DNA of 64,000 nt from Meridianimarinicoccus zhengii (GTDB taxonomy: Bacteria; Pseudomonadota; Alphaproteobacteria; Rhodobacterales; Rhodobacteraceae): contig NZ_QDFI01000017.1 of assembly GCF_003254465.1 (NCBI RefSeq), forward strand, positions 1 to 64,000, given 5' to 3'. How positions within the stretch are numbered: the stretch's first letter is position 1; each line of letters begins with the position of its first letter. This document shows, piece by piece, positions 1-64,000 of the stretch. The translations under genes were made by a program, and so were the position numbers. Under the pieces are notes generated by a model, which was not told the origin of the DNA, did no database searches, and saw only the letters and a list, made by a program, of their open reading frames with translations.

Positions 1-1340
1 CCGCGCGCGGCCCCCGCGACGCGCAGCCCCGGCGGGCCGTCGGGCCCCGGCACGAAGGCCGCCAGGTCCGCATCCCACACCGGCCGCCCCCGGTGATGGG
101 CGGCAAGCTGCACGTTCGGGTTCCACCCGCCTGCGACACCCAGCACGCCGCAGTCCAGCCAAGCCGTGCCGCCCGGTCCCGTCACCGCGATCGCCCTCAG
201 CCCCTTGCGTCCGCGCGTTCCCGTCACGACATGCCCTGCCCAGGTCCTGTAATCCCCAAGGCTTGTGGCCCCGGCGCGCGTGTCGATCACGCCAAGACAC
301 GGCACCCCCCGCGCCAACAGCGACATCGCCGTGCGGTGCCCGTCATCGTTGTTGGTGAAGATCGCCACCGGGTCGCCCGCCCGCGCCTGCGGCGTCACCC
401 CCCAACGGTTGGCATAGGCGCGCAGCGCACCGGCCAGCAGGACGCCGGGCCGGTCGTTGTCGGCAAAGGGGATGTGTCGCTCCGTGGCCCCCGCGCACAG
501 CACCGCATGCCGCGCCGTGATCCGCCACAGGGTCTGGCGCACGCGCGTGCCGGGGTCGGGCAGGTGGTCCGACACCCGTTCCACCGCGCCGAAGATGCAA
601 TGGTCATAGGTGCCGAACACGGTCGTCCGGGTGAGCACGCGCACGTTGGGCAGCGCGGCCAGTTCCGCCGCGACCGCCGTCACCCAGTCGGGCGCGGGCC
701 GGTCATTCAGCGCGATCCCTTCGCCCAGAAGTCGCCCGCCGAGGCGGAAATCCTCGTCCGCCAGCACGACCTGCGCACCCGCCCGACCTGCCGTCAGCGC
801 GGCCATCAGCCCCGCCGCCCCGCCACCGATCACCAGAAGGTCCGGGTGCAGATAACCGCGGTCATAAGCGTCGGGGTCGGGCAGCCCCGACAGCGCGCCA
901 AGCCCCGCCGCGGCCCTGATCGCGGGTTCATAGAGCCGCTCCCAGAAGGCGCGCGGCCACATGAAGGTCTTGTAATAGAACCCCGCTTTCAGCAGCGGCG
1001 CCACCAGGTCGTTCACCGCCATCAGGTCGTGGCGCAGCCCGCCCAGATGGTTCTGGCTGGTCGCCTCCAGCCCGTCGAACAACTCCGCCACGGTCGCGCG
1101 CGTGTTCGGCTCGGCCCGCGCGCCGGTCTGCAGCGTTACCAGCGCGTTCGGCTCTTCCGGCCCTGCCGCGAACACCCCGCGCGGGCGGTGATACTTGAAG
1201 CTGCGCCCGACAAGCTGCACGCCGTTCGCCAGCAAGGCCGAGGCGAGCGTGTCGCCGGGATGCCCCGTATAGCTGCGCCCGTCGAATGTGAAGCCCAGCG
1301 TGACGCTGCGGTCCACCAGCCCGCCCGCGATCCGGGTCAT
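1..1340 (-). CDS. soxA: Sarcosine oxidase subunit alpha, 3' part missing at window edge
   Basis: Large subunit of heterotetrameric sarcosine oxidase, a cytoplasmic flavoenzyme that oxidises sarcosine to glycine and passes the one-carbon unit to tetrahydrofolate. About 446 codons are visible, and the C-terminal half, which normally holds the folate-binding domain, lies beyond the left edge. The N-terminus carries the 2Fe-2S-ferredoxin-like segment typical of SoxA (GHPGDTLASALLANG, then FKYHRPRG). A dinucleotide-binding glycine motif (IGGGAAGLMAAL) follows at about residues 170-180, matching the NAD-binding region of the family. The ATG at 1340 overlaps the soxD stop (ATGA), so translation is probably coupled. 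The order soxB-soxD-soxA is the standard one, and soxG would be expected next, outside the window. Identity is firm at family level. The true substrate could be another N-methylated amine. Confidence 0.9.
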   Translation of the reverse strand, partial: MTRIAGGLVDRSVTLGFTFDGRSYTGHPGDTLASALLANGVQLVGRSFKYHRPRGVFAAGPEEPNALVTLQTGARAEPNTRATVAELFDGLEATSQNHLGGLRHDLMAVNDLVAPLLKAGFYYKTFMWPRAFWERLYEPAIRAAAGLGALSGLPDPDAYDRGYLHPDLLVIGGGAAGLMAALTAGRAGAQVVLADEDFRLGGRLLGEGIALNDRPAPDWVTAVAAELAALPNVRVLTRTTVFGTYDHCIFGAVERVSDHLPDPGTRVRQTLWRITARHAVLCAGATERHIPFADNDRPGVLLAGALRAYANRWGVTPQARAGDPVAIFTNNDDGHRTAMSLLARGVPCLGVIDTRAGATSLGDYRTWAGHVVTGTRGRKGLRAIAVTGPGGTAWLDCGVLGVAGGWNPNVQLAAHHRGRPVWDADLAAFVPGPDGPPGLRVAGAAR

Positions 1341-1618
1341 GGGCGGCCCCCGCGCACCACGTCGCGCGCCAATTCCGCGCCGAGGATCTCGTGGGTCACC
1401 GTATCGCGCGTCACCACCAGCCACGACCGGTCGCCCTGTTCGTGGAACCACAATTCCCGGTGCACGCCCGCCGGGTTGTCGCGCAGGTAGACATGGTCGC
1501 TGAATGCGTCCTCCGCGTGCTCCGCCATGCCGTCGGGCCGCGCCAACAGCGATGCATCGCCGAGATAGGTGAACTCCTGCGCGTCGCGCGGGCCGAGCAG
1601 CGGGTGGGGGATCAGCAT
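1337..1618 (-). CDS. soxD: Sarcosine oxidase subunit delta, zinc-ligand-poor variant
   Basis: Small subunit of heterotetrameric sarcosine oxidase, 93 residues, which is the usual family size. The ATG at 1618 was chosen because it gives the family N-terminus MLIPHPLLGPR and lies 10 bp after the soxB stop. Upstream in-frame starts would run into soxB. The family core ELWFHEQGDRSW and the following RDTVTHEI are clear. In characterised SoxD proteins a zinc ion is held by two Cys of an N-terminal C-P-x-C motif plus a later His and Cys. Here the aligned positions are His5, Leu8, His59 and Asp63, so three of the four expected ligands are replaced. The fold may be kept without zinc, or with a different metal site. 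The stop overlaps the soxA start by 4 bp. Confidence 0.85.
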   Translation of the reverse strand: MLIPHPLLGPRDAQEFTYLGDASLLARPDGMAEHAEDAFSDHVYLRDNPAGVHRELWFHEQGDRSWLVVTRDTVTHEILGAELARDVVRGGRP

Positions 1619-1628
1619 GGGGTCGCCT

Positions 1629-2879
1629 TCAATGCAGGTTGGGCTGGGCGCCGACGCCCTTTTCGTCGATGACATGGCCGCGCGCGAAACGGTCCAGCCG
1701 ATAGGCCGCGGCGGTCGGGTGCGGATCGCCCGTCGCCAGCAGATGGGCGAAGGCGTGGCCCGAGGCCGGGGTCGCCTTGAACCCGCCGTAGCACCAGCCC
1801 GCGTTGAGGTAGAGCCCGCCTACATCGGTCCGGTCGATGATGGGTGAGCCGTCCATGGACATGTCCATGACGCCGCCCCATGACCGCAACAGCCGCGCCC
1901 GCCCGATCATCGGCATCAGCGCCATGCCGCCTTCGATCACGTCCTCGACCACCGGCAGGTTCCCGCGCTGCGCGTAGGAATTGTAGCCGTCGATATCGCC
2001 GCCGAACACGAGGCCCCCCTTGTCGGACTGGCTGACATAGAAATGCCCCGCTCCGAAGGTGATGACACCGGGGATCACGGGCTTCAGCCCCTCGGTGACG
2101 AAGGCCTGCAAGACGTGGCTTTCGATGGGCAGGCGCATCCCCGCCAGCGCCATCACGCGGCTGGTGTTGCCCGCGACCGCCACGCCGACCTTGCCCGCCG
2201 CGATATACCCGCGCGTGGTGTCCACCCCCCGCACCGCGCCGCCTTCGATCCTGAAGCCGGTCACGGCACAGTTTTGGATGATGTCCACCCCCAGCCGGTC
2301 GGCGGCGCGGGCATACCCCCACGCCACCCCGTCGTGCCGCGCCGTGCCGCCGCGCGGCTGCCACAACCCGCCCTTGATTGGGAATCGCGCGGCGTCGAAG
2401 TTCAGGAACGGCGCCATGGCGCGCACCGCGTCGCGGTCCAGCAGCCGCCCCCCCGCGCCGGTCAGGTGCATCGCGTTGCCCCGCCGGCGGTAGGCGTCGC
2501 GCTGCGCATCCGTGTGGAACAGGTTCAGCACGCCGCGCTGCGAGACCATCGCGTTGAAGTTCAGCGTCTGCTCCAGCCCCTCCCAGAGCTTCATGGAAAA
2601 CTCGTAGAACGGCTGGTTGCCGGGCAGCAGGTAGTTCGACCGGATGATCGTCGTGTTTCGCCCGATGTTGCCGCCACCCAACCAGCCCTTTTCCAGCACG
2701 GCCACCCTGCGCTGCCCATAGACGCTGGCAAGGTAGAAAGCCGTGGCCAGCCCATGCCCGCCGCCGCCCACGATCACGATGTCATAGGCGGGGTCCGGGT
2801 CCGGGTCGCGCCACATGGGTCCCCAGCCCGTGTGGCCGCGCAGCGCCTCGCGCAGCAGTCGCATCCCTGAAAACCGCAT
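1629..2879 (-). CDS. soxB: Sarcosine oxidase subunit beta
   Basis: FAD/FMN-containing catalytic subunit of heterotetrameric sarcosine oxidase, 416 residues, full family length. A Rossmann dinucleotide-binding motif (DIVIVGGGGHGLATA) sits at about residues 33-47. It is followed by the SoxB-type segment GNIGRNTTIIRSNYL and a C-terminal DAO-type region (MDMSMDGSPIIDRT, then LNAGWCYGGFKATP). The N-terminal stretch before the Rossmann motif, ending GPMWRDPDPDP, is typical of SoxB. The start at 2879 is preceded by a GAGGCGG ribosome-binding site. It is the first gene of soxBDA, so the operon promoter should lie in the roughly 90 bp between it and the divergent GlxA-type regulator, where a perfect palindrome occurs at 2929-2946. 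Confidence 0.92.
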   Translation of the reverse strand: MRFSGMRLLREALRGHTGWGPMWRDPDPDPAYDIVIVGGGGHGLATAFYLASVYGQRRVAVLEKGWLGGGNIGRNTTIIRSNYLLPGNQPFYEFSMKLWEGLEQTLNFNAMVSQRGVLNLFHTDAQRDAYRRRGNAMHLTGAGGRLLDRDAVRAMAPFLNFDAARFPIKGGLWQPRGGTARHDGVAWGYARAADRLGVDIIQNCAVTGFRIEGGAVRGVDTTRGYIAAGKVGVAVAGNTSRVMALAGMRLPIESHVLQAFVTEGLKPVIPGVITFGAGHFYVSQSDKGGLVFGGDIDGYNSYAQRGNLPVVEDVIEGGMALMPMIGRARLLRSWGGVMDMSMDGSPIIDRTDVGGLYLNAGWCYGGFKATPASGHAFAHLLATGDPHPTAAAYRLDRFARGHVIDEKGVGAQPNLH

Positions 2880-2928
2880 GCTTCCGCCTCTCGCCGTTTC
2901 GGGGTGTTCTACCCGGCGCGATGGCGCT

Positions 2929-2946
2929 ACGCTTTCATGAAAGCGT
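2929..2946. promoter_or_regulatory. 18-bp perfect palindrome between soxB and its divergent regulator
   Basis: ACGCTTTCATGAAAGCGT reads identically on both strands. It lies 50 bp upstream of the soxB start and 22 bp upstream of the chosen regulator start, so it could serve as one operator for both divergent genes. The binding protein is inferred, not shown. The neighbouring GlxA/AraC-type regulator is the obvious candidate, although AraC-type proteins more often bind direct repeats. Confidence 0.6.
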
Positions 2947-2968
2947 CATTTTCTTGCAGGTATATGCC

Positions 2969-3892
2969 ATGCCCCGCCGCATCGGCTTCGTGCTGGTTCC
3001 CGGTTACGCGCTGATGAGCACCGCCGCCGCGATGGAACCGCTGCGGGCAGCGAACCTGTTCGCGCCCGCGCCGCTTTACGACATCGTGCCGCTGTCGGTC
3101 GCGGGCGGGCCGGTGCGGTCCTCGCTGCCCGCGCAGATCGACACCGCGCCGCTGTCGGCGGGGCCGTTCGACATCGTCTTCGTGGTGGCGGGGGGCGATC
3201 CACTTGCCCACAGGGACCGGCGGCTTGACGATGCACTGCGGCGGCTGGCCGGGCAGGGCGTGGCGCTGGGGGGCATTTCCGGCGGTGCGGCGCTACTCGC
3301 GCGGGCGGGTTTGATGGAGAACCGCCGCTTCACGGTGCATTGGCATCACCTCGATGCCGTGCGCGCGCTGCGGGGGCCGTTCGCGGTGGACCGGCGGCTC
3401 TACGTCATCGACCGGGACCGCTATACCTGTGCCGGGGGGACTGCGCCGCTCGACATGATGCACGCCATCATCGCGGCGGATCATGGCGCCGGGATGGCGC
3501 GGCGCGTGGCCGAATGGTTCATCCAGACCGAGATCCGCGCGCCCGACGCGCTCCAGCGCGCGCGCGCCGATCATGGCCCCCTGTCGCCGCCGGTGCGCGA
3601 TGTGCTGGAGCTGATGGACAGTCATCTGGCCGATCCGCTGGACCTTGGGCAACTGGCGGCGCTGGCCGGCCTGTCGCCGCGCCAGTTGCAGCGTCGCTTC
3701 CGGGCGGAGACGGGCGCGACGGTCATGGCCCGGTATCGGGCGCTGCGGCTCGACCGTGCGCGGGACCTGCTGACGGGGTCGCGGCTGCGCGTGGGCGACA
3801 TCGCCGCAATGACCGGCTTCGCAAGCCCCGCACATTTGTCGGCGGCCTTCGCCGCGCGTTTCGGCGTGCCGCCGCGGGCGGCACGGGCCTGA
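2969..3892 (+). CDS. GlxA-family (DJ-1/PfpI + AraC) transcriptional regulator
   Basis: DNA-binding regulator of 307 residues with an N-terminal DJ-1/PfpI-like domain (RIGFVLVPGYALMSTAAA onward, about 1-180) and a C-terminal AraC helix-turn-helix pair. The first helix-turn-helix region includes LGQLAALAGLSPRQLQRRF and the second VGDIAAMTGFASPAHLSAAF. The usual DJ-1 nucleophilic Cys is absent (GGISGGAALLA), as in regulator members of the family. The ATG at 2969 was chosen because the protein core begins there; an in-frame ATG at 2921 would place the 18-bp palindrome inside the coding region. GbdR of Pseudomonas, from the same family, activates glycine betaine/sarcosine genes. Together with the divergent soxBDA operon this suggests a sarcosine or betaine-responsive activator. 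The inducer cannot be read from the sequence. Confidence 0.85.
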   Translation: MPRRIGFVLVPGYALMSTAAAMEPLRAANLFAPAPLYDIVPLSVAGGPVRSSLPAQIDTAPLSAGPFDIVFVVAGGDPLAHRDRRLDDALRRLAGQGVALGGISGGAALLARAGLMENRRFTVHWHHLDAVRALRGPFAVDRRLYVIDRDRYTCAGGTAPLDMMHAIIAADHGAGMARRVAEWFIQTEIRAPDALQRARADHGPLSPPVRDVLELMDSHLADPLDLGQLAALAGLSPRQLQRRFRAETGATVMARYRALRLDRARDLLTGSRLRVGDIAAMTGFASPAHLSAAFAARFGVPPRAARA

Positions 3893-3915
3893 TGCCGGAT
3901 CGGCCCCGGGCAGAG

Positions 3916-3936
3916 GCCCCGGCGCAAGGCCGGGGC
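3916..3936. terminator. GC-rich hairpin between convergent genes
   Basis: Perfect 8-bp stem (GCCCCGGC / GCCGGGGC) with a 5-nt loop, placed between the stop of the GlxA-type regulator and the stop of the ribokinase gene. It has no T-run on either side, so it is at best a weak or factor-dependent bidirectional terminator. Confidence 0.4.
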
Positions 3937-3963
3937 GGCGGTGCGCGGTGTGTCGTCGGCGCG

Positions 3964-4896
3964 TCAGGCCAGCAGCGCCGCAACCTCGTCCCGCGACGGG
4001 ATGGATGCCGCGGCCCCGCGCCGCGTGGTGGACAGTGCCGCGGCGGCGGCGGCGAAGTGCAGGGCGGCGTCCATCTTCTGCCCCTCGGCCAGTGCCGCGC
4101 CAAGCGCGCCGTTGAAGCAATCCCCGGCGGCCACGGTATCGACCGATGCGACCCGGAAGACTGGCACCACCCCGCGCCCGCCATCGCGGGCCTGCCAGAC
4201 CAGCCCTGCCGCCCCGCGCTTGACCACCGCGGTTACGGCGCCGCGATCTAGCAGGGCCGCTGCGGCGGCGAAGGCACTTGTTTCGTCCACCGGGGCGATG
4301 CCGGTGAGGGCCTCGGCCTCGGTCTCGTTCGGGGTGACGATATCCGCCGCCGCGATCAGTGCGCCGATATCCGCCGACGGAACGGGCGCGGGGTCGAGGA
4401 TCGTCACGGCCCCCGCCGCGCGCGCGGCCCGCAACGCGGCCCCGGTCGCGGTCAGGGGCGTTTCTAGCTGGAACAGCGCCACGGCGTTGCCCGCGAAGAC
4501 CGCCGGGTTCGGCCCCGCCGCGTTCCAAGTGCCGTTCGCCCCGGCGATCACCGTGATGACGTTCTGGGCATCGGTATCCACATGGATCAGTGCCATGCCC
4601 GTCGCTTCGCCCGCGACGGTCACGAGATCGCCGGTCCCGACCCCGTAGCGCGCCAGTTCCGCCCGCGCGAGATCGGCGAACCCGTCATCGCCCACGGCCG
4701 CCACGAAGCGCACCGGCCCCCGCGCCAGCCGCGCCGCCGCCACCGCCTGGTTGGCGCCCTTGCCCCCCAGCCCGGTGGCGTGGCCCGTGGCATGGGCGGT
4801 CTCGCCGGGCCGGGGCAGGTGGGGCACATAGGCGGTCAGGTCGATATTCACCGATCCGAAGACGGTGACGGCGGGGCGGGCGGTTGTCTGGGGCAT
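3964..4896 (-). CDS. rbsK: Ribokinase-like PfkB-family carbohydrate kinase
   Basis: Cytoplasmic sugar kinase of 310 residues, normal ribokinase length. The N-terminus VFGSVNIDLTAYVPHLPRPGE and the glycine-rich GLGGKGANQAVAAARLA are the first PfkB signature region. The second signature DTVAAGDCFNGALGAAL at about 253-269 contains the catalytic Asp259. These features point to ribokinase itself, which phosphorylates D-ribose at O5. A related kinase acting on deoxyribose or a nucleoside cannot be excluded. No ribose transporter or RbsD is nearby. The gene is divergent from an FAH-family hydrolase across 125 bp and convergent with the GlxA-type regulator, so it looks like a single-gene unit. Confidence 0.85.
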   Translation of the reverse strand: MPQTTARPAVTVFGSVNIDLTAYVPHLPRPGETAHATGHATGLGGKGANQAVAAARLARGPVRFVAAVGDDGFADLARAELARYGVGTGDLVTVAGEATGMALIHVDTDAQNVITVIAGANGTWNAAGPNPAVFAGNAVALFQLETPLTATGAALRAARAAGAVTILDPAPVPSADIGALIAAADIVTPNETEAEALTGIAPVDETSAFAAAAALLDRGAVTAVVKRGAAGLVWQARDGGRGVVPVFRVASVDTVAAGDCFNGALGAALAEGQKMDAALHFAAAAAALSTTRRGAAASIPSRDEVAALLA

Positions 4897-4948
4897 GGCC
4901 GGTCCTTGGCGTGTGTCTTGGGCGTGACCGACCCTATCGCGCCCGCGC

Positions 4949-4970
4949 GGCGTGGACTATACCCCACGCC
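4949..4970. promoter_or_regulatory. Inverted repeat in the divergent rbsK / FAH-hydrolase promoter region
   Basis: Seven-bp arms GGCGTGG and CCACGCC separated by an 8-nt, relatively AT-rich spacer (ACTATACC). It lies 53 bp upstream of the rbsK-like start and 52 bp upstream of the FAH start, so it is almost exactly central. A shared operator is plausible. No regulator gene adjoins it, and a chance repeat is possible. Confidence 0.35.
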
Positions 4971-5021
4971 ACGCCCGGCACCGCGACACGACCGGGCCGC
5001 GATACCAACGGGAGGAAACCC

Positions 5022-5873
5022 ATGAAACTCATCCGCTTCGGCGAAAGGGGCGCGGAACGCCCCGGCGTGATCGACGCCACCGGCACGATCCGCGATCTGG
5101 CGGGCGTCGTGCCCGACATCGCGGGGCCCGTCCTGTCCGATACAGGGCTTGCGGCGCTGCGCGAGATCGACACGGACAGCCTGCCCGCGGTGCGCGACGG
5201 GGTGCGCGTCGGCCCCTGCGTCGGTGGGGTGGGCAAGATCATCGGCATCGGGCTGAACTATTCAGACCATGCCGCCGAAGCCGGGATGCCCGAACCCGCC
5301 GAGCCGATCCTGTTCATGAAGGCGGCATCGTCGCTTTGCGGCCCGAACGACCCGACGCCGCTGCCGCCGGGGTCCGAAAAGCTGGATTGGGAGGTCGAAC
5401 TGGCCATCGTGATCGGCACGACCGCGCGGAACGTGACCGAGGCCGACGCGCTGGCACATGTGGCGGGCTATGCCGTGTGCAACGACGTGTCGGAACGGGG
5501 CTGGCAGCTGGGCGGCACCGGGCAATGGGTCAAGGGAAAGAGCTTTGACAATTTCGCGCCGCTGGGGCCGTGGCTCGTGACGCGCGACGACGTGCCCGAT
5601 CCGCAGGACCTGTCGCTCTGGCTCGATGTGAACGGGGTGCGCGCGCAGACCGGCAGCACGGCGAAGATGATCTTTGGCGCGGCGCATCTTGTCAGCTACG
5701 TGAGCCGCTTCATGACGCTGCATCCGGGCGATGTCATTACCACGGGGACGCCGCCGGGCGTCGGCATGGGCATGAAGCCGCCGCGTTATCTGAAGGTCGG
5801 GGACGTGGTGGACCTGGGGATCGACGGTCTGGGCGCACAGCGGCAGGAGATCGTGGCCGACCGGGTGGTGTGA
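5022..5873 (+). CDS. Fumarylacetoacetate hydrolase family protein
   Basis: Member of the FAH superfamily, 283 residues. These metal-dependent cytoplasmic hydrolases/lyases act on 2,4-diketo acids and related compounds. The FAH core begins at VGKIIGIGLNYSDHAAEAGM, and the metal-binding acidic residues are visible in LDWEVELAIVIG and in YAVCNDVSERGWQ. The conserved GDVITTGTPPGVGMGMKPP is near the end. Length and the N-terminus MKLIRFGERG resemble the 2,4-diketo-3-deoxy-L-fuconate or -rhamnonate hydrolase subgroup, but the exact substrate is not certain. The ATG at 5022 follows a GGAGG site at 5011-5015. No sugar-acid pathway genes surround it other than the divergent ribokinase-like gene. Confidence 0.85.
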   Translation: MKLIRFGERGAERPGVIDATGTIRDLAGVVPDIAGPVLSDTGLAALREIDTDSLPAVRDGVRVGPCVGGVGKIIGIGLNYSDHAAEAGMPEPAEPILFMKAASSLCGPNDPTPLPPGSEKLDWEVELAIVIGTTARNVTEADALAHVAGYAVCNDVSERGWQLGGTGQWVKGKSFDNFAPLGPWLVTRDDVPDPQDLSLWLDVNGVRAQTGSTAKMIFGAAHLVSYVSRFMTLHPGDVITTGTPPGVGMGMKPPRYLKVGDVVDLGIDGLGAQRQEIVADRVV

Positions 5874-5986
5874 TATGTCCGGTTCGCGACGGCTGCATCA
5901 TTCGCCTCAGCCGCGCACAGCGGAACCCGAACGGGCGCGATGATCCGGCCCGTCTCAGTGCGAATGTTCGCCACAAGTACGCAAGC

Positions 5987-6017
5987 AAAACGCCTGTCCG
6001 GAAGAACCGGGCAGGCG
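5987..6017 (-). terminator. Rho-independent terminator of phoX
   Basis: On the minus strand an 11-bp stem (one G:T wobble, outer arms CGCCTG / CAGGCG) with a 5-nt loop is followed directly by TTTT (5990-5987). It begins 16 bp after the phoX stop. This is one of the two textbook terminators in the window. Confidence 0.75.
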
Positions 6018-6032
6018 CATGTCGTGGCGGTA

Positions 6033-7919
6033 TCAGCCGACCAGTCCGCCGTCTTCGCGCCAGACGGCGATGACGCTGGAGCGGGGCAGGCCCTCGCCAT
6101 CGGGGAAGGATCCGCCCGGGTGCTGGATGCCCACGAACATGGTCTTGCGATCCGCCGACCAGCACAGGCCCGTCACCTCGGACCCGTTGGGGCCGGTCAG
6201 GAAGCGTTCGATCTGCCCCGACACCGGATCGCCCACGAGCATCTGGTTGTTGCCCATGCCCTCGAACTCGCCCTCGTTGCTGTCGTCGCCATCGGTCTGG
6301 ATCCAGACCAGTCCGGCGCTGTCGAACATCATCCCGTCAGGCGAGTTGAACATGTTGCCCGGGTTCACGTTCGCCGACCCCTTGTAGGCGCCTTCCGCGG
6401 TGACCGGGTTGCCCGCCATCACGAACAGGTCCCAGCGGAACGCGGCAGTCCCGTGGTCGTCATTGGCCGGGAACCAGCGCACGATCTGGCCGTAATTGTT
6501 GGCCTCACGCGGGTTGGGGCCGTTCACCGGGGTCGGGTCGCCGCCTGCATTGGGCTGCACGCCACGATTCTTGTTGTTCGTGAGCGCCGCATAGCCTTCG
6601 GCCGCCAGCGGGTTGACCTGCACCCATTCCGGGCGGTCCATTGTCGTGCCGCCCGCGGCCGAAGCGGCCATGCGGGTGAAGATCAGGATCTCTGCCGCGT
6701 CCATGCCGGTCGTCTCCGGCGTCAGGGCTAGCCATTCGCCCGTACCGTCCGCGTGGAACTTCGCCACGAAAAGCGTCCCATCGTCGAGCAGGTGATCGGT
6801 GGCACCGCCGGGTGTATAGACCCCGTTTGATACGAACTTGTAGAGATACTCGCCCCGCTCGTCGTCACCCATATAGACAACCACGCGCCCGTCGGGCGCC
6901 AGCGTCACGGCGGTGTTCTCGTGCTTGAAACGCCCCAGTGCCGTGCGCTTGACCGGGGTCGAGGTCGGGTCGGACGGGTCGATTTCCGTCACCCAGCCCT
7001 GGCGGCGCGGTTCGGCGGGGTTCTTCGAGATGTCGAAGCGCGCATCGAACTTGTGGTAATCGTAGCCCCAGCCGTCATGGCCGATGCCGTAGCGGTCAAA
7101 GTCGTCCGGCAGCGCCGCCTCGGGATCGGTCGACCCGAAGTAGCCGTTGAAGTTTTCCTCGCAGGTCAGGTAGGTGCCCCACGGCGTCGGGCCCGACCCG
7201 CAGTTGTTCATCGTGCCGAGCGGGGCCATGCCTTCGGGGTCCGCGTCGGTCTTCAGCAGGTCATGCCCCGCCGCCGGACCGGCAAAACGCATCGGCGTGT
7301 TGTGGTCGATGCGGCGGTTCATCGGGCTGTCCACGACGATCTCGTACCCGCCGCCGTCCTTTGGGGCCACTTCCATGATCGTGACGCCCTGGATGCGCTG
7401 GAGCATCAGCACGTCGTCGGCGGATTGCGGCACGCCGTCGGACGCGGGCAGGTTGGTCTTGAGATTGGCGTATTCGTGGTTGACCGCGATCACCTCGCGC
7501 CCGTCGACCTTGAACAGCCACATCCCGTCGGTGTTTTCGCCGAAGATATGCTGTGCGGTTTCCGCGTCATGGCCCGACGCGGGATCGAAGCCGTTGCCGC
7601 CCGATGTCAGCGGATCGCCCCAGCGTGCCACGGTGGACCATGCGTAGCCTTCAGGGACGTGGACGGTGAAGTCTGTCGCGATCCCGATGGGCGTGAAGGC
7701 GAAGCGCGAGGCCGCCTGCGCCTGTGCCGAGGTGGAGGACATGAGGTTGCCCACCCCCATCACAGCCGCACCCGACCCGAAGGCGAGCACGCCGCCGAGG
7801 AATCCGCGCCGCGAGATCGCTTCTTCGACGACCTGGTCGAAATCGTTGGTCTCAGGGCGGGGATATTTCAGTTCGTCCCACTCGTCCGCGGAAAGTTCGC
7901 GGGGATCGATGTCTTTCAT
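6033..7919 (-). CDS. phoX: PhoX-family phosphatase, Tat-exported (DUF839)
   Basis: Predicted secreted phosphatase of the PhoX/DUF839 family, 628 residues, which fits the roughly 600-700 typical of the family. Characterised PhoX enzymes are calcium- and iron-dependent alkaline phosphatases that release phosphate from organic esters in the periplasm. The N-terminus holds a twin-arginine signal (SRRGFLGGVLAFGSGAA, then an A-rich cleavage region near STSAQAQA) preceded by a charged stretch of about 35 residues, as usual for PhoX. Core motifs include ADGVPQ-type loops, EVIAVNHEYANLKTN, NNCGSGPTPWGTYLTCEEN and NPLAAEGYAAL. The ATG at 7919 was preferred to one five codons upstream because GGGAGAA sits 6 nt before it. 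It stands alone with its own terminator. I found no clear Pho box upstream. Confidence 0.9.
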   Translation of the reverse strand: MKDIDPRELSADEWDELKYPRPETNDFDQVVEEAISRRGFLGGVLAFGSGAAVMGVGNLMSSTSAQAQAASRFAFTPIGIATDFTVHVPEGYAWSTVARWGDPLTSGGNGFDPASGHDAETAQHIFGENTDGMWLFKVDGREVIAVNHEYANLKTNLPASDGVPQSADDVLMLQRIQGVTIMEVAPKDGGGYEIVVDSPMNRRIDHNTPMRFAGPAAGHDLLKTDADPEGMAPLGTMNNCGSGPTPWGTYLTCEENFNGYFGSTDPEAALPDDFDRYGIGHDGWGYDYHKFDARFDISKNPAEPRRQGWVTEIDPSDPTSTPVKRTALGRFKHENTAVTLAPDGRVVVYMGDDERGEYLYKFVSNGVYTPGGATDHLLDDGTLFVAKFHADGTGEWLALTPETTGMDAAEILIFTRMAASAAGGTTMDRPEWVQVNPLAAEGYAALTNNKNRGVQPNAGGDPTPVNGPNPREANNYGQIVRWFPANDDHGTAAFRWDLFVMAGNPVTAEGAYKGSANVNPGNMFNSPDGMMFDSAGLVWIQTDGDDSNEGEFEGMGNNQMLVGDPVSGQIERFLTGPNGSEVTGLCWSADRKTMFVGIQHPGGSFPDGEGLPRSSVIAVWREDGGLVG

Positions 7920-8000
7920 GGCTGGTTCTCCCACTGGCTACGTTACCCCCGGAGCGTAGTGCGCCCACATGGCAATCTTGTGATGGTCGGGAATGAAACC

Positions 8001-8023
8001 GCACACTCCCGCAGGAAGTGTGC
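8001..8023. promoter_or_regulatory. Inverted repeat upstream of phoX
   Basis: Perfect 7-bp arms GCACACT and AGTGTGC around a 9-nt spacer, 82 bp upstream of the phoX start. It does not resemble a PhoB box (direct CTGTCAT repeats). It may be an operator or a chance hairpin. The rest of the 245-bp gap between atf and phoX shows nothing else clear except the hairpin at 8131-8158. Confidence 0.3.
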
Positions 8024-8130
8024 ATGCCATGCCGCAAGATCGGCAAGAGAATTCGGCGCCGCACCCGTTCCGGGCCGGGGGTGCGTCACGGCACCAAGGA
8101 CGGGCCGTCGGAAACGCGGACGGGCGTGGG

Positions 8131-8158
8131 TGCCGCCCGCCGCAAGGGGCAGGCGGCA
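8131..8158 (-). terminator. Hairpin downstream of atf
   Basis: Eleven-bp GC-rich stem with one G:T wobble (arms TGCCGCCTGCC and GGCGGGCGGCA on the minus strand) and a 6-nt loop, 6 bp after the aminotransferase stop. There is no T-run after it. It probably marks the end of the asnC-ssd-atf transcript or protects its 3' end. Confidence 0.5.
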
Positions 8159-8164
8159 GCGATG

Positions 8165-9535
8165 TCAGGCGAAGGTCTTGTCCATCGCGGCCGTGACCGC
8201 GGCGACGATCTCGTCAGCCTCGTCCGTGGTCAGGCACAGCGGCGGCGCGAAGCCTGCAATGTCGCCTTCGGGCATGGCGCGGGCGATCACGCCTTCCGCC
8301 AGAAGGTTCGACACGAAGCGCGCGCCGATCTTCTCGCTCGCGTCGAAGAACCGGCGGCTGTCGCGGTCGGCCACGAACTCGATGGCGGCCAGCATGCCCT
8401 CGCCGCGGATCTCGCCGACGTTGGGGTGCTCGCCGACGGCCTCGGTAAGGGCCTTGCGGAAATAGGTGCCCGTGGTGCCCGCGTTCCACACCAGCCCCAT
8501 GTCATCGATCAGCTTCAGGTTGGCGATCCCAGCCGCGGCCCCGATCGGGTGCGCCGAATAGGTCCAGCCATGTCCCAGCGGGCCGTTCTCGTCGCAGCCC
8601 TTCACCAGCACGTCCCACATGCCCTCGGCCACGATGGACCCCGACAACGGCGCATAGGCCGAGGTCAGGCCCTTGGCGATGGTGATGAGGTCGGGCTTCA
8701 TCCCGTAATGCTCGGACCCGAACATGGACCCGAGCCGCCCGAAGCCGGTCACGACCTCGTCCGCCACCAGAAGGATGTCGTGGCGCTTCAGCACTTCCTG
8801 GATCTTGTCCCAGTACCCGGCGGGCGGCGGCACGAGGCCGCCGGTACCCAGCACCGGCTCCCCGATGAAGGCGGCGATGGTGTCGGCGCCCTCGCGCGCG
8901 ATCAGCGCCTCCAGCTCGGCCACGCAATGGTCGGTGAAGGCTTCTTCCGACATCGAAAGGTCAGGCCGGCGGTAGTAGTACGGCGCCTCCGTGTGGATCA
9001 CCTGGCTCAGCGGCAGGTCGAACTTGTTGTGGAACGCCTTCAGCCCCGTGAGCGACCCCGTCACCAGACCAGAGCCGTGATAGCCGCGCCAGCGCGAGAT
9101 GATCTTCTTCTTCTGCGGACGCCCCAGGATGTTGTTGTAGTACCAGATCAGCTTGACGTTGGTTTCGTTGGCGTCCGACCCGCCGAGCCCGAAATAGACC
9201 TTGGACATGCCCTCGGGCGCGCGGTCGAGGATCATCTTGGACAGGGTGATCGACGCTTCGGTGCCGTGCCCGACATAGGCGTGGTAATAGGCCAGCTCGC
9301 GCGCCTGTGCGGCGATGGCCTCGGCGATCTCCTGTCGCCCGTAGCCCACGTTCACGCAGTAAAGCCCCGCGAAGCCGTCCAGCAAGCGGTTGCCGTCGCG
9401 GTCCTCGATGAACACGCCGTCGCCGCCCTGGATGATGCGGGCCATGGATTCGCCGCGCACATGGGTGCCGAGATGGGTCGAGGGGTGGAAGAAATTCTCG
9501 CGATCCCACTTGCCGAGCTGGTCGTTGGTCAACAT
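8165..9535 (-). CDS. atf: Class III aminotransferase of ectoine catabolism (diaminobutyrate transaminase)
   Basis: PLP-dependent class III (omega-amino acid) transaminase, 456 residues. Lys288 in LITIAKGLTSAYAPL is the Schiff-base lysine, Asp259 in ADEVVTGFGR binds the PLP ring nitrogen, and GYHGS at about 151-155 stacks on the cofactor. It is the last gene of an asnC-ssd-atf transcript beside a full ectoine uptake and degradation cluster. The same trio is found with ectoine genes in Ruegeria pomeroyi, so the likely reaction is removal of an amino group from L-2,4-diaminobutyrate to give aspartate semialdehyde (DoeD role). By sequence alone it could equally be a putrescine- or beta-alanine-pyruvate transaminase, and the context decides the call. 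The gap to ssd is 36 bp. Confidence 0.85.
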   Translation of the reverse strand: MLTNDQLGKWDRENFFHPSTHLGTHVRGESMARIIQGGDGVFIEDRDGNRLLDGFAGLYCVNVGYGRQEIAEAIAAQARELAYYHAYVGHGTEASITLSKMILDRAPEGMSKVYFGLGGSDANETNVKLIWYYNNILGRPQKKKIISRWRGYHGSGLVTGSLTGLKAFHNKFDLPLSQVIHTEAPYYYRRPDLSMSEEAFTDHCVAELEALIAREGADTIAAFIGEPVLGTGGLVPPPAGYWDKIQEVLKRHDILLVADEVVTGFGRLGSMFGSEHYGMKPDLITIAKGLTSAYAPLSGSIVAEGMWDVLVKGCDENGPLGHGWTYSAHPIGAAAGIANLKLIDDMGLVWNAGTTGTYFRKALTEAVGEHPNVGEIRGEGMLAAIEFVADRDSRRFFDASEKIGARFVSNLLAEGVIARAMPEGDIAGFAPPLCLTTDEADEIVAAVTAAMDKTFA

Positions 9536-9571
9536 GGTTCGTCCTTTCTGGTGTCTGGTCTGCGGGCGGGT

Positions 9572-11056
9572 TCAGGCCCAGTCCCGGCACACGTACTTGA
9601 TATCGGTGAAGGCTTCCAACCCGCTGCGCGCCCCTTCGCGCGCAAGGCCGGACTGTTTCATGCCGCCGAACGGGATCGGGGCGCCGGTGACCTTGGTGCG
9701 GTTGACCGCGACCATGCCGAATTGCAGCGCCCGGCTGAGCCGGAAGATCCGGCGCGGGTCCCCGCTGTGGACATAGGCCACGAGCCCGTATTCGGTGGCG
9801 TTGGCGCGGGCGACCGCCTCGGCCTCGGTGTCGAAGGGGGCGATGGCGGCGACGGGCCCAAAGGTCTCTTCCGCAAAGATCTTCGCGTCGGCGGGCACGT
9901 CCACAAGCACCGTGGGTTCATAGAAGAGCGGCCCAAGGGCCGACCGTTTGCCGCCCGCCACGCAGCGCGCGCCAAGGGCCAGCGCGTCGGCGACGTGGTC
10001 TTCCTGCTTTGCGACGGCGTTCTCGTTCATCAGCGGGCCAAGGTCGCAATCGTCCATGCCTGGACCAAGCGTCAGGGCCGCAACCCGGTCGGCGAAGCGC
10101 GCGCAGAACGCTTCATAGACGGACCGTTCGACAAGGAAGCGGTTCGCGCCAAGGCAGTCCTGCCCGGTGGTGGCGAACTTGGCCTTCACGGCCTCGTCCA
10201 CCGCGCGGTCGAGATCGCAATCGGCGAACACGAGGAACGGCGCATGCCCGCCCAGTTCCAGAACAAGCCGCTTCACCGTGTCGGCGGAGCGGCGGTAAAG
10301 ATGCCGCCCGACTTCCGTCGAGCCGGTGAAGGACAGGGCGCGGACGCGGGGGTCGGTTAGCCATGGCTCCACCACCTCGGGCGCGTGTCCCGTCACCACG
10401 TTGAACACACCGGCAGGCAGGCCCGCGCGGTCGGCAAGCTCGGCCAGCGCCAGCGCGGAATAGGGCGTTTCGGCAGATGGATGCACGACCACGGTGCAGC
10501 CCGCCGCCAGCGCCGCGGCGGCCTTGCGGGTGATCATGGCCGAGGGAAAGTTCCACGGCGTGATGAGGGCCGCAACGCCCACGGGTTCGCGCCACAACTC
10601 CATCTCTGCATCGGGCAGGTGCGAGGTCACGCCTTCGATGTTCGGGCGGCGGGCTTCCTCGGCATAGAATTCGAGGAAGGAGGCGGCATAGCCGATCTCG
10701 CCACGCGCTTCCGACAGGGGCTTGCCCTGTTCGGCCACCATGATGAGCGCGAGGTCCTCGCAATGAGCGATCATCAGGTCATGCCAGCGGCGCAGGGCGC
10801 GCGCGCGGTCCTGCGGCAGCATCACCGACCAGGCGTCGAACGCCGTCTGCGCCGCGTCCACGGCGGCCGCGCTCTCGGCCTCGGACAGGCGCGCGACATG
10901 GCCGATGCAGGCGCCGTCGGCGGGATCGGTGACGGGGAAGGTCGCACCGGACGCCGCGGCCACCCAGCGGTTGCCGATATAGGAAAACGACCGGATCAGT
11001 TTCGGATCGGAAAGGACGACGCCTTTCGGGCGGCCAAGCCGTTCGATCATGCTCAT
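9572..11056 (-). CDS. ssd: NAD(P)-dependent semialdehyde dehydrogenase of ectoine catabolism
   Basis: Aldehyde dehydrogenase superfamily, 494 residues, closest in pattern to succinate-semialdehyde dehydrogenases. The general base Glu267 lies in LELGGHAPFLVF and the catalytic Cys301 in TTGQDCLGANR. The substrate-fold signature PWNFPSAMI and the C-terminal PFGGMKQSGLAREG are present. In the ectoine pathway this role (DoeC/Ssd) oxidises aspartate semialdehyde to aspartate. Oddity: the coenzyme-binding motif usually read as V-K-P-S/A reads VVVHPSAETP, so a His (about 192) stands where most family members have Lys. The start at 11056 is preceded by AGGA at 8 nt; a second ATG at 11050 is too far from it. 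It lies between asnC and atf on one transcript. Confidence 0.88.
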   Translation of the reverse strand: MSMIERLGRPKGVVLSDPKLIRSFSYIGNRWVAAASGATFPVTDPADGACIGHVARLSEAESAAAVDAAQTAFDAWSVMLPQDRARALRRWHDLMIAHCEDLALIMVAEQGKPLSEARGEIGYAASFLEFYAEEARRPNIEGVTSHLPDAEMELWREPVGVAALITPWNFPSAMITRKAAAALAAGCTVVVHPSAETPYSALALAELADRAGLPAGVFNVVTGHAPEVVEPWLTDPRVRALSFTGSTEVGRHLYRRSADTVKRLVLELGGHAPFLVFADCDLDRAVDEAVKAKFATTGQDCLGANRFLVERSVYEAFCARFADRVAALTLGPGMDDCDLGPLMNENAVAKQEDHVADALALGARCVAGGKRSALGPLFYEPTVLVDVPADAKIFAEETFGPVAAIAPFDTEAEAVARANATEYGLVAYVHSGDPRRIFRLSRALQFGMVAVNRTKVTGAPIPFGGMKQSGLAREGARSGLEAFTDIKYVCRDWA

Positions 11057-11140
11057 GGGGGCTGTCCTGCAGATGGTGTTGCGATGGACGCAGCCTACAC
11101 CGCGGCGGGCAGAGGTTTCGTCCGAACACGGGCCCGCGCG

Positions 11141-11156
11141 CCGAAGCTTCCTTCGG
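11141..11156. other. Short hairpin between asnC and ssd
   Basis: Six-bp stem CCGAAG / CTTCGG with a 4-nt loop inside the 118-bp gap between the asnC stop and the ssd start. It could tune the relative amounts of the regulator and enzyme mRNA. It has no T-run and is too short to call a terminator. Confidence 0.3.
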
Positions 11157-11174
11157 AAGTTTCCGCCTTGCGGA

Positions 11175-11663
11175 TCAATCCTTCTGGAGACCGAGCAATT
11201 GTGCCAGCGGCAGGTCGCCCGACTTGACGTGCTTCGTGACGACATAGGTGAAGTAGCGCGCCATCCCGATGGGGGATTCGAGCAGCGTGTCGATCAGGCG
11301 CTGATAGCTGTTGATGTCGGATGTCACGACCTGCATCAGGTAATCGACCCCGCCGCCGATGGCCCAGCAGCCGACGATCTCGTCATGGCGGGCGACCGCG
11401 GCCTCGAACAGCCGGAAGCTCGCGGCCTTGTGGCTGTCCAGTTCCACGACGACGAATACCACGACATGGGCCGACACCAGCGACAGGTCGATATCGGCGC
11501 GGTAGCCACGGATCAGCCCCGCGTCCTCCAGACGTTTCAGCCGTTCCCAGCAGGGCGACGCGGACAGGTTCACCCGCCGCGCAAGCTCGGTCTTGGAGAT
11601 ACGCCCCTCGGACGCGAGGACGCGCAGGATCTGGATGTCGCGAGGGTCAAGCTGCACAGGCAC
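11175..11663 (-). CDS. asnC: Lrp/AsnC-family regulator of ectoine catabolism (AsnC/DoeX type)
   Basis: Small DNA-binding regulator, 162 residues. The N-terminal winged helix-turn-helix (RDIQILRVLASEGRISKTEL, then VNLSASPCWERLKRLE) is a standard Lrp/AsnC reading head. It is followed by a RAM ligand-binding/oligomerisation domain from about residue 65, including the GGGVDYLMQVV strand. The Pro-Cys-Trp-Glu-Arg-Leu pattern is typical of AsnC/DoeX proteins linked to ectoine genes. It probably uses a GTG start at 11663 and has no good Shine-Dalgarno site. It is divergent from enuR across only 61 bp and co-directional with ssd and atf. DoeX of Halomonas, its likely counterpart, binds DNA near ectoine degradation genes. 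Here it probably controls its own transcript and perhaps enuR. Confidence 0.85.
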   Translation of the reverse strand: MPVQLDPRDIQILRVLASEGRISKTELARRVNLSASPCWERLKRLEDAGLIRGYRADIDLSLVSAHVVVFVVVELDSHKAASFRLFEAAVARHDEIVGCWAIGGGVDYLMQVVTSDINSYQRLIDTLLESPIGMARYFTYVVTKHVKSGDLPLAQLLGLQKD

Positions 11664-11724
11664 AGGTCCGGTTACGGTCGGCGGAAATCCTTGTCAAACC
11701 TATCCGCGCGCGCGACATTGTGCC

Positions 11725-13116
11725 ATGTCAATTTGGCCGCCAGATCCGTCGACGCTGGAACGCCCCGCCTATCACTCGCTCGCCATGTGCCTGATGCGCG
11801 CGATCGACGCCGACGAATTGCGCCCGGGCACACGGTTGCCCACGCAGCGCGCGCTGGCGTTCGAGCTGGGCCTGAGCGTGCAGACCGTCAGCCGCGCCTA
11901 TGAGCAGCTTACCCGGCTGGGCATCATCACCGGTCATGTCGGGCGGGGCAGTTTCGTCGCGGCCCGGCAGACCGACGCGTCGCTGCCATGGCAGCGGCCG
12001 CCGGGCACCGATGCGCTGATCGACTGCGCGATGCTCACGCCGGTGCTGGGCGCGCCGCAGGCGGCGGCCATGTCACGGACCCTGCGCGACATGGGCGGCG
12101 ATATCGGCGAAGGCGTGCTGTTCTCGTTCCGTCCGCGGGAAACCCTGCGCGACCATTGCGCCGCTGTGCTGCCATGGCTGGCGCGCTGCGGACTGGACCT
12201 GGACGGGCCGGAGCGCGTCTTGCCCACCAACGGCAGCACCGCGGCGATGACCTGTGCGCTGATGACGGCGCTGAAACCGGGCGATCTTCTGGTGGCCGAC
12301 GCGATGGGGCACCACACCTTGCCGTCACTCGCATCCGCGCTGGGGCTGAAGCTGGAGGGGCTGGACGGCGACGCGCAGGGTATCCTGCCGGACGCCTTCG
12401 CGCGGATCTGCCGCCAGACGCGGGTGCGGGCCATCTATCTGATGCCCGCCGGTCTTGGCCCGACCGCCACGCCCATGGATGGGGCGCGGCGGCAGGCCAT
12501 CGTGGACATCGCGCGGGCGGAGAACGTGTGGATCATCGAAAACGATGCCTGGGGGCCGCTCGACCCCGACAGGGGTCCGCCGATCGCCGGGCTCGCGCCC
12601 GAGCGGACGTTCTATTTCACCGGCCTCACGAAATGCCTGCTGCCGGGCCTGCGGATCGGCTGGCTGGTGACGCCCGACGGCATGATCCATGCCGCGCGGA
12701 CCCGGCATCTCGTGTCGAACTGGATGGCGACGCCGCTGATCGCCGATATCGCCACGCGTTGGATGACGGATGGCACGGCGGCGGCGCTGCTCGATTGGCA
12801 GCGGGCGCAGCTTGCGCAGCGCAAGGCACTGGCTGCGCGGCTGCTGGCCAACGTCGCGCACCGGGTTTCACCCGCCGGGATGCATGTCTGGCTGCCGCTG
12901 CCCGACCGCTGGCGCGAAGATGGCTTCGTCACGCTGGCGCGCACCAACGGGGTCGGTGTCGCCGCCGGGGCCAATTTCGCGGTGCCCGGCACCGTGCATC
13001 TGCGCGGCGTGCGAATCTGCCTTGGCGCGGGGTCCGAAGCGGATATCGATACGGCGCTGCGGATCGTCGCGCGCCTCGTCGATGTCGCGCCCGAGGACGC
13101 GTTGCTGGCAATCTGA
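11725..13116 (+). CDS. enuR: MocR/GntR-type PLP-containing regulator of (hydroxy)ectoine uptake and catabolism
   Basis: Fusion regulator of 463 residues: an N-terminal GntR winged helix (about 15-80, ELRPGTRLPTQRALAFELGL, then VQTVSRAYEQLTRLGII) joined to a fold-type I aminotransferase-like domain (about 100-460). The PLP lysine is Lys303 in FTGLTKCLLPGLRIGW, at essentially the position (Lys302) reported for EnuR of Ruegeria pomeroyi. The pocket Asp is in WIIENDAWGPLD. EnuR is a repressor of ectoine import and degradation genes. It is relieved by catabolic intermediates such as N-alpha-acetyl-diaminobutyrate that react with the bound PLP. The ATG at 11725 gives the family N-terminus MSIWPPDP. 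No Shine-Dalgarno site precedes it, so the message may be leaderless. The uehABC operon follows 237 bp downstream. Confidence 0.92.
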   Translation: MSIWPPDPSTLERPAYHSLAMCLMRAIDADELRPGTRLPTQRALAFELGLSVQTVSRAYEQLTRLGIITGHVGRGSFVAARQTDASLPWQRPPGTDALIDCAMLTPVLGAPQAAAMSRTLRDMGGDIGEGVLFSFRPRETLRDHCAAVLPWLARCGLDLDGPERVLPTNGSTAAMTCALMTALKPGDLLVADAMGHHTLPSLASALGLKLEGLDGDAQGILPDAFARICRQTRVRAIYLMPAGLGPTATPMDGARRQAIVDIARAENVWIIENDAWGPLDPDRGPPIAGLAPERTFYFTGLTKCLLPGLRIGWLVTPDGMIHAARTRHLVSNWMATPLIADIATRWMTDGTAAALLDWQRAQLAQRKALAARLLANVAHRVSPAGMHVWLPLPDRWREDGFVTLARTNGVGVAAGANFAVPGTVHLRGVRICLGAGSEADIDTALRIVARLVDVAPEDALLAI

Positions 13117-13138
13117 GCGCTTCTGTATCGGCAGCGGT

Positions 13139-13194
13139 CGTGCAGACCGTGCAGATTGTCATGGTTCAATATTCCAATTGACTTGATTCAAGTC
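13139..13194. promoter_or_regulatory. Operator/promoter region upstream of uehA
   Basis: The 237-bp gap between enuR and uehA contains three ordered elements. First is a direct repeat CGTGCAGA at 13139-13146 and 13148-13155. Second is an inverted pair TCAAT/ATTGA at 13166-13181 with a 6-nt spacer. Third is a 15-bp palindrome GACTTGA-T-TCAAGTC at 13180-13194. The segment 13160-13200 is clearly more AT-rich than its surroundings. A TTGACT at 13178-13183 could serve as a -35 element, in which case a repressor on the palindrome would block RNA polymerase. EnuR is the expected binder, by analogy with R. pomeroyi. Confidence 0.6.
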
Positions 13195-13353
13195 GTTTCA
13201 GACGGTTTGCGGATGACGGGCGGGCTGCCGATTTTGCGTGAAAGGCCCGGGGCGTCGCGGCTGTGACCGGCTTCCGGTGCGGGCCTGCGTTCGACCGGCA
13301 CAACCGCTGAGACACGGCAGACGCCGCCCGCGACAACAGGAAAGGTGCGTTCG

Positions 13354-14358
13354 ATGAAACGATCAAGTCTGCTGGCGGGAACCGCCGCCGTTGCGATGCT
13401 GGCCGGTGCGGCCGCGGCCGACACGTGGCGCTATGCCTTCGAGGAGTCGCTGCAGGAGGTGCAGGGCCAGTTCGCGCAGAAGTTCAAGGAACATGTCGAG
13501 GCGAATTCGGATCATACCGTCCAGCTCTTCCCCTTCGGCACGCTGGGCGAATCCGCCGACATCATGGAACAGGCGCAGGCGGGCATCCTGCAATTCGTGA
13601 ACCAGTCGCCCGGCTTCACCGGCGCGCTGATCCCCGAGGCGCAGGTGTTCTTCGTGCCCTACCTGCTGCCCACGGACCAGGAACACCTCGCCGCCTTTTA
13701 CGAGGAAAGCAAGGCGGTCAACGAGATGTTCCCGCCGCTCTACGAAGAGCAGGGGCTCGAGCTTCTGGTGATGTATCCCGAGGGCGAGGTGGCGATGACC
13801 ACCAAGGAACCGGTGCAGACCTGCACCGATCTCGACGAGGTCAAGTTTCGGGTGATGACCAACCCGCTGCTGGTGGAAAGCTACCGGGCGTTCGGTGCCA
13901 CGCCGACGCCGCTGCCATGGGGCGAGGTCTATGGCGCGTTGCAGACCAACATCATCCAGGGGCAGGAGAACCCGACATTCTTCCTGTATTCCACGAAGAT
14001 GTACGAGGTGACGGACCACATCACCTATACGGGCCACAACGTGTTCACGACCGCGCTGATGGCGAATGACGATTTCTACGAAGGGCTCGGGGACGAGGAC
14101 CAGCAACTGATCCAGGACGCGGTAGAGGTCGCCTATGACTTCATCGTCGAATACCAGGAAGGACTGGCCGAGCAGGAGCTTGCCAAGATCAAGGAAGCCA
14201 AGCCCGAGATGACCGTCACGGTGCTGTCCGAAGAGGAACGCGCCTGTTTCGTGGAGGCTGCGGCCGACGTGGAAGCGACCTTCATCGAGATGACCGGCGA
14301 CAGCGGCGCTGCGATCCTCGAACAGATGAAAGCGGATCTGGAAGCCACGGCACCCTGA
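13354..14358 (+). CDS. uehA: TRAP transporter substrate-binding protein for ectoine/hydroxyectoine
   Basis: Periplasmic DctP-type binding protein, 334 residues, with a Sec signal peptide ([20 protein letters not shown], cleavage near AAADT). The mature part starts [16 protein letters not shown] and carries the DctP signature around [20 protein letters not shown], whose Arg normally clamps the ligand carboxylate. Tryptophan in [13 protein letters not shown] and the aromatic NPTFFLYS stretch fit the aromatic cage described for UehA. The ATG at 13354 has AGGAAAGG 8 nt upstream; an ATG three codons earlier lies closer to that site. It is the first gene of uehABC-usp-eutABCD, and a 9-bp hairpin follows it before uehB. 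Substrate is inferred from cluster context and family. Confidence 0.92.
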
Positions 14359-14373
14359 GCCAGACCCGTCCGC

Positions 14374-14398
14374 GCCCCGCCGGTTCTGTCGGCGGGGC
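14374..14398 (+). other. Intercistronic hairpin between uehA and uehB
   Basis: Perfect 9-bp stem GCCCCGCCG / CGGCGGGGC with a 7-nt loop, 16 bp after the uehA stop and 30 bp before the uehB start. It has no T-run. Its position after a binding-protein gene suggests that it stabilises the uehA message or partly terminates, which would give more UehA than permease. Confidence 0.55.
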
Positions 14399-14428
14399 CA
14401 CCTCAACGCCCGTGCGAAAGGACCCGCC

Positions 14429-15019
14429 GTGGCCGAAAAGTCGCCCAGTGACCAGACCAGTGACGAACACGCGTCGAGCCTTCCGGGTATCCTCGGCACG
14501 ATCGACAGCCTGATCTCGCGCGTGGAATCGGTGATGCTCGCGGTCGGCGTCCTGCTGATGGCGACGAATACCATCGCCAACGTGATCGGGCGCTTCGTGT
14601 TCCAGAGCAGCCTGTTCTTCTCGGAAGAACTGAACCGCATCCTGATCATCCTGATCACCTTCGCGGGCATCAGCTATGCCGCGCGGCAGGGCCGCCACAT
14701 CCGCATGTCGGCGATCTACGACGCGATGCCGCCCGCCACGCGCAAGGCGATGATGGTGGTGATCGCGCTGGTGACCTGCGTGTTCATGTTCGGGCTGTGC
14801 TATTTCTCGGCAGCCTATATCGGCACGCAGGCCAGCCGGGGGCGGCTGTTGCCATCGCTCCAGATCCCCGTGTGGTGGACGCTGGTGTGGGTGCCTGTGG
14901 GGTTCTTCATGACCGGGATGCAATACCTGCTAACTGCCATCAAGAACCTGACGCAGAAGGACATCTACCTGTCCACGCGGGTCCTGGAAGGATACGACAA
15001 TGACGAAATCGAGATCTGA
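14429..15019 (+). CDS. uehB: TRAP transporter small permease (DctQ type)
   Basis: Small membrane subunit of the ectoine TRAP importer, 196 residues. Four hydrophobic spans are visible: about 37-57 ([20 protein letters not shown]), 70-90, 112-132 ([19 protein letters not shown]) and 150-170. This is the DctQ pattern. The start is GTG at 14429, with GAAAGGA 7-8 nt upstream. An acidic hydrophilic N-terminus of about 20 residues precedes the first span. The small and large permeases together couple uptake to the sodium gradient in this transporter class. UehC begins 12 bp after the stop. Confidence 0.88.
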
Positions 15020-15031
15020 GGGGACCGCACC

Positions 15032-16318
15032 ATGGCACTGACGATCTTTTCGGTCATGATCGTTCTTCTGCTCCTCGGGTTTCCGATGATGATCCCTCTC
15101 ATCACCGGGGCCTTCGTGGGCTTCTACACGATGCTGGGCGGTTTCTCGCAGATGGAAACCATGGTGCAGCAGTTCATGGCGGGGATCCGGCCGGCCTCTC
15201 TCATCGCCGTGCCGATGTTCATCTTCGCCGCCGACATCATGACGCGCGGGCAGTCCGCGGCCCGGCTGATCGACATGGTCATGTCCTTCGCGGGCCACCT
15301 GAAGGGCGGGCTGGCGATTTCCACCGCGGCGGCCTGCACGATGTTCGGCGCGGTGTCCGGGTCCACGCAGGCGACCGTGGTCGCGGTGGGCGGGCCGCTG
15401 CGTCCGCGCATGCTCAAGGCGGGCTACAAGGACAATTTCGTTCTGGCGCTGATCGTGAACGCGTCGGACATCGCGTTCCTGATCCCGCCCTCCATCGGCA
15501 TGATCATCTACGGGGTCGTGTCCAACACCTCGATCTCGGAACTGTTCATCGCCGGGATCGGGCCGGGGCTGCTCATCCTTGTGCTGTTCTCGATCTACGC
15601 GGTGATCTACGCCATCCGCAACGACGTGCCGACCGAACCGAAGTCGACATGGGGCGAACGGTTCGCGGCGATGCAGCGCGCGGTCTGGCCGCTCGGGTTC
15701 CCGGTCATCATCATCGGCGGGATCTATGGCGGCGTGTTTTCCCCGACCGAGGCGGCGGCGGCTTGCGTGTTCTACGCGCTCCTGCTGGAGGTCGTGGTCT
15801 TCCGGTCGATCAGCCTGGCCGATGTCTACAGGACGGCGCAATCCACGGGGCTGATCACGGCTGTGGTCTTCATCCTCGTGGCGGCGGGTGCCGCGTTTTC
15901 CTGGGTGATCTCCTTCGCGCAGATCCCGCAGGCGGTGCTTGGCGGGATCGGGATCGACGAGATGGGCCCTTACGGCGTGCTGTTCGTCATCTCCATTGCG
16001 TTCTTCGTGGGCTGCATGTTCGTGGACCCGATCGTCGTGATCCTCGTGCTGGTGCCGATCTTCGCGCCCGTGGTCCAGAGCGTGGGGCTCGACCCCGTGC
16101 ATGTGGGTATCATCATCACGCTGCAGGTCGCTATCGGGTCGGCCACGCCACCCTTCGGCTGTGACATCTTCACCGCCATCGCCGTGTTCAAGCGCCCCTA
16201 CATGGAGGTGGTACGCGGCACGCCGCCCTTCATCCTGATCCTGTTGAGCGTGGCGGTGCTGCTGATCTTCTTCCCGCAGATCGCGCTGTTCCTGCGCGAC
16301 CTCGCCTTCCCGCAGTGA
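15032..16318 (+). CDS. uehC: TRAP transporter large permease (DctM type)
   Basis: Large integral membrane subunit of the TRAP importer, 428 residues, the usual DctM length, with about a dozen hydrophobic spans. Family features include the N-terminal segment LLLLGFPMMIPLITGAFVG, the AACTMFGAVSGSTQATVVAVG loop (first re-entrant hairpin region) and the second half around FVGCMFVDPIVVILVLVPIF and GSATPPFGCDIF. It forms the transport core with UehB and receives substrate from UehA. It is separated from uehB by 12 bp and from the universal-stress gene by 11 bp, which fits one transcript. Confidence 0.9.
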   Translation: MALTIFSVMIVLLLLGFPMMIPLITGAFVGFYTMLGGFSQMETMVQQFMAGIRPASLIAVPMFIFAADIMTRGQSAARLIDMVMSFAGHLKGGLAISTAAACTMFGAVSGSTQATVVAVGGPLRPRMLKAGYKDNFVLALIVNASDIAFLIPPSIGMIIYGVVSNTSISELFIAGIGPGLLILVLFSIYAVIYAIRNDVPTEPKSTWGERFAAMQRAVWPLGFPVIIIGGIYGGVFSPTEAAAACVFYALLLEVVVFRSISLADVYRTAQSTGLITAVVFILVAAGAAFSWVISFAQIPQAVLGGIGIDEMGPYGVLFVISIAFFVGCMFVDPIVVILVLVPIFAPVVQSVGLDPVHVGIIITLQVAIGSATPPFGCDIFTAIAVFKRPYMEVVRGTPPFILILLSVAVLLIFFPQIALFLRDLAFPQ

Positions 16319-16329
16319 CGGAGGAGACG

Positions 16330-16767
16330 ATGTTCAAGCATATCCTCGTCCCCGTGGACGGATCGGACAACGCGCTGCGTGCACTGGACAAGGCCGTGGA
16401 ACTTTGCGGGATCGTCGGGGCGCGGCTGTCGCTCATCACCGTCTACCGGCATTTCTCGCTGCTGGAGGCGTCGTTTTCCATGGTGCGGCGCGAAGACCCC
16501 GGCCCGATGGACGACATCATGCGCGACTACGCAAAGGAAGTGGCCGAGCACGCCAAGGCCCATGCCATCGCGGCGGGCGCCGCGGATCCGCATGCCTTCG
16601 TCAAGAACGGTCCCGTGGCGCGCAGCATCGTGGGTTTCGCGCGCGACCACGACGTGGACCTGATCGTGCTGGGCGGGCGCGGCGTCGGATCGACGGAAAA
16701 CTACCTGCTGGGCAGCGTGTCGCACAAGGTCACGGGCACGTCCCCGTGCCCGGTGCTGGTGGTCTAG
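16330..16767 (+). CDS. usp: Universal stress protein linked to the ectoine TRAP transporter
   Basis: UspA-family protein, 145 residues, the normal length. It shows the ATP-binding pattern of the family: HILVPVDGSDNALRALDKAVEL at the start and the C-terminal VLGGRGVGSTENYLLGSVSHKV (the G-2x-G-9x-G(S/T) motif). In Halomonas the equivalent TeaD binds ATP and regulates the TeaABC ectoine transporter, and Ruegeria carries a usp at this position. A role in adjusting transporter activity is therefore likely but inferred. The ATG at 16330 has GGAGGAG immediately upstream; an upstream in-frame start would overlap the uehC stop. EutA begins 4 bp after the stop. Confidence 0.9.
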   Translation: MFKHILVPVDGSDNALRALDKAVELCGIVGARLSLITVYRHFSLLEASFSMVRREDPGPMDDIMRDYAKEVAEHAKAHAIAAGAADPHAFVKNGPVARSIVGFARDHDVDLIVLGGRGVGSTENYLLGSVSHKVTGTSPCPVLVV

Positions 16768-16771
16768 GGCG

Positions 16772-17548
16772 ATGGATCGTCACGGTGCGGTCACGCCGTC
16801 CGAAGTTGCCGTGGCACTCGATCCCGCGGACGCGGTGGCACGGCTGGGCCTGATCGTGCTGTCCACCGACCTGACAACCGAACGGGACGCGGCGCGGATC
16901 GTGCCGCCCGACCACGCGGCGGTGCATGTCGCGCGGGTGCCGTTCCAGAACCCCACGACACCCGAGAACCTGCGCCGCATGGCGCCGCTGCTGACGCGGG
17001 CGGCGGATTTGATCCTGCCGGGCGAACCGCTGGCGGGGATCTACTATGCCTGCACATCCGCGTCGGTCGTGATCGGCGATGCCGAGGTGGGCGAAGCGAT
17101 CCACGCCGCGCGCCCCGGTGTGCCCGTGGTCACCCCCACGGCGGCAAGCCTCGATGCCTTCGCCGCGCTCGGGGTGCGCCGGATCGCCCTGGTCACGCCA
17201 TATCTGCCCTGTACCACCGTCCCGATGGTCGGCTATTTCGAACGCGGCGGGCTGGAGACCGTGTCGGCCCATTGCCTGGGGATGGAGGACGACCGCGACA
17301 TGGCGCGCGTGTCGGCACAGACGATCATCGATGCGGTGCTGGCCGCCGACAGCGACGCGGCGGAGGCCGTGTTCCTGTCCTGCACGGCGCTTCCGGCGCT
17401 TGGGGTGATCGACACGCTGGAGGCGCGGCTGGGCAAGCCGGTGGTGACGTCGAACCAGGCGGGCCTTTGGCGGATGCTGCGCCATGCCGGGCTGATGGCG
17501 GATCGCGCGCCGGGGCGCATCTTCGCCACACCGCTGGGGGTGGCATGA
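16772..17548 (+). CDS. eutA: Asp/Glu racemase / arylmalonate decarboxylase-like protein, hydroxyectoine catabolism
   Basis: Protein of the Asp/Glu racemase superfamily (arylmalonate decarboxylase/maleate isomerase branch), 258 residues. Two catalytic-type cysteines are visible, Cys94 in YYACTSAS and Cys204 in FLSCTALP, each at the family position in a symmetrical two-domain fold. With EutB and EutC it is thought to convert 5-hydroxyectoine to ectoine by changing the hydroxylated carbon, but the individual steps are not well established. The start is 4 bp after usp. The stop overlaps the eutB ATG by 4 bp (ATGA), so the two are probably translationally coupled. Confidence 0.88.
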   Translation: MDRHGAVTPSEVAVALDPADAVARLGLIVLSTDLTTERDAARIVPPDHAAVHVARVPFQNPTTPENLRRMAPLLTRAADLILPGEPLAGIYYACTSASVVIGDAEVGEAIHAARPGVPVVTPTAASLDAFAALGVRRIALVTPYLPCTTVPMVGYFERGGLETVSAHCLGMEDDRDMARVSAQTIIDAVLAADSDAAEAVFLSCTALPALGVIDTLEARLGKPVVTSNQAGLWRMLRHAGLMADRAPGRIFATPLGVA

Positions 17549-18549
17549 GCGACCTGCGCGACCGGACGGTCACCATCGACGACATCGACGCGGCGCAACG
17601 GCGGCTCGCGGGCACGATCCGGCACACGCCGGTGGACCCCTCGCCGTCGCTGACCGAGCTGGCGGGCGTGCCCGTGCACCTCAAGCTCGAACACCACCAG
17701 CGGACCGGCAGCTTCAAGTTCCGCGGCGCATCGAACGCCGTGGCGCAACTGACGGAAGCGGAGCGCGCGGCGGGGGTCGTCGGCGTATCCACCGGCAATC
17801 ACGGGCGCGGGCTGGCGCGGGCCTGTGCCGACGCGGGCGTGCGCTGCATCATCGCAATGTCGGAACTGGTTCCGGCCAACAAGGTGGACGCGATCCGCGC
17901 GGAAGGTGCCGAGATCCGCATCGCCGGTCGCAGCCAGGACGAAGCGCAGCATCTGGTCGATGACCTTGTGGCGCAGGGCATGACCATGATCCCGCCCTTC
18001 GACCATCCCCAAATCATCGCCGGGCAGGGCACCTGCGGGCTGGAAATGGCGGATGCCATGCCCGACATGGCCTGCGCGCTGGTGCAGCTTTCGGGCGGCG
18101 GGCTGATCGCCGGTGTCTCCGCGGCGCTGAAGGTCCGCGTGCCGGGCGTGAAGGTCATCGGCCTGTCGATGGAACGGGGTGCCGCAATGCATGCGAGCCT
18201 CCATGCCGGACGCCCGGTCGAGGTCACGGAACTTCCTACCCTCGCCGACAGCCTTGGCGGCGGCATCGGGCTGGGGAACCGGTATACTTACCACATGGTC
18301 CGCGACCTTGTGGACGAGGTGGTGCTGCTGACCGAAGCCGAGATCGCGGCGGGCATCCGGCACTGCTATTGGCAGGAACGCCAGATCGTCGAAGGCTCGG
18401 GCGCGGTGGGCGCCTCGGCTCTTTTGTCGGGCAAGGTCGTGCCGGATGGGCCGACCATGGTGCTTCTGAGCGGCGGGAACATCGACATGGGCCTGCACCA
18501 CCGGATCGTGTCGGGCGAGGACGTGGACCTGATGGAGGCCCACACCTGA
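17545..18549 (+). CDS. eutB: Threonine dehydratase-like PLP enzyme, hydroxyectoine catabolism
   Basis: Fold-type II PLP enzyme related to serine/threonine dehydratases, 334 residues. Lys58 in RTGSFKFRGASNAV is the PLP lysine, STGNHGRGLA is the phosphate/carboxylate loop, and SGGGLIAGVSAA is the glycine-rich phosphate cup. It has no C-terminal ACT domain, so it resembles catabolic dehydratases. In the cluster it is assigned to the eutABC set, which is proposed to remove the hydroxyl of 5-hydroxyectoine. It starts within the eutA stop and its own stop overlaps the eutC ATG by one base (TGATG). Confidence 0.88.
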   Translation: MSDLRDRTVTIDDIDAAQRRLAGTIRHTPVDPSPSLTELAGVPVHLKLEHHQRTGSFKFRGASNAVAQLTEAERAAGVVGVSTGNHGRGLARACADAGVRCIIAMSELVPANKVDAIRAEGAEIRIAGRSQDEAQHLVDDLVAQGMTMIPPFDHPQIIAGQGTCGLEMADAMPDMACALVQLSGGGLIAGVSAALKVRVPGVKVIGLSMERGAAMHASLHAGRPVEVTELPTLADSLGGGIGLGNRYTYHMVRDLVDEVVLLTEAEIAAGIRHCYWQERQIVEGSGAVGASALLSGKVVPDGPTMVLLSGGNIDMGLHHRIVSGEDVDLMEAHT

Positions 18550-19541
18550 TGCCTGCCATCGCCGTGCTGACGGAACCCGACCTGCGCCGGATCGTGCCGC
18601 TGGACCTTGCCGCGGTGGACGTGGTGGAGGGCGCCTTTCGCGCGCTTGCGGGGGGTAAGGTCGTGATGCCGCCCGTGCTGTCCATGGCAATCGCCGAGTT
18701 CAATGGCGAGGTGGACGTGAAGACGGCTTATGTGCCGGGGCTGGACGCCTTCGCGCTGAAGGTGTCGCCGGGCTTCTTCGACAATCCCAAGCAGGGTCTG
18801 CCGTCCACATCGGGCCTGATGATCCTGTTTTCCGTGCGCACCGGCCTGTTGCAGGCGCTGCTGCTCGACAACGGCTACCTGACCGATATCCGCACCGCTG
18901 CCGCGGGCGCCGTGGCTGCGCGGCATCTTGCACGGGCGGATGCGACCCGGGTGGCGGTGCTGGGCGCGGGCACGCAGGCACGGATGCAGGTGGAGGCGCT
19001 TTGCCGGGTCCGTCCCATCGCCAGTGTGCGGGTCTGGGCACGCAGTTCCGACGCCGCGCGGCGGCTGGCGGCGGGGCTGTCCGCGGATCTCGGGCTTGGC
19101 GCGGTGGCGCGTGTGGACGCGCGGGATGCCGTGGCCGGCGCCGACATCGTCGTGACCACCACGCCCGCGACGGTACCCATCCTGATGGCGGACTGGCTGG
19201 AACCCGGCCAGCATGTCACCGCCATGGGCTCCGACCAGCACGGCAAGGGGGAGCTTGACCCCGCCTGCCTGACCCGCGCGGATCTCTATGTGCCCGACCG
19301 GCTGGAACAGACCCGCATCATGGGCGAGTTGCAGGGCGCAATCGCTGCCGGATTGGTCGCACCCGACGCATCCTTCCCCGAGCTTGGCGCGGTAATCACC
19401 GGCACAGCGCCGGGCCGCACCAGCCCGCACCAGATCACCGTGGCCGACCTGACCGGCACCGGGGTTCAGGACACCGCCATCGCCACCCATGCCCTCGCCC
19501 GCGCCAGAAACGCGGGTCTGGGCACCACTTTCGAAAGCTGA
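18549..19541 (+). CDS. eutC: Ornithine cyclodeaminase / mu-crystallin-like protein, hydroxyectoine catabolism
   Basis: NAD(P)-binding protein of the ornithine cyclodeaminase/mu-crystallin family, 330 residues. The Rossmann glycine motif VAVLGAGTQARMQVEAL lies at about 134-150. The upstream substrate-site region contains the family Lys in FALKVSPGFFDNPKQGLPS, and LLDNGYLTDIRTAAAGAVAA matches the typical R-T-A-A segment. It works with EutA and EutB, probably on the imine or ring intermediate of hydroxyectoine conversion. The ATG at 18549 overlaps the eutB stop by one base. The stop is 3 bp before eutD. Confidence 0.88.
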   Translation: MPAIAVLTEPDLRRIVPLDLAAVDVVEGAFRALAGGKVVMPPVLSMAIAEFNGEVDVKTAYVPGLDAFALKVSPGFFDNPKQGLPSTSGLMILFSVRTGLLQALLLDNGYLTDIRTAAAGAVAARHLARADATRVAVLGAGTQARMQVEALCRVRPIASVRVWARSSDAARRLAAGLSADLGLGAVARVDARDAVAGADIVVTTTPATVPILMADWLEPGQHVTAMGSDQHGKGELDPACLTRADLYVPDRLEQTRIMGELQGAIAAGLVAPDASFPELGAVITGTAPGRTSPHQITVADLTGTGVQDTAIATHALARARNAGLGTTFES

Positions 19542-19544
19542 TCC

Positions 19545-20732
19545 ATGGCCATCGTCGATACCTTCCGTTTCTCGGACGCCGAGTATGAATCCCGTCTTTC
19601 CCGCGTGCGCGCCGCGATGGAGGCGAAGGGGATCGACACGCTCATCACGTCGGACCCGTCGAACATGGCGTGGCTGACGGGGTATGACGGCTGGTCCTTC
19701 TACGTCCACCAGTCGGTCATCGTGGGGCCTACGGGCTACCCGGTGTGGTTCGGGCGCGAACAGGACGCGCAGGGCGCGCTGCGCACCGTCTACATGGAAG
19801 AGCCCGACATCATCGGCTACCCGGACTATTTCGTGCAGTCGTCCGAACGGCACCCGATGGATTACCTCGCGGCCAAGCTGACCGAACGCAACTGGCACAC
19901 CGGCCGGATCGGCGTGGAGATGGACAATTACTGGTTCTCGGCCAAGGGGTACGCGGCGCTCAGCGCAGGGCTGCCGGATGAACTGGTGGACGCCACGAAC
20001 CTCGTGAACTGGCTGCGCGGCCCGAAATCGCCCGCCGAGCTGGACCGGATGCGCAAGGCGGGCAAGATCGTGGAACGGATGCACCAGCGCATCGTCGACA
20101 AGGTCGAACCGGGGATGCGCAAATGCGATCTGGTGGCCGACATCTACGACGCCTCGCTCCGCTTCGACGAGGAATGGGGCTTCGGCGGCGACTATCCCGC
20201 CATCGTGCCGCTGCTGCCGTCGGGCGCCGATGCCGCCGCCCCGCACCTGACATGGGACGACAAGAAGATGGCCACGGGCGAGGGCACGTTCTTCGAGATC
20301 GCGGGCTGCTTTCGCCGCTATCACTGCCCGCTGTCGCGCACGATCTTCCTCGGCAAGCCGACGCAGGCGTTCCTCGATGCGGAAAAGGCTGTGCTGGAAG
20401 GTATGGAGGCGGGTCTGGAGGCCGCGAAGGCCGGCAACATGTGCGAGGATATCGCCATCGCCTTCTTCAACGTGCTCCAGAAATACGACATCGTGAAGGA
20501 CAACCGCACCGGCTATCCGATCGGGCTGTCCTATCCGCCGGACTGGGGCGAACGGACCTGTTCGCTGCGACCCGGCGACCGGACGATCCTCAAGCCCGGC
20601 ATGACCTTCCATTTCATGACCGGGTTGTGGATGAACGACATGGGGTTCGAGATCACGGAAAGTATCGTGATCGGCGAGGACGGGCCGGAATGCCTGGCGA
20701 ACGTGCCGCGCAGGATGATCGTCAAGGACTGA
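19545..20732 (+). CDS. eutD: Ectoine hydrolase (M24 peptidase-like fold)
   Basis: Ring-opening ectoine hydrolase (EutD/DoeA), 395 residues, of the M24 creatinase/aminopeptidase-P-like family. It cleaves ectoine to N-acetyl-diaminobutyrate isomers, which also act as signals for EnuR. The N-terminal creatinase-type domain (about 1-160, TLITSDPSNMAWLTGYDGWS) and the pita-bread C-terminal domain (about 165-395) are both present. Segments FFEIAGCFRRYHCPLSRTIF and the later MGFEITESIVIG are at family positions, and the usual M24 metal ligands are not all visible, as reported for this subgroup. In characterised clusters eutE, the deacetylase partner, follows directly. Here the next gene is an unrelated DUF302 protein on the other strand. 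Confidence 0.92.
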   Translation: MAIVDTFRFSDAEYESRLSRVRAAMEAKGIDTLITSDPSNMAWLTGYDGWSFYVHQSVIVGPTGYPVWFGREQDAQGALRTVYMEEPDIIGYPDYFVQSSERHPMDYLAAKLTERNWHTGRIGVEMDNYWFSAKGYAALSAGLPDELVDATNLVNWLRGPKSPAELDRMRKAGKIVERMHQRIVDKVEPGMRKCDLVADIYDASLRFDEEWGFGGDYPAIVPLLPSGADAAAPHLTWDDKKMATGEGTFFEIAGCFRRYHCPLSRTIFLGKPTQAFLDAEKAVLEGMEAGLEAAKAGNMCEDIAIAFFNVLQKYDIVKDNRTGYPIGLSYPPDWGERTCSLRPGDRTILKPGMTFHFMTGLWMNDMGFEITESIVIGEDGPECLANVPRRMIVKD

Positions 20733-20764
20733 GGTCCGCGGATGCGGCGCCCGCGTGCCGTACG

Positions 20765-21253
20765 TCAATCGGCGGTGGCGCGGGCGGCGATGGCGTCGAA
20801 GCGCGTGTCCAGATCCGCCGCGATGTCGGCCAGCGCAGAACCCCCTTCGTCCTGGTAGGGCGCGAAGACGAAGCTCGGTTCCTTCCAGCTCAGCGTGGCG
20901 GTGCCGTCTTCGCTCTCGGTCACGTAGAACCGTATCGGGGCCTCGATCATGGCGGCCGTGCTCAGCCCGAGGATGCGCACGGCGAAGTCGTTGTTGAACA
21001 CGCCCAGCACGCGGTTTTCGGGGATCTCGATACCGCGTGCCCGCGCCGCGCCCGTCGGTCCTGCCTCGGTCACGATGCCCATCCCCTCGGCGGTCACGGC
21101 GGCGCGCAGCCGGTCGAGCAGGTCGGCATGGGCAAGGTCGGTGTCGATGACCCGCCAGCCAGCGCGGGGTGCGAGGTCCGCTGCCGCGCCCCCCGACGCC
21201 ATAGCGACGACGGCGGTGCAGGCGGCAAGCGCCTTCAGGACGTTTCTGAACAT
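20765..21253 (-). CDS. DUF302 domain protein with signal peptide
   Basis: Periplasmic or lipid-facing protein of unknown role, 162 residues. It has an N-terminal signal peptide (FRNVLKALAACTAVVAMASG, cleavage near GAAAD). The rest matches the DUF302 pattern: a helix-rich start DLLDRLRAAVTAEGMGIV and the strand-turn IEIPENRVLGVFNNDFAVRIL, followed by VTESEDGTATLSWKEPSFVF. DUF302 proteins are often found near redox or heavy-metal stress genes, but no function is established. It is convergent with eutD across 32 bp and lies 111 bp from the membrane-protein gene downstream. Confidence 0.75.
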   Translation of the reverse strand: MFRNVLKALAACTAVVAMASGGAAADLAPRAGWRVIDTDLAHADLLDRLRAAVTAEGMGIVTEAGPTGAARARGIEIPENRVLGVFNNDFAVRILGLSTAAMIEAPIRFYVTESEDGTATLSWKEPSFVFAPYQDEGGSALADIAADLDTRFDAIAARATAD

Positions 21254-21364
21254 GCGTGTCGGTCCTGGGTCATTGATGCGGCCCCACCTCTAGCACGGGG
21301 CAGCCGGTCGCCATGCCCACACCCGCGTGATGTCGCGCCCATGTGATCGTGGGCGGGCGGCGGA

Positions 21365-22072
21365 TCAGTCGAGCAGCCCCCCGATATCGACGCCGAACAG
21401 CCAGACCGCCAGCGGCACCGGGGCCACGGCGCACAGGATGGCGATGACCGTCGGGACAGGCAGGAACAGGCGGCTGAGCCCGGCGGTGAACAGGATACCC
21501 CCGCCGCCGCCGATCACCGAACTGCCGGGCATGTTGACCAGCAGGGCAAGCAGAACATAGCGGAACCGCGTCGCCAGGGGCCGCAGCCATGCGGGTGTCC
21601 GGTCGCGGAGGGCATCGATCCGCTCCGCGCGGCTGAGCGGTTCGACGGCCGCGAGCAACCGGCACGCCCCGGTCATGTGGAGATCCGCAAAGAGCCGGTG
21701 CAGCCGCGCATAGGGAATCCACTCCCCCGCCGCGTAGGCGAGGCACAGCCCGGACACCGTGGCGAGGTAGATCACCGGCGCGATCGATGGCCCTTCGAGC
21801 GCCATCAGCATCAGCCCGATCTCGAGCCCCGGTACGAACGGCACCGCGATCAGCACGGCATAGGCCACCAGAAACGCCACCAGCATTCCGGTCCGCACCC
21901 GGTCGTCGGCGAAGGGATCGTGGGTCGATACCCAGTCCATAAGAAGATGCAGCCCGTAAGCGATGGCGCCCAGCAGGCACAAACGCATCGTGACGCGGAA
22001 AACGGCACGGCCACGGGCCCGCCTGGTGACGGGTGGCCCGGCCACGGGGTGGGGGCGCGGACCATCATCCAT
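21365..22072 (-). CDS. VTT/TVP38-like integral membrane protein
   Basis: Membrane protein of 235 residues with about five hydrophobic spans: about 28-46, 62-83 (MLVAFLVAYAVLIAVPFVP), 92-113, 166-195 and 205-230. The pattern AVPFVPGLEIGLMLMALEG with a following GP/IAP turn resembles the VTT (DedA/TVP38) family core, whose members are thought to move lipids or other solutes. A glycine run GGGGGILF at about 195 is unusual. The start at 22072 has GGAGGGA 8 nt upstream. Function is unknown and the family call is tentative. It has no obvious operon partner beyond the DUF302 gene on the same strand. Confidence 0.65.
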   Translation of the reverse strand: MDDGPRPHPVAGPPVTRRARGRAVFRVTMRLCLLGAIAYGLHLLMDWVSTHDPFADDRVRTGMLVAFLVAYAVLIAVPFVPGLEIGLMLMALEGPSIAPVIYLATVSGLCLAYAAGEWIPYARLHRLFADLHMTGACRLLAAVEPLSRAERIDALRDRTPAWLRPLATRFRYVLLALLVNMPGSSVIGGGGGILFTAGLSRLFLPVPTVIAILCAVAPVPLAVWLFGVDIGGLLD

Positions 22073-22465
22073 GCGCCGCGTCCCTCCGCCATATCCGCCC
22101 GCGTCCGGCAGGCGCGTCGCCGGGGATGGTCATGGTGTCACCCGTGTTCGAACCACATGCCGCGACACTAGCCGGTCCGGCGTGCAGCTACAAATCGCAG
22201 CGCCGCCGGGTCGCATGCCGCCGGCGACGCTCCGGCGCCCGCCACCGCGCGCATGCGGTCCTGCCCAAGATCGGGCACTGGCGGGACGATGGGGTCACGG
22301 GCGCTCTCGGGGTCGTGCCCGCATGCTTCCCGGATCGGGGGGCTGCCATCCACTTTTCACGAGCTGGTGAAGGACGCGATGCTGGCCATTGCCGCCGCGA
22401 TGCGCCACCCTCATGCCATGGGAAACCGTGCACGCGCGCCTGCGGCACGAACGAGGGGGTATTCC
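22073..22465. other. 393-bp gap, divergent promoters
   Basis: Space between the VTT-like gene (minus) and the SBP5 gene (plus). It should hold both promoters. I see no convincing gene, repeat or -35/-10 pair in it, only GC-rich sequence with several short CCGGCG-type self-complementary stretches. Confidence 0.5.
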
Positions 22466-24013
22466 ATGATCCGCATCCTGTTCTGCGCCGCGGTGGCGGT
22501 CGCCGCATTGCCCGCCAGCGCCGAGACGTTCCGTTGGGCATCGACCACCGACCCGCAATCCATGGACCCCCATTCCACAAGTTCGACCCCGGTGCTCGGG
22601 TTTCTCAACAATGTCTACGAGGGCCTCGTGCGGCGCGGACCGGACATGGCTATCGAACCGTCGCTCGCCACGGCGTGGGAACCCATCGACGGCGGCGCGG
22701 GCTGGCGGTTCACTCTGCGCGAAGGCGTGACCTTCCACGACGGCGCCGCGTTCACCGCCGAGGATGTGCTGTTCTCCTACGATCGCGCGGCGTCCGAGGC
22801 ATCGGACGTGCGCAGCTGGTTCGCGCCGGTGTCCGAGGTCGTGGTGGTGGACGACTACACGGTCGAGATCATGACGACATCGCCGCAGCCCCTGTTCCCG
22901 GACAGTATCGCCAACTGGATGATCATGGATGCCGACTGGGCGCAGGCGAACGGCGCGGAGCTGCCCGCGCGGGACACGGAAAACTTCGCCACCCGCAACG
23001 CAAACGGCACCGGCGCCTTCCGGCTGGTGGACCGTCAGCCGGACCTTCAGACGGTGCTCGAACCCTTCGACGGCTGGTGGGGAGATGCTGCGGATCACGG
23101 GATCACGCAGGCAGTCTTCACGCCGATCCAGAATTCGGCCACGGCGGTCGCGGCGCTGCTGTCCGGCGAGGTGGACATGATCGAACCCGTCCCGGTGCAG
23201 GATGCCGACCGGGTGGATGCGAATGACGGCACGCGCGTCGTGCGCGGTATCGAAAGCCGCGTCATCATGCTGGGCTTCCCTCATGACCACGACACCCTGC
23301 GCAGCGGGGCGGAAAACCCGTTCACAGATGTCCGCGTGCGCCGGGCCGTCGCCCACGCGATCAACGTGCCCGCAATCCTCCAGACCATCATGCGCGGCTC
23401 GGCGGAACCGGCGGCGCAGCTCGTGGCCGCGGGCACGAGCGGCTATTCCCAGCCCCATGACGCGCGCCCGGCGTACGATCCCGAAGCCGCGCGGGCACTG
23501 CTGGCCGAGGCGGGCTATCCCGACGGGTTCGCGTTCGACCTGTCCTGCACGAACGACCGCTACCTGAACGACGAAAGCGTCTGCCAGGCCATCGTGGGGA
23601 TGCTGGCGCAGGTCGGGCTGGAGGTGACGCTCGACGCGATGCCCGTATCCAACTACTGGCCGGAGCTGCGCGAGGACAATTTCGACATGTTCCTGCTGGG
23701 CTGGTCGCCGGGCACCTTCGACGCGGAACACCCGATCCGGTTTCTCGTGCACACGGCGGGCGACCGGCTGGGCACGTGGAACTTCGGCGGCTATTCCAGC
23801 GCGCGGATCGACGAATTGCTGCCGGTGATGCAATCCGAGATCGACCCGACAGTGCGACAGGCAGCGATGGAAGAGGCCGCGGGCATCATCCAGGACGACA
23901 TGGTCTACGTCCCGCTCTACGTGCAGCCGCTCCTGTGGGGTGTGCGCGAAGGGGTGGAGGTCACACAGCGCTCCGACAACTTCCTGATCCTGCGCTGGGT
24001 GCGGATGAACTGA
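22466..24013 (+). CDS. ABC transporter substrate-binding protein, family 5 (oligopeptide/DppA type), orphan
   Basis: Periplasmic solute-binding protein of the SBP_bac_5 family, 515 residues, normal length. The signal peptide is MIRILFCAAVAVAALPASAE. The mature start FRWASTTDPQSMDPHSTSS and the signature WRFTLREGVTFHDGAAFTAE, then DVLFSYDRA, are characteristic. FTDVRVRRAVAHAINVPAI is the usual mid-domain helix. Such proteins deliver peptides, opines or other small molecules to an ABC permease. No permease or ATPase genes lie beside it, so it must use components encoded elsewhere or has lost them. The start at 22466 is preceded by a G-rich GAGGGGG site. The substrate cannot be told from the sequence. 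Confidence 0.88.
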   Translation: MIRILFCAAVAVAALPASAETFRWASTTDPQSMDPHSTSSTPVLGFLNNVYEGLVRRGPDMAIEPSLATAWEPIDGGAGWRFTLREGVTFHDGAAFTAEDVLFSYDRAASEASDVRSWFAPVSEVVVVDDYTVEIMTTSPQPLFPDSIANWMIMDADWAQANGAELPARDTENFATRNANGTGAFRLVDRQPDLQTVLEPFDGWWGDAADHGITQAVFTPIQNSATAVAALLSGEVDMIEPVPVQDADRVDANDGTRVVRGIESRVIMLGFPHDHDTLRSGAENPFTDVRVRRAVAHAINVPAILQTIMRGSAEPAAQLVAAGTSGYSQPHDARPAYDPEAARALLAEAGYPDGFAFDLSCTNDRYLNDESVCQAIVGMLAQVGLEVTLDAMPVSNYWPELREDNFDMFLLGWSPGTFDAEHPIRFLVHTAGDRLGTWNFGGYSSARIDELLPVMQSEIDPTVRQAAMEEAAGIIQDDMVYVPLYVQPLLWGVREGVEVTQRSDNFLILRWVRMN

Positions 24014-24278
24014 TATGATCGGTCCGGGTCCAGGGCTTGCGGTCCTGGCCAAGACGGGCGCGTTGTCGGCGGCGCCCGCAGAGGGTGAAGTTACATAAGT
24101 CCGGTTACGCCGTGCGCATCCCGGCAGGATCGCGCAACGGGTGACGTCACCTTTCGCAGGGTCCAAGTCGCGCGGGACCACCCCGGCCCTGCGGCCGGAT
24201 CGGGCGCACGCCGCGCCGTGCCGGACCGGCCTGCACGCAGCACCTGGCTGACGGAATGTCAGCGCAAATGCCCGCCGG

Positions 24279-25595
24279 TCAAGCGCGGCTCGCGGATGAC
24301 CGGGCTGTGCCCGAAAGCGGCAACACGACCCGGGCCGAAAGCCCGCCCGTGGCTCTGGTGGCCAGCGTCACGTCCCCGCCATGGGCGCGCAGGATGGCCC
24401 GCGCGATCGGCAGGCCCAGACCGATCCCGCCAGTGTCGCGCGACCGCGACGCTTCTAGCCGGGTGAACGGATCGAACACGCGCGCGCGATCCGCTTCCGG
24501 AATACCCGGACCGTCATCGTCGATCCGTATCTCGGCATGTTCACCCGTGCCCGCGACAGAAACCCGCGCACCACCGCCATAGCGTTGCGCGTTGTCGATC
24601 AGGTTGCGCAGGGCGCGGCGCACCGCCATGCGGCGGATATCTGCCAGCACCGGCGCCGGGGCGTCGACGGCGATCGGCGGTCCCGTTTCCGACAGCTCCC
24701 GTCCAAGATCGCGCGCGAGCGCCGCGAGGTCGGTCCGCTCCATCGGCTGGTCGGTGGACAGGCCGCGCGCATAGGCCAGCGTCGCCTCGACCATCTCCTG
24801 CATCTCGTCCAGCGTGGCGACCATCCGGGCGCGGGTCTCTTCATCCTCCACCATCTCGGCGCGCACCCGCAGTGCCGTGATGGGCGAACGCAGGTCGTGC
24901 CCCAACGCCACCAGCATCCGCGTGCGCCCCGCCACCATGTCGGCCAGCCGCGCGTGCATCCGTCCCAGCGCGTCCGACAGGGCACGCACCTCGGCGGGGC
25001 CCTGCGTCGGCAGGTCGGGTGCGGGACCGTCCAGCCCGAAACGCTCGGCCGCAGCGGACAACTGGCGCAGCGGATCGGTAATCCGCCGCAGCCCGACCCA
25101 GAGCGCGCCCAGCACCAGCACGAGCGACAGCAACGCAGCCCCCGCGAAGGCCGGCCGGGCCTGAAGATCCGGCCGCAGCAGCCGGGCCTGCACGTTCAGC
25201 CAGCGCCCGTCGGCCAGCGGCAGGGACAGGCGGTACTCCGCGGGGCCGGCGCGGCGGTGCATGCTGTCCATGGCGTCGCGCGTGCCGTGTGGACGGTCAC
25301 CCGGGCGCAGACCCGCCGCCCCGCCTTCGGCCACCAGCGGCGCGGGCTCGACCCGGAAACGCACCAGCCGCGAATTCACCGCCGCGAGGATATCGCGGTG
25401 GCTGTCGCGCGGCGTGCTGTCGAGCGCGCGGGCCACGGCGGTCGCGCGTTCCGCGGTGCCCGCCCGCTGCGCAGCGCGGATCGCCGCGCCGCGCTCGTCG
25501 GCAAAGATCCACGCGGCGATGATCTGCGCCGCGATGAACGCGGCCAGGATCAGAAGCGCAAGCTGCCCCGCAAGGCTGCGCGGCACGACCCGCAT
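24279..25595 (-). CDS. EnvZ-type sensor histidine kinase
   Basis: Inner-membrane sensor kinase, 438 residues. Spans at about 11-31 (LALLILAAFIAAQIIAAWIF) and 150-169 flank a periplasmic sensor region of about 120 residues with no recognised domain. HAMP follows, then the HisKA box with His233 in LGHDLRSPITALR, and the HATPase domain with N-box NLIDNAQRYGG, G1 DDDGPGIPEAD and G2 GGIGLGLPIARAI. The ATG at 25595 overlaps the response-regulator stop by one base (TGATG); a GTG one codon earlier is an alternative. It pairs with the OmpR-type regulator upstream. The divergent EF-hand gene suggests a metal- or calcium-linked signal, by position only. Confidence 0.88.
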   Translation of the reverse strand: MRVVPRSLAGQLALLILAAFIAAQIIAAWIFADERGAAIRAAQRAGTAERATAVARALDSTPRDSHRDILAAVNSRLVRFRVEPAPLVAEGGAAGLRPGDRPHGTRDAMDSMHRRAGPAEYRLSLPLADGRWLNVQARLLRPDLQARPAFAGAALLSLVLVLGALWVGLRRITDPLRQLSAAAERFGLDGPAPDLPTQGPAEVRALSDALGRMHARLADMVAGRTRMLVALGHDLRSPITALRVRAEMVEDEETRARMVATLDEMQEMVEATLAYARGLSTDQPMERTDLAALARDLGRELSETGPPIAVDAPAPVLADIRRMAVRRALRNLIDNAQRYGGGARVSVAGTGEHAEIRIDDDGPGIPEADRARVFDPFTRLEASRSRDTGGIGLGLPIARAILRAHGGDVTLATRATGGLSARVVLPLSGTARSSASRA

Positions 25596-26326
25596 CACGG
25601 CACCGCCTGCACGTCGGCGGCAAGGCTGTAACCGCCCGCGCGGATCGTGGCGATGATGCGCGGGCGGGCTGGGTCGTCCTCGATCTTGCGGCGCAGGCGG
25701 CTGACCTGGTTGTCGATGGTGCGGTCGAACACGTCCGCCGCCCTTCCGCTGGTGATGTCCAGAAGCTGGTCGCGCGACAGCACGAAGCGCGGGCGTTCCA
25801 GGAACGCGGTCAGCAGCTTGAATTCGGCGGTGGTCAGCGTCACGTCTCGGCCGTCCTTGTGGGCCAGCGCGCGGGTGTCGGTGTCGAGAACCCAGCCCGC
25901 GAAGGCGTACCTGCGCCCGTCAAGCCCGCCCGCCAGCGGCTCGGGTCGGTCGGACCGGCGCAGGATCGCCTTGATCCGGGCCAGCAATTCACGCGGGTTG
26001 AACGGTTTCACAAGATAATCGTCGGCACCTACCTCCAGCCCTACGATCCGGTCCGTATCCTCGGACAAGGCGCTGAGCATCAGCACCGGCGGCCCGTCGC
26101 CGGTGGCCAGCCGCCGTGCCGCCGACAGCCCGTCCTCGCCCGGCATCATCACGTCGAGCACGACGAGATCGAAGCGGCCCGCGCGCAGGGCCGCGTCCAT
26201 TTCGGGGACGTCCCGCGCGGCGGTGGCGCGCATGCCGTTGCGATCGAGATACCGCACCACCGCGTCGCGGATTTCGCGGTGGTCGTCCACGACAAGGATA
26301 TGGGGCGCGCGTGCGGGGTCGGTCAT
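25595..26326 (-). CDS. OmpR/PhoB-family response regulator
   Basis: Two-domain response regulator, 243 residues. The receiver domain (about 9-122) has the acidic pair in LVVDDHREIRD, phospho-acceptor Asp58 in LVVLDVMMPGEDG and the conserved Lys in YLVKPFNPREL. The winged-helix effector domain (about 145-240) contains LTTAEFKLLTAFLERP and FDRTIDNQVSRLRRKIEDDP, the OmpR recognition helix region. The ATG at 26326 gives a standard N-terminus. The Shine-Dalgarno site is weak, and a GCGGA/TCCGC hairpin lies just upstream at 26341-26355. It is divergent from the EF-hand protein and is the likely binder of the TGTCGC/GCGACA repeats between them. Confidence 0.9.
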   Translation of the reverse strand: MTDPARAPHILVVDDHREIRDAVVRYLDRNGMRATAARDVPEMDAALRAGRFDLVVLDVMMPGEDGLSAARRLATGDGPPVLMLSALSEDTDRIVGLEVGADDYLVKPFNPRELLARIKAILRRSDRPEPLAGGLDGRRYAFAGWVLDTDTRALAHKDGRDVTLTTAEFKLLTAFLERPRFVLSRDQLLDITSGRAADVFDRTIDNQVSRLRRKIEDDPARPRIIATIRAGGYSLAADVQAVP

Positions 26327-26380
26327 GGGGTCTGCATACCGCGGAAAAAGTCCGCAGGGACAAGGTATCGCGTCGCGGCC

Positions 26381-26449
26381 TGTCGCGGGCAGCGGCGCTT
26401 GCGACAGAACGATACAATTCTGGTGGCGGTCCGGCAATCTTCTGCGACA
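26381..26449. promoter_or_regulatory. Repeated GCGACA elements in the RR / EF-hand divergent promoter
   Basis: TGTCGC at 26381-26386 and GCGACA at 26401-26406 form an inverted repeat with a 14-nt spacer. A third GCGACA occurs at 26444-26449 in the same direction as the second. A separate inverted repeat CAGAA-N8-TTCTG lies at 26405-26422. OmpR-type regulators bind repeated hexamers, so this 173-bp region is a plausible target of the adjacent response regulator. Confidence 0.45.
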
Positions 26450-26499
26450 CGGGTCCCCCATCTCTGGCGCACCGAAACACGGACCGAAGAGGAAAGACC

Positions 26500-27006
26500 A
26501 TGACACGCAAGACAATCCTGATGCTTGGCGCCGCCGCCATGATCGCTGCCACCGCCATCGCCGCAAGCGCGCATGACGATGGCCGCGCCCGCGGCGGCCC
26601 CGGGCACATGATGCAGGGCGAACACGCGCCGGGCATGCCGGGACACGGCGGGCCAGGCATGAAGCGGCGCGGCGCCGGTGGACCGATGGGCATGGCCGAC
26701 AGCCCCGTCTTCGGGGCCTTTGATGCCGATGCCGATGGCCGGGTCAGCGCGGCCGAGGCCGAGGCGGGCCTTGCCGGGCTGCTGGCGACCCATGACGCGG
26801 ATGGAGACGGCAGCCTGTCGCGGGACGAGTTCGACGCCGTCTTCGCCGCGTTCACCCGTCATCGTGCCGCGCGGCCCTTCGCCATGCTCGACGCCGATGA
26901 AAACGGCCAGATCGATGCAGAGGAGATCCGGTTCCCCGCCGAGATGATGGCCCGCCGGGAACGGATGCACGATGCCCTGCCCGATGCGGGCGGCGCGCGC
27001 CAGTAA
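26500..27006 (+). CDS. His/Met-rich periplasmic EF-hand protein
   Basis: Secreted protein of 168 residues with a signal peptide (MTRKTILMLGAAAMIAATAI, cleavage near ASAHD). The first mature segment (about 25-68) is rich in His, Met, Gly and Pro (for example GHMMQGEHAPGMPGHGGPGM), a composition typical of copper or other soft-metal binding. Three complete 12-residue EF-hand loops follow: 75-86 (DADADGRVSAAE), 99-110 (DADGDGSLSRDE) and 131-142 (DADENGQIDAEE), all with acidic residues at 1, 3, 5 and Glu at 12. It should bind calcium and possibly another metal in the periplasm. The start is supported by GAGGAAAG upstream. It is divergent from a two-component system, and a sensing or buffering role is inferred. 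Confidence 0.85.
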   Translation: MTRKTILMLGAAAMIAATAIAASAHDDGRARGGPGHMMQGEHAPGMPGHGGPGMKRRGAGGPMGMADSPVFGAFDADADGRVSAAEAEAGLAGLLATHDADGDGSLSRDEFDAVFAAFTRHRAARPFAMLDADENGQIDAEEIRFPAEMMARRERMHDALPDAGGARQ

Positions 27007-27032
27007 CGGCCGTGCATCTTTTTTGCGCATGG

Positions 27033-27064
27033 GGTCGGGGCCGGGTGTCGGCCCGGCCCCGACC
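27033..27064. terminator. Strong hairpin between EF-hand gene and livF-type gene
   Basis: Perfect 13-bp stem (GGTCGGGGCCGGG paired with its complement) and a 6-nt loop between two convergent genes. No T-run follows on either strand; a T6 run at 27019-27024 precedes it on the plus strand. It is a probable bidirectional transcription barrier. Confidence 0.6.
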
Positions 27065-27088
27065 AGCACCAAGTCAGTTCCGGGTAAC

Positions 27089-27844
27089 TCAGATGGCGAG
27101 GTATTCGGCGCGCATCTCGGCGTTGTCCAGCACTTCGGCCGCGCTGCCGTCGAACACGATCTGCCCGCCTTCGAGGATGATCGCGCGGTCGGCCAACTCC
27201 AGCGCGCGCACCGCGTTCTGTTCCACCAGCACGGTGGTCATGCCCTGTTCCTTGATGTGCTTCAGCGTCTTCTCGATCTCGTCCACGATCACCGGCGCCA
27301 GGCCCTCATAGGGTTCGTCCAGCAGCAGCACCTTGATGTCGCGCGCCAGCGCACGGGCGATGGACAGCATCTGCTGTTCGCCCCCCGACAGGGTCGTGCC
27401 CTCCTGCCGGCGGCGTTCGCCCAGCCGCGGGAACAGGTCGTAGACCCGGTCGATGGACCAGCCGATGGGCGGCGCGATCTGCGCCAGTTGCAGGTTCTCC
27501 TCCACCGTCAGGCCGGGGATGATGCGTCGATCCTCGGGCACGAGGCCGAGGCCCGCCACCGCGGCCTCGTGGCTGGTCATCTTGTGCAACGCCTGGTGGT
27601 CGAGCCAGATCTCGCCATGGGTGACGGCGGGGCTGCCCAGCCGCGCGATGGACCGCAGGGTCGATGTCTTGCCCGCCCCGTTGCGTCCCAGCAGGGCGAG
27701 GATCTCGCCCTCGTGCACGTTGAAGCTGATGCCCTGCACGATGTAGCTTTCGCCATAATAGGCATGCATGTCGTAGACCGACAGGAAGGCGGGCGCGGTC
27801 GCTGCCCGGTTCGCATTCTTCGAGAAATCCGTCTTGGCGTTCAT
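27089..27844 (-). CDS. livF: LivF-type ABC transporter ATP-binding protein
   Basis: One of two ATPases of a branched-chain-amino-acid-type (HAAT) ABC importer, 251 residues. Walker A is LLGRNGAGKTSTL, the signature is TLSGGEQQMLSIARAL, Walker B is VLLLDEPYEGLAP, and the switch His is replaced by Gln in VLVEQNA, which is normal for LivF. The start at 27844 was chosen for AGGAG 7 nt upstream; a longer frame upstream is a read-through of another frame. It has an N-terminal extension of about 20 residues before the ATPase core. It is the last gene of SBP-livH-livM-livG-livF. Substrate is unknown; amino acids, amides or urea are common for this class. Confidence 0.88.
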   Translation of the reverse strand: MNAKTDFSKNANRAATAPAFLSVYDMHAYYGESYIVQGISFNVHEGEILALLGRNGAGKTSTLRSIARLGSPAVTHGEIWLDHQALHKMTSHEAAVAGLGLVPEDRRIIPGLTVEENLQLAQIAPPIGWSIDRVYDLFPRLGERRRQEGTTLSGGEQQMLSIARALARDIKVLLLDEPYEGLAPVIVDEIEKTLKHIKEQGMTTVLVEQNAVRALELADRAIILEGGQIVFDGSAAEVLDNAEMRAEYLAI

Positions 27845-27878
27845 GGTGTCGCTCCTGTCGGGCGCGGATGGGGTCATG

Positions 27879-28634
27879 TCACGCGGCATGGCCGAGATAG
27901 GCTTCCTGCACCTTGGGATGGCCCTTGATGTTCTCGGGCACGTCTTCCACCAGCGGCGATCCCTGCGCCAGCACGGTGATCCGCTCGGCCAGGCTGAACA
28001 CCACGTGCATGTCGTGTTCGATGATGACCATGGTGATCGGACGCGACTGCTTGATCTGGCGCAGCAACTCGATCGTGTTGTTGGTGTCGGCCCGCGCCAT
28101 TCCGGCGGTCGGTTCGTCCAGCAGCAACAGGCGCGGCTGCTGCACGAGGCACATGGCCATTTCCAGCCGCCGCTTGTCACCCCGCGACAGGGATGCGGCG
28201 TGCATGTCGCGCTTGTCGGTCATGTTGACCTCGTCCAGCATCGCGGCGGCCTGTGCCACGATATCGGCCTCGTCCATCATGTGTTCATAGGCGTGCATCC
28301 GGAACGGTCCGTCGCGCTTGGCCAGACAGGGGATCATCACGTTCTCGAACACGGTCAGGTCGCCAAAGATCTCGGGCGTCTGGAAGACGCGGCTGATCCC
28401 CATCTGGTTGATCTCGTGCGCCTTGCGTCCCAGCACGCTCTGGCCGTCGAACAGCACGGACCCGGTATCGGGGATCAGCTTGCCCACGAGACAGTTCAGC
28501 AGCGTGGACTTGCCCGCCCCGTTCGGCCCGATGATCGCGTGCACGCTGTTTTCCGCGATGGACAGGTTCACGTTGCCGAGCGCCTGTAGACCGCCGAACC
28601 GCTTGTTGACGTCCTTGACTTCGAGAATTCCCAT
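27879..28634 (-). CDS. livG: LivG-type ABC transporter ATP-binding protein
   Basis: Second ATPase of the HAAT-type importer, 251 residues. Walker A is IIGPNGAGKSTLLNCL, the Q-loop region is SRVFQTPEIFGDLTV, and Walker B is LLLLDEPTAGMARAD. The C-loop reads SLSRGDKRRLEMAM, so the usual LSGG/LSHG motif is LSRGD, a mild variant seen in some LivG proteins. The switch His is in VIIEHDMHVVF. It lies 12 bp downstream of livM and 34 bp upstream of livF, in one operon. Confidence 0.88.
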   Translation of the reverse strand: MGILEVKDVNKRFGGLQALGNVNLSIAENSVHAIIGPNGAGKSTLLNCLVGKLIPDTGSVLFDGQSVLGRKAHEINQMGISRVFQTPEIFGDLTVFENVMIPCLAKRDGPFRMHAYEHMMDEADIVAQAAAMLDEVNMTDKRDMHAASLSRGDKRRLEMAMCLVQQPRLLLLDEPTAGMARADTNNTIELLRQIKQSRPITMVIIEHDMHVVFSLAERITVLAQGSPLVEDVPENIKGHPKVQEAYLGHAA

Positions 28635-28646
28635 GGGGTGCGCTCC

Positions 28647-29864
28647 TTATTCGCCCGGATGGGGGCTGGGCTGCGGGCTGCGACGGTCGGAATCCGGGCC
28701 GCGTCGGGCGGGCCGCTTGCGTCGGAACAGGCGGGCGATGCGTTGGCCGCCTTCGACAAGTCCGCCGGGCAGGAAGATCACGACGAGCATGAACATCAGG
28801 CCCAGCGTCAGCAGCCAGCCGTCACCCACGAACATCTGCGCCACCGCCACCGCCGCGCCCTGCAGGCCGTCGGGCAGGAAATCGAACATGGCGTTCAGGT
28901 CGCGTTCGTTGAGGCGCGAGAAGATGTTCTCGAAATACTTGATCATGCCCGCGCCCAGCACTGGGCCGATCAGGGTGCCTGCCCCGCCGAGGATCGTCAT
29001 CAGAACGACCTCGCCGCTCGCGGTCCAGAACATGCGGTCGGCACCGGCCAGCGGATCGACCGCCACCATCAGCCCGCCCGCGAGCCCTGCGTACATCCCC
29101 GAGATCACGAAGGCCGCGAGGGTATAGGGCTTGGGGTTCAGGCCTGTATAGTTCATGCGCTGCTGGTTCGACTTCACGGCCCGCAGCATCATCCCGAAGG
29201 GCGAGCGGAAGATGCGGATCGACAGGTAGAACGCCACCAGCATCAGCGTCGCGCAGAAATAATAGCCGAAGTTGAAGGTGAAAACCCAGCCGCCCATGGC
29301 CCAGTCGAACCCGTCGCGCATGGTGATACCGAAGAAATTCACCGCCGGGATGGAATTGCCCGCGGCGCCGTCCAGGATGCGCGGATCGCTCAGCGACAGT
29401 TGCAGACCGCTTTCGCCCGCGGTGATCGGCGTCAGCACCGAATACGCGAGCGCGAATGACATCTGCGCGAAGGCCAGCGTCAGGATCGAGAAATAGATCC
29501 CCGACCGGCGCAGGCAGATGAACCCGATCACCAGCGACGCCAGTCCCGCGATGACGGTCGACGCGATGATCGCCGGCACGATGTTCACCGTCAGCAGTTT
29601 CATCATCCAGACACCCGCATAGGACCCGATCCCCAGGAACGCTGCATGCCCGAAGGACAGGTAGCCGGTCAGCCCGAACAGGATGTTGAAGCCGATGGCG
29701 AAGATCCCGAAGATCACGAAACGCTGCATCAGGTCCGGGTAGCCCGCGTTGAAGCGTGCGAGTCCCGACGCATCTGGAAATGGGTTCAGCAGGAAGGGCG
29801 CGAACACCACCAGCCCCAGCACGACGAGGAACAGGGTCAGGTCCTTGCGGTTCAGTCCGAGCAT
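28647..29864 (-). CDS. livM: LivM-type ABC transporter permease
   Basis: Membrane component of the HAAT-type importer, 405 residues, longer than a typical LivM (about 320-380). About ten hydrophobic spans are visible, starting with [18 protein letters not shown]. The family motif [18 protein letters not shown] is intact, as is the ATPase-coupling region [19 protein letters not shown]. The extra length comes from a loop at about 150-190 ([20 protein letters not shown]) and a basic C-terminal tail (RRKRPARRG). It is tightly packed: 3 bp after livH and 12 bp before livG. Confidence 0.88.
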
Positions 29865-29867
29865 GGG

Positions 29868-30899
29868 TCAGTCCTCCATCACGCCCTTGCGGCCCATCAG
29901 CCCGCGCGGCCGCACCAGAAGCACGATGATCGCCACGAGATAGATGATGACCTGGTTGATGCCCGGGATCAGTGCGATCACGGCGCCCATGGATGCGAAG
30001 CTTTCGATGATGCCGAGCAGGAACCCGGCCAGCACCGCGCCCGGCAGACTGCCCATGCCGCCCACAACGACCACCACGAAGCTGAGCACGAGGAAATTCA
30101 TCCCCATGTCGTAGTTCGGGGCGACGATGGGCGCGTACATCACCCCGGCAAGCCCCGCGACCACGGCCGCCAGCCCGAACATGATCGTGAAGCGCCGGTC
30201 GATGTTGATGCCCAGCAGCCCTACGGTCTCCCGGTCGGCCATGCCGGCGCGCACCACCATTCCGAATGTCGTGAACCGGAGAAACGCGAAGATCCCCCCG
30301 ATGATGACCGCGGCGAAGCCGAAATAGACGAGCCGCCAGTAGGGGTAGATGATGGTGAACGGGTCGAACCCCAGCATCACGCCGAAATCGAACGACCCGC
30401 GAAACGCGTCGGGTGCGGGCACGGGGATCGGGTTGGCGCCGAAGAAATACTTGATGATCTGCTGCAGCACGATGGCCAGCCCGAAGGTCACGAGGATCTG
30501 GTCGGCATGGGGCCGCTTGTAGAAATGCTTGATGAGCCCACGTTCCATGACGATGCCCACCACGGCCATGACGGGGATCGCCAGCAGGATGGCCAGCGGC
30601 ACCGACCAGTCGATCAGGACACCGCCCACCGTCTCGCCGAACCACGCCTCCACATAGGGCACCTCGACCTTGAGCGGATTCCCAAGGAAATCGGTCCGCG
30701 ACTCGTCCACCGTGGAAAAGGAGGCCGAGAAAAATGCCTGCAGCGTCACGGCGCAAAAGGCCCCCAGCGCGAACAGCACGCCATGGGCGAAGTTGACCAC
30801 GCCCAGCGTGCCGAAGATCAGCGTGAGCCCGAGCGCGATCAGCGCATAGGCCGACCCTTTGTCGAGCCCGTTGAGCACCTGAAGGATTATCGCGTCCAT
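29868..30899 (-). CDS. livH: LivH-type ABC transporter permease
   Basis: Partner permease of the HAAT-type importer, 343 residues. The start MDAIILQVLNGLDKGSAYAL and the signature GLTLIFGTLGVVNFAHGVLF are typical LivH. GLLGINIDRRFTIMFGLAAV is the coupling and following-span region. A periplasmic insert of about 45 residues (about 55-100, including FSTVDESRTDFLGNPLK) makes it longer than E. coli LivH (308). The ATG at 30899 was chosen because an upstream in-frame start would place two intercistronic hairpins inside the gene. The upstream gap to the binding-protein gene is 108 bp. Confidence 0.88.
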   Translation of the reverse strand: MDAIILQVLNGLDKGSAYALIALGLTLIFGTLGVVNFAHGVLFALGAFCAVTLQAFFSASFSTVDESRTDFLGNPLKVEVPYVEAWFGETVGGVLIDWSVPLAILLAIPVMAVVGIVMERGLIKHFYKRPHADQILVTFGLAIVLQQIIKYFFGANPIPVPAPDAFRGSFDFGVMLGFDPFTIIYPYWRLVYFGFAAVIIGGIFAFLRFTTFGMVVRAGMADRETVGLLGINIDRRFTIMFGLAAVVAGLAGVMYAPIVAPNYDMGMNFLVLSFVVVVVGGMGSLPGAVLAGFLLGIIESFASMGAVIALIPGINQVIIYLVAIIVLLVRPRGLMGRKGVMED

Positions 30900-30924
30900 C
30901 CTTGCCACCTTTTCGAAAATAGGC

Positions 30925-30991
30925 CCGCCGACCCCGTGTCGCGGGGGCGGCGGTACGGTTGGCACGCTCCGGGGTGCGTGTCCGGAGCGTG
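30925..30991 (-). other. Two tandem intercistronic hairpins between binding-protein gene and livH
   Basis: In transcription order the first hairpin (30991-30963) has a perfect 10-bp stem CACGCTCCGG / CCGGAGCGTG and a 9-nt loop. The second (30953-30925) has two stem blocks of 6 and 5 bp around one mismatch and a 5-nt loop. Both lie after the binding-protein stop and before livH. They probably stabilise or partly terminate the message so that binding protein exceeds permease. Confidence 0.6.
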
Positions 30992-31007
30992 ACGGATCGG
31001 ATCGGGG

Positions 31008-32405
31008 TCAGGCGCCCGGGTTGCACTCGCCCAGCTGGCCGCCCGCGAATTGCGGGTGGTCGGGCTCGTACCAGACCTGTGCGACCGGGGTGACCTCGAC
31101 GACCTCGAGCAGGTCGAATTCCGATTCCGGCTCTTCCTTGCCGCGCACCACGAGCACGTCCTTGAAGCATTGGTGATCTGCGGCGCGGTAGAGCGTCGGG
31201 CCGTTGCCGAGCCCGTCGAAGACGAACCCGCGGTTGGATGCCGAGTCGATGCCGGGCAGGCTGTCGTCGCCTTCCAGCGCCTCCACGACCGCGCAGGGGT
31301 TGAACGACCCGGCCCGTTCCACGGCGTCGGCATAGAGCAGCGTCTGGCAATAGACCGTGTGCGCGGCCTGGCTCGGCGGGAAGCCGTACTTGGTGCCGAA
31401 GGACCGGGTGAAGACCTGGCTCGCCTCGTCGGGCAGCGACCAGTGCCAGTTGGTGGACCCGAAGATGCCCTTGATGTTCTCACCCGCGCCGCGCGCCATC
31501 AGCCGCGAGAAGAGCGGCACGACGATCTGGAAGTCCTTGCCGTTGGCCTGTGCCTCGCGCAGTCCGAACTGCACCGCATTGGTCAGCGAGTTCACCATGT
31601 CGCCGCCGTAATGCACCAGCACCAGCGTATCGGCGCCGGATCCCAGCACCGGCGTCAGGTAGGACGAGAAATCCCCCTGCCCCAGCGGCGTCAGCACCTT
31701 GTTCACGGTTTCCCAGCCAACGCCCTCGGTCGCCTCGGAAATCGCCTGCTCGGTGGTGTAGCCCCAGTTGTAGTCGGCGGTCAGGTAATACGCCTTGCGG
31801 TCGGCCCCGTAGGCATTCGCCAGCACCGGCGCCAGCGCCGCGCCCGACATGTAGGAATTGAAGAAATGGCGGAAGCCGTTGGCGCGGCGATCCTTGCCGG
31901 TCGTGTCGTTGGCGTGGGTCAGGCCCGCCATGAACATCACGCCCGCCTCCTGGCACAGCGCCTGCACCGCCACCGCGACGCCCGAGGACGACCCGCCGGT
32001 GATCATCACCGCGCCGTCCTTTTCGATCATCGACCGGGCCGAGGCGCGCGATGCGTCGGTGTTGGTCTGTGTGTCGCCGGTGACATATTCGACGCGCTTG
32101 CCGAGGATGCCGTTGCCGGTCAGGACCGTGCGCGACCCGTCCGCGTAGCGGAAGGTTTCCAGCATGCCGTTGTCGGCCCCGGTGCCGTTCAGATGCTCGA
32201 CCGCAAGCTCGTAGGCGCGCAGCTGGTCCGCGCCCTCGTCGGCATAGGCGCCCGATTGCGGCACGTTGAAGCCGAGCATGACGGTGTCGCCCGTCGGTTC
32301 GTTGGTAAAGGCGTGCGCCCGGCTGGTGAAGATGGTCGGCAGCGCGAGTGCGCCACCAGCGACCGCGCTTGTCTTCAGCAGACGGCGGCGGGTGAAGTTG
32401 GACAT
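31008..32405 (-). CDS. HAAT-type ABC transporter substrate-binding protein, Tat-exported
   Basis: Periplasmic binding protein of the LivJ/urea/amide class (periplasmic-binding family 6), 465 residues, larger than LivJ (about 370). It has a twin-arginine signal, TRRRLLKTSAVAGGALALP with a cleavage region near FTSRAHA, so it is probably exported folded. Core features are MLGFNVPQSGAYADEGADQ, GGSSSGVAVAVQALCQEAG and YYLTADYNWGYTTEQA. Three cysteines at the C-terminal half (including PCAVVE and HQCFKD) could form a disulfide. It is the first gene of its operon. The ligand is not identifiable; size and Tat export resemble amide- or urea-type systems more than leucine-type ones. Confidence 0.85.
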   Translation of the reverse strand: MSNFTRRRLLKTSAVAGGALALPTIFTSRAHAFTNEPTGDTVMLGFNVPQSGAYADEGADQLRAYELAVEHLNGTGADNGMLETFRYADGSRTVLTGNGILGKRVEYVTGDTQTNTDASRASARSMIEKDGAVMITGGSSSGVAVAVQALCQEAGVMFMAGLTHANDTTGKDRRANGFRHFFNSYMSGAALAPVLANAYGADRKAYYLTADYNWGYTTEQAISEATEGVGWETVNKVLTPLGQGDFSSYLTPVLGSGADTLVLVHYGGDMVNSLTNAVQFGLREAQANGKDFQIVVPLFSRLMARGAGENIKGIFGSTNWHWSLPDEASQVFTRSFGTKYGFPPSQAAHTVYCQTLLYADAVERAGSFNPCAVVEALEGDDSLPGIDSASNRGFVFDGLGNGPTLYRAADHQCFKDVLVVRGKEEPESEFDLLEVVEVTPVAQVWYEPDHPQFAGGQLGECNPGA

Positions 32406-33032
32406 GGTCGACCTCCCTGGGTTCTCGTTGTTCGTATCAACCCCTTCGCCCCGACCACGGGGCTGATCACAGCGTCCGCGGTTTGGTCAATTCACACAAC
32501 AAATCCTTTGAATGGCTTGCATTTTTTGTAAACGAATGAACTGCCGTGGCCGATTTCTTGTAAAAGTCTTTTTGTCGCAGTGCAGAATGTGCGACGCTGC
32601 GCCGCAGCTTGCCCTTGACCGGAAACGCGGAATCGGCGCAGCGCGATGCGCGGGAATTCAGGGTCCGGGCGGCATCCGCGACTCCCAAGGGCGCCACGCA
32701 TGGCCGGGTTCCACACGTCTGGCGGGAATGCGGGGGGCAGGACGCCAGGAACGCGGGCCACCGGTCGCAGAATCGGCAGGTCGGTACGGACGGCGGTCCA
32801 CGGCACGGCGGCCCGTGTCACGGTTGCCGCACTGCCGCCGCAGGGATCGCACGGCCCGCCTACCGGTGCCCCGCGTGCCCGGCCTGTGGCCGCCCGCGGT
32901 GCATGGCGGCAAGGTCCGCGCCTCTGCCAGTCCTCCGCGCGTGCGATCGCCCCGCGCTCCGCCCGGCCGTCATGTTGGCGCAGGGGCCGTCCGCCGACTT
33001 GCGCCGCGCCGTGGCGCCCTCTTGCGCGCGGA
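32406..33032. other. 627-bp gap with AT-rich promoter island
   Basis: No gene is convincing here. The part nearest the binding-protein gene contains an AT-rich island (about 32480-32595, near 39% GC by hand count against a GC-rich background). It has a direct repeat TTGTAAA at 32526-32532 and 32558-32564, and an inverted repeat GTCGCA/TGCGAC at 32574-32595. The island probably carries the Liv-operon promoter. The remaining roughly 430 bp is GC-rich with no structure I can name. Confidence 0.5.
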
Positions 33033-33416
33033 TCACCGCACGGGGATGCGCACCCGCAAGACCCCGAGCGACAGCTCCATCCGGAGACTGTCCGTGGTGA
33101 CCCCGTGCGATACCGGCAGTCGCACGACGAAGTCGTGGCGGTCGTCGTCGCGCTCGGCCTGACGGCGTTCCGCGCGTTCGTCGCCCTGCCCGGCCGCATG
33201 CGCCACCTTGCCCTCGATGTGGATGAACCCGTCCTCGACCCGTGCCGACAGTTCCTCTTCCCTGAATCCGGGCACGTCGAGCCGAATGACGATAGCCTGG
33301 TCCGTCTCGAATACCTTCACCTTCGGCAGATCACCGTCGAGCCGGTCTGCGTCGGCCCGCAGGTCGGCATAGAGAGAGGCCCAGAAATTTTGATCACCGG
33401 TGTCGGTCGCGCACAT
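33033..33416 (-). CDS. Small heat shock protein (Hsp20/alpha-crystallin family)
   Basis: Cytoplasmic ATP-independent chaperone, 127 residues, slightly short for the family. The alpha-crystallin domain covers about 30-125: KVKVFETDQAIVIRLDVPGF and the strand DGFIHIEGKVAHA. It ends in MELSLGVLRVRIPVR, which holds the G-V/I-L motif but has no C-terminal I-x-I extension. A charged loop ERAERRQAERDDDRHD replaces the usual short loop. The ATG at 33416 was chosen because the conserved region starts soon after; an upstream in-frame ATG at 33491 has no clear support. It is divergent from the CheB-CheR hybrid gene. Confidence 0.75.
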   Translation of the reverse strand: MCATDTGDQNFWASLYADLRADADRLDGDLPKVKVFETDQAIVIRLDVPGFREEELSARVEDGFIHIEGKVAHAAGQGDERAERRQAERDDDRHDFVVRLPVSHGVTTDSLRMELSLGVLRVRIPVR

Positions 33417-33837
33417 CTTCTTAGGCCCTTGCTTTAATGGTTCGCTGCCCGCAACGCCGCGACGTATACGGGGCCGAAAGACCGCCATCACACCCGCGGA
33501 CGCGGTTGCCCGACCGGTGCCAACGGGCGCAGGGCGCTATCGCTCGACAGCAGCAAGATTACTATCTCAGGCCGCGGCACTCCAGCCACAACGACCTGCC
33601 AAGATCATTCGCCGCAGCGGCAACAGAATCCTGCCCCCGTGCAAGCCCAATCTTGCACCGGTCTCGCCGCGACTCCGTCTGTCTGCGGCGCGCCATGGTC
33701 GGACCCGGTGTCCGCGCCGCCCCATCGCTGCCGGGCGACTCCGCTGCGCCCGGTTGCGGCCCGCCCCTTCGGTCCGGCGAGCCGTTCCCGAAAGGGTTGC
33801 ACGGACAAAACCGCCGCGCAATAACCGTGCAGATGTG
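33417..33837. other. 421-bp divergent promoter region, with a 20-bp inverted repeat
   Basis: This separates the Hsp20 gene (minus) from the CheB-CheR hybrid (plus). It contains a perfect inverted repeat GTGCAAG-N6-CTTGCAC at 33639-33658. No heat-shock or general-stress promoter could be recognised with confidence. Open frames across it lack family features and are not called. Confidence 0.45.
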
Positions 33838-36768
33838 ATGCAGGGGACACGAGTGGCGGCCTGGGACGATCATGCCGATGCCGGCGAGAAGCACTTCGTC
33901 GTTGCGATAGGCGCGTCCGCCGGGGGGCTCGATGCGCTGGAACGGTTGTTCCAGGGGATGCCGAACGATACCGGCGCAGCCTTCGTCGTCATCCAGCACC
34001 TGTCGCCCGACCACAAGAGCATGATGGCCTCGCTTCTGGCGCGGCACACCGCGATGCCGGTCGTCACGGTCGAGGACGACATGCCGCTTGCGCCGAACAC
34101 GGTGTTCCTGATCCCGCCCGGCGCGATCATGAAGGTCGAAGGCCGCCAGTTGCGCCTGACGCCCAAGGCACCGCGCGTCCTGACCTTGCCCATCGACGAA
34201 TTCTTCCATTCGATGGCCCCGCATTACGGCGATCATGCGGTCGGCGTGGTCCTTTCGGGCACCGGGTCCGACGGCACGCGCGGTGCGGGTGCGATCAACG
34301 AGGCGGGCGGTTTTCTCATCGCCCAGGACCCGGCCGATGCCCGGTTCGACGGGATGCCCCGCAGCGTGATCGCCACCGGGCTCGTGGATGCGGTGCTGCC
34401 GGTGGACGGCATCGGCGAACGCCTGACGGCGCATCTGACCAGCCAGCCGGTCCAGATCCGCGCAGGCGACGCCCCGCATGTGGACGATTACGACGGGCCG
34501 GACGATCCCATGTCCGGGATTGTCCACCTGTTGATGCGCTCCGGCCACGTCAATTTCGAGGACTACAAGCCCGGCACCGTCAACCGCCGGATCGAACGGC
34601 GGATGTCGGTGCGCCAGACAGCCGATCTCGACGGGTATTACCGGCTTCTTCAAGCCGATCCCGACGAACAGCGCCTGCTGAAACGTGAGCTTCTCATCCC
34701 GGTGACCCGCTTTTTCCGTGACCCGGACGCGTTCGAAACCCTGTCGGAAAAGGTCGTTCAGCCGCTTGTCGCGGGCAAGGCGAGCGGGGATGCCATCCGC
34801 ATCTGGTCCGTTGGCACGTCCACGGGCGAAGAAGCCTACAGCATCGCGATGATGTTCCTCGAAGCCTTCGATACGGCCCGGAAATGGCCACAGTTCAAGG
34901 TCTTCGCCACGGATGTCGAACAGGCCAACGTGGATCTCGCCGCGGCGGGCATCTACCCCGCCTCGATCGAGGCCGAGATCGGGCCCGGCCGGGTCGACAA
35001 GTATTTCCTGCGGCGCGGCGACCAGCTTCAGGTGCGCCCGGATCTGCGCCAGTCCATCGTGTTCGCGCGGCACAATCTTCTGGCCGACCCGCCCTTCACG
35101 AAGCTCGACCTGGCGATCTGCCGCAACATGCTGATCTATTTCAAGACCGCGGCGCAGGACCGCGTGCTGCGCAAGCTGCAATATGCGCTGCGGATGCAGG
35201 GCTTTCTGTTCCTCGGCTCGTCGGAAACGCTCGGCGCGGCACAGGGGGATTTCGGCACCGTCTGCCAGCGCCACAGGATCTGGCAGAAGCAGCGGGAATC
35301 CCGGATCCCGCTGCGCGACATCGCCTCGGATGCGGCGCCGCGGTCGGGCCAGGGATCGTACAGGGCCACCGCCCCGGTGACGTTCAACCGCGTGCCGAAA
35401 TCCGCCGTCGAGCTTGGGTACAAGTCGCTGATGGACGGGTTCGGACCGCCGCCCGCCGTGCTGGTGAACGAGCGGCAGGAAATCGTCCATTCCTACGGAA
35501 AGGTGCAGCAATTCCTGCGGGTGCGCGAAGGCGCGGCGCGGCTCGACCTCAGCCGCATGTTGCCGACATCGCTCGTGCCCGTCGCGTCGGCGGTGCTGTT
35601 CAGGCTGGCGCGGACCCGCGAAAGGACGGCGTCGGACCCGGTGCGGTTCGAGGACGAGGACGGGAACCGCCAGCGCGTTCGCCTGCATGCCGTGCCCGCC
35701 GGCGAACGCGACGGCGAAACGCTGGGCCTGCTGGTGTTCGAGGAATTGCAACCCGACGGCGCCGGAACGGGCAGCGATCCCGTCAACGTGATGGACGAGG
35801 CCTCGGAGCGCGTCGAGATCCTCGAGAACGAGCTCGCCGCCACGCGCGAAAACCTCCAGGCCACCATCGAGGAGCTTGAAGCCTCGAACGAGGAATTGCA
35901 GGCCACGAACGAAGAAATGATGGCCTCGAACGAGGAACTGCAAAGCTCCAACGAGGAATTGCAATCGGTCAACGAGGAACTGAACACGGTCAATGCCGAG
36001 TACCAGGAAAAGATCCAGATCCTGAACCGGCTGAATGCCGATCTCGACAACCTGACGCAGATCGTGTCGACCGGCGCGATCTTCGTGGACGCAGACATAT
36101 GCGTGACGCGGTTCAGTCCGGGCACGGCCGGCATCTTCAGCCTGCGCGACACCGATATCGGCCGGCCGCTCGGGGAACTGAACCACACGCTCGATTACCC
36201 GGCGCTGATGTCCGACCTGCGCCGGACACTGCAGTCGCATTTCGAGATCGAGACCGAGGTCACGGGCGCGGCGGGCCGGACATTCCTTGTGAAGATGATC
36301 CCCTACAAGGTGCCCTCCTCCAGCGAATACGGGGCGGTGCTGACGCTCCTCGACACGACCGACATGCGCGCCCGGCTGCGGCTTCAGGCCGTCATCGACA
36401 GCCTGGCCGAGCATATCGCGGTGCTGGACTCGCAGGGCACGATCCTCATGGTCAATCACGCTTGGAAGGAATTCGGGCGCAACGCGGGCGATCCGGGCGA
36501 GCGGTACGAGGCGGTCGGCGTGAACTATCTCGATGTCTGCCGGGTCGAACAGGGCGCGCCCGACAGCACCTTCGCCGAAAAGGCGCGAACCGGGCTCGGG
36601 GATCTGCTCGCGGGAAAGATATCCGAGTTCTCGCTCTTCTATCCGTGCCACGGGCGGGACGAACGGGCGTGGTTCGTGATGAATGCGCGCCCGCTCGGTG
36701 GCGATTTCGGTGGCGCGGTGGTCAGCCACGTGGACGTCACGGAGTGGCAGAAAGAGAACCCCGCGTGA
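33838..36768 (+). CDS. CheB-CheR-PAS hybrid chemoreceptor-modification-like protein
   Basis: Large cytoplasmic signalling protein of 976 residues. The CheB methylesterase domain (about 18-200) has the triad Ser27 in IGASAGG, His54 in VIQHLSPDH and Asp145 in SGTGSDGTRGAG. The CheR methyltransferase domain (about 220-480) includes IPVTRFFRDPDAFE, the SAM loop VGTSTGEEAYSIAM and CRNMLIYF. A repeat-rich coiled coil (about 657-740) is built on E-E-L-Q heptads such as ASNEELQATNEE. Two PAS-like domains follow (about 740-850 and 850-976). There is no kinase domain, unlike many relatives. The start may instead be GTG at 33853, which has CAGGGG 6 nt upstream. The stop overlaps the next gene's GTG, so the two proteins probably act together. 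Confidence 0.88.
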   Translation: MQGTRVAAWDDHADAGEKHFVVAIGASAGGLDALERLFQGMPNDTGAAFVVIQHLSPDHKSMMASLLARHTAMPVVTVEDDMPLAPNTVFLIPPGAIMKVEGRQLRLTPKAPRVLTLPIDEFFHSMAPHYGDHAVGVVLSGTGSDGTRGAGAINEAGGFLIAQDPADARFDGMPRSVIATGLVDAVLPVDGIGERLTAHLTSQPVQIRAGDAPHVDDYDGPDDPMSGIVHLLMRSGHVNFEDYKPGTVNRRIERRMSVRQTADLDGYYRLLQADPDEQRLLKRELLIPVTRFFRDPDAFETLSEKVVQPLVAGKASGDAIRIWSVGTSTGEEAYSIAMMFLEAFDTARKWPQFKVFATDVEQANVDLAAAGIYPASIEAEIGPGRVDKYFLRRGDQLQVRPDLRQSIVFARHNLLADPPFTKLDLAICRNMLIYFKTAAQDRVLRKLQYALRMQGFLFLGSSETLGAAQGDFGTVCQRHRIWQKQRESRIPLRDIASDAAPRSGQGSYRATAPVTFNRVPKSAVELGYKSLMDGFGPPPAVLVNERQEIVHSYGKVQQFLRVREGAARLDLSRMLPTSLVPVASAVLFRLARTRERTASDPVRFEDEDGNRQRVRLHAVPAGERDGETLGLLVFEELQPDGAGTGSDPVNVMDEASERVEILENELAATRENLQATIEELEASNEELQATNEEMMASNEELQSSNEELQSVNEELNTVNAEYQEKIQILNRLNADLDNLTQIVSTGAIFVDADICVTRFSPGTAGIFSLRDTDIGRPLGELNHTLDYPALMSDLRRTLQSHFEIETEVTGAAGRTFLVKMIPYKVPSSSEYGAVLTLLDTTDMRARLRLQAVIDSLAEHIAVLDSQGTILMVNHAWKEFGRNAGDPGERYEAVGVNYLDVCRVEQGAPDSTFAEKARTGLGDLLAGKISEFSLFYPCHGRDERAWFVMNARPLGGDFGGAVVSHVDVTEWQKENPA

Positions 36769-39431
36769 CCAGCGTCCCGGACGGGGGGGATGGCGGGGAC
36801 GGCGACGCGCCCGCCATCCTGCACCGGCTGCGCGGGGTGCTGGCGCGGGCGATGCTGGACGAGCGGGACAGGCAGGCGGTGCCGCATCTCCTGGACCGGC
36901 TCGCGGTGCATCTGGACGAACAGCGGGCAGCACTCGACGATATCCTCCAGGTGCAGACCGAAGCGCTCGCCGCGCTGTCGCTGGACGCGCTCGTCTTTCG
37001 CAAGCTCCCGCTGCCGGCCGTCCGGGTCACCCTGGATCTCCATGTGCTGGAACAGAACGACCGGGCGGCCGCCCTGTTCGGGCCGCCGCGCAATCCGGGG
37101 CTGCCGCGCAATATCCTCGCCACGGCCATGACGCGGCAGGATTTCGACATGCTGCGCCGCACCATGGCACGGGCCGAACGGGACAGCGCCGCGGTGACGG
37201 CGCCCTTCGCGCTGACCGGCACGGTGCCGCAGGCGGGTGCAGCCGGTGCCGTGTCCGGGCCGGTGCGTGCCCATTGCCTCTGCGTGCGGCTGCGCGACGA
37301 TGACAGGCGTCTCATCGTCTTCGAACCCAGCCGCAACGACACGCAGCACGAGGTCGAAACGCTCCGCCTGCTCATCGACCGGACCGAGATGCTGACCTGG
37401 GTGACCGACCCCGCGGGCCATTTTACGCAGGCGAGCACCGCCTTCGCCGCGTCGGTCGGACACAGTCCCGACCAGGTCGTGGGCCAGCCGCGTCTTGCCG
37501 TGCTGCCCGCAGAAGAGGCGGTGTTCCACGAGAACTGGGACACCCGGATCGCCCGCACGGGCAAGGCGGTGCGTTTCCGCGAAAGCCGCCATTGCATCGC
37601 CGCCAGCCAGCCCGGCGCGCACCCGCTGCGGCGCGTGTTCGAGACGACGAAATTCCCAATCGTCTCCCCCGGTGGCCGGATCACGGGGATCGCCACGATC
37701 TCCGCCGACATCACGCGCACCGTGGAAGAGGCGAAGATGCGCCGCCTGAGCGAACAGGTCTTCGAACAATCCTCCGACGGGATCGTGCTGCTGGACGCGG
37801 ATCTCCGGATCGAGATGGTGAACCCCGCATTCGAGCGGATGATGGGGTTCCGCGCCGACGGCGTGAAGGGCCACCACATCGACGGCTTCCTGCTCGAACG
37901 CGAAAGCCGTAATGTCCTGCGCAAGATCCGCTCGGGCCTGAACCTCCACGGCAAGTGGGCGGGCGAGGTCATGCAGCGGGCCGCGTCGGGCCGCGATGTC
38001 GTGGTCTGGTTCTCGATCAATCAGCTCAACGACGCTGCGGGGCAGCGCGCCGGGTACGTGGCCGTGCAGACTGACCTGACCCATGTGCGCGAGATCGAGA
38101 GCGAGAACATGCGGCTCGCCCATTTCGACCATCTCACCGGGCTGCCCAATCGCGTCGAGCTGATGGACCAGATGGCCGACCTGATCGCCTTCGCGCGGGT
38201 CGGGTCCCGGTCGCTCGGTGTCGTGTTCATGGATCTCGATCGGTTCAAGGCGATCAACGACAGCCTGGGCCATACCGCAGGCGACCGGCTGCTCAAGACG
38301 CTGGCGGGGCGCCTTTCCGCGATCCTGCGCGGCGACGACCTGCTGGCGCGGATCGGGGGCGACGAATTCGTGCTGCTCCTGCCCGGCCTGACGGCGGCCC
38401 ATGCTCATGAAACCGTCGCCCGCTTCGCCGAGGCCGTGCGCCGCCCCTTCGATCTCGACGGGCTCGCCGATTACCAGGCCAGCGCGTCCTTCGGGGTCGC
38501 GCTCTATCCCGATCACGGCACGACGGTCGAAGACCTGCTGCGCCACGCCGACACCGCGATGTACAGCGCCAAGGCTTCCGGCCGGGACCGTATCGCCCTT
38601 TACGACCCGAAACTGGGCGAACAGGCCGCGCAGTCGCTGAACATGCGCAACGCGGTGGTGCCCGCGCTCGGCAATGGCGAGATCGAGCTGCATTACCAGC
38701 CCATCTTCCGGCTTCACGACAGGCGCGTCTGCGGGGCCGAGGCGCTGGTGCGCTGGAACCGCCCCGGCTTCGGCCTGATCCAGCCGGGCGAATTCCTGCC
38801 CTCCATGGAACTCGGGGGGCTGATCGCGCAACTGGATCATTTCGTCCTGCAGGAGGCGATCGGCACCCTTGCGGACTGGCAGCGCCGGGGCCTGTGCCGC
38901 GACGGCTGGACCATGTCCGTCAACCAGACCGCCGTCGACATCACCGCGGCCAACTGGTCCGGCAGGCTGCGGCAGATGATGGTGCAGGCGGGGCTTGTGT
39001 CCGCACCGCGGGGCGGGGGGCCCGACGCAGTCGCGCTTCAGATCGAACTGACCGAACAGCACATGGCGCAGCCCAGCGACACGGTTTTGCGCAACCTGCA
39101 CGCGCTGGCCGGGATGGGGGTGTCGCTGGCCGTGGACGATTTCGGAAAGGGTTACAGCAACATGTCCTACCTGCAATCCCTGCCGATCACGACGCTCAAG
39201 CTGGATGCGGCCTTCGTACGCGCGCTCGACATCGACCCGGATGCCAACGTGCTGGTGGAAGCGATGGTGGGCCTCGGCAAGCGGCTTGGCTACCTGACCG
39301 TGGCCGAAGGCGTCGAAAGGGACAGCCAGGTCAGGATCCTGTCCGGCATCGGCTGCGATATCGGCCAGGGTTTCCTCGTGTCAGGGGCCTTGCCCAAGGT
39401 CGAATTCGAAACCCGCTTCCTGAACGGCTGA
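36765..39431 (+). CDS. PAS-GGDEF-EAL protein (cyclic-di-GMP synthesis/degradation)
   Basis: Cytoplasmic signalling protein, 888 residues. It begins with a helical N-terminus, then two PAS domains (about 205-330 and 330-455, e.g. QVFEQSSDGIVLLDADLRIE). The GGDEF domain has intact GGDEF at 531-535 and an inhibitory-site RGDD five residues before it. The EAL domain has intact Glu-Ala-Leu at 659-661 in GAEALVRWNR, and DDFGKGYSNMSYL later. Both catalytic domains look active, so it could make and break cyclic-di-GMP. The GTG start at 36765 overlaps the CheB-CheR stop (GTGA), which implies coupled translation. No transmembrane segment is present. Confidence 0.9.
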   Translation: MTSVPDGGDGGDGDAPAILHRLRGVLARAMLDERDRQAVPHLLDRLAVHLDEQRAALDDILQVQTEALAALSLDALVFRKLPLPAVRVTLDLHVLEQNDRAAALFGPPRNPGLPRNILATAMTRQDFDMLRRTMARAERDSAAVTAPFALTGTVPQAGAAGAVSGPVRAHCLCVRLRDDDRRLIVFEPSRNDTQHEVETLRLLIDRTEMLTWVTDPAGHFTQASTAFAASVGHSPDQVVGQPRLAVLPAEEAVFHENWDTRIARTGKAVRFRESRHCIAASQPGAHPLRRVFETTKFPIVSPGGRITGIATISADITRTVEEAKMRRLSEQVFEQSSDGIVLLDADLRIEMVNPAFERMMGFRADGVKGHHIDGFLLERESRNVLRKIRSGLNLHGKWAGEVMQRAASGRDVVVWFSINQLNDAAGQRAGYVAVQTDLTHVREIESENMRLAHFDHLTGLPNRVELMDQMADLIAFARVGSRSLGVVFMDLDRFKAINDSLGHTAGDRLLKTLAGRLSAILRGDDLLARIGGDEFVLLLPGLTAAHAHETVARFAEAVRRPFDLDGLADYQASASFGVALYPDHGTTVEDLLRHADTAMYSAKASGRDRIALYDPKLGEQAAQSLNMRNAVVPALGNGEIELHYQPIFRLHDRRVCGAEALVRWNRPGFGLIQPGEFLPSMELGGLIAQLDHFVLQEAIGTLADWQRRGLCRDGWTMSVNQTAVDITAANWSGRLRQMMVQAGLVSAPRGGGPDAVALQIELTEQHMAQPSDTVLRNLHALAGMGVSLAVDDFGKGYSNMSYLQSLPITTLKLDAAFVRALDIDPDANVLVEAMVGLGKRLGYLTVAEGVERDSQVRILSGIGCDIGQGFLVSGALPKVEFETRFLNG

Positions 39432-39451
39432 CGGACGTTGCCGCGCCGCAG

Positions 39452-39470
39452 GGGGGGCGGATCGCCCCCC
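39452..39470. terminator. Hairpin between convergent GGDEF-EAL gene and guaB
   Basis: Perfect 8-bp stem GGGGGGCG / CGCCCCCC with a 3-nt loop in the 70-bp convergent gap. No T-run follows. It is probably a shared transcription end. Confidence 0.5.
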
Positions 39471-39501
39471 GGTTGCATCGACGGCGCCCCGCCGCCGCGG
39501 G

Positions 39502-40989
<1,488 letters not shown>

Positions 40990-41030
40990 CTATCGCATGG
41001 AAGCGGCAGGGGCGAAAGAGCCAATCGCCC

Positions 41031-42122
41031 CTACAGGTAGTGCAGTGATGTCCCCTTGTGGAACAGATGCAGCTTTTCCGGCGCCGCCGTCAGGGCCAGC
41101 TTGGTGCCCCGCTCGACATGCACGATGCCCGGCAGCTTGGCGACCATCTGCTTGCCTTCCGCGCCGCCGGTGTTGGAGTACATCACCGTCACGTCGCCCA
41201 GCCGTTCCGAGATCTCCACGTCGAAGGGCACGAAACCCGGCGCGCCGTCCTCCGCCACCACCAGGTCCTCGGGCCGCACGCCCAGTTTGACCTTCGCCCC
41301 CATCAGGTTGTCGGCCGACGGCACATGCGCCGTCACCTCGCCCCCGGCGGTGCGGACGGTGGTGTGCTGGCCCGTTCCCGTCACCTCGGCATCCATCAGG
41401 TTCATGGCGGGCGAGCCGATGAACTGCGCCACGAACGTGTTCTGCGGGCGTTCGTACAGGTCCAGCGGCGTGCCGACCTGGCTGATCCCGCCGCCCGCCA
41501 GCACCACGATGCGCGTGGCCAGCGTCATCGCCTCCACCTGGTCGTGGGTGACGTAGATCATCGTGCTGTCGGGCATCGATTCCTTCAGCTGCGCGATCTC
41601 GATCCGCGTCGCCACCCGCAACGCGGCATCGAGGTTCGACAGCGGTTCGTCGAACAGGTACACCTTCGGATCGCGCACGATGGACCGCCCGATCGCCACG
41701 CGCTGGCGCTGCCCGCCCGACAGCGCCTTGGGCAACCGGTCGAGATACGGCTCCAGTTGCAGGATCTTCGCGGCCTTGTTCACCGCCGCGTCGATCTCGT
41801 CCTTGCTCTTCTTGGCGATCTTCAGCGCGAAGCTCATGTTGTCGCGCACCGTCATGTGCGGATAAAGCGCGTAGGACTGGAACACCATTGCGATCCCGCG
41901 TTGCGCGGGCGGCACGTCGTTCATCACCTCGCCCTCGATCTCCAGCGTGCCGCCGGTGATCTTCTCCAGCCCCGCGATCATCCGCAGCAGCGTGGACTTG
42001 CCGCAGCCCGACGGACCGACGAAGACGATCAGCTCGCCCTTCTCGATGTCGAGATTGATGTCGCTCAGCACCCTGACCTCGCCATAGGCCTTCGCGACAT
42101 CCTTCAGGTTCAGTTCGGCCAT
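41031..42122 (-). CDS. aglK: Alpha-glucoside ABC transporter ATP-binding protein
   Basis: ATPase of the alpha-glucoside importer, 363 residues, MalK/UgpC family. Walker [10 protein letters not shown] is at 36-44, the signature ALSGGQRQRVAIGRS at about 133-147, Walker B VYLFDEPLSNLDAALR at about 155-170 and the switch His in YVTHDQVEAM. The C-terminal OB-fold/TOBE region (about 245-363) is present, including KLGVRPEDLVV. The start at 42122 has GAGGGAGG just upstream; upstream codons in the same frame belong to the aglA end. It is the last gene of aglE-F-G-A-K, the order known from Sinorhizobium meliloti. Confidence 0.92.
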   Translation of the reverse strand: MAELNLKDVAKAYGEVRVLSDINLDIEKGELIVFVGPSGCGKSTLLRMIAGLEKITGGTLEIEGEVMNDVPPAQRGIAMVFQSYALYPHMTVRDNMSFALKIAKKSKDEIDAAVNKAAKILQLEPYLDRLPKALSGGQRQRVAIGRSIVRDPKVYLFDEPLSNLDAALRVATRIEIAQLKESMPDSTMIYVTHDQVEAMTLATRIVVLAGGGISQVGTPLDLYERPQNTFVAQFIGSPAMNLMDAEVTGTGQHTTVRTAGGEVTAHVPSADNLMGAKVKLGVRPEDLVVAEDGAPGFVPFDVEISERLGDVTVMYSNTGGAEGKQMVAKLPGIVHVERGTKLALTAAPEKLHLFHKGTSLHYL

Positions 42123-42148
42123 GTTTGTCCCTCCCTCAATGCCCGCGC

Positions 42149-43819
42149 TCAGGTCTCGTCCGTGCGGCGCAGCGCGAACACGGCCTGCCATGCGGGCAGG
42201 CGAAGCCCCCCCGCGGTCTCTTCCACGCGGAACGGTGCGCCGCGGTCGATGGTCCAGTCCCCGTCCGGCAGCGCCACGTCCTGCGGCTTGTCCGACAGGT
42301 TGAAGGCGCAGAACACCTCCTCACCGTCATGGTCGCGGACGAACGAGATCGCATCATCCTTGGCGGCGACGATGGTCATGCCGCCCTTGCGCAGCGCCGC
42401 GTGCGCCTGCCGGAAACCCAGCATCGCGCGATAGAACTGAAGCATGCTGCCCGGGTCGCGCTCCTGCTTCGATACCGCATGGCCCAGATGCTCCATCGCC
42501 ACCGGCAGCCACGGATGCGCCTCGGTAAAGCCGCCATGGGCGGCGTCCGCCGACCACGGCATCGGCGTGCGGCAGCCGTCGCGCCCCTTGAACTTGGGCC
42601 AGAACCGCTTGCCATAGGGGTCCTGCAGATCCTCGTAGGCGACATAGGCCTCGCCCAGTCCCAGTTCCTCGCCCTGGTACAGGCACACCGAGCCGCGGAT
42701 CGACATCAGAAGCCCGGCATAGGCCCGCGCCGCGGCATCGCCAAGCCCCCAGCGGGTCGTGTGCCGCACCACGTCATGGTTGGAATAGGCCCAGCAGGCC
42801 CAGCCCTCGGTCACGATCCGCATGTAGCGTTCCAGCACCTGCGCCACCTGCCCGCCCGACGGATAGACGTTCGACAGGAAGTCGAAATCGTAGCACATGT
42901 GCAGCAGGTCGTCCCCGGCGGTGTATTCCGCCTGCACCTGCGTGCCGCGCTGGCTTTCGCCGACCTCGCCCACGCTGGTGGTGCCGGGATAGTCGTCCAT
43001 CACCGCGCGCAGACGCCGCAGGAAGCCGATATTCTCGGGCTGGGTCTTGTCGTACAGGTGATCCTGGAAATTGTAGGGGTTCACCGCGGGCGCCGTGTTC
43101 TCGTTGCGATCCTCCGGCGCAAGCGGCGGGTTGTCCCGCAACTGCCGGTCATGGAAATAGAAATTCACCGTGTCCAGCCGGAATCCGTCGACGCCCCGGT
43201 CCAGCCAGTAGCGCGATATCCGCAGCATCTCCTCCTGCACGGCCGCGCAATGGAAGTTCAGGTCCGGCTGCTGGGTCAGGAAGTTGTGCAGGTAATACTG
43301 CATCCGCTCCCCGTCCCATTCCCACGCGCTGCCGCCGAAGATCGACAGCCAGTTGTTGGGCGGGCTGCCATCGGGCTTGGCGTCGGCCCAGACATACCAG
43401 TCGGCGCGCGCATTGTCGCGGCTCGACCGGCTTTCCTTGAACCACGGGTGCTGGTCGCTCGTGTGGCTCATGACAAGGTCGATCAGCACCTTCAGCCCCA
43501 GCCCGTGCGCCCGGTCGATCAGCGCGTCGAAATCGCCCAGGCTGCCGAACATCGGGTCCACGTCGCGGTAATCCGACACGTCATAGCCGAAATCCAGCAT
43601 GGGCGACCGGAAGAAGGGCGAGATCCAGATCGCATCCACGCCCAGCTTCGCCACGTGTTCCAGACGGTGGATGATGCCCGCCAGATCGCCGATGCCGTCA
43701 TTGTTGCTGTCCTGAAAGGACCGGGGATAGATCTGGTAGATCGCGGCGCCGCGCCACCAGTCTGGATCGACGGGCCCGGCGGGCCGATGGGGCGCCGGGC
43801 GGGGTTCGAGATGAACCAT
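42149..43819 (-). CDS. aglA: Alpha-glucosidase, glycoside hydrolase family 13
   Basis: Cytoplasmic alpha-glucosidase that splits imported alpha-glucosides such as sucrose, maltose or trehalose, 556 residues. The GH13 barrel starts DWWRGAAIYQIYPRSFQDSN. The four conserved regions are visible: DLVMSHTSDQHPWF, nucleophile Asp216 in GFRLDTVNF, acid/base Glu285 in VGEVGES, and Asp349 in YSNHDVVRH. The C-terminal beta domain ends near LPAWQAVFAL. There is no signal peptide, consistent with hydrolysis after import. It sits between aglG and aglK with short gaps. The exact substrate preference is not readable from the sequence. Confidence 0.93.
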   Translation of the reverse strand: MVHLEPRPAPHRPAGPVDPDWWRGAAIYQIYPRSFQDSNNDGIGDLAGIIHRLEHVAKLGVDAIWISPFFRSPMLDFGYDVSDYRDVDPMFGSLGDFDALIDRAHGLGLKVLIDLVMSHTSDQHPWFKESRSSRDNARADWYVWADAKPDGSPPNNWLSIFGGSAWEWDGERMQYYLHNFLTQQPDLNFHCAAVQEEMLRISRYWLDRGVDGFRLDTVNFYFHDRQLRDNPPLAPEDRNENTAPAVNPYNFQDHLYDKTQPENIGFLRRLRAVMDDYPGTTSVGEVGESQRGTQVQAEYTAGDDLLHMCYDFDFLSNVYPSGGQVAQVLERYMRIVTEGWACWAYSNHDVVRHTTRWGLGDAAARAYAGLLMSIRGSVCLYQGEELGLGEAYVAYEDLQDPYGKRFWPKFKGRDGCRTPMPWSADAAHGGFTEAHPWLPVAMEHLGHAVSKQERDPGSMLQFYRAMLGFRQAHAALRKGGMTIVAAKDDAISFVRDHDGEEVFCAFNLSDKPQDVALPDGDWTIDRGAPFRVEETAGGLRLPAWQAVFALRRTDET

Positions 43820-43845
43820 GGAATCGTACTCCGGTTACTTGTCAG

Positions 43846-44994
43846 TCACTTCACGGACCCGGCCAGCAGGCCGCGCACGAGGAACCGCTGCATGGTGAAG
43901 AACACGACCAGCGGCACGGCGATGGACACGAAGGCCGCGGTGGCAAGGATGCCCCAGTCGCCGCCGCGCGACCCCAGCAGGTCGTCGGCGATCTTGACGG
44001 TCATCACCTTGGCGTCGTCGGACGACGGCAGGAACACCTTGGCCACCAGCAGGTCGTTCCATGTCCACAGGAACTGGAAGATCGAGAACGCGGCGAGCGC
44101 CGGCAGGCTCAGGGGCAGCACGATCTTGGTGAAGACCTGGAAATCCGTGGCCCCGTCCACCTTGGCGGACTCGATGATGTCGCGCGGCAAGCCGACCATG
44201 TAGTTGCGCAACAGATAGACCGCGAGCGGCATGCCGAACGCCGTGTGCGCGAACCATATGCCAAGAAAACTCTGCCCCACCCCGATGGAATTGTGGAAAT
44301 TCAGCATCGGCACCAACGCCAGCTGCAAGGGCACGACCAGCAGCCCGACCACCGCGGCGATCAGCCAGCCGCGCCCCGGAAAATCCATCCACGCCAGCGC
44401 GTACGCCGCGAAAGCCGCGATCAGGATCGGGATGATCGTCGCGGGGATCGTCACCGTCATCGTGTTGATGAAGGCGCGGTCCATGTTGTCAGCGGTCAAC
44501 ACCTGCCGGTAATTCGCCAGGGTGAACTGCGGCGGCGTCTTGGCCGCGAAATAGATTCGCTGGGTGCCCGATGGCTCCTCCGCGCTGACCAGCCGATAGG
44601 TCCCGTCCGGGTTGACGGTCAGCATGGCCCCGTCGCGGGTCTCGATCTCCGTGCCCGCGACCGCCGCGCGCGGATCGAAGGCCGACACGCTGAACGCCGT
44701 GACCTGCCCTGCGCCGCTGCCGAAGGTTTCCTGCAACTCGGGATCGTCGAAGATGTTGCCGCTCAGCACCCAGTCCCCGTCGATCTGCGCGGCATCCCCG
44801 CCCGCCGCGGTGCGGAAGGTCAGTTCCACCGAGAACGGCGCCTGCCACCAGCCCGAGGCCGAGATCTGGTCGCGGTCGCGGAACGACGACACCAGCAACC
44901 CCACCGTGGGGATCAGCCAGATCAGCACCAGCGCCAGCACCGACAGATGGGTGGCGATGGAAAGGCTCGATTTCTTGCCTGCGATATTGTCCAT
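43846..44994 (-). CDS. aglG: Alpha-glucoside ABC transporter permease AglG
   Basis: MalG-type permease, 382 residues. After the first span (about 14-36, LSVLALVLIWLIPTVGLLV) comes a long periplasmic region of about 120 residues that is unusual for MalG in general. The total length, however, is like AglG of S. meliloti, so the insert is probably a family trait. Five further spans follow, including GWLIAAVVGLLVVPLQLALVP. The EAA loop ESAKVDGATDFQVFTKIVLP, which contacts AglK, is clear. It lies between aglF and aglA. Confidence 0.9.
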   Translation of the reverse strand: MDNIAGKKSSLSIATHLSVLALVLIWLIPTVGLLVSSFRDRDQISASGWWQAPFSVELTFRTAAGGDAAQIDGDWVLSGNIFDDPELQETFGSGAGQVTAFSVSAFDPRAAVAGTEIETRDGAMLTVNPDGTYRLVSAEEPSGTQRIYFAAKTPPQFTLANYRQVLTADNMDRAFINTMTVTIPATIIPILIAAFAAYALAWMDFPGRGWLIAAVVGLLVVPLQLALVPMLNFHNSIGVGQSFLGIWFAHTAFGMPLAVYLLRNYMVGLPRDIIESAKVDGATDFQVFTKIVLPLSLPALAAFSIFQFLWTWNDLLVAKVFLPSSDDAKVMTVKIADDLLGSRGGDWGILATAAFVSIAVPLVVFFTMQRFLVRGLLAGSVK

Positions 44995-45007
44995 GTTCCC
45001 GACCTCC

Positions 45008-45988
45008 TCAGCGCATTTCCCGGCGCGCCTGGACGATGTTCCAGACCATCACCGGCAGCACCACGACCATGATGACGAAGGCGACCGCGGTCGCGCGCCC
45101 GTCGTCGCGGAACATGAAGCTCATCATGTAGCTGGGCAGGATCTCGGTCCCGAAATTGCCGCCCGTCATGGCATAGACGATGTCGAAGACCTTCAGCACC
45201 AGCACCGTGACCGTGGTCCACACGACGACGATTGTGGGCATGATCTGCGGCACCTTGATCTTGAAGAACACCTGGAACGGGTTGGCGCCGTCGATGATCG
45301 CGGCCTCCACCGTTTCCTCGGGGATGCCGCGCAGCGCGGCGGACAGGATCACCATGCAGAACCCGGTCTGGATCCACACGAGGATGAACATCAGGAAGAA
45401 GTTGTTCCAGAACGGGATCTGGAGCACGTCCACCGGTTCGGACCCGAACAGCGCCGCGCGGATCGCGTTGATGAGCCCGATATCGCCATCCACCGCGTAG
45501 ACGAATTTCCAGATCAGCGACGCCCCGACGAAGCTGATCGCCATCGGCATGAAGATCAGCGACTTGGCGATGTTGCCCCAGGACAGCCGGTCGGTCAGCT
45601 GCGCCGCGATCAGCCCGAAGAAGGTGGCGGCGGCGGGCACGAAGATCACCCACAGAAGATTGTTCAGGAACGCCTGCCGGAACGCCTCGGACCCGAACAG
45701 GGTGGCATAGTTGCCAAGCCCGATGAATTCATCCCCCGCCCGGTTATAGAGCGACCGCAGGAACGACCCCACGACGGGATAGACCAGATACAGCCCCAGC
45801 ACGAAGATCGCCGGGAACAGGAACAGCCACGGCCGCCACTGGTTCGCGCGGTTGATGTTGTGCCCCGCGCGCGGCCCCTGGGCCGGGAAGATCACCTTGT
45901 CGAGAACGAGGTTCGAGAAATAGAAATACGCGACGCAGCCGCCGACCCCAATCAGGATGGTCACGATACCGCTCAGGAATGGATGCAT
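45008..45988 (-). CDS. aglF: Alpha-glucoside ABC transporter permease AglF
   Basis: MalF-type permease, 326 residues. Spans are visible at about 5-27, 53-75 (WLFLFPAIFVLGLYLVYPV), 110-135, 145-165, 205-225 and 285-310. The coupling EAA loop is EAAIIDGANPFQVFFKIKVP. It heterodimerises with AglG in the inner membrane. The gap to aglG is 13 bp. Upstream, 125 bp with two tandem hairpins separates it from aglE. Confidence 0.9.
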   Translation of the reverse strand: MHPFLSGIVTILIGVGGCVAYFYFSNLVLDKVIFPAQGPRAGHNINRANQWRPWLFLFPAIFVLGLYLVYPVVGSFLRSLYNRAGDEFIGLGNYATLFGSEAFRQAFLNNLLWVIFVPAAATFFGLIAAQLTDRLSWGNIAKSLIFMPMAISFVGASLIWKFVYAVDGDIGLINAIRAALFGSEPVDVLQIPFWNNFFLMFILVWIQTGFCMVILSAALRGIPEETVEAAIIDGANPFQVFFKIKVPQIMPTIVVVWTTVTVLVLKVFDIVYAMTGGNFGTEILPSYMMSFMFRDDGRATAVAFVIMVVVLPVMVWNIVQARREMR

Positions 45989-46016
45989 GCCGCCCCCTCC
46001 AAGGCTCTGGGTGGTC

Positions 46017-46092
46017 GCGCGGGTCCTGCGCTGTCGTGCTTGCGCGGACCCGCGCGCCTCGGTCTCGGGCGGGCCCGCGTGCAGGCCCGCCC
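46017..46092 (-). other. Two tandem intercistronic hairpins between aglE and aglF
   Basis: In transcription order the first hairpin (46092-46067) has a perfect 9-bp stem GGGCGGGCC / GGCCCGCCC with an 8-nt loop, 22 bp after the aglE stop. The second (46055-46017) has a perfect 9-bp outer stem GCGCGGGTC / GACCCGCGC with a 21-nt loop. Neither has a T-run. They probably protect the aglE message and limit expression of the permease genes. Confidence 0.6.
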
Positions 46093-46113
46093 CGTGTCAC
46101 GTGGCCGGGGCGC

Positions 46114-47466
46114 TCAGTTGATGTCGTCCCAGCGCGCCTGGATGTTCGACGCGACCTCGCCCGCATCGGTCCCGGACACGTAATCCACCATCCCCGTCCA
46201 GAACGCGCCCGCGCCGATCTCGCCGGGCATCAGGTCCGACGCATCGAAGCGGAAGGTCGTCGCGTTGGTCAGGATCTCGTTCAGCGCCCGCTGCGAATCG
46301 TTGGCGAAGACATCCACATTGGCCGCGGTATAGGGCGTCAGGAACCCGGACTGCGCCATCCAGATCTCGTGCGCCAGCGGCGTCTTCAGGAACTCGATCA
46401 GCCCGTGCGCCACCGGCGCGTCGTTGGTGATGGCAAAGAGCGTCCCCGCCCCCAGCACCGGCTGGCCCAGATCCTCGCTCTCATAGGCGGGGAAGTAGAA
46501 GAAATCCACGTCCTCCCCCATCTGCGTCCCTTCCGGGAAGAAGGTCGGGATGAAGGTCGCCTGCTTGTGCAACAGGCACTCGGGCGGGAAGTTGAACAGG
46601 CCCGCCGGGCTGTCGCGGAAATCCGTGGTCGCCACCGCCTGACTGCCGCCGGACACATACTCTTCGTTGCGGGCGAAATAGCCGAACTCCTCGATGGCGT
46701 TCACCACCGCCGGATCGTCGAACGGCATGTCGTTGGACACCCACTGGTCATAGACCTCGGGCGGCTGCGTGCGCAGCATCATGTCCTCGACCCAATCCGT
46801 GGCCGGCCAGCCGGTCGCGGCGCCTGATCCCAGCCCGATGCACCACGGGGTGCCGCCGTCGGCCACGATCTGGTCGGTCAGCGCCTTCAGCTCCTCCATG
46901 GTCTGCGGCACCTCGTAGCCGAACTCCTCGAAGATCGCGGGGACGTACCAGACGAGCGACTTCACATCGACCTTGTAGAAGAAGCCATACAGATCGTCCT
47001 CGCCGTCCGGCCCCGCATAGGTGCCCAGATCGACCCAAGATTGCCCGGCCGCGTAATTGTCGAGAACCCACTGCCCGGTCCCGTCCGCCAGCGGCGTCAG
47101 CGCCCCGCGCCGCGCCAGGTCCGATGCCAGCCCCGGCTGCGGGAAGATGCCGATATTCGGCGCCGATCCCGCCTGTACGGCGATCACGATGTCCTGCTCG
47201 AAGCTTTCGGACCCGGAATAGTTGATCTCCGCCCCGGTCGCGTCCGCGAAATAGGCCAGCACGGAATTGACCAGCCGCGCATCTTCGCCTGTCCAGGGCC
47301 CGGTCAGCGACAGCGCCTGCCCCGAATAGTCATGCTCCGCCGCAAAGGCTTCCAGACTATCCCAGTTGAAATCGCCTTCGCCTATCGGGAATTGCAAATC
47401 CTGCGCGAACGCACCCCCGGCGGCAAACGCGATCACCGCGGCGCCGGCACAAAGCCTCTTGGTCAT
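46114..47466 (-). CDS. aglE: Alpha-glucoside ABC transporter substrate-binding protein
   Basis: Periplasmic sugar-binding protein (family 1), 450 residues. The signal peptide is MTKRLCAGAAVIAFAAGGAF, cleavage near AFAQD. Family features include LSLTGPWTGEDARLVNSVL, VAVQAGSAPNIGIFPQPG and GGTPWCIGLGSGAATGWPAT. The two Cys (CIGLG and PECLLHK) could form a disulfide. It is the first gene of the operon, with GGGAGG before the ATG at 47466. An operator-like palindrome CAAAGCGCTTTG lies 74 bp upstream. It binds sucrose-, maltose- or trehalose-type sugars by homology with S. meliloti AglE. Confidence 0.92.
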   Translation of the reverse strand: MTKRLCAGAAVIAFAAGGAFAQDLQFPIGEGDFNWDSLEAFAAEHDYSGQALSLTGPWTGEDARLVNSVLAYFADATGAEINYSGSESFEQDIVIAVQAGSAPNIGIFPQPGLASDLARRGALTPLADGTGQWVLDNYAAGQSWVDLGTYAGPDGEDDLYGFFYKVDVKSLVWYVPAIFEEFGYEVPQTMEELKALTDQIVADGGTPWCIGLGSGAATGWPATDWVEDMMLRTQPPEVYDQWVSNDMPFDDPAVVNAIEEFGYFARNEEYVSGGSQAVATTDFRDSPAGLFNFPPECLLHKQATFIPTFFPEGTQMGEDVDFFYFPAYESEDLGQPVLGAGTLFAITNDAPVAHGLIEFLKTPLAHEIWMAQSGFLTPYTAANVDVFANDSQRALNEILTNATTFRFDASDLMPGEIGAGAFWTGMVDYVSGTDAGEVASNIQARWDDIN

Positions 47467-47539
47467 CAGAACCTCCCAGTTCCCTGTTGTCTCGTGCCCA
47501 CCGTCTTAATGCGTGACCCGGCCCGAGTCAAAGCACATT

Positions 47540-47551
47540 CAAAGCGCTTTG
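47540..47551. promoter_or_regulatory. LacI-type operator, aglE side
   Basis: Perfect 12-bp palindrome CAAAGCGCTTTG centred on CG, typical of LacI/GalR-family sites. It lies 74 bp upstream of aglE in the divergent aglE/aglR region. AglR is the expected binder. Confidence 0.65.
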
Positions 47552-47705
47552 GTCAGCACAGGGTCGCCCATCGCGCCGCCCCTGTCAATCCCGCCCGCAT
47601 GGGGAGCCCTTGTTAATCTGTCACATTCAGACCGCGTCACGCCGCAGCGCAGAATATGGCCTTCGTTGACCTTGCACGGGACAGGGCTTAGCGTGAGTTC
47701 GATTT

Positions 47706-47717
47706 GAAAGCGTTTTG
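47706..47717. promoter_or_regulatory. LacI-type operator, aglR side (degenerate copy)
   Basis: GAAAGCGTTTTG matches the palindrome at 47540-47551 at 10 of 12 positions and lies 15 bp before the aglR start. It could allow autoregulation and a DNA loop with the first site (centres 166 bp apart). Confidence 0.5.
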
Positions 47718-47731
47718 GAAGCCGTCCGTCG

Positions 47732-48769
47732 ATGAATCTCAAGGATCTGGCCGCCAGTCTCGGCCTGTCTCAAACCACCGTCAGCCGCGCGCTGAACGGC
47801 TATCCCGAGGTGGCGCAGGCCACCCGGCAGCGGGTGCTTGCCGCCGCGCGGGCGCATAACTACAGCCCCAACACCCGTGCCAAGGCGCTCGCCACGGGCC
47901 GGGCCATGGCGATCGGCCATGTCATCCCGCTGGCGACCTCGACCGAACTCGTGAACCCGGTCTTCGCCGATTTCATCGCCGGGGCGTCGGAAACCTACAT
48001 GCGCCATGGCTATGACATCGTGCTGTCCGTGATCGGCGACGACGACGAGGATCGCGTCTACCGCGACATGGCGGCGAAACGCATGGTGGACGGGGTGATC
48101 CTGCAATCGCCGACCACCGACGACCGGCGCATCGCACTCCTGCGCGACCTCGGCCTGCCCTTCGTCGTCCATGGCCGCGCCACCGACCTGCCGGACGACT
48201 ATCCATATGTCGACGTGAACAACCGCCGCGCCTTCAAGCGCGCCACCGAATTCCTGATCGATCTCGGGCACCGGCGCATCGCGCTCGTCAACGGGCGCTC
48301 GCAACTCGGCTATGCCGTGCGGCGGCAGGCGGGTTTCGTCGAAGGCATGGCCGCGCGCGGGCTGACCCCCGATCCAGACCTGCTGCTCGCCGACGAAATG
48401 ACCGAAGGCTACGGCCATGCCGCCATGCGCACCCTGCTCGCCCGCCCCGACCCGCCGACGGCCGTGCTGGCCGCGTCCACCATCATCGCCTTCGGGATGC
48501 GCCGCGCGGCCGACGACGCGGGCGTGCGGCTGGGGCGCGACATCTCGCTCATCACCTATGACGACGACCTGTCCTATTTCCGAAATGGCGGCGCCGAGGC
48601 GGTGTTCACCGCGCTGCGCTCCTCGGTGCGAATGGCCGGGCGGCGCGCCGCGGAACTGCTGGTGGACCTGATCGAACGGCCCCATGACGCCGCCGGCCTG
48701 CCGCGGCAGGATCTGCTGGAGGCCGAACTGATCGTCGGGCGCTCCACCGGCCCCGCCCCGTCCGCCTGA
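47732..48769 (+). CDS. aglR: LacI-family repressor of the agl operon
   Basis: Sugar-responsive repressor, 345 residues. The N-terminal LacI helix-turn-helix NLKDLAASLGLSQTTVSRAL, followed by the hinge helix region SPNTRAKALATGR, is clear. The periplasmic-binding-like effector domain covers about 60-335, with RRIALVNGRSQLGYAVRR and the ISLITYDDDL segment. It is divergent from aglEFGAK, the same arrangement as in S. meliloti, so it most probably represses that operon until an alpha-glucoside is present. Glucokinase follows 97 bp downstream on the same strand and may be co-transcribed. Confidence 0.9.
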   Translation: MNLKDLAASLGLSQTTVSRALNGYPEVAQATRQRVLAAARAHNYSPNTRAKALATGRAMAIGHVIPLATSTELVNPVFADFIAGASETYMRHGYDIVLSVIGDDDEDRVYRDMAAKRMVDGVILQSPTTDDRRIALLRDLGLPFVVHGRATDLPDDYPYVDVNNRRAFKRATEFLIDLGHRRIALVNGRSQLGYAVRRQAGFVEGMAARGLTPDPDLLLADEMTEGYGHAAMRTLLARPDPPTAVLAASTIIAFGMRRAADDAGVRLGRDISLITYDDDLSYFRNGGAEAVFTALRSSVRMAGRRAAELLVDLIERPHDAAGLPRQDLLEAELIVGRSTGPAPSA

Positions 48770-48866
48770 ACGCGCCGCCGCCGCACGCCACCACCCGGTG
48801 CGCCTTGGCACGGGCCGCACGACGGCTTACACGGAACCGATAGCGCTCACCGACAGGACCATCCCG

Positions 48867-49802
48867 ATGACCACGCTTGTCGCCGATATCGGCGGAACCA
48901 ACACGCGGCTGGCACTTTGCGACACGCCCGACACCCCGCGCGAGGTCGCCCGCTTTCGCAACGCGGAATTCCCGTCGCTGGACGCCGTGCTGGTCCATTA
49001 TCTCGATGGGCTGGGCCGCCCCGATGTGGCCGCGGCCTGCGTCGCCGTGGCGGGGCCGGTGCGCGGCGGCGTGGGTCGGATGACGAATCTCGACTGGGCG
49101 ATGGACCCGGCCACGTTGCGCAATGCCACCGGGGCGGCGCGCGGCCATGTCATAAACGATCTCGAAGCACAGGGCCACGCGCTCGACGATGTGCCGACCC
49201 GGCGGCTGATGGGCCCCGCCCCGGACCGCGAGGCCGGGCCGCGCCTTGTCGTGGGCCTGGGCACCGGGTTCAACGCGGCCCCCGTTCATGCCGCGGCGCG
49301 CGGTGCGCCCGTCCACGTGGTGCCCTCGGAATGCGGTCATATCAGCCTGCCCGTGCGCGACGATGCCTCCCATGCCCTCGCCCTGTCGCTGCAAGCCGCC
49401 CATGGCTTCGCCTCGGTCGAAGAGGCTTTGTCGGGCCGCGGCCTTCTGGCTGTCAACGCCCATGTGGCGGGGGACGCGGCGCACACCACGACGCAATCCC
49501 TGCTCGCCGCGCTGAACGACGCGCCCTCGGACACGGACCGCGCCACGGCGGACCTGTTCTGCGCGACGCTGGGCCGGGTGCTGGGGGATCTCGCGCTGGT
49601 GCATCTGCCCTGGGGCGGCATCTATCTCATCGGCGGTCTGGCCCGCGCGATGTCCCCGTTCTTCGATGCCCACGGCCTGCCGGACGCGTTCCACGACAAG
49701 GGCCGTTTCGGGCCGTTCCTGCGCGATTTCTCGCTGCTGATCGTCGAAGACGATTACGCCGCGCTGACGGGCTGCGCCCGCTACGCCCTGCGCCACGGCT
49801 GA
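48867..49802 (+). CDS. glk: Glucokinase
   Basis: ATP-dependent glucose kinase of the Glk family, 311 residues. The phosphate-1 motif is LVADIGGTNTRLALCD, the adenosine/second motif VVGLGTGFNAAPVH, and the substrate region VPSECGHISLP contains the catalytic-side Glu/His pair typical of proteobacterial Glk. The start at 48867 is set by MTTLVADIGGTN and an AGGA site 8 nt upstream; upstream in-frame codons show no family features. It phosphorylates glucose released by AglA, which fits its position after aglR and next to the alpha-glucoside operon. It is convergent with scpB. Confidence 0.92.
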   Translation: MTTLVADIGGTNTRLALCDTPDTPREVARFRNAEFPSLDAVLVHYLDGLGRPDVAAACVAVAGPVRGGVGRMTNLDWAMDPATLRNATGAARGHVINDLEAQGHALDDVPTRRLMGPAPDREAGPRLVVGLGTGFNAAPVHAAARGAPVHVVPSECGHISLPVRDDASHALALSLQAAHGFASVEEALSGRGLLAVNAHVAGDAAHTTTQSLLAALNDAPSDTDRATADLFCATLGRVLGDLALVHLPWGGIYLIGGLARAMSPFFDAHGLPDAFHDKGRFGPFLRDFSLLIVEDDYAALTGCARYALRHG

Positions 49803-49821
49803 ACCGAAAGCCGCACGCAGG

Positions 49822-49865
49822 GTCCTACGGGAGTCCTACAAGAGTCATACAGGAATCCTACAAGA
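49822..49865. repeat. Four contiguous copies of an 11-bp tandem repeat
   Basis: Units GTCCTACGGGA, GTCCTACAAGA, GTCATACAGGA and ATCCTACAAGA follow one another without a gap, filling most of the 75-bp convergent gap between glk and scpB. The core TCCTAC(A)AGA is kept, with one to three differences per unit. The repeat ends 12 bp from the scpB stop. A period of 11 bp is close to one helical turn. Confidence 0.85.
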
Positions 49866-49877
49866 TGCGATCGGTTC

Positions 49878-50546
49878 TCAATCGCCGCTGCCCGGCGGCG
49901 CGAACAGATCGCCGTCTTCCTCCGATCCGTCGGTTTCTTGCGCCTCGCCCTCGGCTGGCGGCGGTCTGTTGTCCAGCAAGCCCGCCGCGCGCAATTCCTT
50001 GAGCCCCGGCAGATCCCGCGCCGATTCCAGCCCGAAATGGTCGAGGAACGTTTCTGTCACCACGAATGTCACCGGCCTGCCGGGCGTCATACGCCGCCGC
50101 CCCAGCCGCACCCAGTCCATCTCCAGAAGCTGGTCGATGGTGCCCCGGTTCACGCCAACCCCCCGGATTTCCTCGATTTCCGCGCGGGTGACGGGCTGGT
50201 GATAGGCGATGATCGCCAGCGTCTCGATCGCCGCACGGCTCAGCTTGCGGGTCTCCACGACCTCGCGGCGCATCAGGAACGACAGGTCCGGCGCCGTCCG
50301 GAACGCCCACGCGCCCCCGACCCTCACCAGCCGGACCCCCCGCCCTTCGTATCTTTTCTCCAGCAGCACCAATGCCTTGGCGGGATCGCTGCCATGTGGC
50401 AACCGTGCCGCCAGCTCCTTTTCCATCACCGGTTCCGCCGACGCGAACAGCACCGCTTCCACCATCCGCTCCTGCTCAGCCAGGGGCGGCGCGTCGAACA
50501 GGCTGTCATTCGGCAGATCGTCAGGGGCTTGTGGCGTGTCGTTCAT
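49878..50546 (-). CDS. scpB: Segregation and condensation protein B
   Basis: Kleisin-partner subunit of the SMC-ScpA-ScpB complex that compacts and helps segregate the chromosome, 222 residues. Two winged-helix domains are visible: about 25-105 (ERMVEAVLFASAEPVMEKEL) and about 105-185, with the hallmark ETLAIIAYHQPVTRAEIEEI and GVNRGTIDQLLEMDWVR. The C-terminal 40 residues are acidic and low-complexity. The ATG overlaps the scpA stop by 4 bp. The tat genes often seen after scpB in relatives are not here; glk converges instead. Confidence 0.93.
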   Translation of the reverse strand: MNDTPQAPDDLPNDSLFDAPPLAEQERMVEAVLFASAEPVMEKELAARLPHGSDPAKALVLLEKRYEGRGVRLVRVGGAWAFRTAPDLSFLMRREVVETRKLSRAAIETLAIIAYHQPVTRAEIEEIRGVGVNRGTIDQLLEMDWVRLGRRRMTPGRPVTFVVTETFLDHFGLESARDLPGLKELRAAGLLDNRPPPAEGEAQETDGSEEDGDLFAPPGSGD

Positions 50547-51334
50547 GCCTTGTCCCGCGTCGCACGCAGCCGAATCGGCGCAAAGTTCTCGGCCTGATCC
50601 AGCTCCAGTTGCCCCGCCTTGGCAAGCTCCAGCGCCGCCGCGAAGGTCGATGCCAGCGCAGACCGCCGCCGCAGCGGGTCGGCCGTCCAGCCATCGGGCA
50701 AATAGCTCGCAAGATCAGTCCACTCGCCGGCATAGCCGATCAGCGGGCGTAGCCGCGCCAGCGCCTCTTCCATGGTTAGGATCGCGTTGCGGTCCATCAC
50801 GAAGGGCCGGAAATCGTCCTTGGTGCGCAGCCGCGCATAGGCCTGCATCAGGTCCAGCAGCGATGCGGTGAACTGCGCGCGCCGCACCCGGCCCACGGTT
50901 TCGGGCTGCCCGCGCGCGAAGACATCCCGCCCCAGCCTGTCCCGCCCCATCAGCCGCGCCGCGGCATCCCGCATCGCTTCCAGCCGTTCGAGTTGGAACG
51001 CCAGATGGGCCGCCATGTCCTCGCCCGACGGACCTTCGTCGGCGGGGTCGGGCGGCAGCAGCAGGCGCGATTTCAGATAGGCGAGCCATGCCGCCATCAC
51101 GAGGTAATCCGCCGCCAGCTCGATCCGCAGCTCGCGCGCCTTGTCAACGAAAACAAGGTATTGCTCGGCCAGCGCCAGCACGGAAATCCGGCGCAGATCG
51201 ACCTTCTGCGTGCGCGACAGCGACAGCAACAGGTCGAGCGGCCCCTCGAACCCGTCGACATCGACGATGAGCGCCTCGGCCGCGCGGCGCGCGTCGATCT
51301 CGGTCACGTTGCCGGTTTCGGGTGTTTCAGACAT
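50543..51334 (-). CDS. scpA: Segregation and condensation protein A (kleisin)
   Basis: Kleisin subunit that bridges SMC heads and binds ScpB, 263 residues. The hallmark N-terminus VDGFEGPLDLLLSLSRTQKV is followed by ISVLALAEQYLVFVD, and AADYLVMAAWLAYLKSRLLL is the conserved mid helix. The C-terminal winged helix includes ALELAKAGQLELDQAENFAP. The start overlaps the end of nagZ by 8 bp and the stop overlaps scpB by 4 bp, so the three genes are translated in series. Confidence 0.93.
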   Translation of the reverse strand: MSETPETGNVTEIDARRAAEALIVDVDGFEGPLDLLLSLSRTQKVDLRRISVLALAEQYLVFVDKARELRIELAADYLVMAAWLAYLKSRLLLPPDPADEGPSGEDMAAHLAFQLERLEAMRDAAARLMGRDRLGRDVFARGQPETVGRVRRAQFTASLLDLMQAYARLRTKDDFRPFVMDRNAILTMEEALARLRPLIGYAGEWTDLASYLPDGWTADPLRRRSALASTFAAALELAKAGQLELDQAENFAPIRLRATRDKA

Positions 51335-52364
51335 CGCACGCCCAGCCCGTCAGGTCGGCCAGTTCCGCCGCCATCGATGCCAGATCTGCCGTGTCCGGCG
51401 CGTGGCGGCAGGCCAGCGCGTGCGCCGCTCGTGCCGCACCGTCCGCATCCATCCGCCCGGCCCCGGCGACGGCGCCCTCCATCTCTGCCCGGTCGCCGTT
51501 GCAGTGCAGGACGATATCGCAGCCCGCCACCCGTGCCGCCGCCGCGCGCGCCGCCATGGTCCCCGACAACGCGTGCATCGACAGATCGTCGGTCATCACC
51601 AGCCCGTCGAAACCGATCCAGCCGCGCACCTCGTCCATCGCTGCGCGCGACAGCGTGGCCGGTGCGTCCGGGTCAAGCGCCGGGAACACGATATGGGCTG
51701 TCATGCCCAGCGGCAGGTCCGACAGCGCGCGGAAAGCCGCGAAATCGCTCCCGCGCAGATCGTGCAGCGTGGCCTCCACCACGGGCAGATCCTTGTGGCT
51801 GTCCGCCTGAGCACGCCCGTGGCCCGGCATATGCTTGACAACCGGCAGCACGCCGCCTGCCATCAACCCGTCCGCCGTCGCCCGCGCGCAGGCCACAACA
51901 TCCCTCAGCCCCGTCCCGTAGCAGCGGTTGCGCAGGAATGGGTGCGTGCCGTCCCCGGCGATGTCCGCCAGCGGCGCGCAGTTCCCGTCGATCCCCGCGC
52001 GGCGCAGATCGTCCGCGATCAGCCGCGCGCGCAGATACATCGCCCGCGCGCCCCCGGTCTGCGCCATGTCCAGTGCGGGCGGCCAGTCGCGCCAGTCCGG
52101 CGGGCGCAGCCGGGCGACGCGCCCGCCTTCCTGGTCCACGAACACCGGGGCATCGCGGCCCACGGCATCCCGAAGGTCGCCAGTCAGGGCGCGCAACCGG
52201 TCGGGCGTGTCAACGTTGCGGGCAAAGAGGATGAAGCCCCAAGGGTCCGCATCGCGGAAGAAATCCCGTTCTGACGGTGCAAGATCCGGACCTGCGCAAC
52301 CGAGGATCGTGGCACCGCTGGCCGCGGCATCTGATTGGGCATCGGGCGGGGTCTGTCCTGTCAT
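51327..52364 (-). CDS. nagZ: Beta-N-acetylhexosaminidase (peptidoglycan recycling)
   Basis: Cytoplasmic family 3 glycoside hydrolase that removes GlcNAc from anhydro-muropeptides during cell-wall recycling, 345 residues. The signature KHMPGHGRAQADSHKDLPVV holds the His/Asp catalytic dyad loop. VFVDQEGGRVARL is the substrate-binding strand, and the nucleophile Asp lies in GLVMTDDLSMHALSG. It is placed between the SPOR gene and scpA, a standard order in Rhodobacterales. Confidence 0.93.
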   Translation of the reverse strand: MTGQTPPDAQSDAAASGATILGCAGPDLAPSERDFFRDADPWGFILFARNVDTPDRLRALTGDLRDAVGRDAPVFVDQEGGRVARLRPPDWRDWPPALDMAQTGGARAMYLRARLIADDLRRAGIDGNCAPLADIAGDGTHPFLRNRCYGTGLRDVVACARATADGLMAGGVLPVVKHMPGHGRAQADSHKDLPVVEATLHDLRGSDFAAFRALSDLPLGMTAHIVFPALDPDAPATLSRAAMDEVRGWIGFDGLVMTDDLSMHALSGTMAARAAAARVAGCDIVLHCNGDRAEMEGAVAGAGRMDADGAARAAHALACRHAPDTADLASMAAELADLTGWACDV

Positions 52365-52412
52365 GGACGCGATCCTAGGCAGGTGCGGCCCCTGTGCAAA
52401 CCGCTATCTCGC

Positions 52413-53279
52413 TCAGCGCTTCACCGTGGCCACGCAGGCATCGCCGTTCGCCTCCAGCACGGCGCAGAAGGCCCGCGCGGACGCAACGTCGTCGAAGCCC
52501 TGGGCCTGAAGGCGATAATACGTCCCACCGTCGCCCGGCAGTTCCTCCACCACGGGCGTGCGGGTGGCAAGATAGGCCCCGAACCGCGCGTCGAGTTCCG
52601 CCCAGGAGGCAAAGGCCGCATCGCGCGATCCGAAACGGCCCAGTTGTGCAAGACCCGTCCCCGGTGGGATGGACGCCGCGTCCTTCACCTGAAAACTGGC
52701 GAGCACGGGCAGCCCCGCATCGGGCGCCGCACGCGTGACGATATCCGGGTCCGGGCGCGGCGTCGGGCGCGGCAACTCCACCGCCGGACTCGCGGCCGGG
52801 GCCGGTGCGGCGCCGTCGCCCGCGATGGGCTGTTCGCCAAGCACTTCGCTCAGCGCACCGTCGATGGCATTGCGCAGGACATCCGCCGGATCGGCGGGCG
52901 CGGCGGCCGTTGCCGCCGGTTCGTCGTCTTGCGGCGAGATATCCTCGGGGGCAGGTCCAACGGGTTCGGGCGCCAGCACGATCCGTTCGCCCACGGGTGG
53001 GGCGGGGGCTTCGGCGGGGACACGGTTCAGGGCAAGCCCTTGGTGCGCGGCCTCGAACCCGCCGGGATCGTCCGGGGCCACCCGTGCCGGTCCATCCATC
53101 GCCCGCACGACGGGCACGTTTCGCACGTCGCGCGTGGCCAGATCGTGGACCCAGACCACAAGCCCCGCCATCAGTGCCGCCGAGGACAGCGCGCCCAGCC
53201 AGCCCATCAGCCGCGGCGCGACGGATCCTGCCGTGGCCGCAGCCTCCGGGTCATTCCCGAATGCGTCCGGATAAGCCAT
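52413..53279 (-). CDS. SPOR-domain membrane protein
   Basis: Predicted bitopic inner-membrane protein, 288 residues. A short cytoplasmic N-terminus is followed by one span at about 24-44 (MGWLGALSSAALMAGLVVWV). A long low-complexity linker rich in Pro, Ala and Asp covers about 65-195. The C-terminal SPOR domain (about 205-288, with VEELPGDGGTYYRLQAQGFD and ARAFCAVLEANGDACV) binds denuded septal peptidoglycan in characterised proteins. It therefore probably acts at the division site. It sits 79 bp downstream of argS and 48 bp upstream of nagZ. Confidence 0.85.
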   Translation of the reverse strand: MAYPDAFGNDPEAAATAGSVAPRLMGWLGALSSAALMAGLVVWVHDLATRDVRNVPVVRAMDGPARVAPDDPGGFEAAHQGLALNRVPAEAPAPPVGERIVLAPEPVGPAPEDISPQDDEPAATAAAPADPADVLRNAIDGALSEVLGEQPIAGDGAAPAPAASPAVELPRPTPRPDPDIVTRAAPDAGLPVLASFQVKDAASIPPGTGLAQLGRFGSRDAAFASWAELDARFGAYLATRTPVVEELPGDGGTYYRLQAQGFDDVASARAFCAVLEANGDACVATVKR

Positions 53280-53358
53280 GTTCGCCCCAATTCATCGCCG
53301 GTGGACCCGCTGGGACGCACCGAACCGCCTGCTCGTGCCCCTGGCGATGCGTCGTGAC

Positions 53359-55101
53359 TTAGCGCATTTCTTCCAAAGGCTTGACGCCAAGGATACCAAG
53401 TCCTGCCGAAATGACAACGGCCACGGCGCGCGGCAGGGCGATTTTCGCCGGATCGCCCCGGTCGTCGTCGGACAGGAAGCGCAGGTCCGGTTCCGCGTTG
53501 CCGCGATGCCAGAGCGCATGGAACGCGCTGGCAAGATCGTAGAGGTAGAAGGCCACCCGGTGCGGCTCTCCGGTCTGGGCTGCGATATCCACGAGGCGGG
53601 GCCATTCCGCGAGCTTGCGCACCACGTCGAGTTCTGCCGGGTGGGACAGCCCCGACAGGTCCGCCGCGGCCAGCGCCGCATCGTCGGGCACCGTGCCTGC
53701 GGCGGCGGCCTTGCGCATCACGGAACACACCCGCGCGTGGGCGTATTGCACGTAAAAGACGGGGTTGTCCTTGGACTGCTCCAGTACCTTGTCGAAATCG
53801 AAATCCAGCGGCGCGTCGTTCTTGCGGGTCAGCATGACGAAGCGCGTGACGTCCGCGCCCACCTGGTCGACCACGTCGCGCAGGGTCACGAAGGTGCCGG
53901 CGCGTTTCGACATCTTCACGGGCTCCCCGCCGCGGGTCAGGCGCACGAGCTGGATCAGCTTGACCTCAAGCGGCACGCGCCCATCCGACAGCGCGGACAC
54001 AGCTGCCTTCATGCGCTTGACATAGCCGCCATGGTCGGCCCCGAACACATCGACCAGCATGTCGAAGCCACGGGAAACCTTGTCATAATGGTACGCGATA
54101 TCGGGCGCGAAATAGGTCCAGCCGCCGTCGGATTTCTTCACCGGGCGGTCGACGTCGTCGCCATGGGCGGTGGAGCGGAACAGGGTCTGTTCGCGCGGTT
54201 CCCAGTCTTCGAGCGTCTTGCCCTTGGGCGGTTCCAGCACGCCCTGGTAGATCAGCCCCTTGGCATCGAGATCGGCCAGAGCGGCCTCGATCCGACCGGT
54301 GCCATAGAGCGACTTTTCCGAAAAGAAGCTGTCCATCCGCACGCCGAGCGCGGCAAGGTCTTCGCGGATCAGCGCCATCATGGCGTCGGTGGCAAAGGTT
54401 CGGACCTCGGTCAGCCAGACGGATTCGGGCTGTCCGACATAGGCGTCGCCCACCTTGTCCTTCAGCGCGCGGCCCACGTCGATCAGGTAGTCGCCGGGAT
54501 AGGTCCCGTCCTCGAACGCGACCTCCTGCCCATGCGCCTCAAGATACCGCAGATAGACCGACCGCGCGAGCACATCGACCTGCGCGCCGCCATCGTTGAT
54601 GTAGTATTCGCGCGTCACGTCATACCCGGCATGGGCCAACAGGTTCGCCAGCGCGTCGCCGAAAACCGCGCCACGGGTGTGGCCGACATGCATCGGTCCG
54701 GTCGGGTTGGCCGATACGTATTCGACATTCACCCGCTTGCCCTGCCCACGGGTGACGCGGCCATAGTCGGCCCCCGCGGTCAGGATACCCGCGACCAGGC
54801 GTTGCCAGACGCCGTCGGCGAGCCGCAGGTTGATGAAGCCCGGCCCCGCGACCTCGGCCTGAGCCACGCGAGCGTCGGCGGTCAGCCGATCCACCAGCGC
54901 CAGCGCGATGTCGCGCGGCTTGAGACCCGCAGGTTTCGCCAGCACCATCGCGGCATTGGTCGCCATATCGCCATGGGCCGGGTCGCGCGGGGGTTCGACC
55001 GTGACATTGGCGAAATCGAGCCCCGCCGGAAGCGTGCCGTCGCGGGTCAGCGCGTCCAGCCCGTCCAGCACAAGCGCCTTGATGTCGTCGAAGAGATTCA
55101 T
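53359..55101 (-). CDS. argS: Arginyl-tRNA synthetase
   Basis: Class I aminoacyl-tRNA synthetase charging tRNA-Arg, cytoplasmic, 580 residues. The N-terminal additional domain is at about 1-110. The HIGH motif appears as [13 protein letters not shown] after SANPTGP, and the KMSKS equivalent is KMSKRAGTF. The C-terminal DALR-type anticodon-binding domain runs to the end and includes [14 protein letters not shown]. The ATG at 55101 ([11 protein letters not shown]) is the family start; another ATG two codons upstream is also possible. It is divergent from xthA. Confidence 0.95.
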
Positions 55102-55230
55102 GTCCATCCCCGTGTCCAATGCGCGCTCGTGTATCACGTAGGCGAGCCGGTGCAACGCCCGGAGGGTCGCGGCGGGGCTGGACGGACGCGCGCCGCTCGC
55201 CTAGCACACAGGCAGCAGGGGGAGCACGCC

Positions 55231-56028
55231 ATGAAGATCGCCACCTTCAACATCAACGGCATCAAGGCGCGCATCGGCGCGCTGACCGACTGGCTGGACG
55301 CGGCGCAGCCCGATGTCGCCGTGTTGCAGGAGATCAAGTCGATGGACGACGCCTTCCCGGCCGAGCATTTCCGCGACATGGGCTACATCGTCGAAACCCA
55401 CGGGCAGAAATCGTTCAACGGCGTGGCGATCCTGTCAAAACTGCCGCTGGAGGACGTGCGCCGCGGCCTGCCCGGTGACGAGACCGACGAACAGGCCCGG
55501 TTTATCGAGGCGACGGTGATGGGCGACCGGGCCGTGCGGGTCTGCGGGCTTTACCTGCCCAACGGCAACCCCGCGCCGGGGCCGAAATACGACTACAAGC
55601 TGGCGTGGATGGCGCGGCTGGAAGACCACCTGCGCGACCTGCTGGCGCTGGAGGAACCGCTGGTGGTCTGTGGCGATTACAACATCATCCCCCAGTCCGA
55701 GGACGCGGCCCGCCCGGATGCATGGGCCAAGGACGCGCTGTTCCTGCCCGCGTCGCGCGCGGCGTTCCGGCGGATCGTGGCGCTGGGTCTGATCGACGCG
55801 TTCCGCGCGGTGCATCCGCATATCCCGCCGCAACCCGCGCCGGGGCATTACAGTTTCTGGGATTATAAGGCAGGGGCGTGGAACCGCAACGACGGCATCC
55901 GCATCGACCACCTGCTGCTGGGGCCGCAGGCCGCCGACCTGCTGATCGACTGCCAGATCGACAGCGCCGTGCGCGGGGGCGAGAAGCCGTCGGACCACGT
56001 GCCGGTGTGGGTGTCGCTCGCGGCGTGA
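55231..56028 (+). CDS. xthA: Exodeoxyribonuclease III
   Basis: AP endonuclease/3' exonuclease of base-excision repair, 265 residues. Endonuclease/exonuclease/phosphatase fold motifs are intact: MKIATFNINGIKARI, metal-ligand Glu in VLQEIKSMDD, GDYNIIPQSED, and the C-terminal SDHVPVWV with the catalytic Asp-His. The ATG at 55231 has GGGGGAG 6 nt upstream. It stands as a single gene, divergent from argS and only 4 bp from the end of the convergent monooxygenase gene. Confidence 0.95.
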   Translation: MKIATFNINGIKARIGALTDWLDAAQPDVAVLQEIKSMDDAFPAEHFRDMGYIVETHGQKSFNGVAILSKLPLEDVRRGLPGDETDEQARFIEATVMGDRAVRVCGLYLPNGNPAPGPKYDYKLAWMARLEDHLRDLLALEEPLVVCGDYNIIPQSEDAARPDAWAKDALFLPASRAAFRRIVALGLIDAFRAVHPHIPPQPAPGHYSFWDYKAGAWNRNDGIRIDHLLLGPQAADLLIDCQIDSAVRGGEKPSDHVPVWVSLAA

Positions 56029-56032
56029 TCCG

Positions 56033-57202
56033 CTACGGCGCGGTCTGCGTCACGTCGTGGCGATACAGCCAGTCGAACCGTTTCAGCGGCGCATCGGGCG
56101 CCAGCGTGCCGCCCAGCCGAAGCGCGGCATGGGCCAGTCCGCGGACAGGCCCGCGCAGGTGATAGGCGCGTGCGTTGCCGTTTGCCGCCGCCACGATCCG
56201 CATACATCGGGATCGGCGCGCAAGCTGATATGCGGCGAACGCATCCTCCGCCCGGTCGTGATGGGCAAGCGACGCGGCCAGCACCCACGCGTCTTCCAGC
56301 GCCATGCAAGCGCCCTGCGCCAGGAAGGGCAGCGTCGGGTGCACCGCGTCCCCCAGCGCCACGAGCCGGCTGGCATGCCATTGGGTGGCGACCGGGTGCC
56401 GGAACAGCCCCCACAGGAACACGTCCTGCACGTCGTCGAGCAACGCCCGCACGGGGGCTGCGAAATCGGCGAAGGCCGAACGCAGGTTCGCGGGGTCGTC
56501 GGGCTGCGTCCAGCCCTCGGCGGCCCATTCCTTGCGTTCCTGCACCGCGACCACGTTCATCACCCGCCCGTCGCGCAGCGGATAGGCCACGAGATGCCGG
56601 CCCGGCCCCATGTAGACCCGTGCCTCAGGCGGTGTGCCGCGGGGCGCCGGGACCAGCGCGCGCCACGCCACCTGCCCCGTGAACCGCGTGGCCGTGACGG
56701 GCCCGAGACCCGCGCGGACCACGGACCGCACGCCATCGGCCCCGATCGCCAACGGCGTCGTCCGGGTCGTGCCGTCCCACAGGTGCAGGGTCACGCGGTC
56801 ATCCCCGGGTTCGACGGACGCGACCGGTTGCCCTGTCCGCAGTTCGACCCCGCACGCGACCGCGGCGTCGGTCAGCACCGCCAGAAGATCGGCCCGGTGC
56901 ACGAACAGCCAGTCCCCCGGCAACGCCGCGATATCGAGCCGCAGCACATCCGCCCCGGATCGCCCATCCATGAGCCGGACCGCTTGGCCCGGAACCGACC
57001 TCGCCCGCAGCGCATCGCCCACGCCAAGCGCATCCAGCACGGCCATCCCGTTGGGGCTGATCTGGACGCCGGCCCCCAGTTCGCGCAGGGTGTCGGCGCG
57101 TTCCAGCACCATCACCCGTGCGCCGCGCCGCGCGCAGGCCAGCGCCGCAGCCACACCGCCGATGCCACCGCCGATCACGGTGATGTCCTGCCCGATCAGC
57201 AT
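56033..57202 (-). CDS. FAD-dependent monooxygenase (salicylate hydroxylase-like)
   Basis: Group A flavoprotein monooxygenase, 389 residues. The N-terminal FAD Rossmann motif ITVIGGGIGGVAAALACARR, the middle DG motif IGADGVRSVVR, and the C-terminal GDAVHPTLPFLAQGACMALE, which holds the GD motif, are all intact. Such enzymes hydroxylate aromatic acids such as salicylate or 3- or 6-hydroxybenzoates or nicotinates. The substrate is not indicated by neighbours. The ATG at 57202 was chosen to match the Rossmann start; an upstream in-frame ATG gives an unsupported extension. It is transcribed after dksA, beyond its terminator. Confidence 0.87.
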   Translation of the reverse strand: MLIGQDITVIGGGIGGVAAALACARRGARVMVLERADTLRELGAGVQISPNGMAVLDALGVGDALRARSVPGQAVRLMDGRSGADVLRLDIAALPGDWLFVHRADLLAVLTDAAVACGVELRTGQPVASVEPGDDRVTLHLWDGTTRTTPLAIGADGVRSVVRAGLGPVTATRFTGQVAWRALVPAPRGTPPEARVYMGPGRHLVAYPLRDGRVMNVVAVQERKEWAAEGWTQPDDPANLRSAFADFAAPVRALLDDVQDVFLWGLFRHPVATQWHASRLVALGDAVHPTLPFLAQGACMALEDAWVLAASLAHHDRAEDAFAAYQLARRSRCMRIVAAANGNARAYHLRGPVRGLAHAALRLGGTLAPDAPLKRFDWLYRHDVTQTAP

Positions 57203-57243
57203 GGTCCTGTCGCCTCCCCGCCATGTGCCACCCAGCAGACACG

Positions 57244-57269
57244 AAAACACCCGGCATTGCAGCCGGGTG
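57244..57269 (-). terminator. Rho-independent terminator of dksA
   Basis: On the minus strand a perfect 8-bp stem CACCCGGC / GCCGGGTG with a 6-nt loop is followed by TTTT (57247-57244). It begins 31 bp after the dksA stop. Confidence 0.8.
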
Positions 57270-57299
57270 CTTCATGTCCTGTGGTGCCGTACCGCGCGC

Positions 57300-57794
57300 T
57301 CAGTCGTCGCGGTGCACCTTTTCGCGCCGTTCATGCCGTTCCTGCGCTTCCAGCGTCATCACGGCAATCGGGCGCGCGTCGAGCCGCTTGAGCGAGATGG
57401 GTTCGCCGGTCACCTCGCAATAGCCGAATTCGCCGTTCTCGATGCGCCGGAGCGCCGCGTCGATCTTGGATACCAGCTTGCGCTGCCGGTCACGGGTGCG
57501 CAGTTCCAGCGCGCGGTCCGTTTCCTCGCTTGCGCGGTCGGCGATGTCGGGAATGTTGCGGCTGCTGTCCTGCAACCCTTCGATCGTGTCCCGGCTCTCC
57601 TCAAGAATGTCGGCCTTCCACGCGAGCAGCTTGCGACGGAAATATTCAAGCTGGCGTTCGTTCATGAATGGTTCGTCCTCGGCGGGACGGTAGTCATCGG
57701 GTAGAAATACCTCGACCTTCATGGATGATCCCTTGTCCGACCCGGCTGCCCCGACAGGTGTGGCGTCTGTCTTGTCCTGGTGCCTGTTGAGCAT
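57300..57794 (-). CDS. dksA: RNA polymerase-binding transcription factor DksA
   Basis: Secondary-channel factor that, with ppGpp, adjusts transcription of rRNA and amino-acid genes. The frame gives 164 residues from the ATG at 57794. The core starts at MKVEVFLPDDYRPAEDEPFM, which could instead be the true start at 57722 (140 residues) as in most relatives. The longer start has a consensus AGGAGG 7 nt upstream and the shorter one only AAGGGAT, so I kept the longer. The coiled-coil tip D-x-x-D-x-A is present in IPDIADRASEE. The zinc-finger region keeps a single Cys (FGYCEVTGEPIS), as reported for Rhodobacter DksA, instead of four. A terminator follows. Confidence 0.9.
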   Translation of the reverse strand: MLNRHQDKTDATPVGAAGSDKGSSMKVEVFLPDDYRPAEDEPFMNERQLEYFRRKLLAWKADILEESRDTIEGLQDSSRNIPDIADRASEETDRALELRTRDRQRKLVSKIDAALRRIENGEFGYCEVTGEPISLKRLDARPIAVMTLEAQERHERREKVHRDD

Positions 57795-57937
57795 ACCGCA
57801 ACCTCCTGTGCCGGTCGTCTACCCGAACCTAGATGCGCTGTCACGCACAAAGAAACGGGCTCCCGGCGCGGCTTGCGGCGCTGCGGCGCTGTGATAGGTT
57901 CGCCCCCGAAACACGGGGCATCATGCAGGAAAAATCC

Positions 57938-58780
57938 ATGAAATTCGCGGGCACGGACCAATATGTCGCCACCGACGACCTGACCGTCGCGGTCAACGCG
58001 GCGGTCGCGCTGGAACGGCCCCTGCTGGTCAAGGGAGAGCCCGGAACCGGCAAGACGGAACTGGCCCGCCAAGTGTCGCTCGCGCTGGGTCTGCCGATGA
58101 TCGAATGGTCGATCAAGTCCACCACCCGCGCCCAGCAGGGCCTGTACGAATACGACGCGGTCTCGCGCCTGCGCGACAGCCAGCTGGGCGACCCGCGGGT
58201 TGAGGACGTGTCGAACTACATCCGCAAGGGCAAGCTGTGGCAGGCCTTCGACGCGCCGGGCAAGGTGGTGCTGCTGATCGACGAGATCGACAAGGCGGAT
58301 ATCGAGTTTCCCAACGACCTGTTGCAGGAGTTGGACCGGATGGAGTTCTTCGTCTACGAGACCGGGGAGACCGTTTCGGCGCGGCACCGGCCGGTGGTCA
58401 TCATCACGTCCAACAACGAAAAGGAACTGCCCGACGCGTTCCTGCGGCGGTGTTTCTTCCACTACATCCGCTTTCCGGACATGGACACGCTGCGGCGCAT
58501 AGTCGAGGTGCATCACCCCGGCATCAAGCCGCGACTGCTGCAGACCGCGCTGGAACAGTTCTTCGAGCTGCGCGAGACGCCGGGTCTGAAGAAGAAGCCG
58601 TCGACGTCCGAGGTGCTCGACTGGCTCAAGTTGCTCTTGGCCGAGGACCTGTCGCCGGAGGATCTGAAGGCCGACCCGTCGACCGCCCTGCCCCGCCTGC
58701 ACGGCGCGCTCCTGAAGAACGAACAGGACGTTCACCTGTTCGAACGGCTGGCCTTCATGGCCCGGAGCGGGCGGCGGTGA
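57938..58780 (+). CDS. MoxR-type AAA+ ATPase
   Basis: AAA+ ATPase of the MoxR family, 280 residues. Walker A is VKGEPGTGKTELARQ, Walker B VVLLIDEIDKADIEFP, sensor 1 VVIITSNNEKELPDAFLRRC, and a C-terminal lid domain runs to about 265. MoxR proteins act as chaperone-like ATPases that activate metalloenzymes or assemble complexes, usually with a von Willebrand factor A partner encoded next door. Here the next gene is a GNAT acetyltransferase and no such partner is in sight. The ATG at 57938 was preferred to 57923 because AGGA lies 7 nt before it. Confidence 0.87.
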   Translation: MKFAGTDQYVATDDLTVAVNAAVALERPLLVKGEPGTGKTELARQVSLALGLPMIEWSIKSTTRAQQGLYEYDAVSRLRDSQLGDPRVEDVSNYIRKGKLWQAFDAPGKVVLLIDEIDKADIEFPNDLLQELDRMEFFVYETGETVSARHRPVVIITSNNEKELPDAFLRRCFFHYIRFPDMDTLRRIVEVHHPGIKPRLLQTALEQFFELRETPGLKKKPSTSEVLDWLKLLLAEDLSPEDLKADPSTALPRLHGALLKNEQDVHLFERLAFMARSGRR

Positions 58781-59220
58781 CCGTGCGTGTCCGGGCAATA
58801 GCCCCGCCGGATCGCGCGGCGTGGGGGCGCCTGTGGGAAGGGTATCTCGCGTTCTACGAAACGACACGACCGGCATCCCAGTTCGACCTGCATTTCGCTC
58901 GGCTGACGGGCACGGAGCACCCGGAATGGCATGGCCTCGTGGCCGAAGGGTCGGATGGCCCGGTCGGTCTTGCCCATGTGCTCTTGCATCCCCATGGCTG
59001 GCAGGCGCGCGACACCGCCTATCTGCAGGACCTGTATGTCGATCCGGACGCACGCGGCGCGGGTGCAGGCCGCGTGCTGATGGAGGCGGTCTATGATCTT
59101 GCGGACAGGGTCGGGGCCGAGGGCGTTTATTGGACCACCCAGCATTTCAATGCCGAGGCGCGCGCGCTCTATGACAAGGTCGGCACGCTGACACCTTTCG
59201 TGAAATACGCGCGCGATTGA
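58777..59220 (+). CDS. GNAT-family N-acetyltransferase
   Basis: Small acetyltransferase, 147 residues. Motif A, DLYVDPDARGAGAGRVLMEA, contains the acetyl-CoA pyrophosphate loop R-G-A-G-A-G, and motif B is GVYWTTQHFNAEARALYDKV. The start is GTG at 58777, overlapping the MoxR stop (GTGA), so the two are co-translated. The substrate is unknown; GNATs of this size commonly acetylate amino acids, amines or protein N-termini. It is convergent with the LacI regulator. Confidence 0.87.
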   Translation: MTVRVRAIAPPDRAAWGRLWEGYLAFYETTRPASQFDLHFARLTGTEHPEWHGLVAEGSDGPVGLAHVLLHPHGWQARDTAYLQDLYVDPDARGAGAGRVLMEAVYDLADRVGAEGVYWTTQHFNAEARALYDKVGTLTPFVKYARD

Positions 59221-59252
59221 AACGCATGTCCGGATATCTGGGCGAAACCGCG

Positions 59253-59310
59253 GCTGCCGGGCCTGCCCGCGCCCGTGACTGTCCTTGTGCCACCGGGCAA
59301 GCCCGGCGGC
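59253..59310. terminator. Long imperfect inverted repeat between convergent genes
   Basis: Two 17-nt arms (59253-59269 and 59294-59310) pair at 15 positions plus one G:T, with one mismatch and a 24-nt loop. It fills most of the 94-bp gap between the GNAT gene and the LacI regulator. It has no T-run and is probably a bidirectional transcription barrier. Confidence 0.5.
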
Positions 59311-59314
59311 TGCA

Positions 59315-60340
59315 TCACGCAATGACCGTCGAGGGTCGCACAATGAGCGCGGGCGCCGGTGCCGGGGTCGTCGCCGGACCGACGCCGCCCGCGATCTCGA
59401 TGATCAGCCGGTCGATCGCCAGGCGCGCGACACGATCCAGCTTGAGGTTGAGCGCGGTCAGTTGCGGATTCGCCTCCCGTGCGCGGGCGCCGTCGTAGCG
59501 TGTGATGACGCGGATGTCCTCGGGCACGCGGCGGCCCGCCAGCCTGACCGCCTGCAGGGCCCCGGATGCGAAGGCATCCACGGGCGACATGATGCCATCG
59601 ACTCCCGGTCTGTCGCGCAAGATCTCGGCCACCATGCGTGTGGCGCCTGCCTCGCCCAGTTCCTCGTCCAGTTCCAGAACATGGGGCGTCATGCCGGTCG
59701 CCTCGGCCTGCGCCAGATAGGCCGAGCGCATCGCCGCATGGGTCGCCCGCTTGCTGGACCCGACGACCAGCAGGAATTCCCGCGCGCCCGCGTCACGCAG
59801 GTGGTCAAGCATCAGCCGCGCCATCAGGGGATAGTCGAACTGGATGCAGGGCATGTCGCTGCCGCCGCTATCCCCGATCGTCACCGTCGGGATGTTGCGG
59901 TCCCTCAGGATCTGGCCGAACGGGTCGTCCGCGCTCGGTTCGATCAGAAGCGCGCCGTCGATGCTCGTGTCGCGCAGCACCTGCGCCGCGTTGGGAACCG
60001 GGGGAACCAGCACGAGCGCCAGACCGTGATGGAGTGCCGCCTCCGCCGCGGCGGCCGCGATTTCCATCAGGAAGCCGAGCTTGGACGGACCGGCGGCGAC
60101 CGGCGCGGGCATGGAGGAAAAGACCGCGATGGAATTCGCCCGCCCGGTCCGGAACCGCCGCGCCGCGGCATTCGGAACGTAGCCGAGTTCGCGGACCGCC
60201 CGCATCACGCGGTCAAGCGTCTCCGCCTCGACATGGCGGGTCTTGTTGAGCGCGTTCGACACCGTCGCGGGCGACACACCGGCCGCTTTCGCGACATCCG
60301 TGATCGACACGCGCTTCAACCGCATCGGGTCGTTTGTCAT
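59315..60340 (-). CDS. LacI-family regulator of the arylsulfotransferase-like / ABC cluster
   Basis: LacI-type regulator, 341 residues. The helix-turn-helix SITDVAKAAGVSPATVSNAL and the hinge YVPNAAARRFRTGRA are standard. The effector domain (about 65-335) includes DGIMSPVDAFASGALQAVRL. The ATG at 60340 is supported by AAGGGCG upstream; the longer frame would cover two operator-like palindromes. It is divergent from an operon encoding an arylsulfotransferase-like protein and a sulfonate-type ABC transporter. LacI proteins usually sense sugars or nucleosides, so the cluster's inducer may be a sulfated or glycosylated compound; this is inference. Confidence 0.88.
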   Translation of the reverse strand: MTNDPMRLKRVSITDVAKAAGVSPATVSNALNKTRHVEAETLDRVMRAVRELGYVPNAAARRFRTGRANSIAVFSSMPAPVAAGPSKLGFLMEIAAAAAEAALHHGLALVLVPPVPNAAQVLRDTSIDGALLIEPSADDPFGQILRDRNIPTVTIGDSGGSDMPCIQFDYPLMARLMLDHLRDAGAREFLLVVGSSKRATHAAMRSAYLAQAEATGMTPHVLELDEELGEAGATRMVAEILRDRPGVDGIMSPVDAFASGALQAVRLAGRRVPEDIRVITRYDGARAREANPQLTALNLKLDRVARLAIDRLIIEIAGGVGPATTPAPAPALIVRPSTVIA

Positions 60341-60411
60341 TTGTTCGCCCTTTTTCGGCGCATGTCGCTGAAAAATTCCGCGCGCGCACCTTTTCGTCCA
60401 CTCGATCTCGT

Positions 60412-60464
60412 TAAAACGTTTTACAGGCGTCGATTCAAGCATTATTGCTCGGTAAAACGTTTCA
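60412..60464. promoter_or_regulatory. Twin LacI-type operators upstream of the arylsulfotransferase-like gene
   Basis: TAAAACGTTTTA at 60412-60423 is a perfect 12-bp palindrome with a central CG. TAAAACGTTTCA at 60453-60464 matches it at 11 of 12 positions. Their centres are 41 bp apart, close to four helical turns, so two dimers could sit on the same face. Both lie in the 145-bp gap between the LacI gene and the plus-strand operon, and the second ends 21 bp before the start codon at 60486. Confidence 0.75.
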
Positions 60465-60485
60465 ACGAAACCTGGCGAGGTCACC

Positions 60486-61637
60486 ATGCTCAACATGACG
60501 TCACGGCAAGACAATCACACCGCGGTCCCGACCAAGGTCGATCAGGTGACCCTGCGCCGAAGCGGCACAGGGCTGCGCGCCCATGATCCAGACCGCGCGG
60601 CACAGGGGTTCACGCTGTATGCGCGCCAGACCGGGCAGGGCTGCGTCGATCTGGTGGACATGCAGGGACGCCCGGCCCATCGCTGGGATCTGCCCGTCCG
60701 ACCGGGGCGCGACGCCGTCATCCTGCCCAATGGCAATCTCGGCTATAACGGCAGCCATGCCACCTCCGCCGCGCTCTATCCGGCGTGGGATCTCTGGCAT
60801 GGCGGCGATTTCATGGAAGTCACGCCCAAGGGCGAGATCGTCTGGCGGCACGAGGACATCTTCCATCACCACGACGGGCAATGGCTGCCCAACGGCAACC
60901 TGCTCTATACCGTCGCCGCCCCCCTGCCGCCGGAAATCGCGGCCCGAGTCACCGGGGGCGATGCCCGCAAGGACGCGCCCGACGGCGTCATCCAGAGCGA
61001 TATCGTCCGCGAGGTGGACCGGCAGGGCAACGTGGTCTGGGAATGGCGGCTATGGGACCATCTGCGCCCCGAGGATTTTCCGATCCACCCCAATTTCGAC
61101 CGCCGCCACTGGCCCATGATCAACGGGGTATCGCTGACGCGGGACGGGCTGGTGCTCATGAGCCTGCGCACCACGTCCGGCATCATCGCCGTGCGCAAGG
61201 ATACCGGCGATCTTGCCTGGCACCTGGGGGCGGATATCTGCCACCAGCAGCACACGCCGATAGAGACGGACAGCGGTGCCATCCTGTTCTTCGACAACGG
61301 CAACCTGCGCCCCGGATCGTCCAACCCGTTTTCCCGCGCGCTGGAGATCGACCCGAAGACGGGGCAGGAGGTCTGGGCCTACCAGGACCCGAACGCGCCG
61401 TGCTTCTTCTCGCCCTACATGGGCAGCGCGCAGCGGCTGTGGAACGGCAACACCTTCATCTGCGAAAGCGCGTTCGGGCGCCTGTTCGAGGTGACGGCGG
61501 AGGGCACGGTCGTCTGGGAATTCGTCATACCCGATTTCGCCCCCTATCCCGCACCGCTGTCGAGCTTCATTCCGGGCGTGCACAACAGCGTGTTCCGCGC
61601 GCATCGCTACCGCAAGGAGGCCATGCCATGGCTTTGA
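60486..61637 (+). CDS. Arylsulfotransferase (ASST)-like beta-propeller protein
   Basis: Protein of 383 residues resembling the arylsulfotransferase family, whose known members move a sulfuryl group between phenolic esters and phenols. Repeated propeller blades are visible ([67 protein letters not shown]). The His-rich H-H-H-D-x-Q-x-L-P-N-G-N motif and the later H-Q-Q-H-T and [11 protein letters not shown] segments are at places where ASST has catalytic His. SRALEID matches the Arg-containing strand. There is no signal peptide, which is odd because studied bacterial ASST enzymes are periplasmic. The stop overlaps the permease start. Activity is not proven by the sequence. Confidence 0.75.
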
Positions 61638-62437
61638 ACGAAACGCAGATACGCACCGGCGGGCGGTCCTTCGGCCAGATGATGACGGGCGTCGGGTCGG
61701 CGGGGAAACCGCTGGTTTCCTTCGGCTTCGTGCTGGTCATCTGGACCGCGGTGGGGCTCAGCGGCTGGTTCCCGGAATCCATCTTTCCCGCGCCGTGGTC
61801 GGTCTGGTCCGCCACGGTCGAGATGGCGCAAAGCGGCGTGCTGTGGCGCGACCTGTCCGTGTCGCTCAGCCGCGCGGCGGTCGGCTTCAGCATCGGCGCG
61901 ACCCTTGGCGTGGGCATCGGGTTGATGACCGGGCGGGTGGCGCTGGTACGCACCCTGCTGCACCCTTTCCTCAACCTGCTACGTCCCATTCCGGCCATCG
62001 CGCTCGTGCCCGTGGCCATCGTCTGGTTCGGGATCGGCGAAGGATCGAAATACTTCGTCATCTCCTACACCGTGTTCCTGGCCGTGTGGTTCAACACTCA
62101 CCACGGCATGCAGTACGTGCCGGAAACCTATCTGCGCGCCGCAAGGTCGCTGGGGGCATCCAAGGTCCGGGAATTTGCGCAGGTGGTCGTGCCCGCTGCC
62201 GCGCCGCACATCTTCGCGGGCATCCGGCTGGGCGTGGCGCTGGCCTTTCTCAGCCTCGTCGCGGCGGAGCTGTCCGGGGCCTCCTCCGGCCTCGGGTTCC
62301 GGCTGCAGGAAGCCCGGCAATTCATCCGCACCGATCGGATGTTCTCGCTGCTGATCATTCTGGGACTGCTGGGGGCGACGATCGACATGATCGTGCACCG
62401 CATCGGGCAGCGGCTCGTGCATTGGGAGCAAGGTTGA
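61628..62437 (+). CDS. ABC transporter permease, SsuC/TauC type
   Basis: Inner-membrane permease of the nitrate/sulfonate/taurine ABC family, 269 residues, with about six hydrophobic spans (e.g. [20 protein letters not shown] and [14 protein letters not shown]). The coupling loop [20 protein letters not shown] (EAA motif) and the following [20 protein letters not shown] are diagnostic. The start at 61628 overlaps the arylsulfotransferase-like gene by 10 bp; an ATG at 61623 is in another frame. The stop overlaps the ATPase ATG by one base. The substrate is unknown. Confidence 0.88.
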
Positions 62438-63201
62438 TGAAAGGCGACGTATCCGCAAGACAACTCTGCATTCGGTTCGACGGGCGCGACGGCCCCGTGA
62501 CGGCGCTGGCCCCCACGGATCTGGACCTCAAGCCGGGCACGTTCACGGCGCTGATCGGACCTTCGGGCTGCGGCAAGTCCACGCTCATGAACGCGATCGG
62601 CGGCTTCGTGCCCCCATCGTCGGGCAGCCTGACGCTGGATGGCGACCCGATCACCGGACCGTCCGAAAAGGTCGGCGTGATTTTCCAGCAATACGCCCTG
62701 TTCCCGTGGTTCACCGCGCTCGACAACGTGCAGTTCGGGCTGAAACGCCTGCGCCTGTCACGGGCCGAGGAAACCGACCGCGCCATGGCCGCGCTGGAAG
62801 AGGTCGGCCTGACCGCGCACAAGGACAAGTATCCGCAGGCCCTGTCCGGCGGCATGAAACAGCGTGTCGCCATCGCACGCACCTTTGCCTTCGGACCCGA
62901 GGTTCTGCTGATGGACGAGCCCTTCGGCGCGCTGGATGCGCAGACGCGGCTGATCATGCACTCCCTGCTGATCCGCGTCTGGCAGAAGCACAAGGCGACC
63001 GTTCTGTTCGTCACCCATGACGTGGATGAGGCCCTGCTTCTGGCCGATCATGTGCATGTCATGTCGGCTGCACCGGGGCGGCTGATCCGCCAGTACGACC
63101 TGCCGCAGGCCCGCCCGCGCACGATGCGCGGGGCCCCCGAACTGCTCGATATCCGCGAAGAGATCATCGGCCTTCTGCATCCGGCGGCGATGTCCGCCTG
63201 A
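62437..63201 (+). CDS. ABC transporter ATP-binding protein, SsuB/TauB type
   Basis: ATPase of the same importer, 254 residues. Walker A is [15 protein letters not shown], the Q-loop region [20 protein letters not shown], the signature [16 protein letters not shown], Walker [17 protein letters not shown], and the switch His is in [14 protein letters not shown]. The FQQ/LFPW pattern is typical of nitrate/sulfonate/taurine transport ATPases. It starts within the permease stop (TGATG) and is followed 28 bp later by the binding-protein gene. Confidence 0.9.
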
Positions 63202-63229
63202 CCTAATCCCCCAATCGAAAGGAAACACC

Positions 63230-64000
63230 ATGAACCGCACACTCATCCTTGCCGCAGCGCTTGTCGCGGCACCGCTTGTCGCCCAGGCCGAACGCATCGT
63301 CTTCGCCTGGACCCCGAACCCGCAGACGCCGCAGGTCGATATCGCACTTGCCGAAGGCATGTTCGAGGCGGCGGGGCTCGACGTGTCCATCGTATCCTTC
63401 CCGACCGGGCGCGAAGGCTTCGAGGCGCTGCTGGGCGGGCAGGTCGACATCACCTTCATGGCGGAACTGCCCGCCGCCACCGGCGCCCTGCGCGACCAGG
63501 ACTTCGGCATCGTGGGGGAACTGGCCCGCTATACCGGATCGCGGATCGTCGGCCGTGCCGATGCCGGCGAATTCACCAGTGCGGCAGATCTCGCGGGCCT
63601 GCGCATCGGCACCACGCTGGGCACCAACGTGCATTTCATGCTGTCCGGGGTTCTGGACAGCGCGGGCGTCGAGGCGACGATCGTCAACGCCTCGCCGGTC
63701 GATCTCGTGTCGGCCATCACGCGCGGCGACGTGGATGCAATCGCCCCCTTCCCGACCTTCTACGCGGCCGCAGCCGACGCCCTGGGCGACGATTACCGCG
63801 AATTGCGCGTGGACAGCTACCAGGTCCACTACATCCTCGCCGCCAGCCCCGCCATGCTCGCTCGCGAAGAGGCATTGACCACCTTCCTGTCCGTGCTGGC
63901 AGAGGCCGACGACATGGTGGCCGCGCAGCCCGCGGGCGCGATGGAGGCCGTTTCGGCGTCCCTCGGCGGGGCCATGTCGCCCGAAGCACTGTCGGTGATG
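63230..64000 (+). CDS. ABC transporter substrate-binding protein, SsuA/TauA type, 3' end missing at window edge
   Basis: Periplasmic binding protein for the importer; 257 codons are visible and the frame is open at the right edge, so about 50-70 residues are probably missing. The signal peptide is MNRTLILAAALVAAPLVAQA, cleavage before ERIVF. The SsuA/NMT1-like fold is shown by FAWTPNPQTPQVDIALAEGM, the helix FEAAGLDVSIVSFPTGREGF and ADLAGLRIGTTLGTNVHFML. The ligand could be an organosulfonate, a thiamine-like pyrimidine or another small anion; it cannot be decided here. An AAAGGA site lies 6 nt before the ATG at 63230. Confidence 0.87.
   Translation, partial: MNRTLILAAALVAAPLVAQAERIVFAWTPNPQTPQVDIALAEGMFEAAGLDVSIVSFPTGREGFEALLGGQVDITFMAELPAATGALRDQDFGIVGELARYTGSRIVGRADAGEFTSAADLAGLRIGTTLGTNVHFMLSGVLDSAGVEATIVNASPVDLVSAITRGDVDAIAPFPTFYAAAADALGDDYRELRVDSYQVHYILAASPAMLAREEALTTFLSVLAEADDMVAAQPAGAMEAVSASLGGAMSPEALSVM

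Follow-up and report, generated by a model that had tools for sequence, protein, structure and literature searches.

In the described pathway of ectoine degradation, the ectoine hydrolase EutD (DoeA) is partnered by EutE (DoeB), an N-alpha-acetyl-L-2,4-diaminobutyrate deacetylase of the AstE/AspA fold (TIGR02994). The initial annotation of this locus stated that the two proteins form a complex; PMC8739950 describes a joint action of EutD and EutE through transient contacts, and no stable complex of them was seen in vitro. Degraders have been counted by the adjacency of eutD and eutE, which gave 363 genomes in the dataset behind PMC8739950, and the survey in PMC13188858 focuses on genomes with EutD, EutE and EutB. 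Putative clusters without eutE have been reported in Bacillota, where they contain abgB, and others in Thermodesulfobacteriota, and they are called provisional (PMC13188858). The open-access literature that we searched does not report any deacetylase of the ArgE type for the breakdown of ectoine, and our claim of novelty is limited to that literature.

The window, i.e. the whole stretch of 64,000 nucleotides analysed here, carries a nearly complete cluster for the utilisation of ectoine and hydroxyectoine (Table 1), in which doeD, ssd and asnC are located on the minus strand, while enuR, uehABC, usp, eutA, eutB, eutC and eutD are located on the plus strand. The EutD protein has 395 aa, of which residues 6-395 are spanned by the TIGR02993 match, and it is a canonical ectoine hydrolase by family membership. 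The ssd gene shares 76-80% identity with the cluster ssd genes of near relatives. At the thresholds used, the genome contains a single eutD and a single doeD, both of which are inside the window. The initial annotation had placed a convergent DUF302 gene right behind eutD, and both family assignments bear this out. Since these two genes are contiguous, eutE is not at its usual place, and the DUF302 gene itself is outside the ectoine pathway.

Table 1. Features of the ectoine cluster and its borders in the window, in order of position
Feature	Position	Strand	Evidence
doeD/atf, aminotransferase	8165..9535	-	NF005684 817 bits (cut-off 687)
ssd/doeC, aspartate-semialdehyde dehydrogenase	9572..11056	-	Aldedh 527.9 bits; TIGR01780 567.8 bits, below its cut-off
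asnC (doeX)	11175..11663	-	Lrp/AsnC Pfam domains; adjoins ssd in relatives
enuR, MocR-type ectoine regulator	11701..13116	+	NF052286 578.6 bits (cut-off 480)
candidate EnuR operator ATTGTCATGGTTCAATATTCCAATTGACTTG = ATTGTCATGGTTCAAT-ATTCC-AATTGACTTG	13155..13185	+	enuR-uehA gap; putative function
uehABC TRAP transporter	13345..16318	+	DctP, DctQ and DctM Pfam matches; conserved cluster position
uehA	13345..14358	+	
uehB	14429..15019	+	
uehC	15032..16318	+	
usp	16315..16767	+	PF00582 103.5 bits
eutA	16772..17548	+	TIGR02990 290 bits, slightly below the cut-off of 318; cluster position
eutB	17542..18549	+	TIGR02991 493.2 bits (cut-off 413.35)
eutC	18537..19541	+	TIGR02992 520.2 bits (cut-off 471.65)
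eutD/doeA, ectoine hydrolase, EutE-partnered type (tree)	19545..20732	+	TIGR02993 714.8 bits (cut-off 613)
DUF302 gene, convergent, in the place where eutE would follow	20765..21253	-	PF03625 32.8 bits (cut-off 23)

To the same annotation the window seemed to hold no deacetylase of the EutE type, and we found none there either: a permissive tblastn search of the window with an EutE protein was empty (best E 0.47), so that no remnant of eutE is visible. Its suggestion that eutE might lie elsewhere found no support in the whole-genome search, in which nothing exceeded the TIGR02994 cut-off of 402.7 bits, and the family-wide search gave no EutE for this genome either. The top scorer (68.3 bits) is a generic AstE/AspA-domain protein on contig C35, beside a DEAD-box helicase. 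Of the 11 closest EutD relatives from other genomes (at least 82% identity), eight come from genomes that lack EutE, such as those of Fluviibacterium aquatile, Jannaschia seosinensis, Palleronia marisminoris, Palleronia abyssalis and Oceaniovalibus, which indicates that the absence of eutE is no assembly artefact in general. In genome G415, for instance, the order is eutD-asnC-ssd-doeD, and eutE is cleanly absent from its usual interval between eutD and asnC.

We consider it probable that EutE has been replaced here by a non-homologous M20 protein of the ArgE type, encoded away from the cluster and predicted to act as the deacetylase. Its gene is the sole NF005710-type ArgE gene of the genome (contig C201, positions 8138-9298) and belongs to a distinct clade, which we named ArgE*. 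With 449.4 bits on NF005710 (cut-off 412) and 353.7 bits on TIGR01892 (cut-off 297.7), the protein is a member of the ArgE family; the closest solved structure is E. coli ArgE (7RSF), and in the alignment with it the M20 metal-site and catalytic motifs GHSD, CDMKG, DEE, GEPT and AHK are all intact. In the tree, ArgE* proteins including that of the window genome are united in a single clade (SH-aLRT 100) that is distinct from the other ArgE paralogs of the family, and the two closest to the protein of the window genome (L241 and L242) are both encoded in or beside ectoine genes. Nine residues (T134, C178, E180, F185, G192, V249, I250, P262 and N313) are fixed in 25 of 25 ArgE* proteins and are rare or absent in 44 others. 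G192 stands in place of a serine that all of the 44 other ArgE proteins compared have, and is a simple annotation marker for ArgE*. Acetyl-ornithine, the usual substrate of ArgE, is longer than N-alpha-acetyl-diaminobutyrate by a single methylene group.

In the eutD regions of two genomes of the family without eutE (G318 and G155), an ArgE-family gene lies directly after eutD and is 62-64% identical to the gene on C201. A search for ArgE-family and doeD genes in 79 genomes, together with the DNA around them, was consistent with this arrangement. In the one congeneric genome compared (G329), the ortholog of argE* (82% identical) lies beside eutD in an ectoine cluster with the order rpsB> tsf> luxR< argE< eutD< eutB> eutC> doeD> (arrowheads give the orientation of the preceding gene). 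The order on C201 of the window genome is argE> luxR> tsf< rpsB<, and in Fluviibacterium it is doeD< argE> luxR> tsf< rpsB<. The rpsB-tsf-luxR chromosomal locus of argE* is the same in the window genome, G329 and Fluviibacterium. Besides, the ArgE* gene of Jannaschia seosinensis is found just past doeD within the main cluster, and relatives of ArgE* stand beside eutD, doeD or asnC in at least 10 further genomes.

In two genomes (G008 and G009; loci L246 and L247), genes that by eye resemble those of cyanophycin synthetase, cyanophycinase and isoaspartyl peptidase are situated between argE* and the ectoine cluster, and another apparent cyanophycin synthetase gene is near eutD at L198; the aspartate derived from ectoine may be linked to cyanophycin. 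At L273 (G058) and L262 (G019), proteins of a sister group of ArgE* (42-46% identity) were found, whose genes adjoin eutB-eutC-asnC-doeD, or eutA and an EutD-like gene, and this group may extend the replacement further.

For the co-occurrence of the two deacetylase types, the sample consisted of 396 genomes in 352 genera of the Rhodobacteraceae in a broad sense, the family being assigned from named neighbours. EutD-type proteins, called at an E value of at most 1e-120 and including matches below the TIGR02993 cut-off (EutD2) that are assumed to be ectoine hydrolases, were present in 255 genomes, EutE in 53 and ArgE* in 166. The 255 EutD-plus genomes contain EutE only (51), ArgE* only (163), both (2) or neither (39), an exclusion with Fisher P=2.6e-26, uncorrected for phylogeny. 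ArgE* was found in 165 EutD-plus genomes and in only 1 EutD-minus genome (P=1.7e-43, likewise uncorrected for phylogeny). When EutD was limited to matches over the curated cut-off (71 genomes), 26 genomes were without EutE, 18 of which have ArgE*. Where the position could be checked, the gene next downstream of eutD is argE* in 49 of 76 genomes, with a median gap of 14 bp, and eutE in 45 of 50, with a median gap of 12 bp (in two more, eutE is immediately upstream). ArgE* takes the genomic slot that is held elsewhere by EutE. The 39 EutD-plus genomes with neither enzyme imply that some degraders use something else or do not degrade ectoine; these genomes may have a third deacetylase, or their EutD-like proteins may serve a different purpose.

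In the eutD tree, the EutD proteins adjacent to ArgE* make up one clade, and EutE-partnered EutD falls outside it. The tree requires the EutE status to have changed several times independently, and eutE has repeatedly gone from genomes that retain ArgE*. The window EutD is among those of the EutE-partnered type, though its genome has ArgE* only, which suggests that the two EutD lineages are able to switch deacetylase partners and that this genome joins an incoming cluster, from which eutE was lost, with an argE* left over from an older cluster. Two clusters with reciprocal loss would be the simplest history, in the following proposed order of events. An older cluster (eutD2-argE*, eutB-eutC-doeD) would once have been located at the rpsB-tsf-luxR locus, and a second one of the EutE-partnered type, that of the window, would have been acquired at another place. 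Each cluster would then have lost genes made redundant by the other: the new one eutE, and the old one eutD2, eutB, eutC and doeD, leaving one complete, non-redundant gene set split over two loci. A lone EutD 87% identical to that of the window, with no further ectoine genes in its vicinity, occurs at L024, in a MAG labelled Deltaproteobacteria/Myxococcota; it may reflect horizontal transfer or a mis-binned contig.

Taken as a pathway, ectoine would be imported by UehABC and converted by EutD to N-alpha-acetyl-diaminobutyrate, the putative substrate from which ArgE* on C201 would release diaminobutyrate, and DoeD followed by DoeC would carry the flux on to aspartate. ArgE* probably serves in most of the ectoine-degrading relatives of the window bacterium as well. 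The proposal is based on gene content, gene positions, orthology, co-occurrence and the conservation of catalytic residues. Genome context, phylogeny and co-occurrence give good support to the use of a different deacetylase, which the initial annotation had listed among its options.

Four other explanations were weighed against ArgE* acting directly after EutD. The one that survives best, itself unlikely, holds that the acetyl group is removed last: DoeD and DoeC would act on acetylated compounds, from N-acetyl-diaminobutyrate through N-acetyl-aspartate-semialdehyde to N-acetyl-aspartate, as in the acetylated arginine pathway, and ArgE* or the AspA-domain protein of C35 would then take the acetyl off. 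DoeD does belong to the acetylornithine-aminotransferase class (PMC5924519), an AstE/AspA-cat protein is present on C35, and the order of steps is not told by co-occurrence data alone. However, ArgE* genes occupy the EutE slot directly after eutD, the same DoeD family is found in genomes with EutE, whose pathway is expected to pass through free diaminobutyrate, and proteins of the C35 type are found in EutE-plus and EutE-minus genomes alike.

There is little probability that the pathway goes from ectoine to N-acetyl-diaminobutyrate and no further, with this intermediate serving as inducer of EnuR or as an osmolyte. EutE is missing genome-wide, and EnuR binds N-alpha-acetyl-diaminobutyrate with high affinity (PMC8739950), both of which would fit such a truncation. 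Yet this genome and most of the eutE-less near relatives have kept doeD, doeC, asnC and eutABC as well as the transporter, and the genome keeps a putative deacetylase gene, argE*, whose clade tracks EutD almost perfectly; the stop at the intermediate that the initial annotation had considered is accordingly disfavoured.

It is about as improbable that another hydrolase supplies the activity, either the M20D amidohydrolase on C167, which is related to DoeB2, or the AstE/AspA-domain protein on C35. The former scores 316.8 bits on the DoeB2 model NF038260 and the latter is distantly EutE-like (68 bits), but the C167 score is far below the DoeB2 cut-off of 550, which none of 28 EutD-bearing genomes passes, and similar scores were obtained everywhere, EutE-plus genomes included. 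Neither protein adjoins ectoine genes in the regions examined. DoeB2 as a replacement and the C35 protein as a diverged EutE were rejected on these scores and on the equivalents of the C35 protein in EutE-plus and EutE-minus genomes, respectively. Other M20 proteins (DapE, carbamoylase-type, dipeptidase and M42) were set aside by family assignment or by reading of their sequences. Least credible of all is a true eutE in an assembly gap, which the division of the 4.6 Mb assembly into 220 contigs might allow, but the assembly is 99.97% complete, which makes such a loss unlikely for this one genome, and eight near relatives are also without eutE.

An M42 peptidase of the NAGGN-system type (TIGR03106, 566 bits; cut-off 398) is encoded on C128 of the window genome (L016), and the genome may therefore make the osmolyte N-acetylglutaminylglutamine amide.

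The candidate EnuR operator in the window resembles blocks between enuR and uehA at three other loci (L033, L041 and L089), and its 16-mer core occurs only once in the window, where 0.03 occurrences are expected by chance. A copy of this putative motif was looked for upstream of argE* on C201 and was not found; this result and the location of argE* on another contig than eutD count against the proposed replacement. In five eutE-less clusters of the Jannaschia and Palleronia group (L026, L027, L029, L030 and L031), no enuR is detectable by asnC and uehA, so regulation there probably differs.

For the family as a whole, it is likely that the main second enzyme of ectoine degradation is a dedicated ArgE-type M20 protein, found about three times as often as EutE, that the two EutD lineages swap partners, that the EutD-EutE pair is a minority there, and that surveys by adjacency miss most degraders. 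Should ArgE* be the deacetylase in use, well over half of the genomes with EutD in this family, to which many marine bacteria belong, would escape such surveys, and genes annotated as arginine enzymes would become ectoine-pathway genes. Besides, the question arises whether EutD needs a specific contact with EutE, because an EutD of the EutE type appears here to work with an unrelated partner.

In comparison with known systems, the putative Bacillota ectoine clusters with abgB (PMC13188858) are alike in having another hydrolase gene and no eutE, while they involve another enzyme subfamily and another phylum, and ArgE is unmentioned in that paper. DoeB2 (NF038260, M20D amidohydrolase type) is also a stand-in for EutE from the M20 superfamily, already named by NCBI, but it belongs to a different M20 subfamily and none of the tested genomes exceeds its cut-off. 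With the acetylornithine deacetylase ArgE (NF005710, TIGR01892; 7RSF), ArgE* shares the family, the fold and the metal-site motifs, whereas it differs in its separate clade, its nine fixed residues and its linkage to ectoine genes. With EutE/DoeB, it would share the reaction, the slot directly after eutD and the partners EutD, DoeD and DoeC, whereas ArgE* is an unrelated M20 metallohydrolase and hardly ever occurs together with EutE in genomes of the family.
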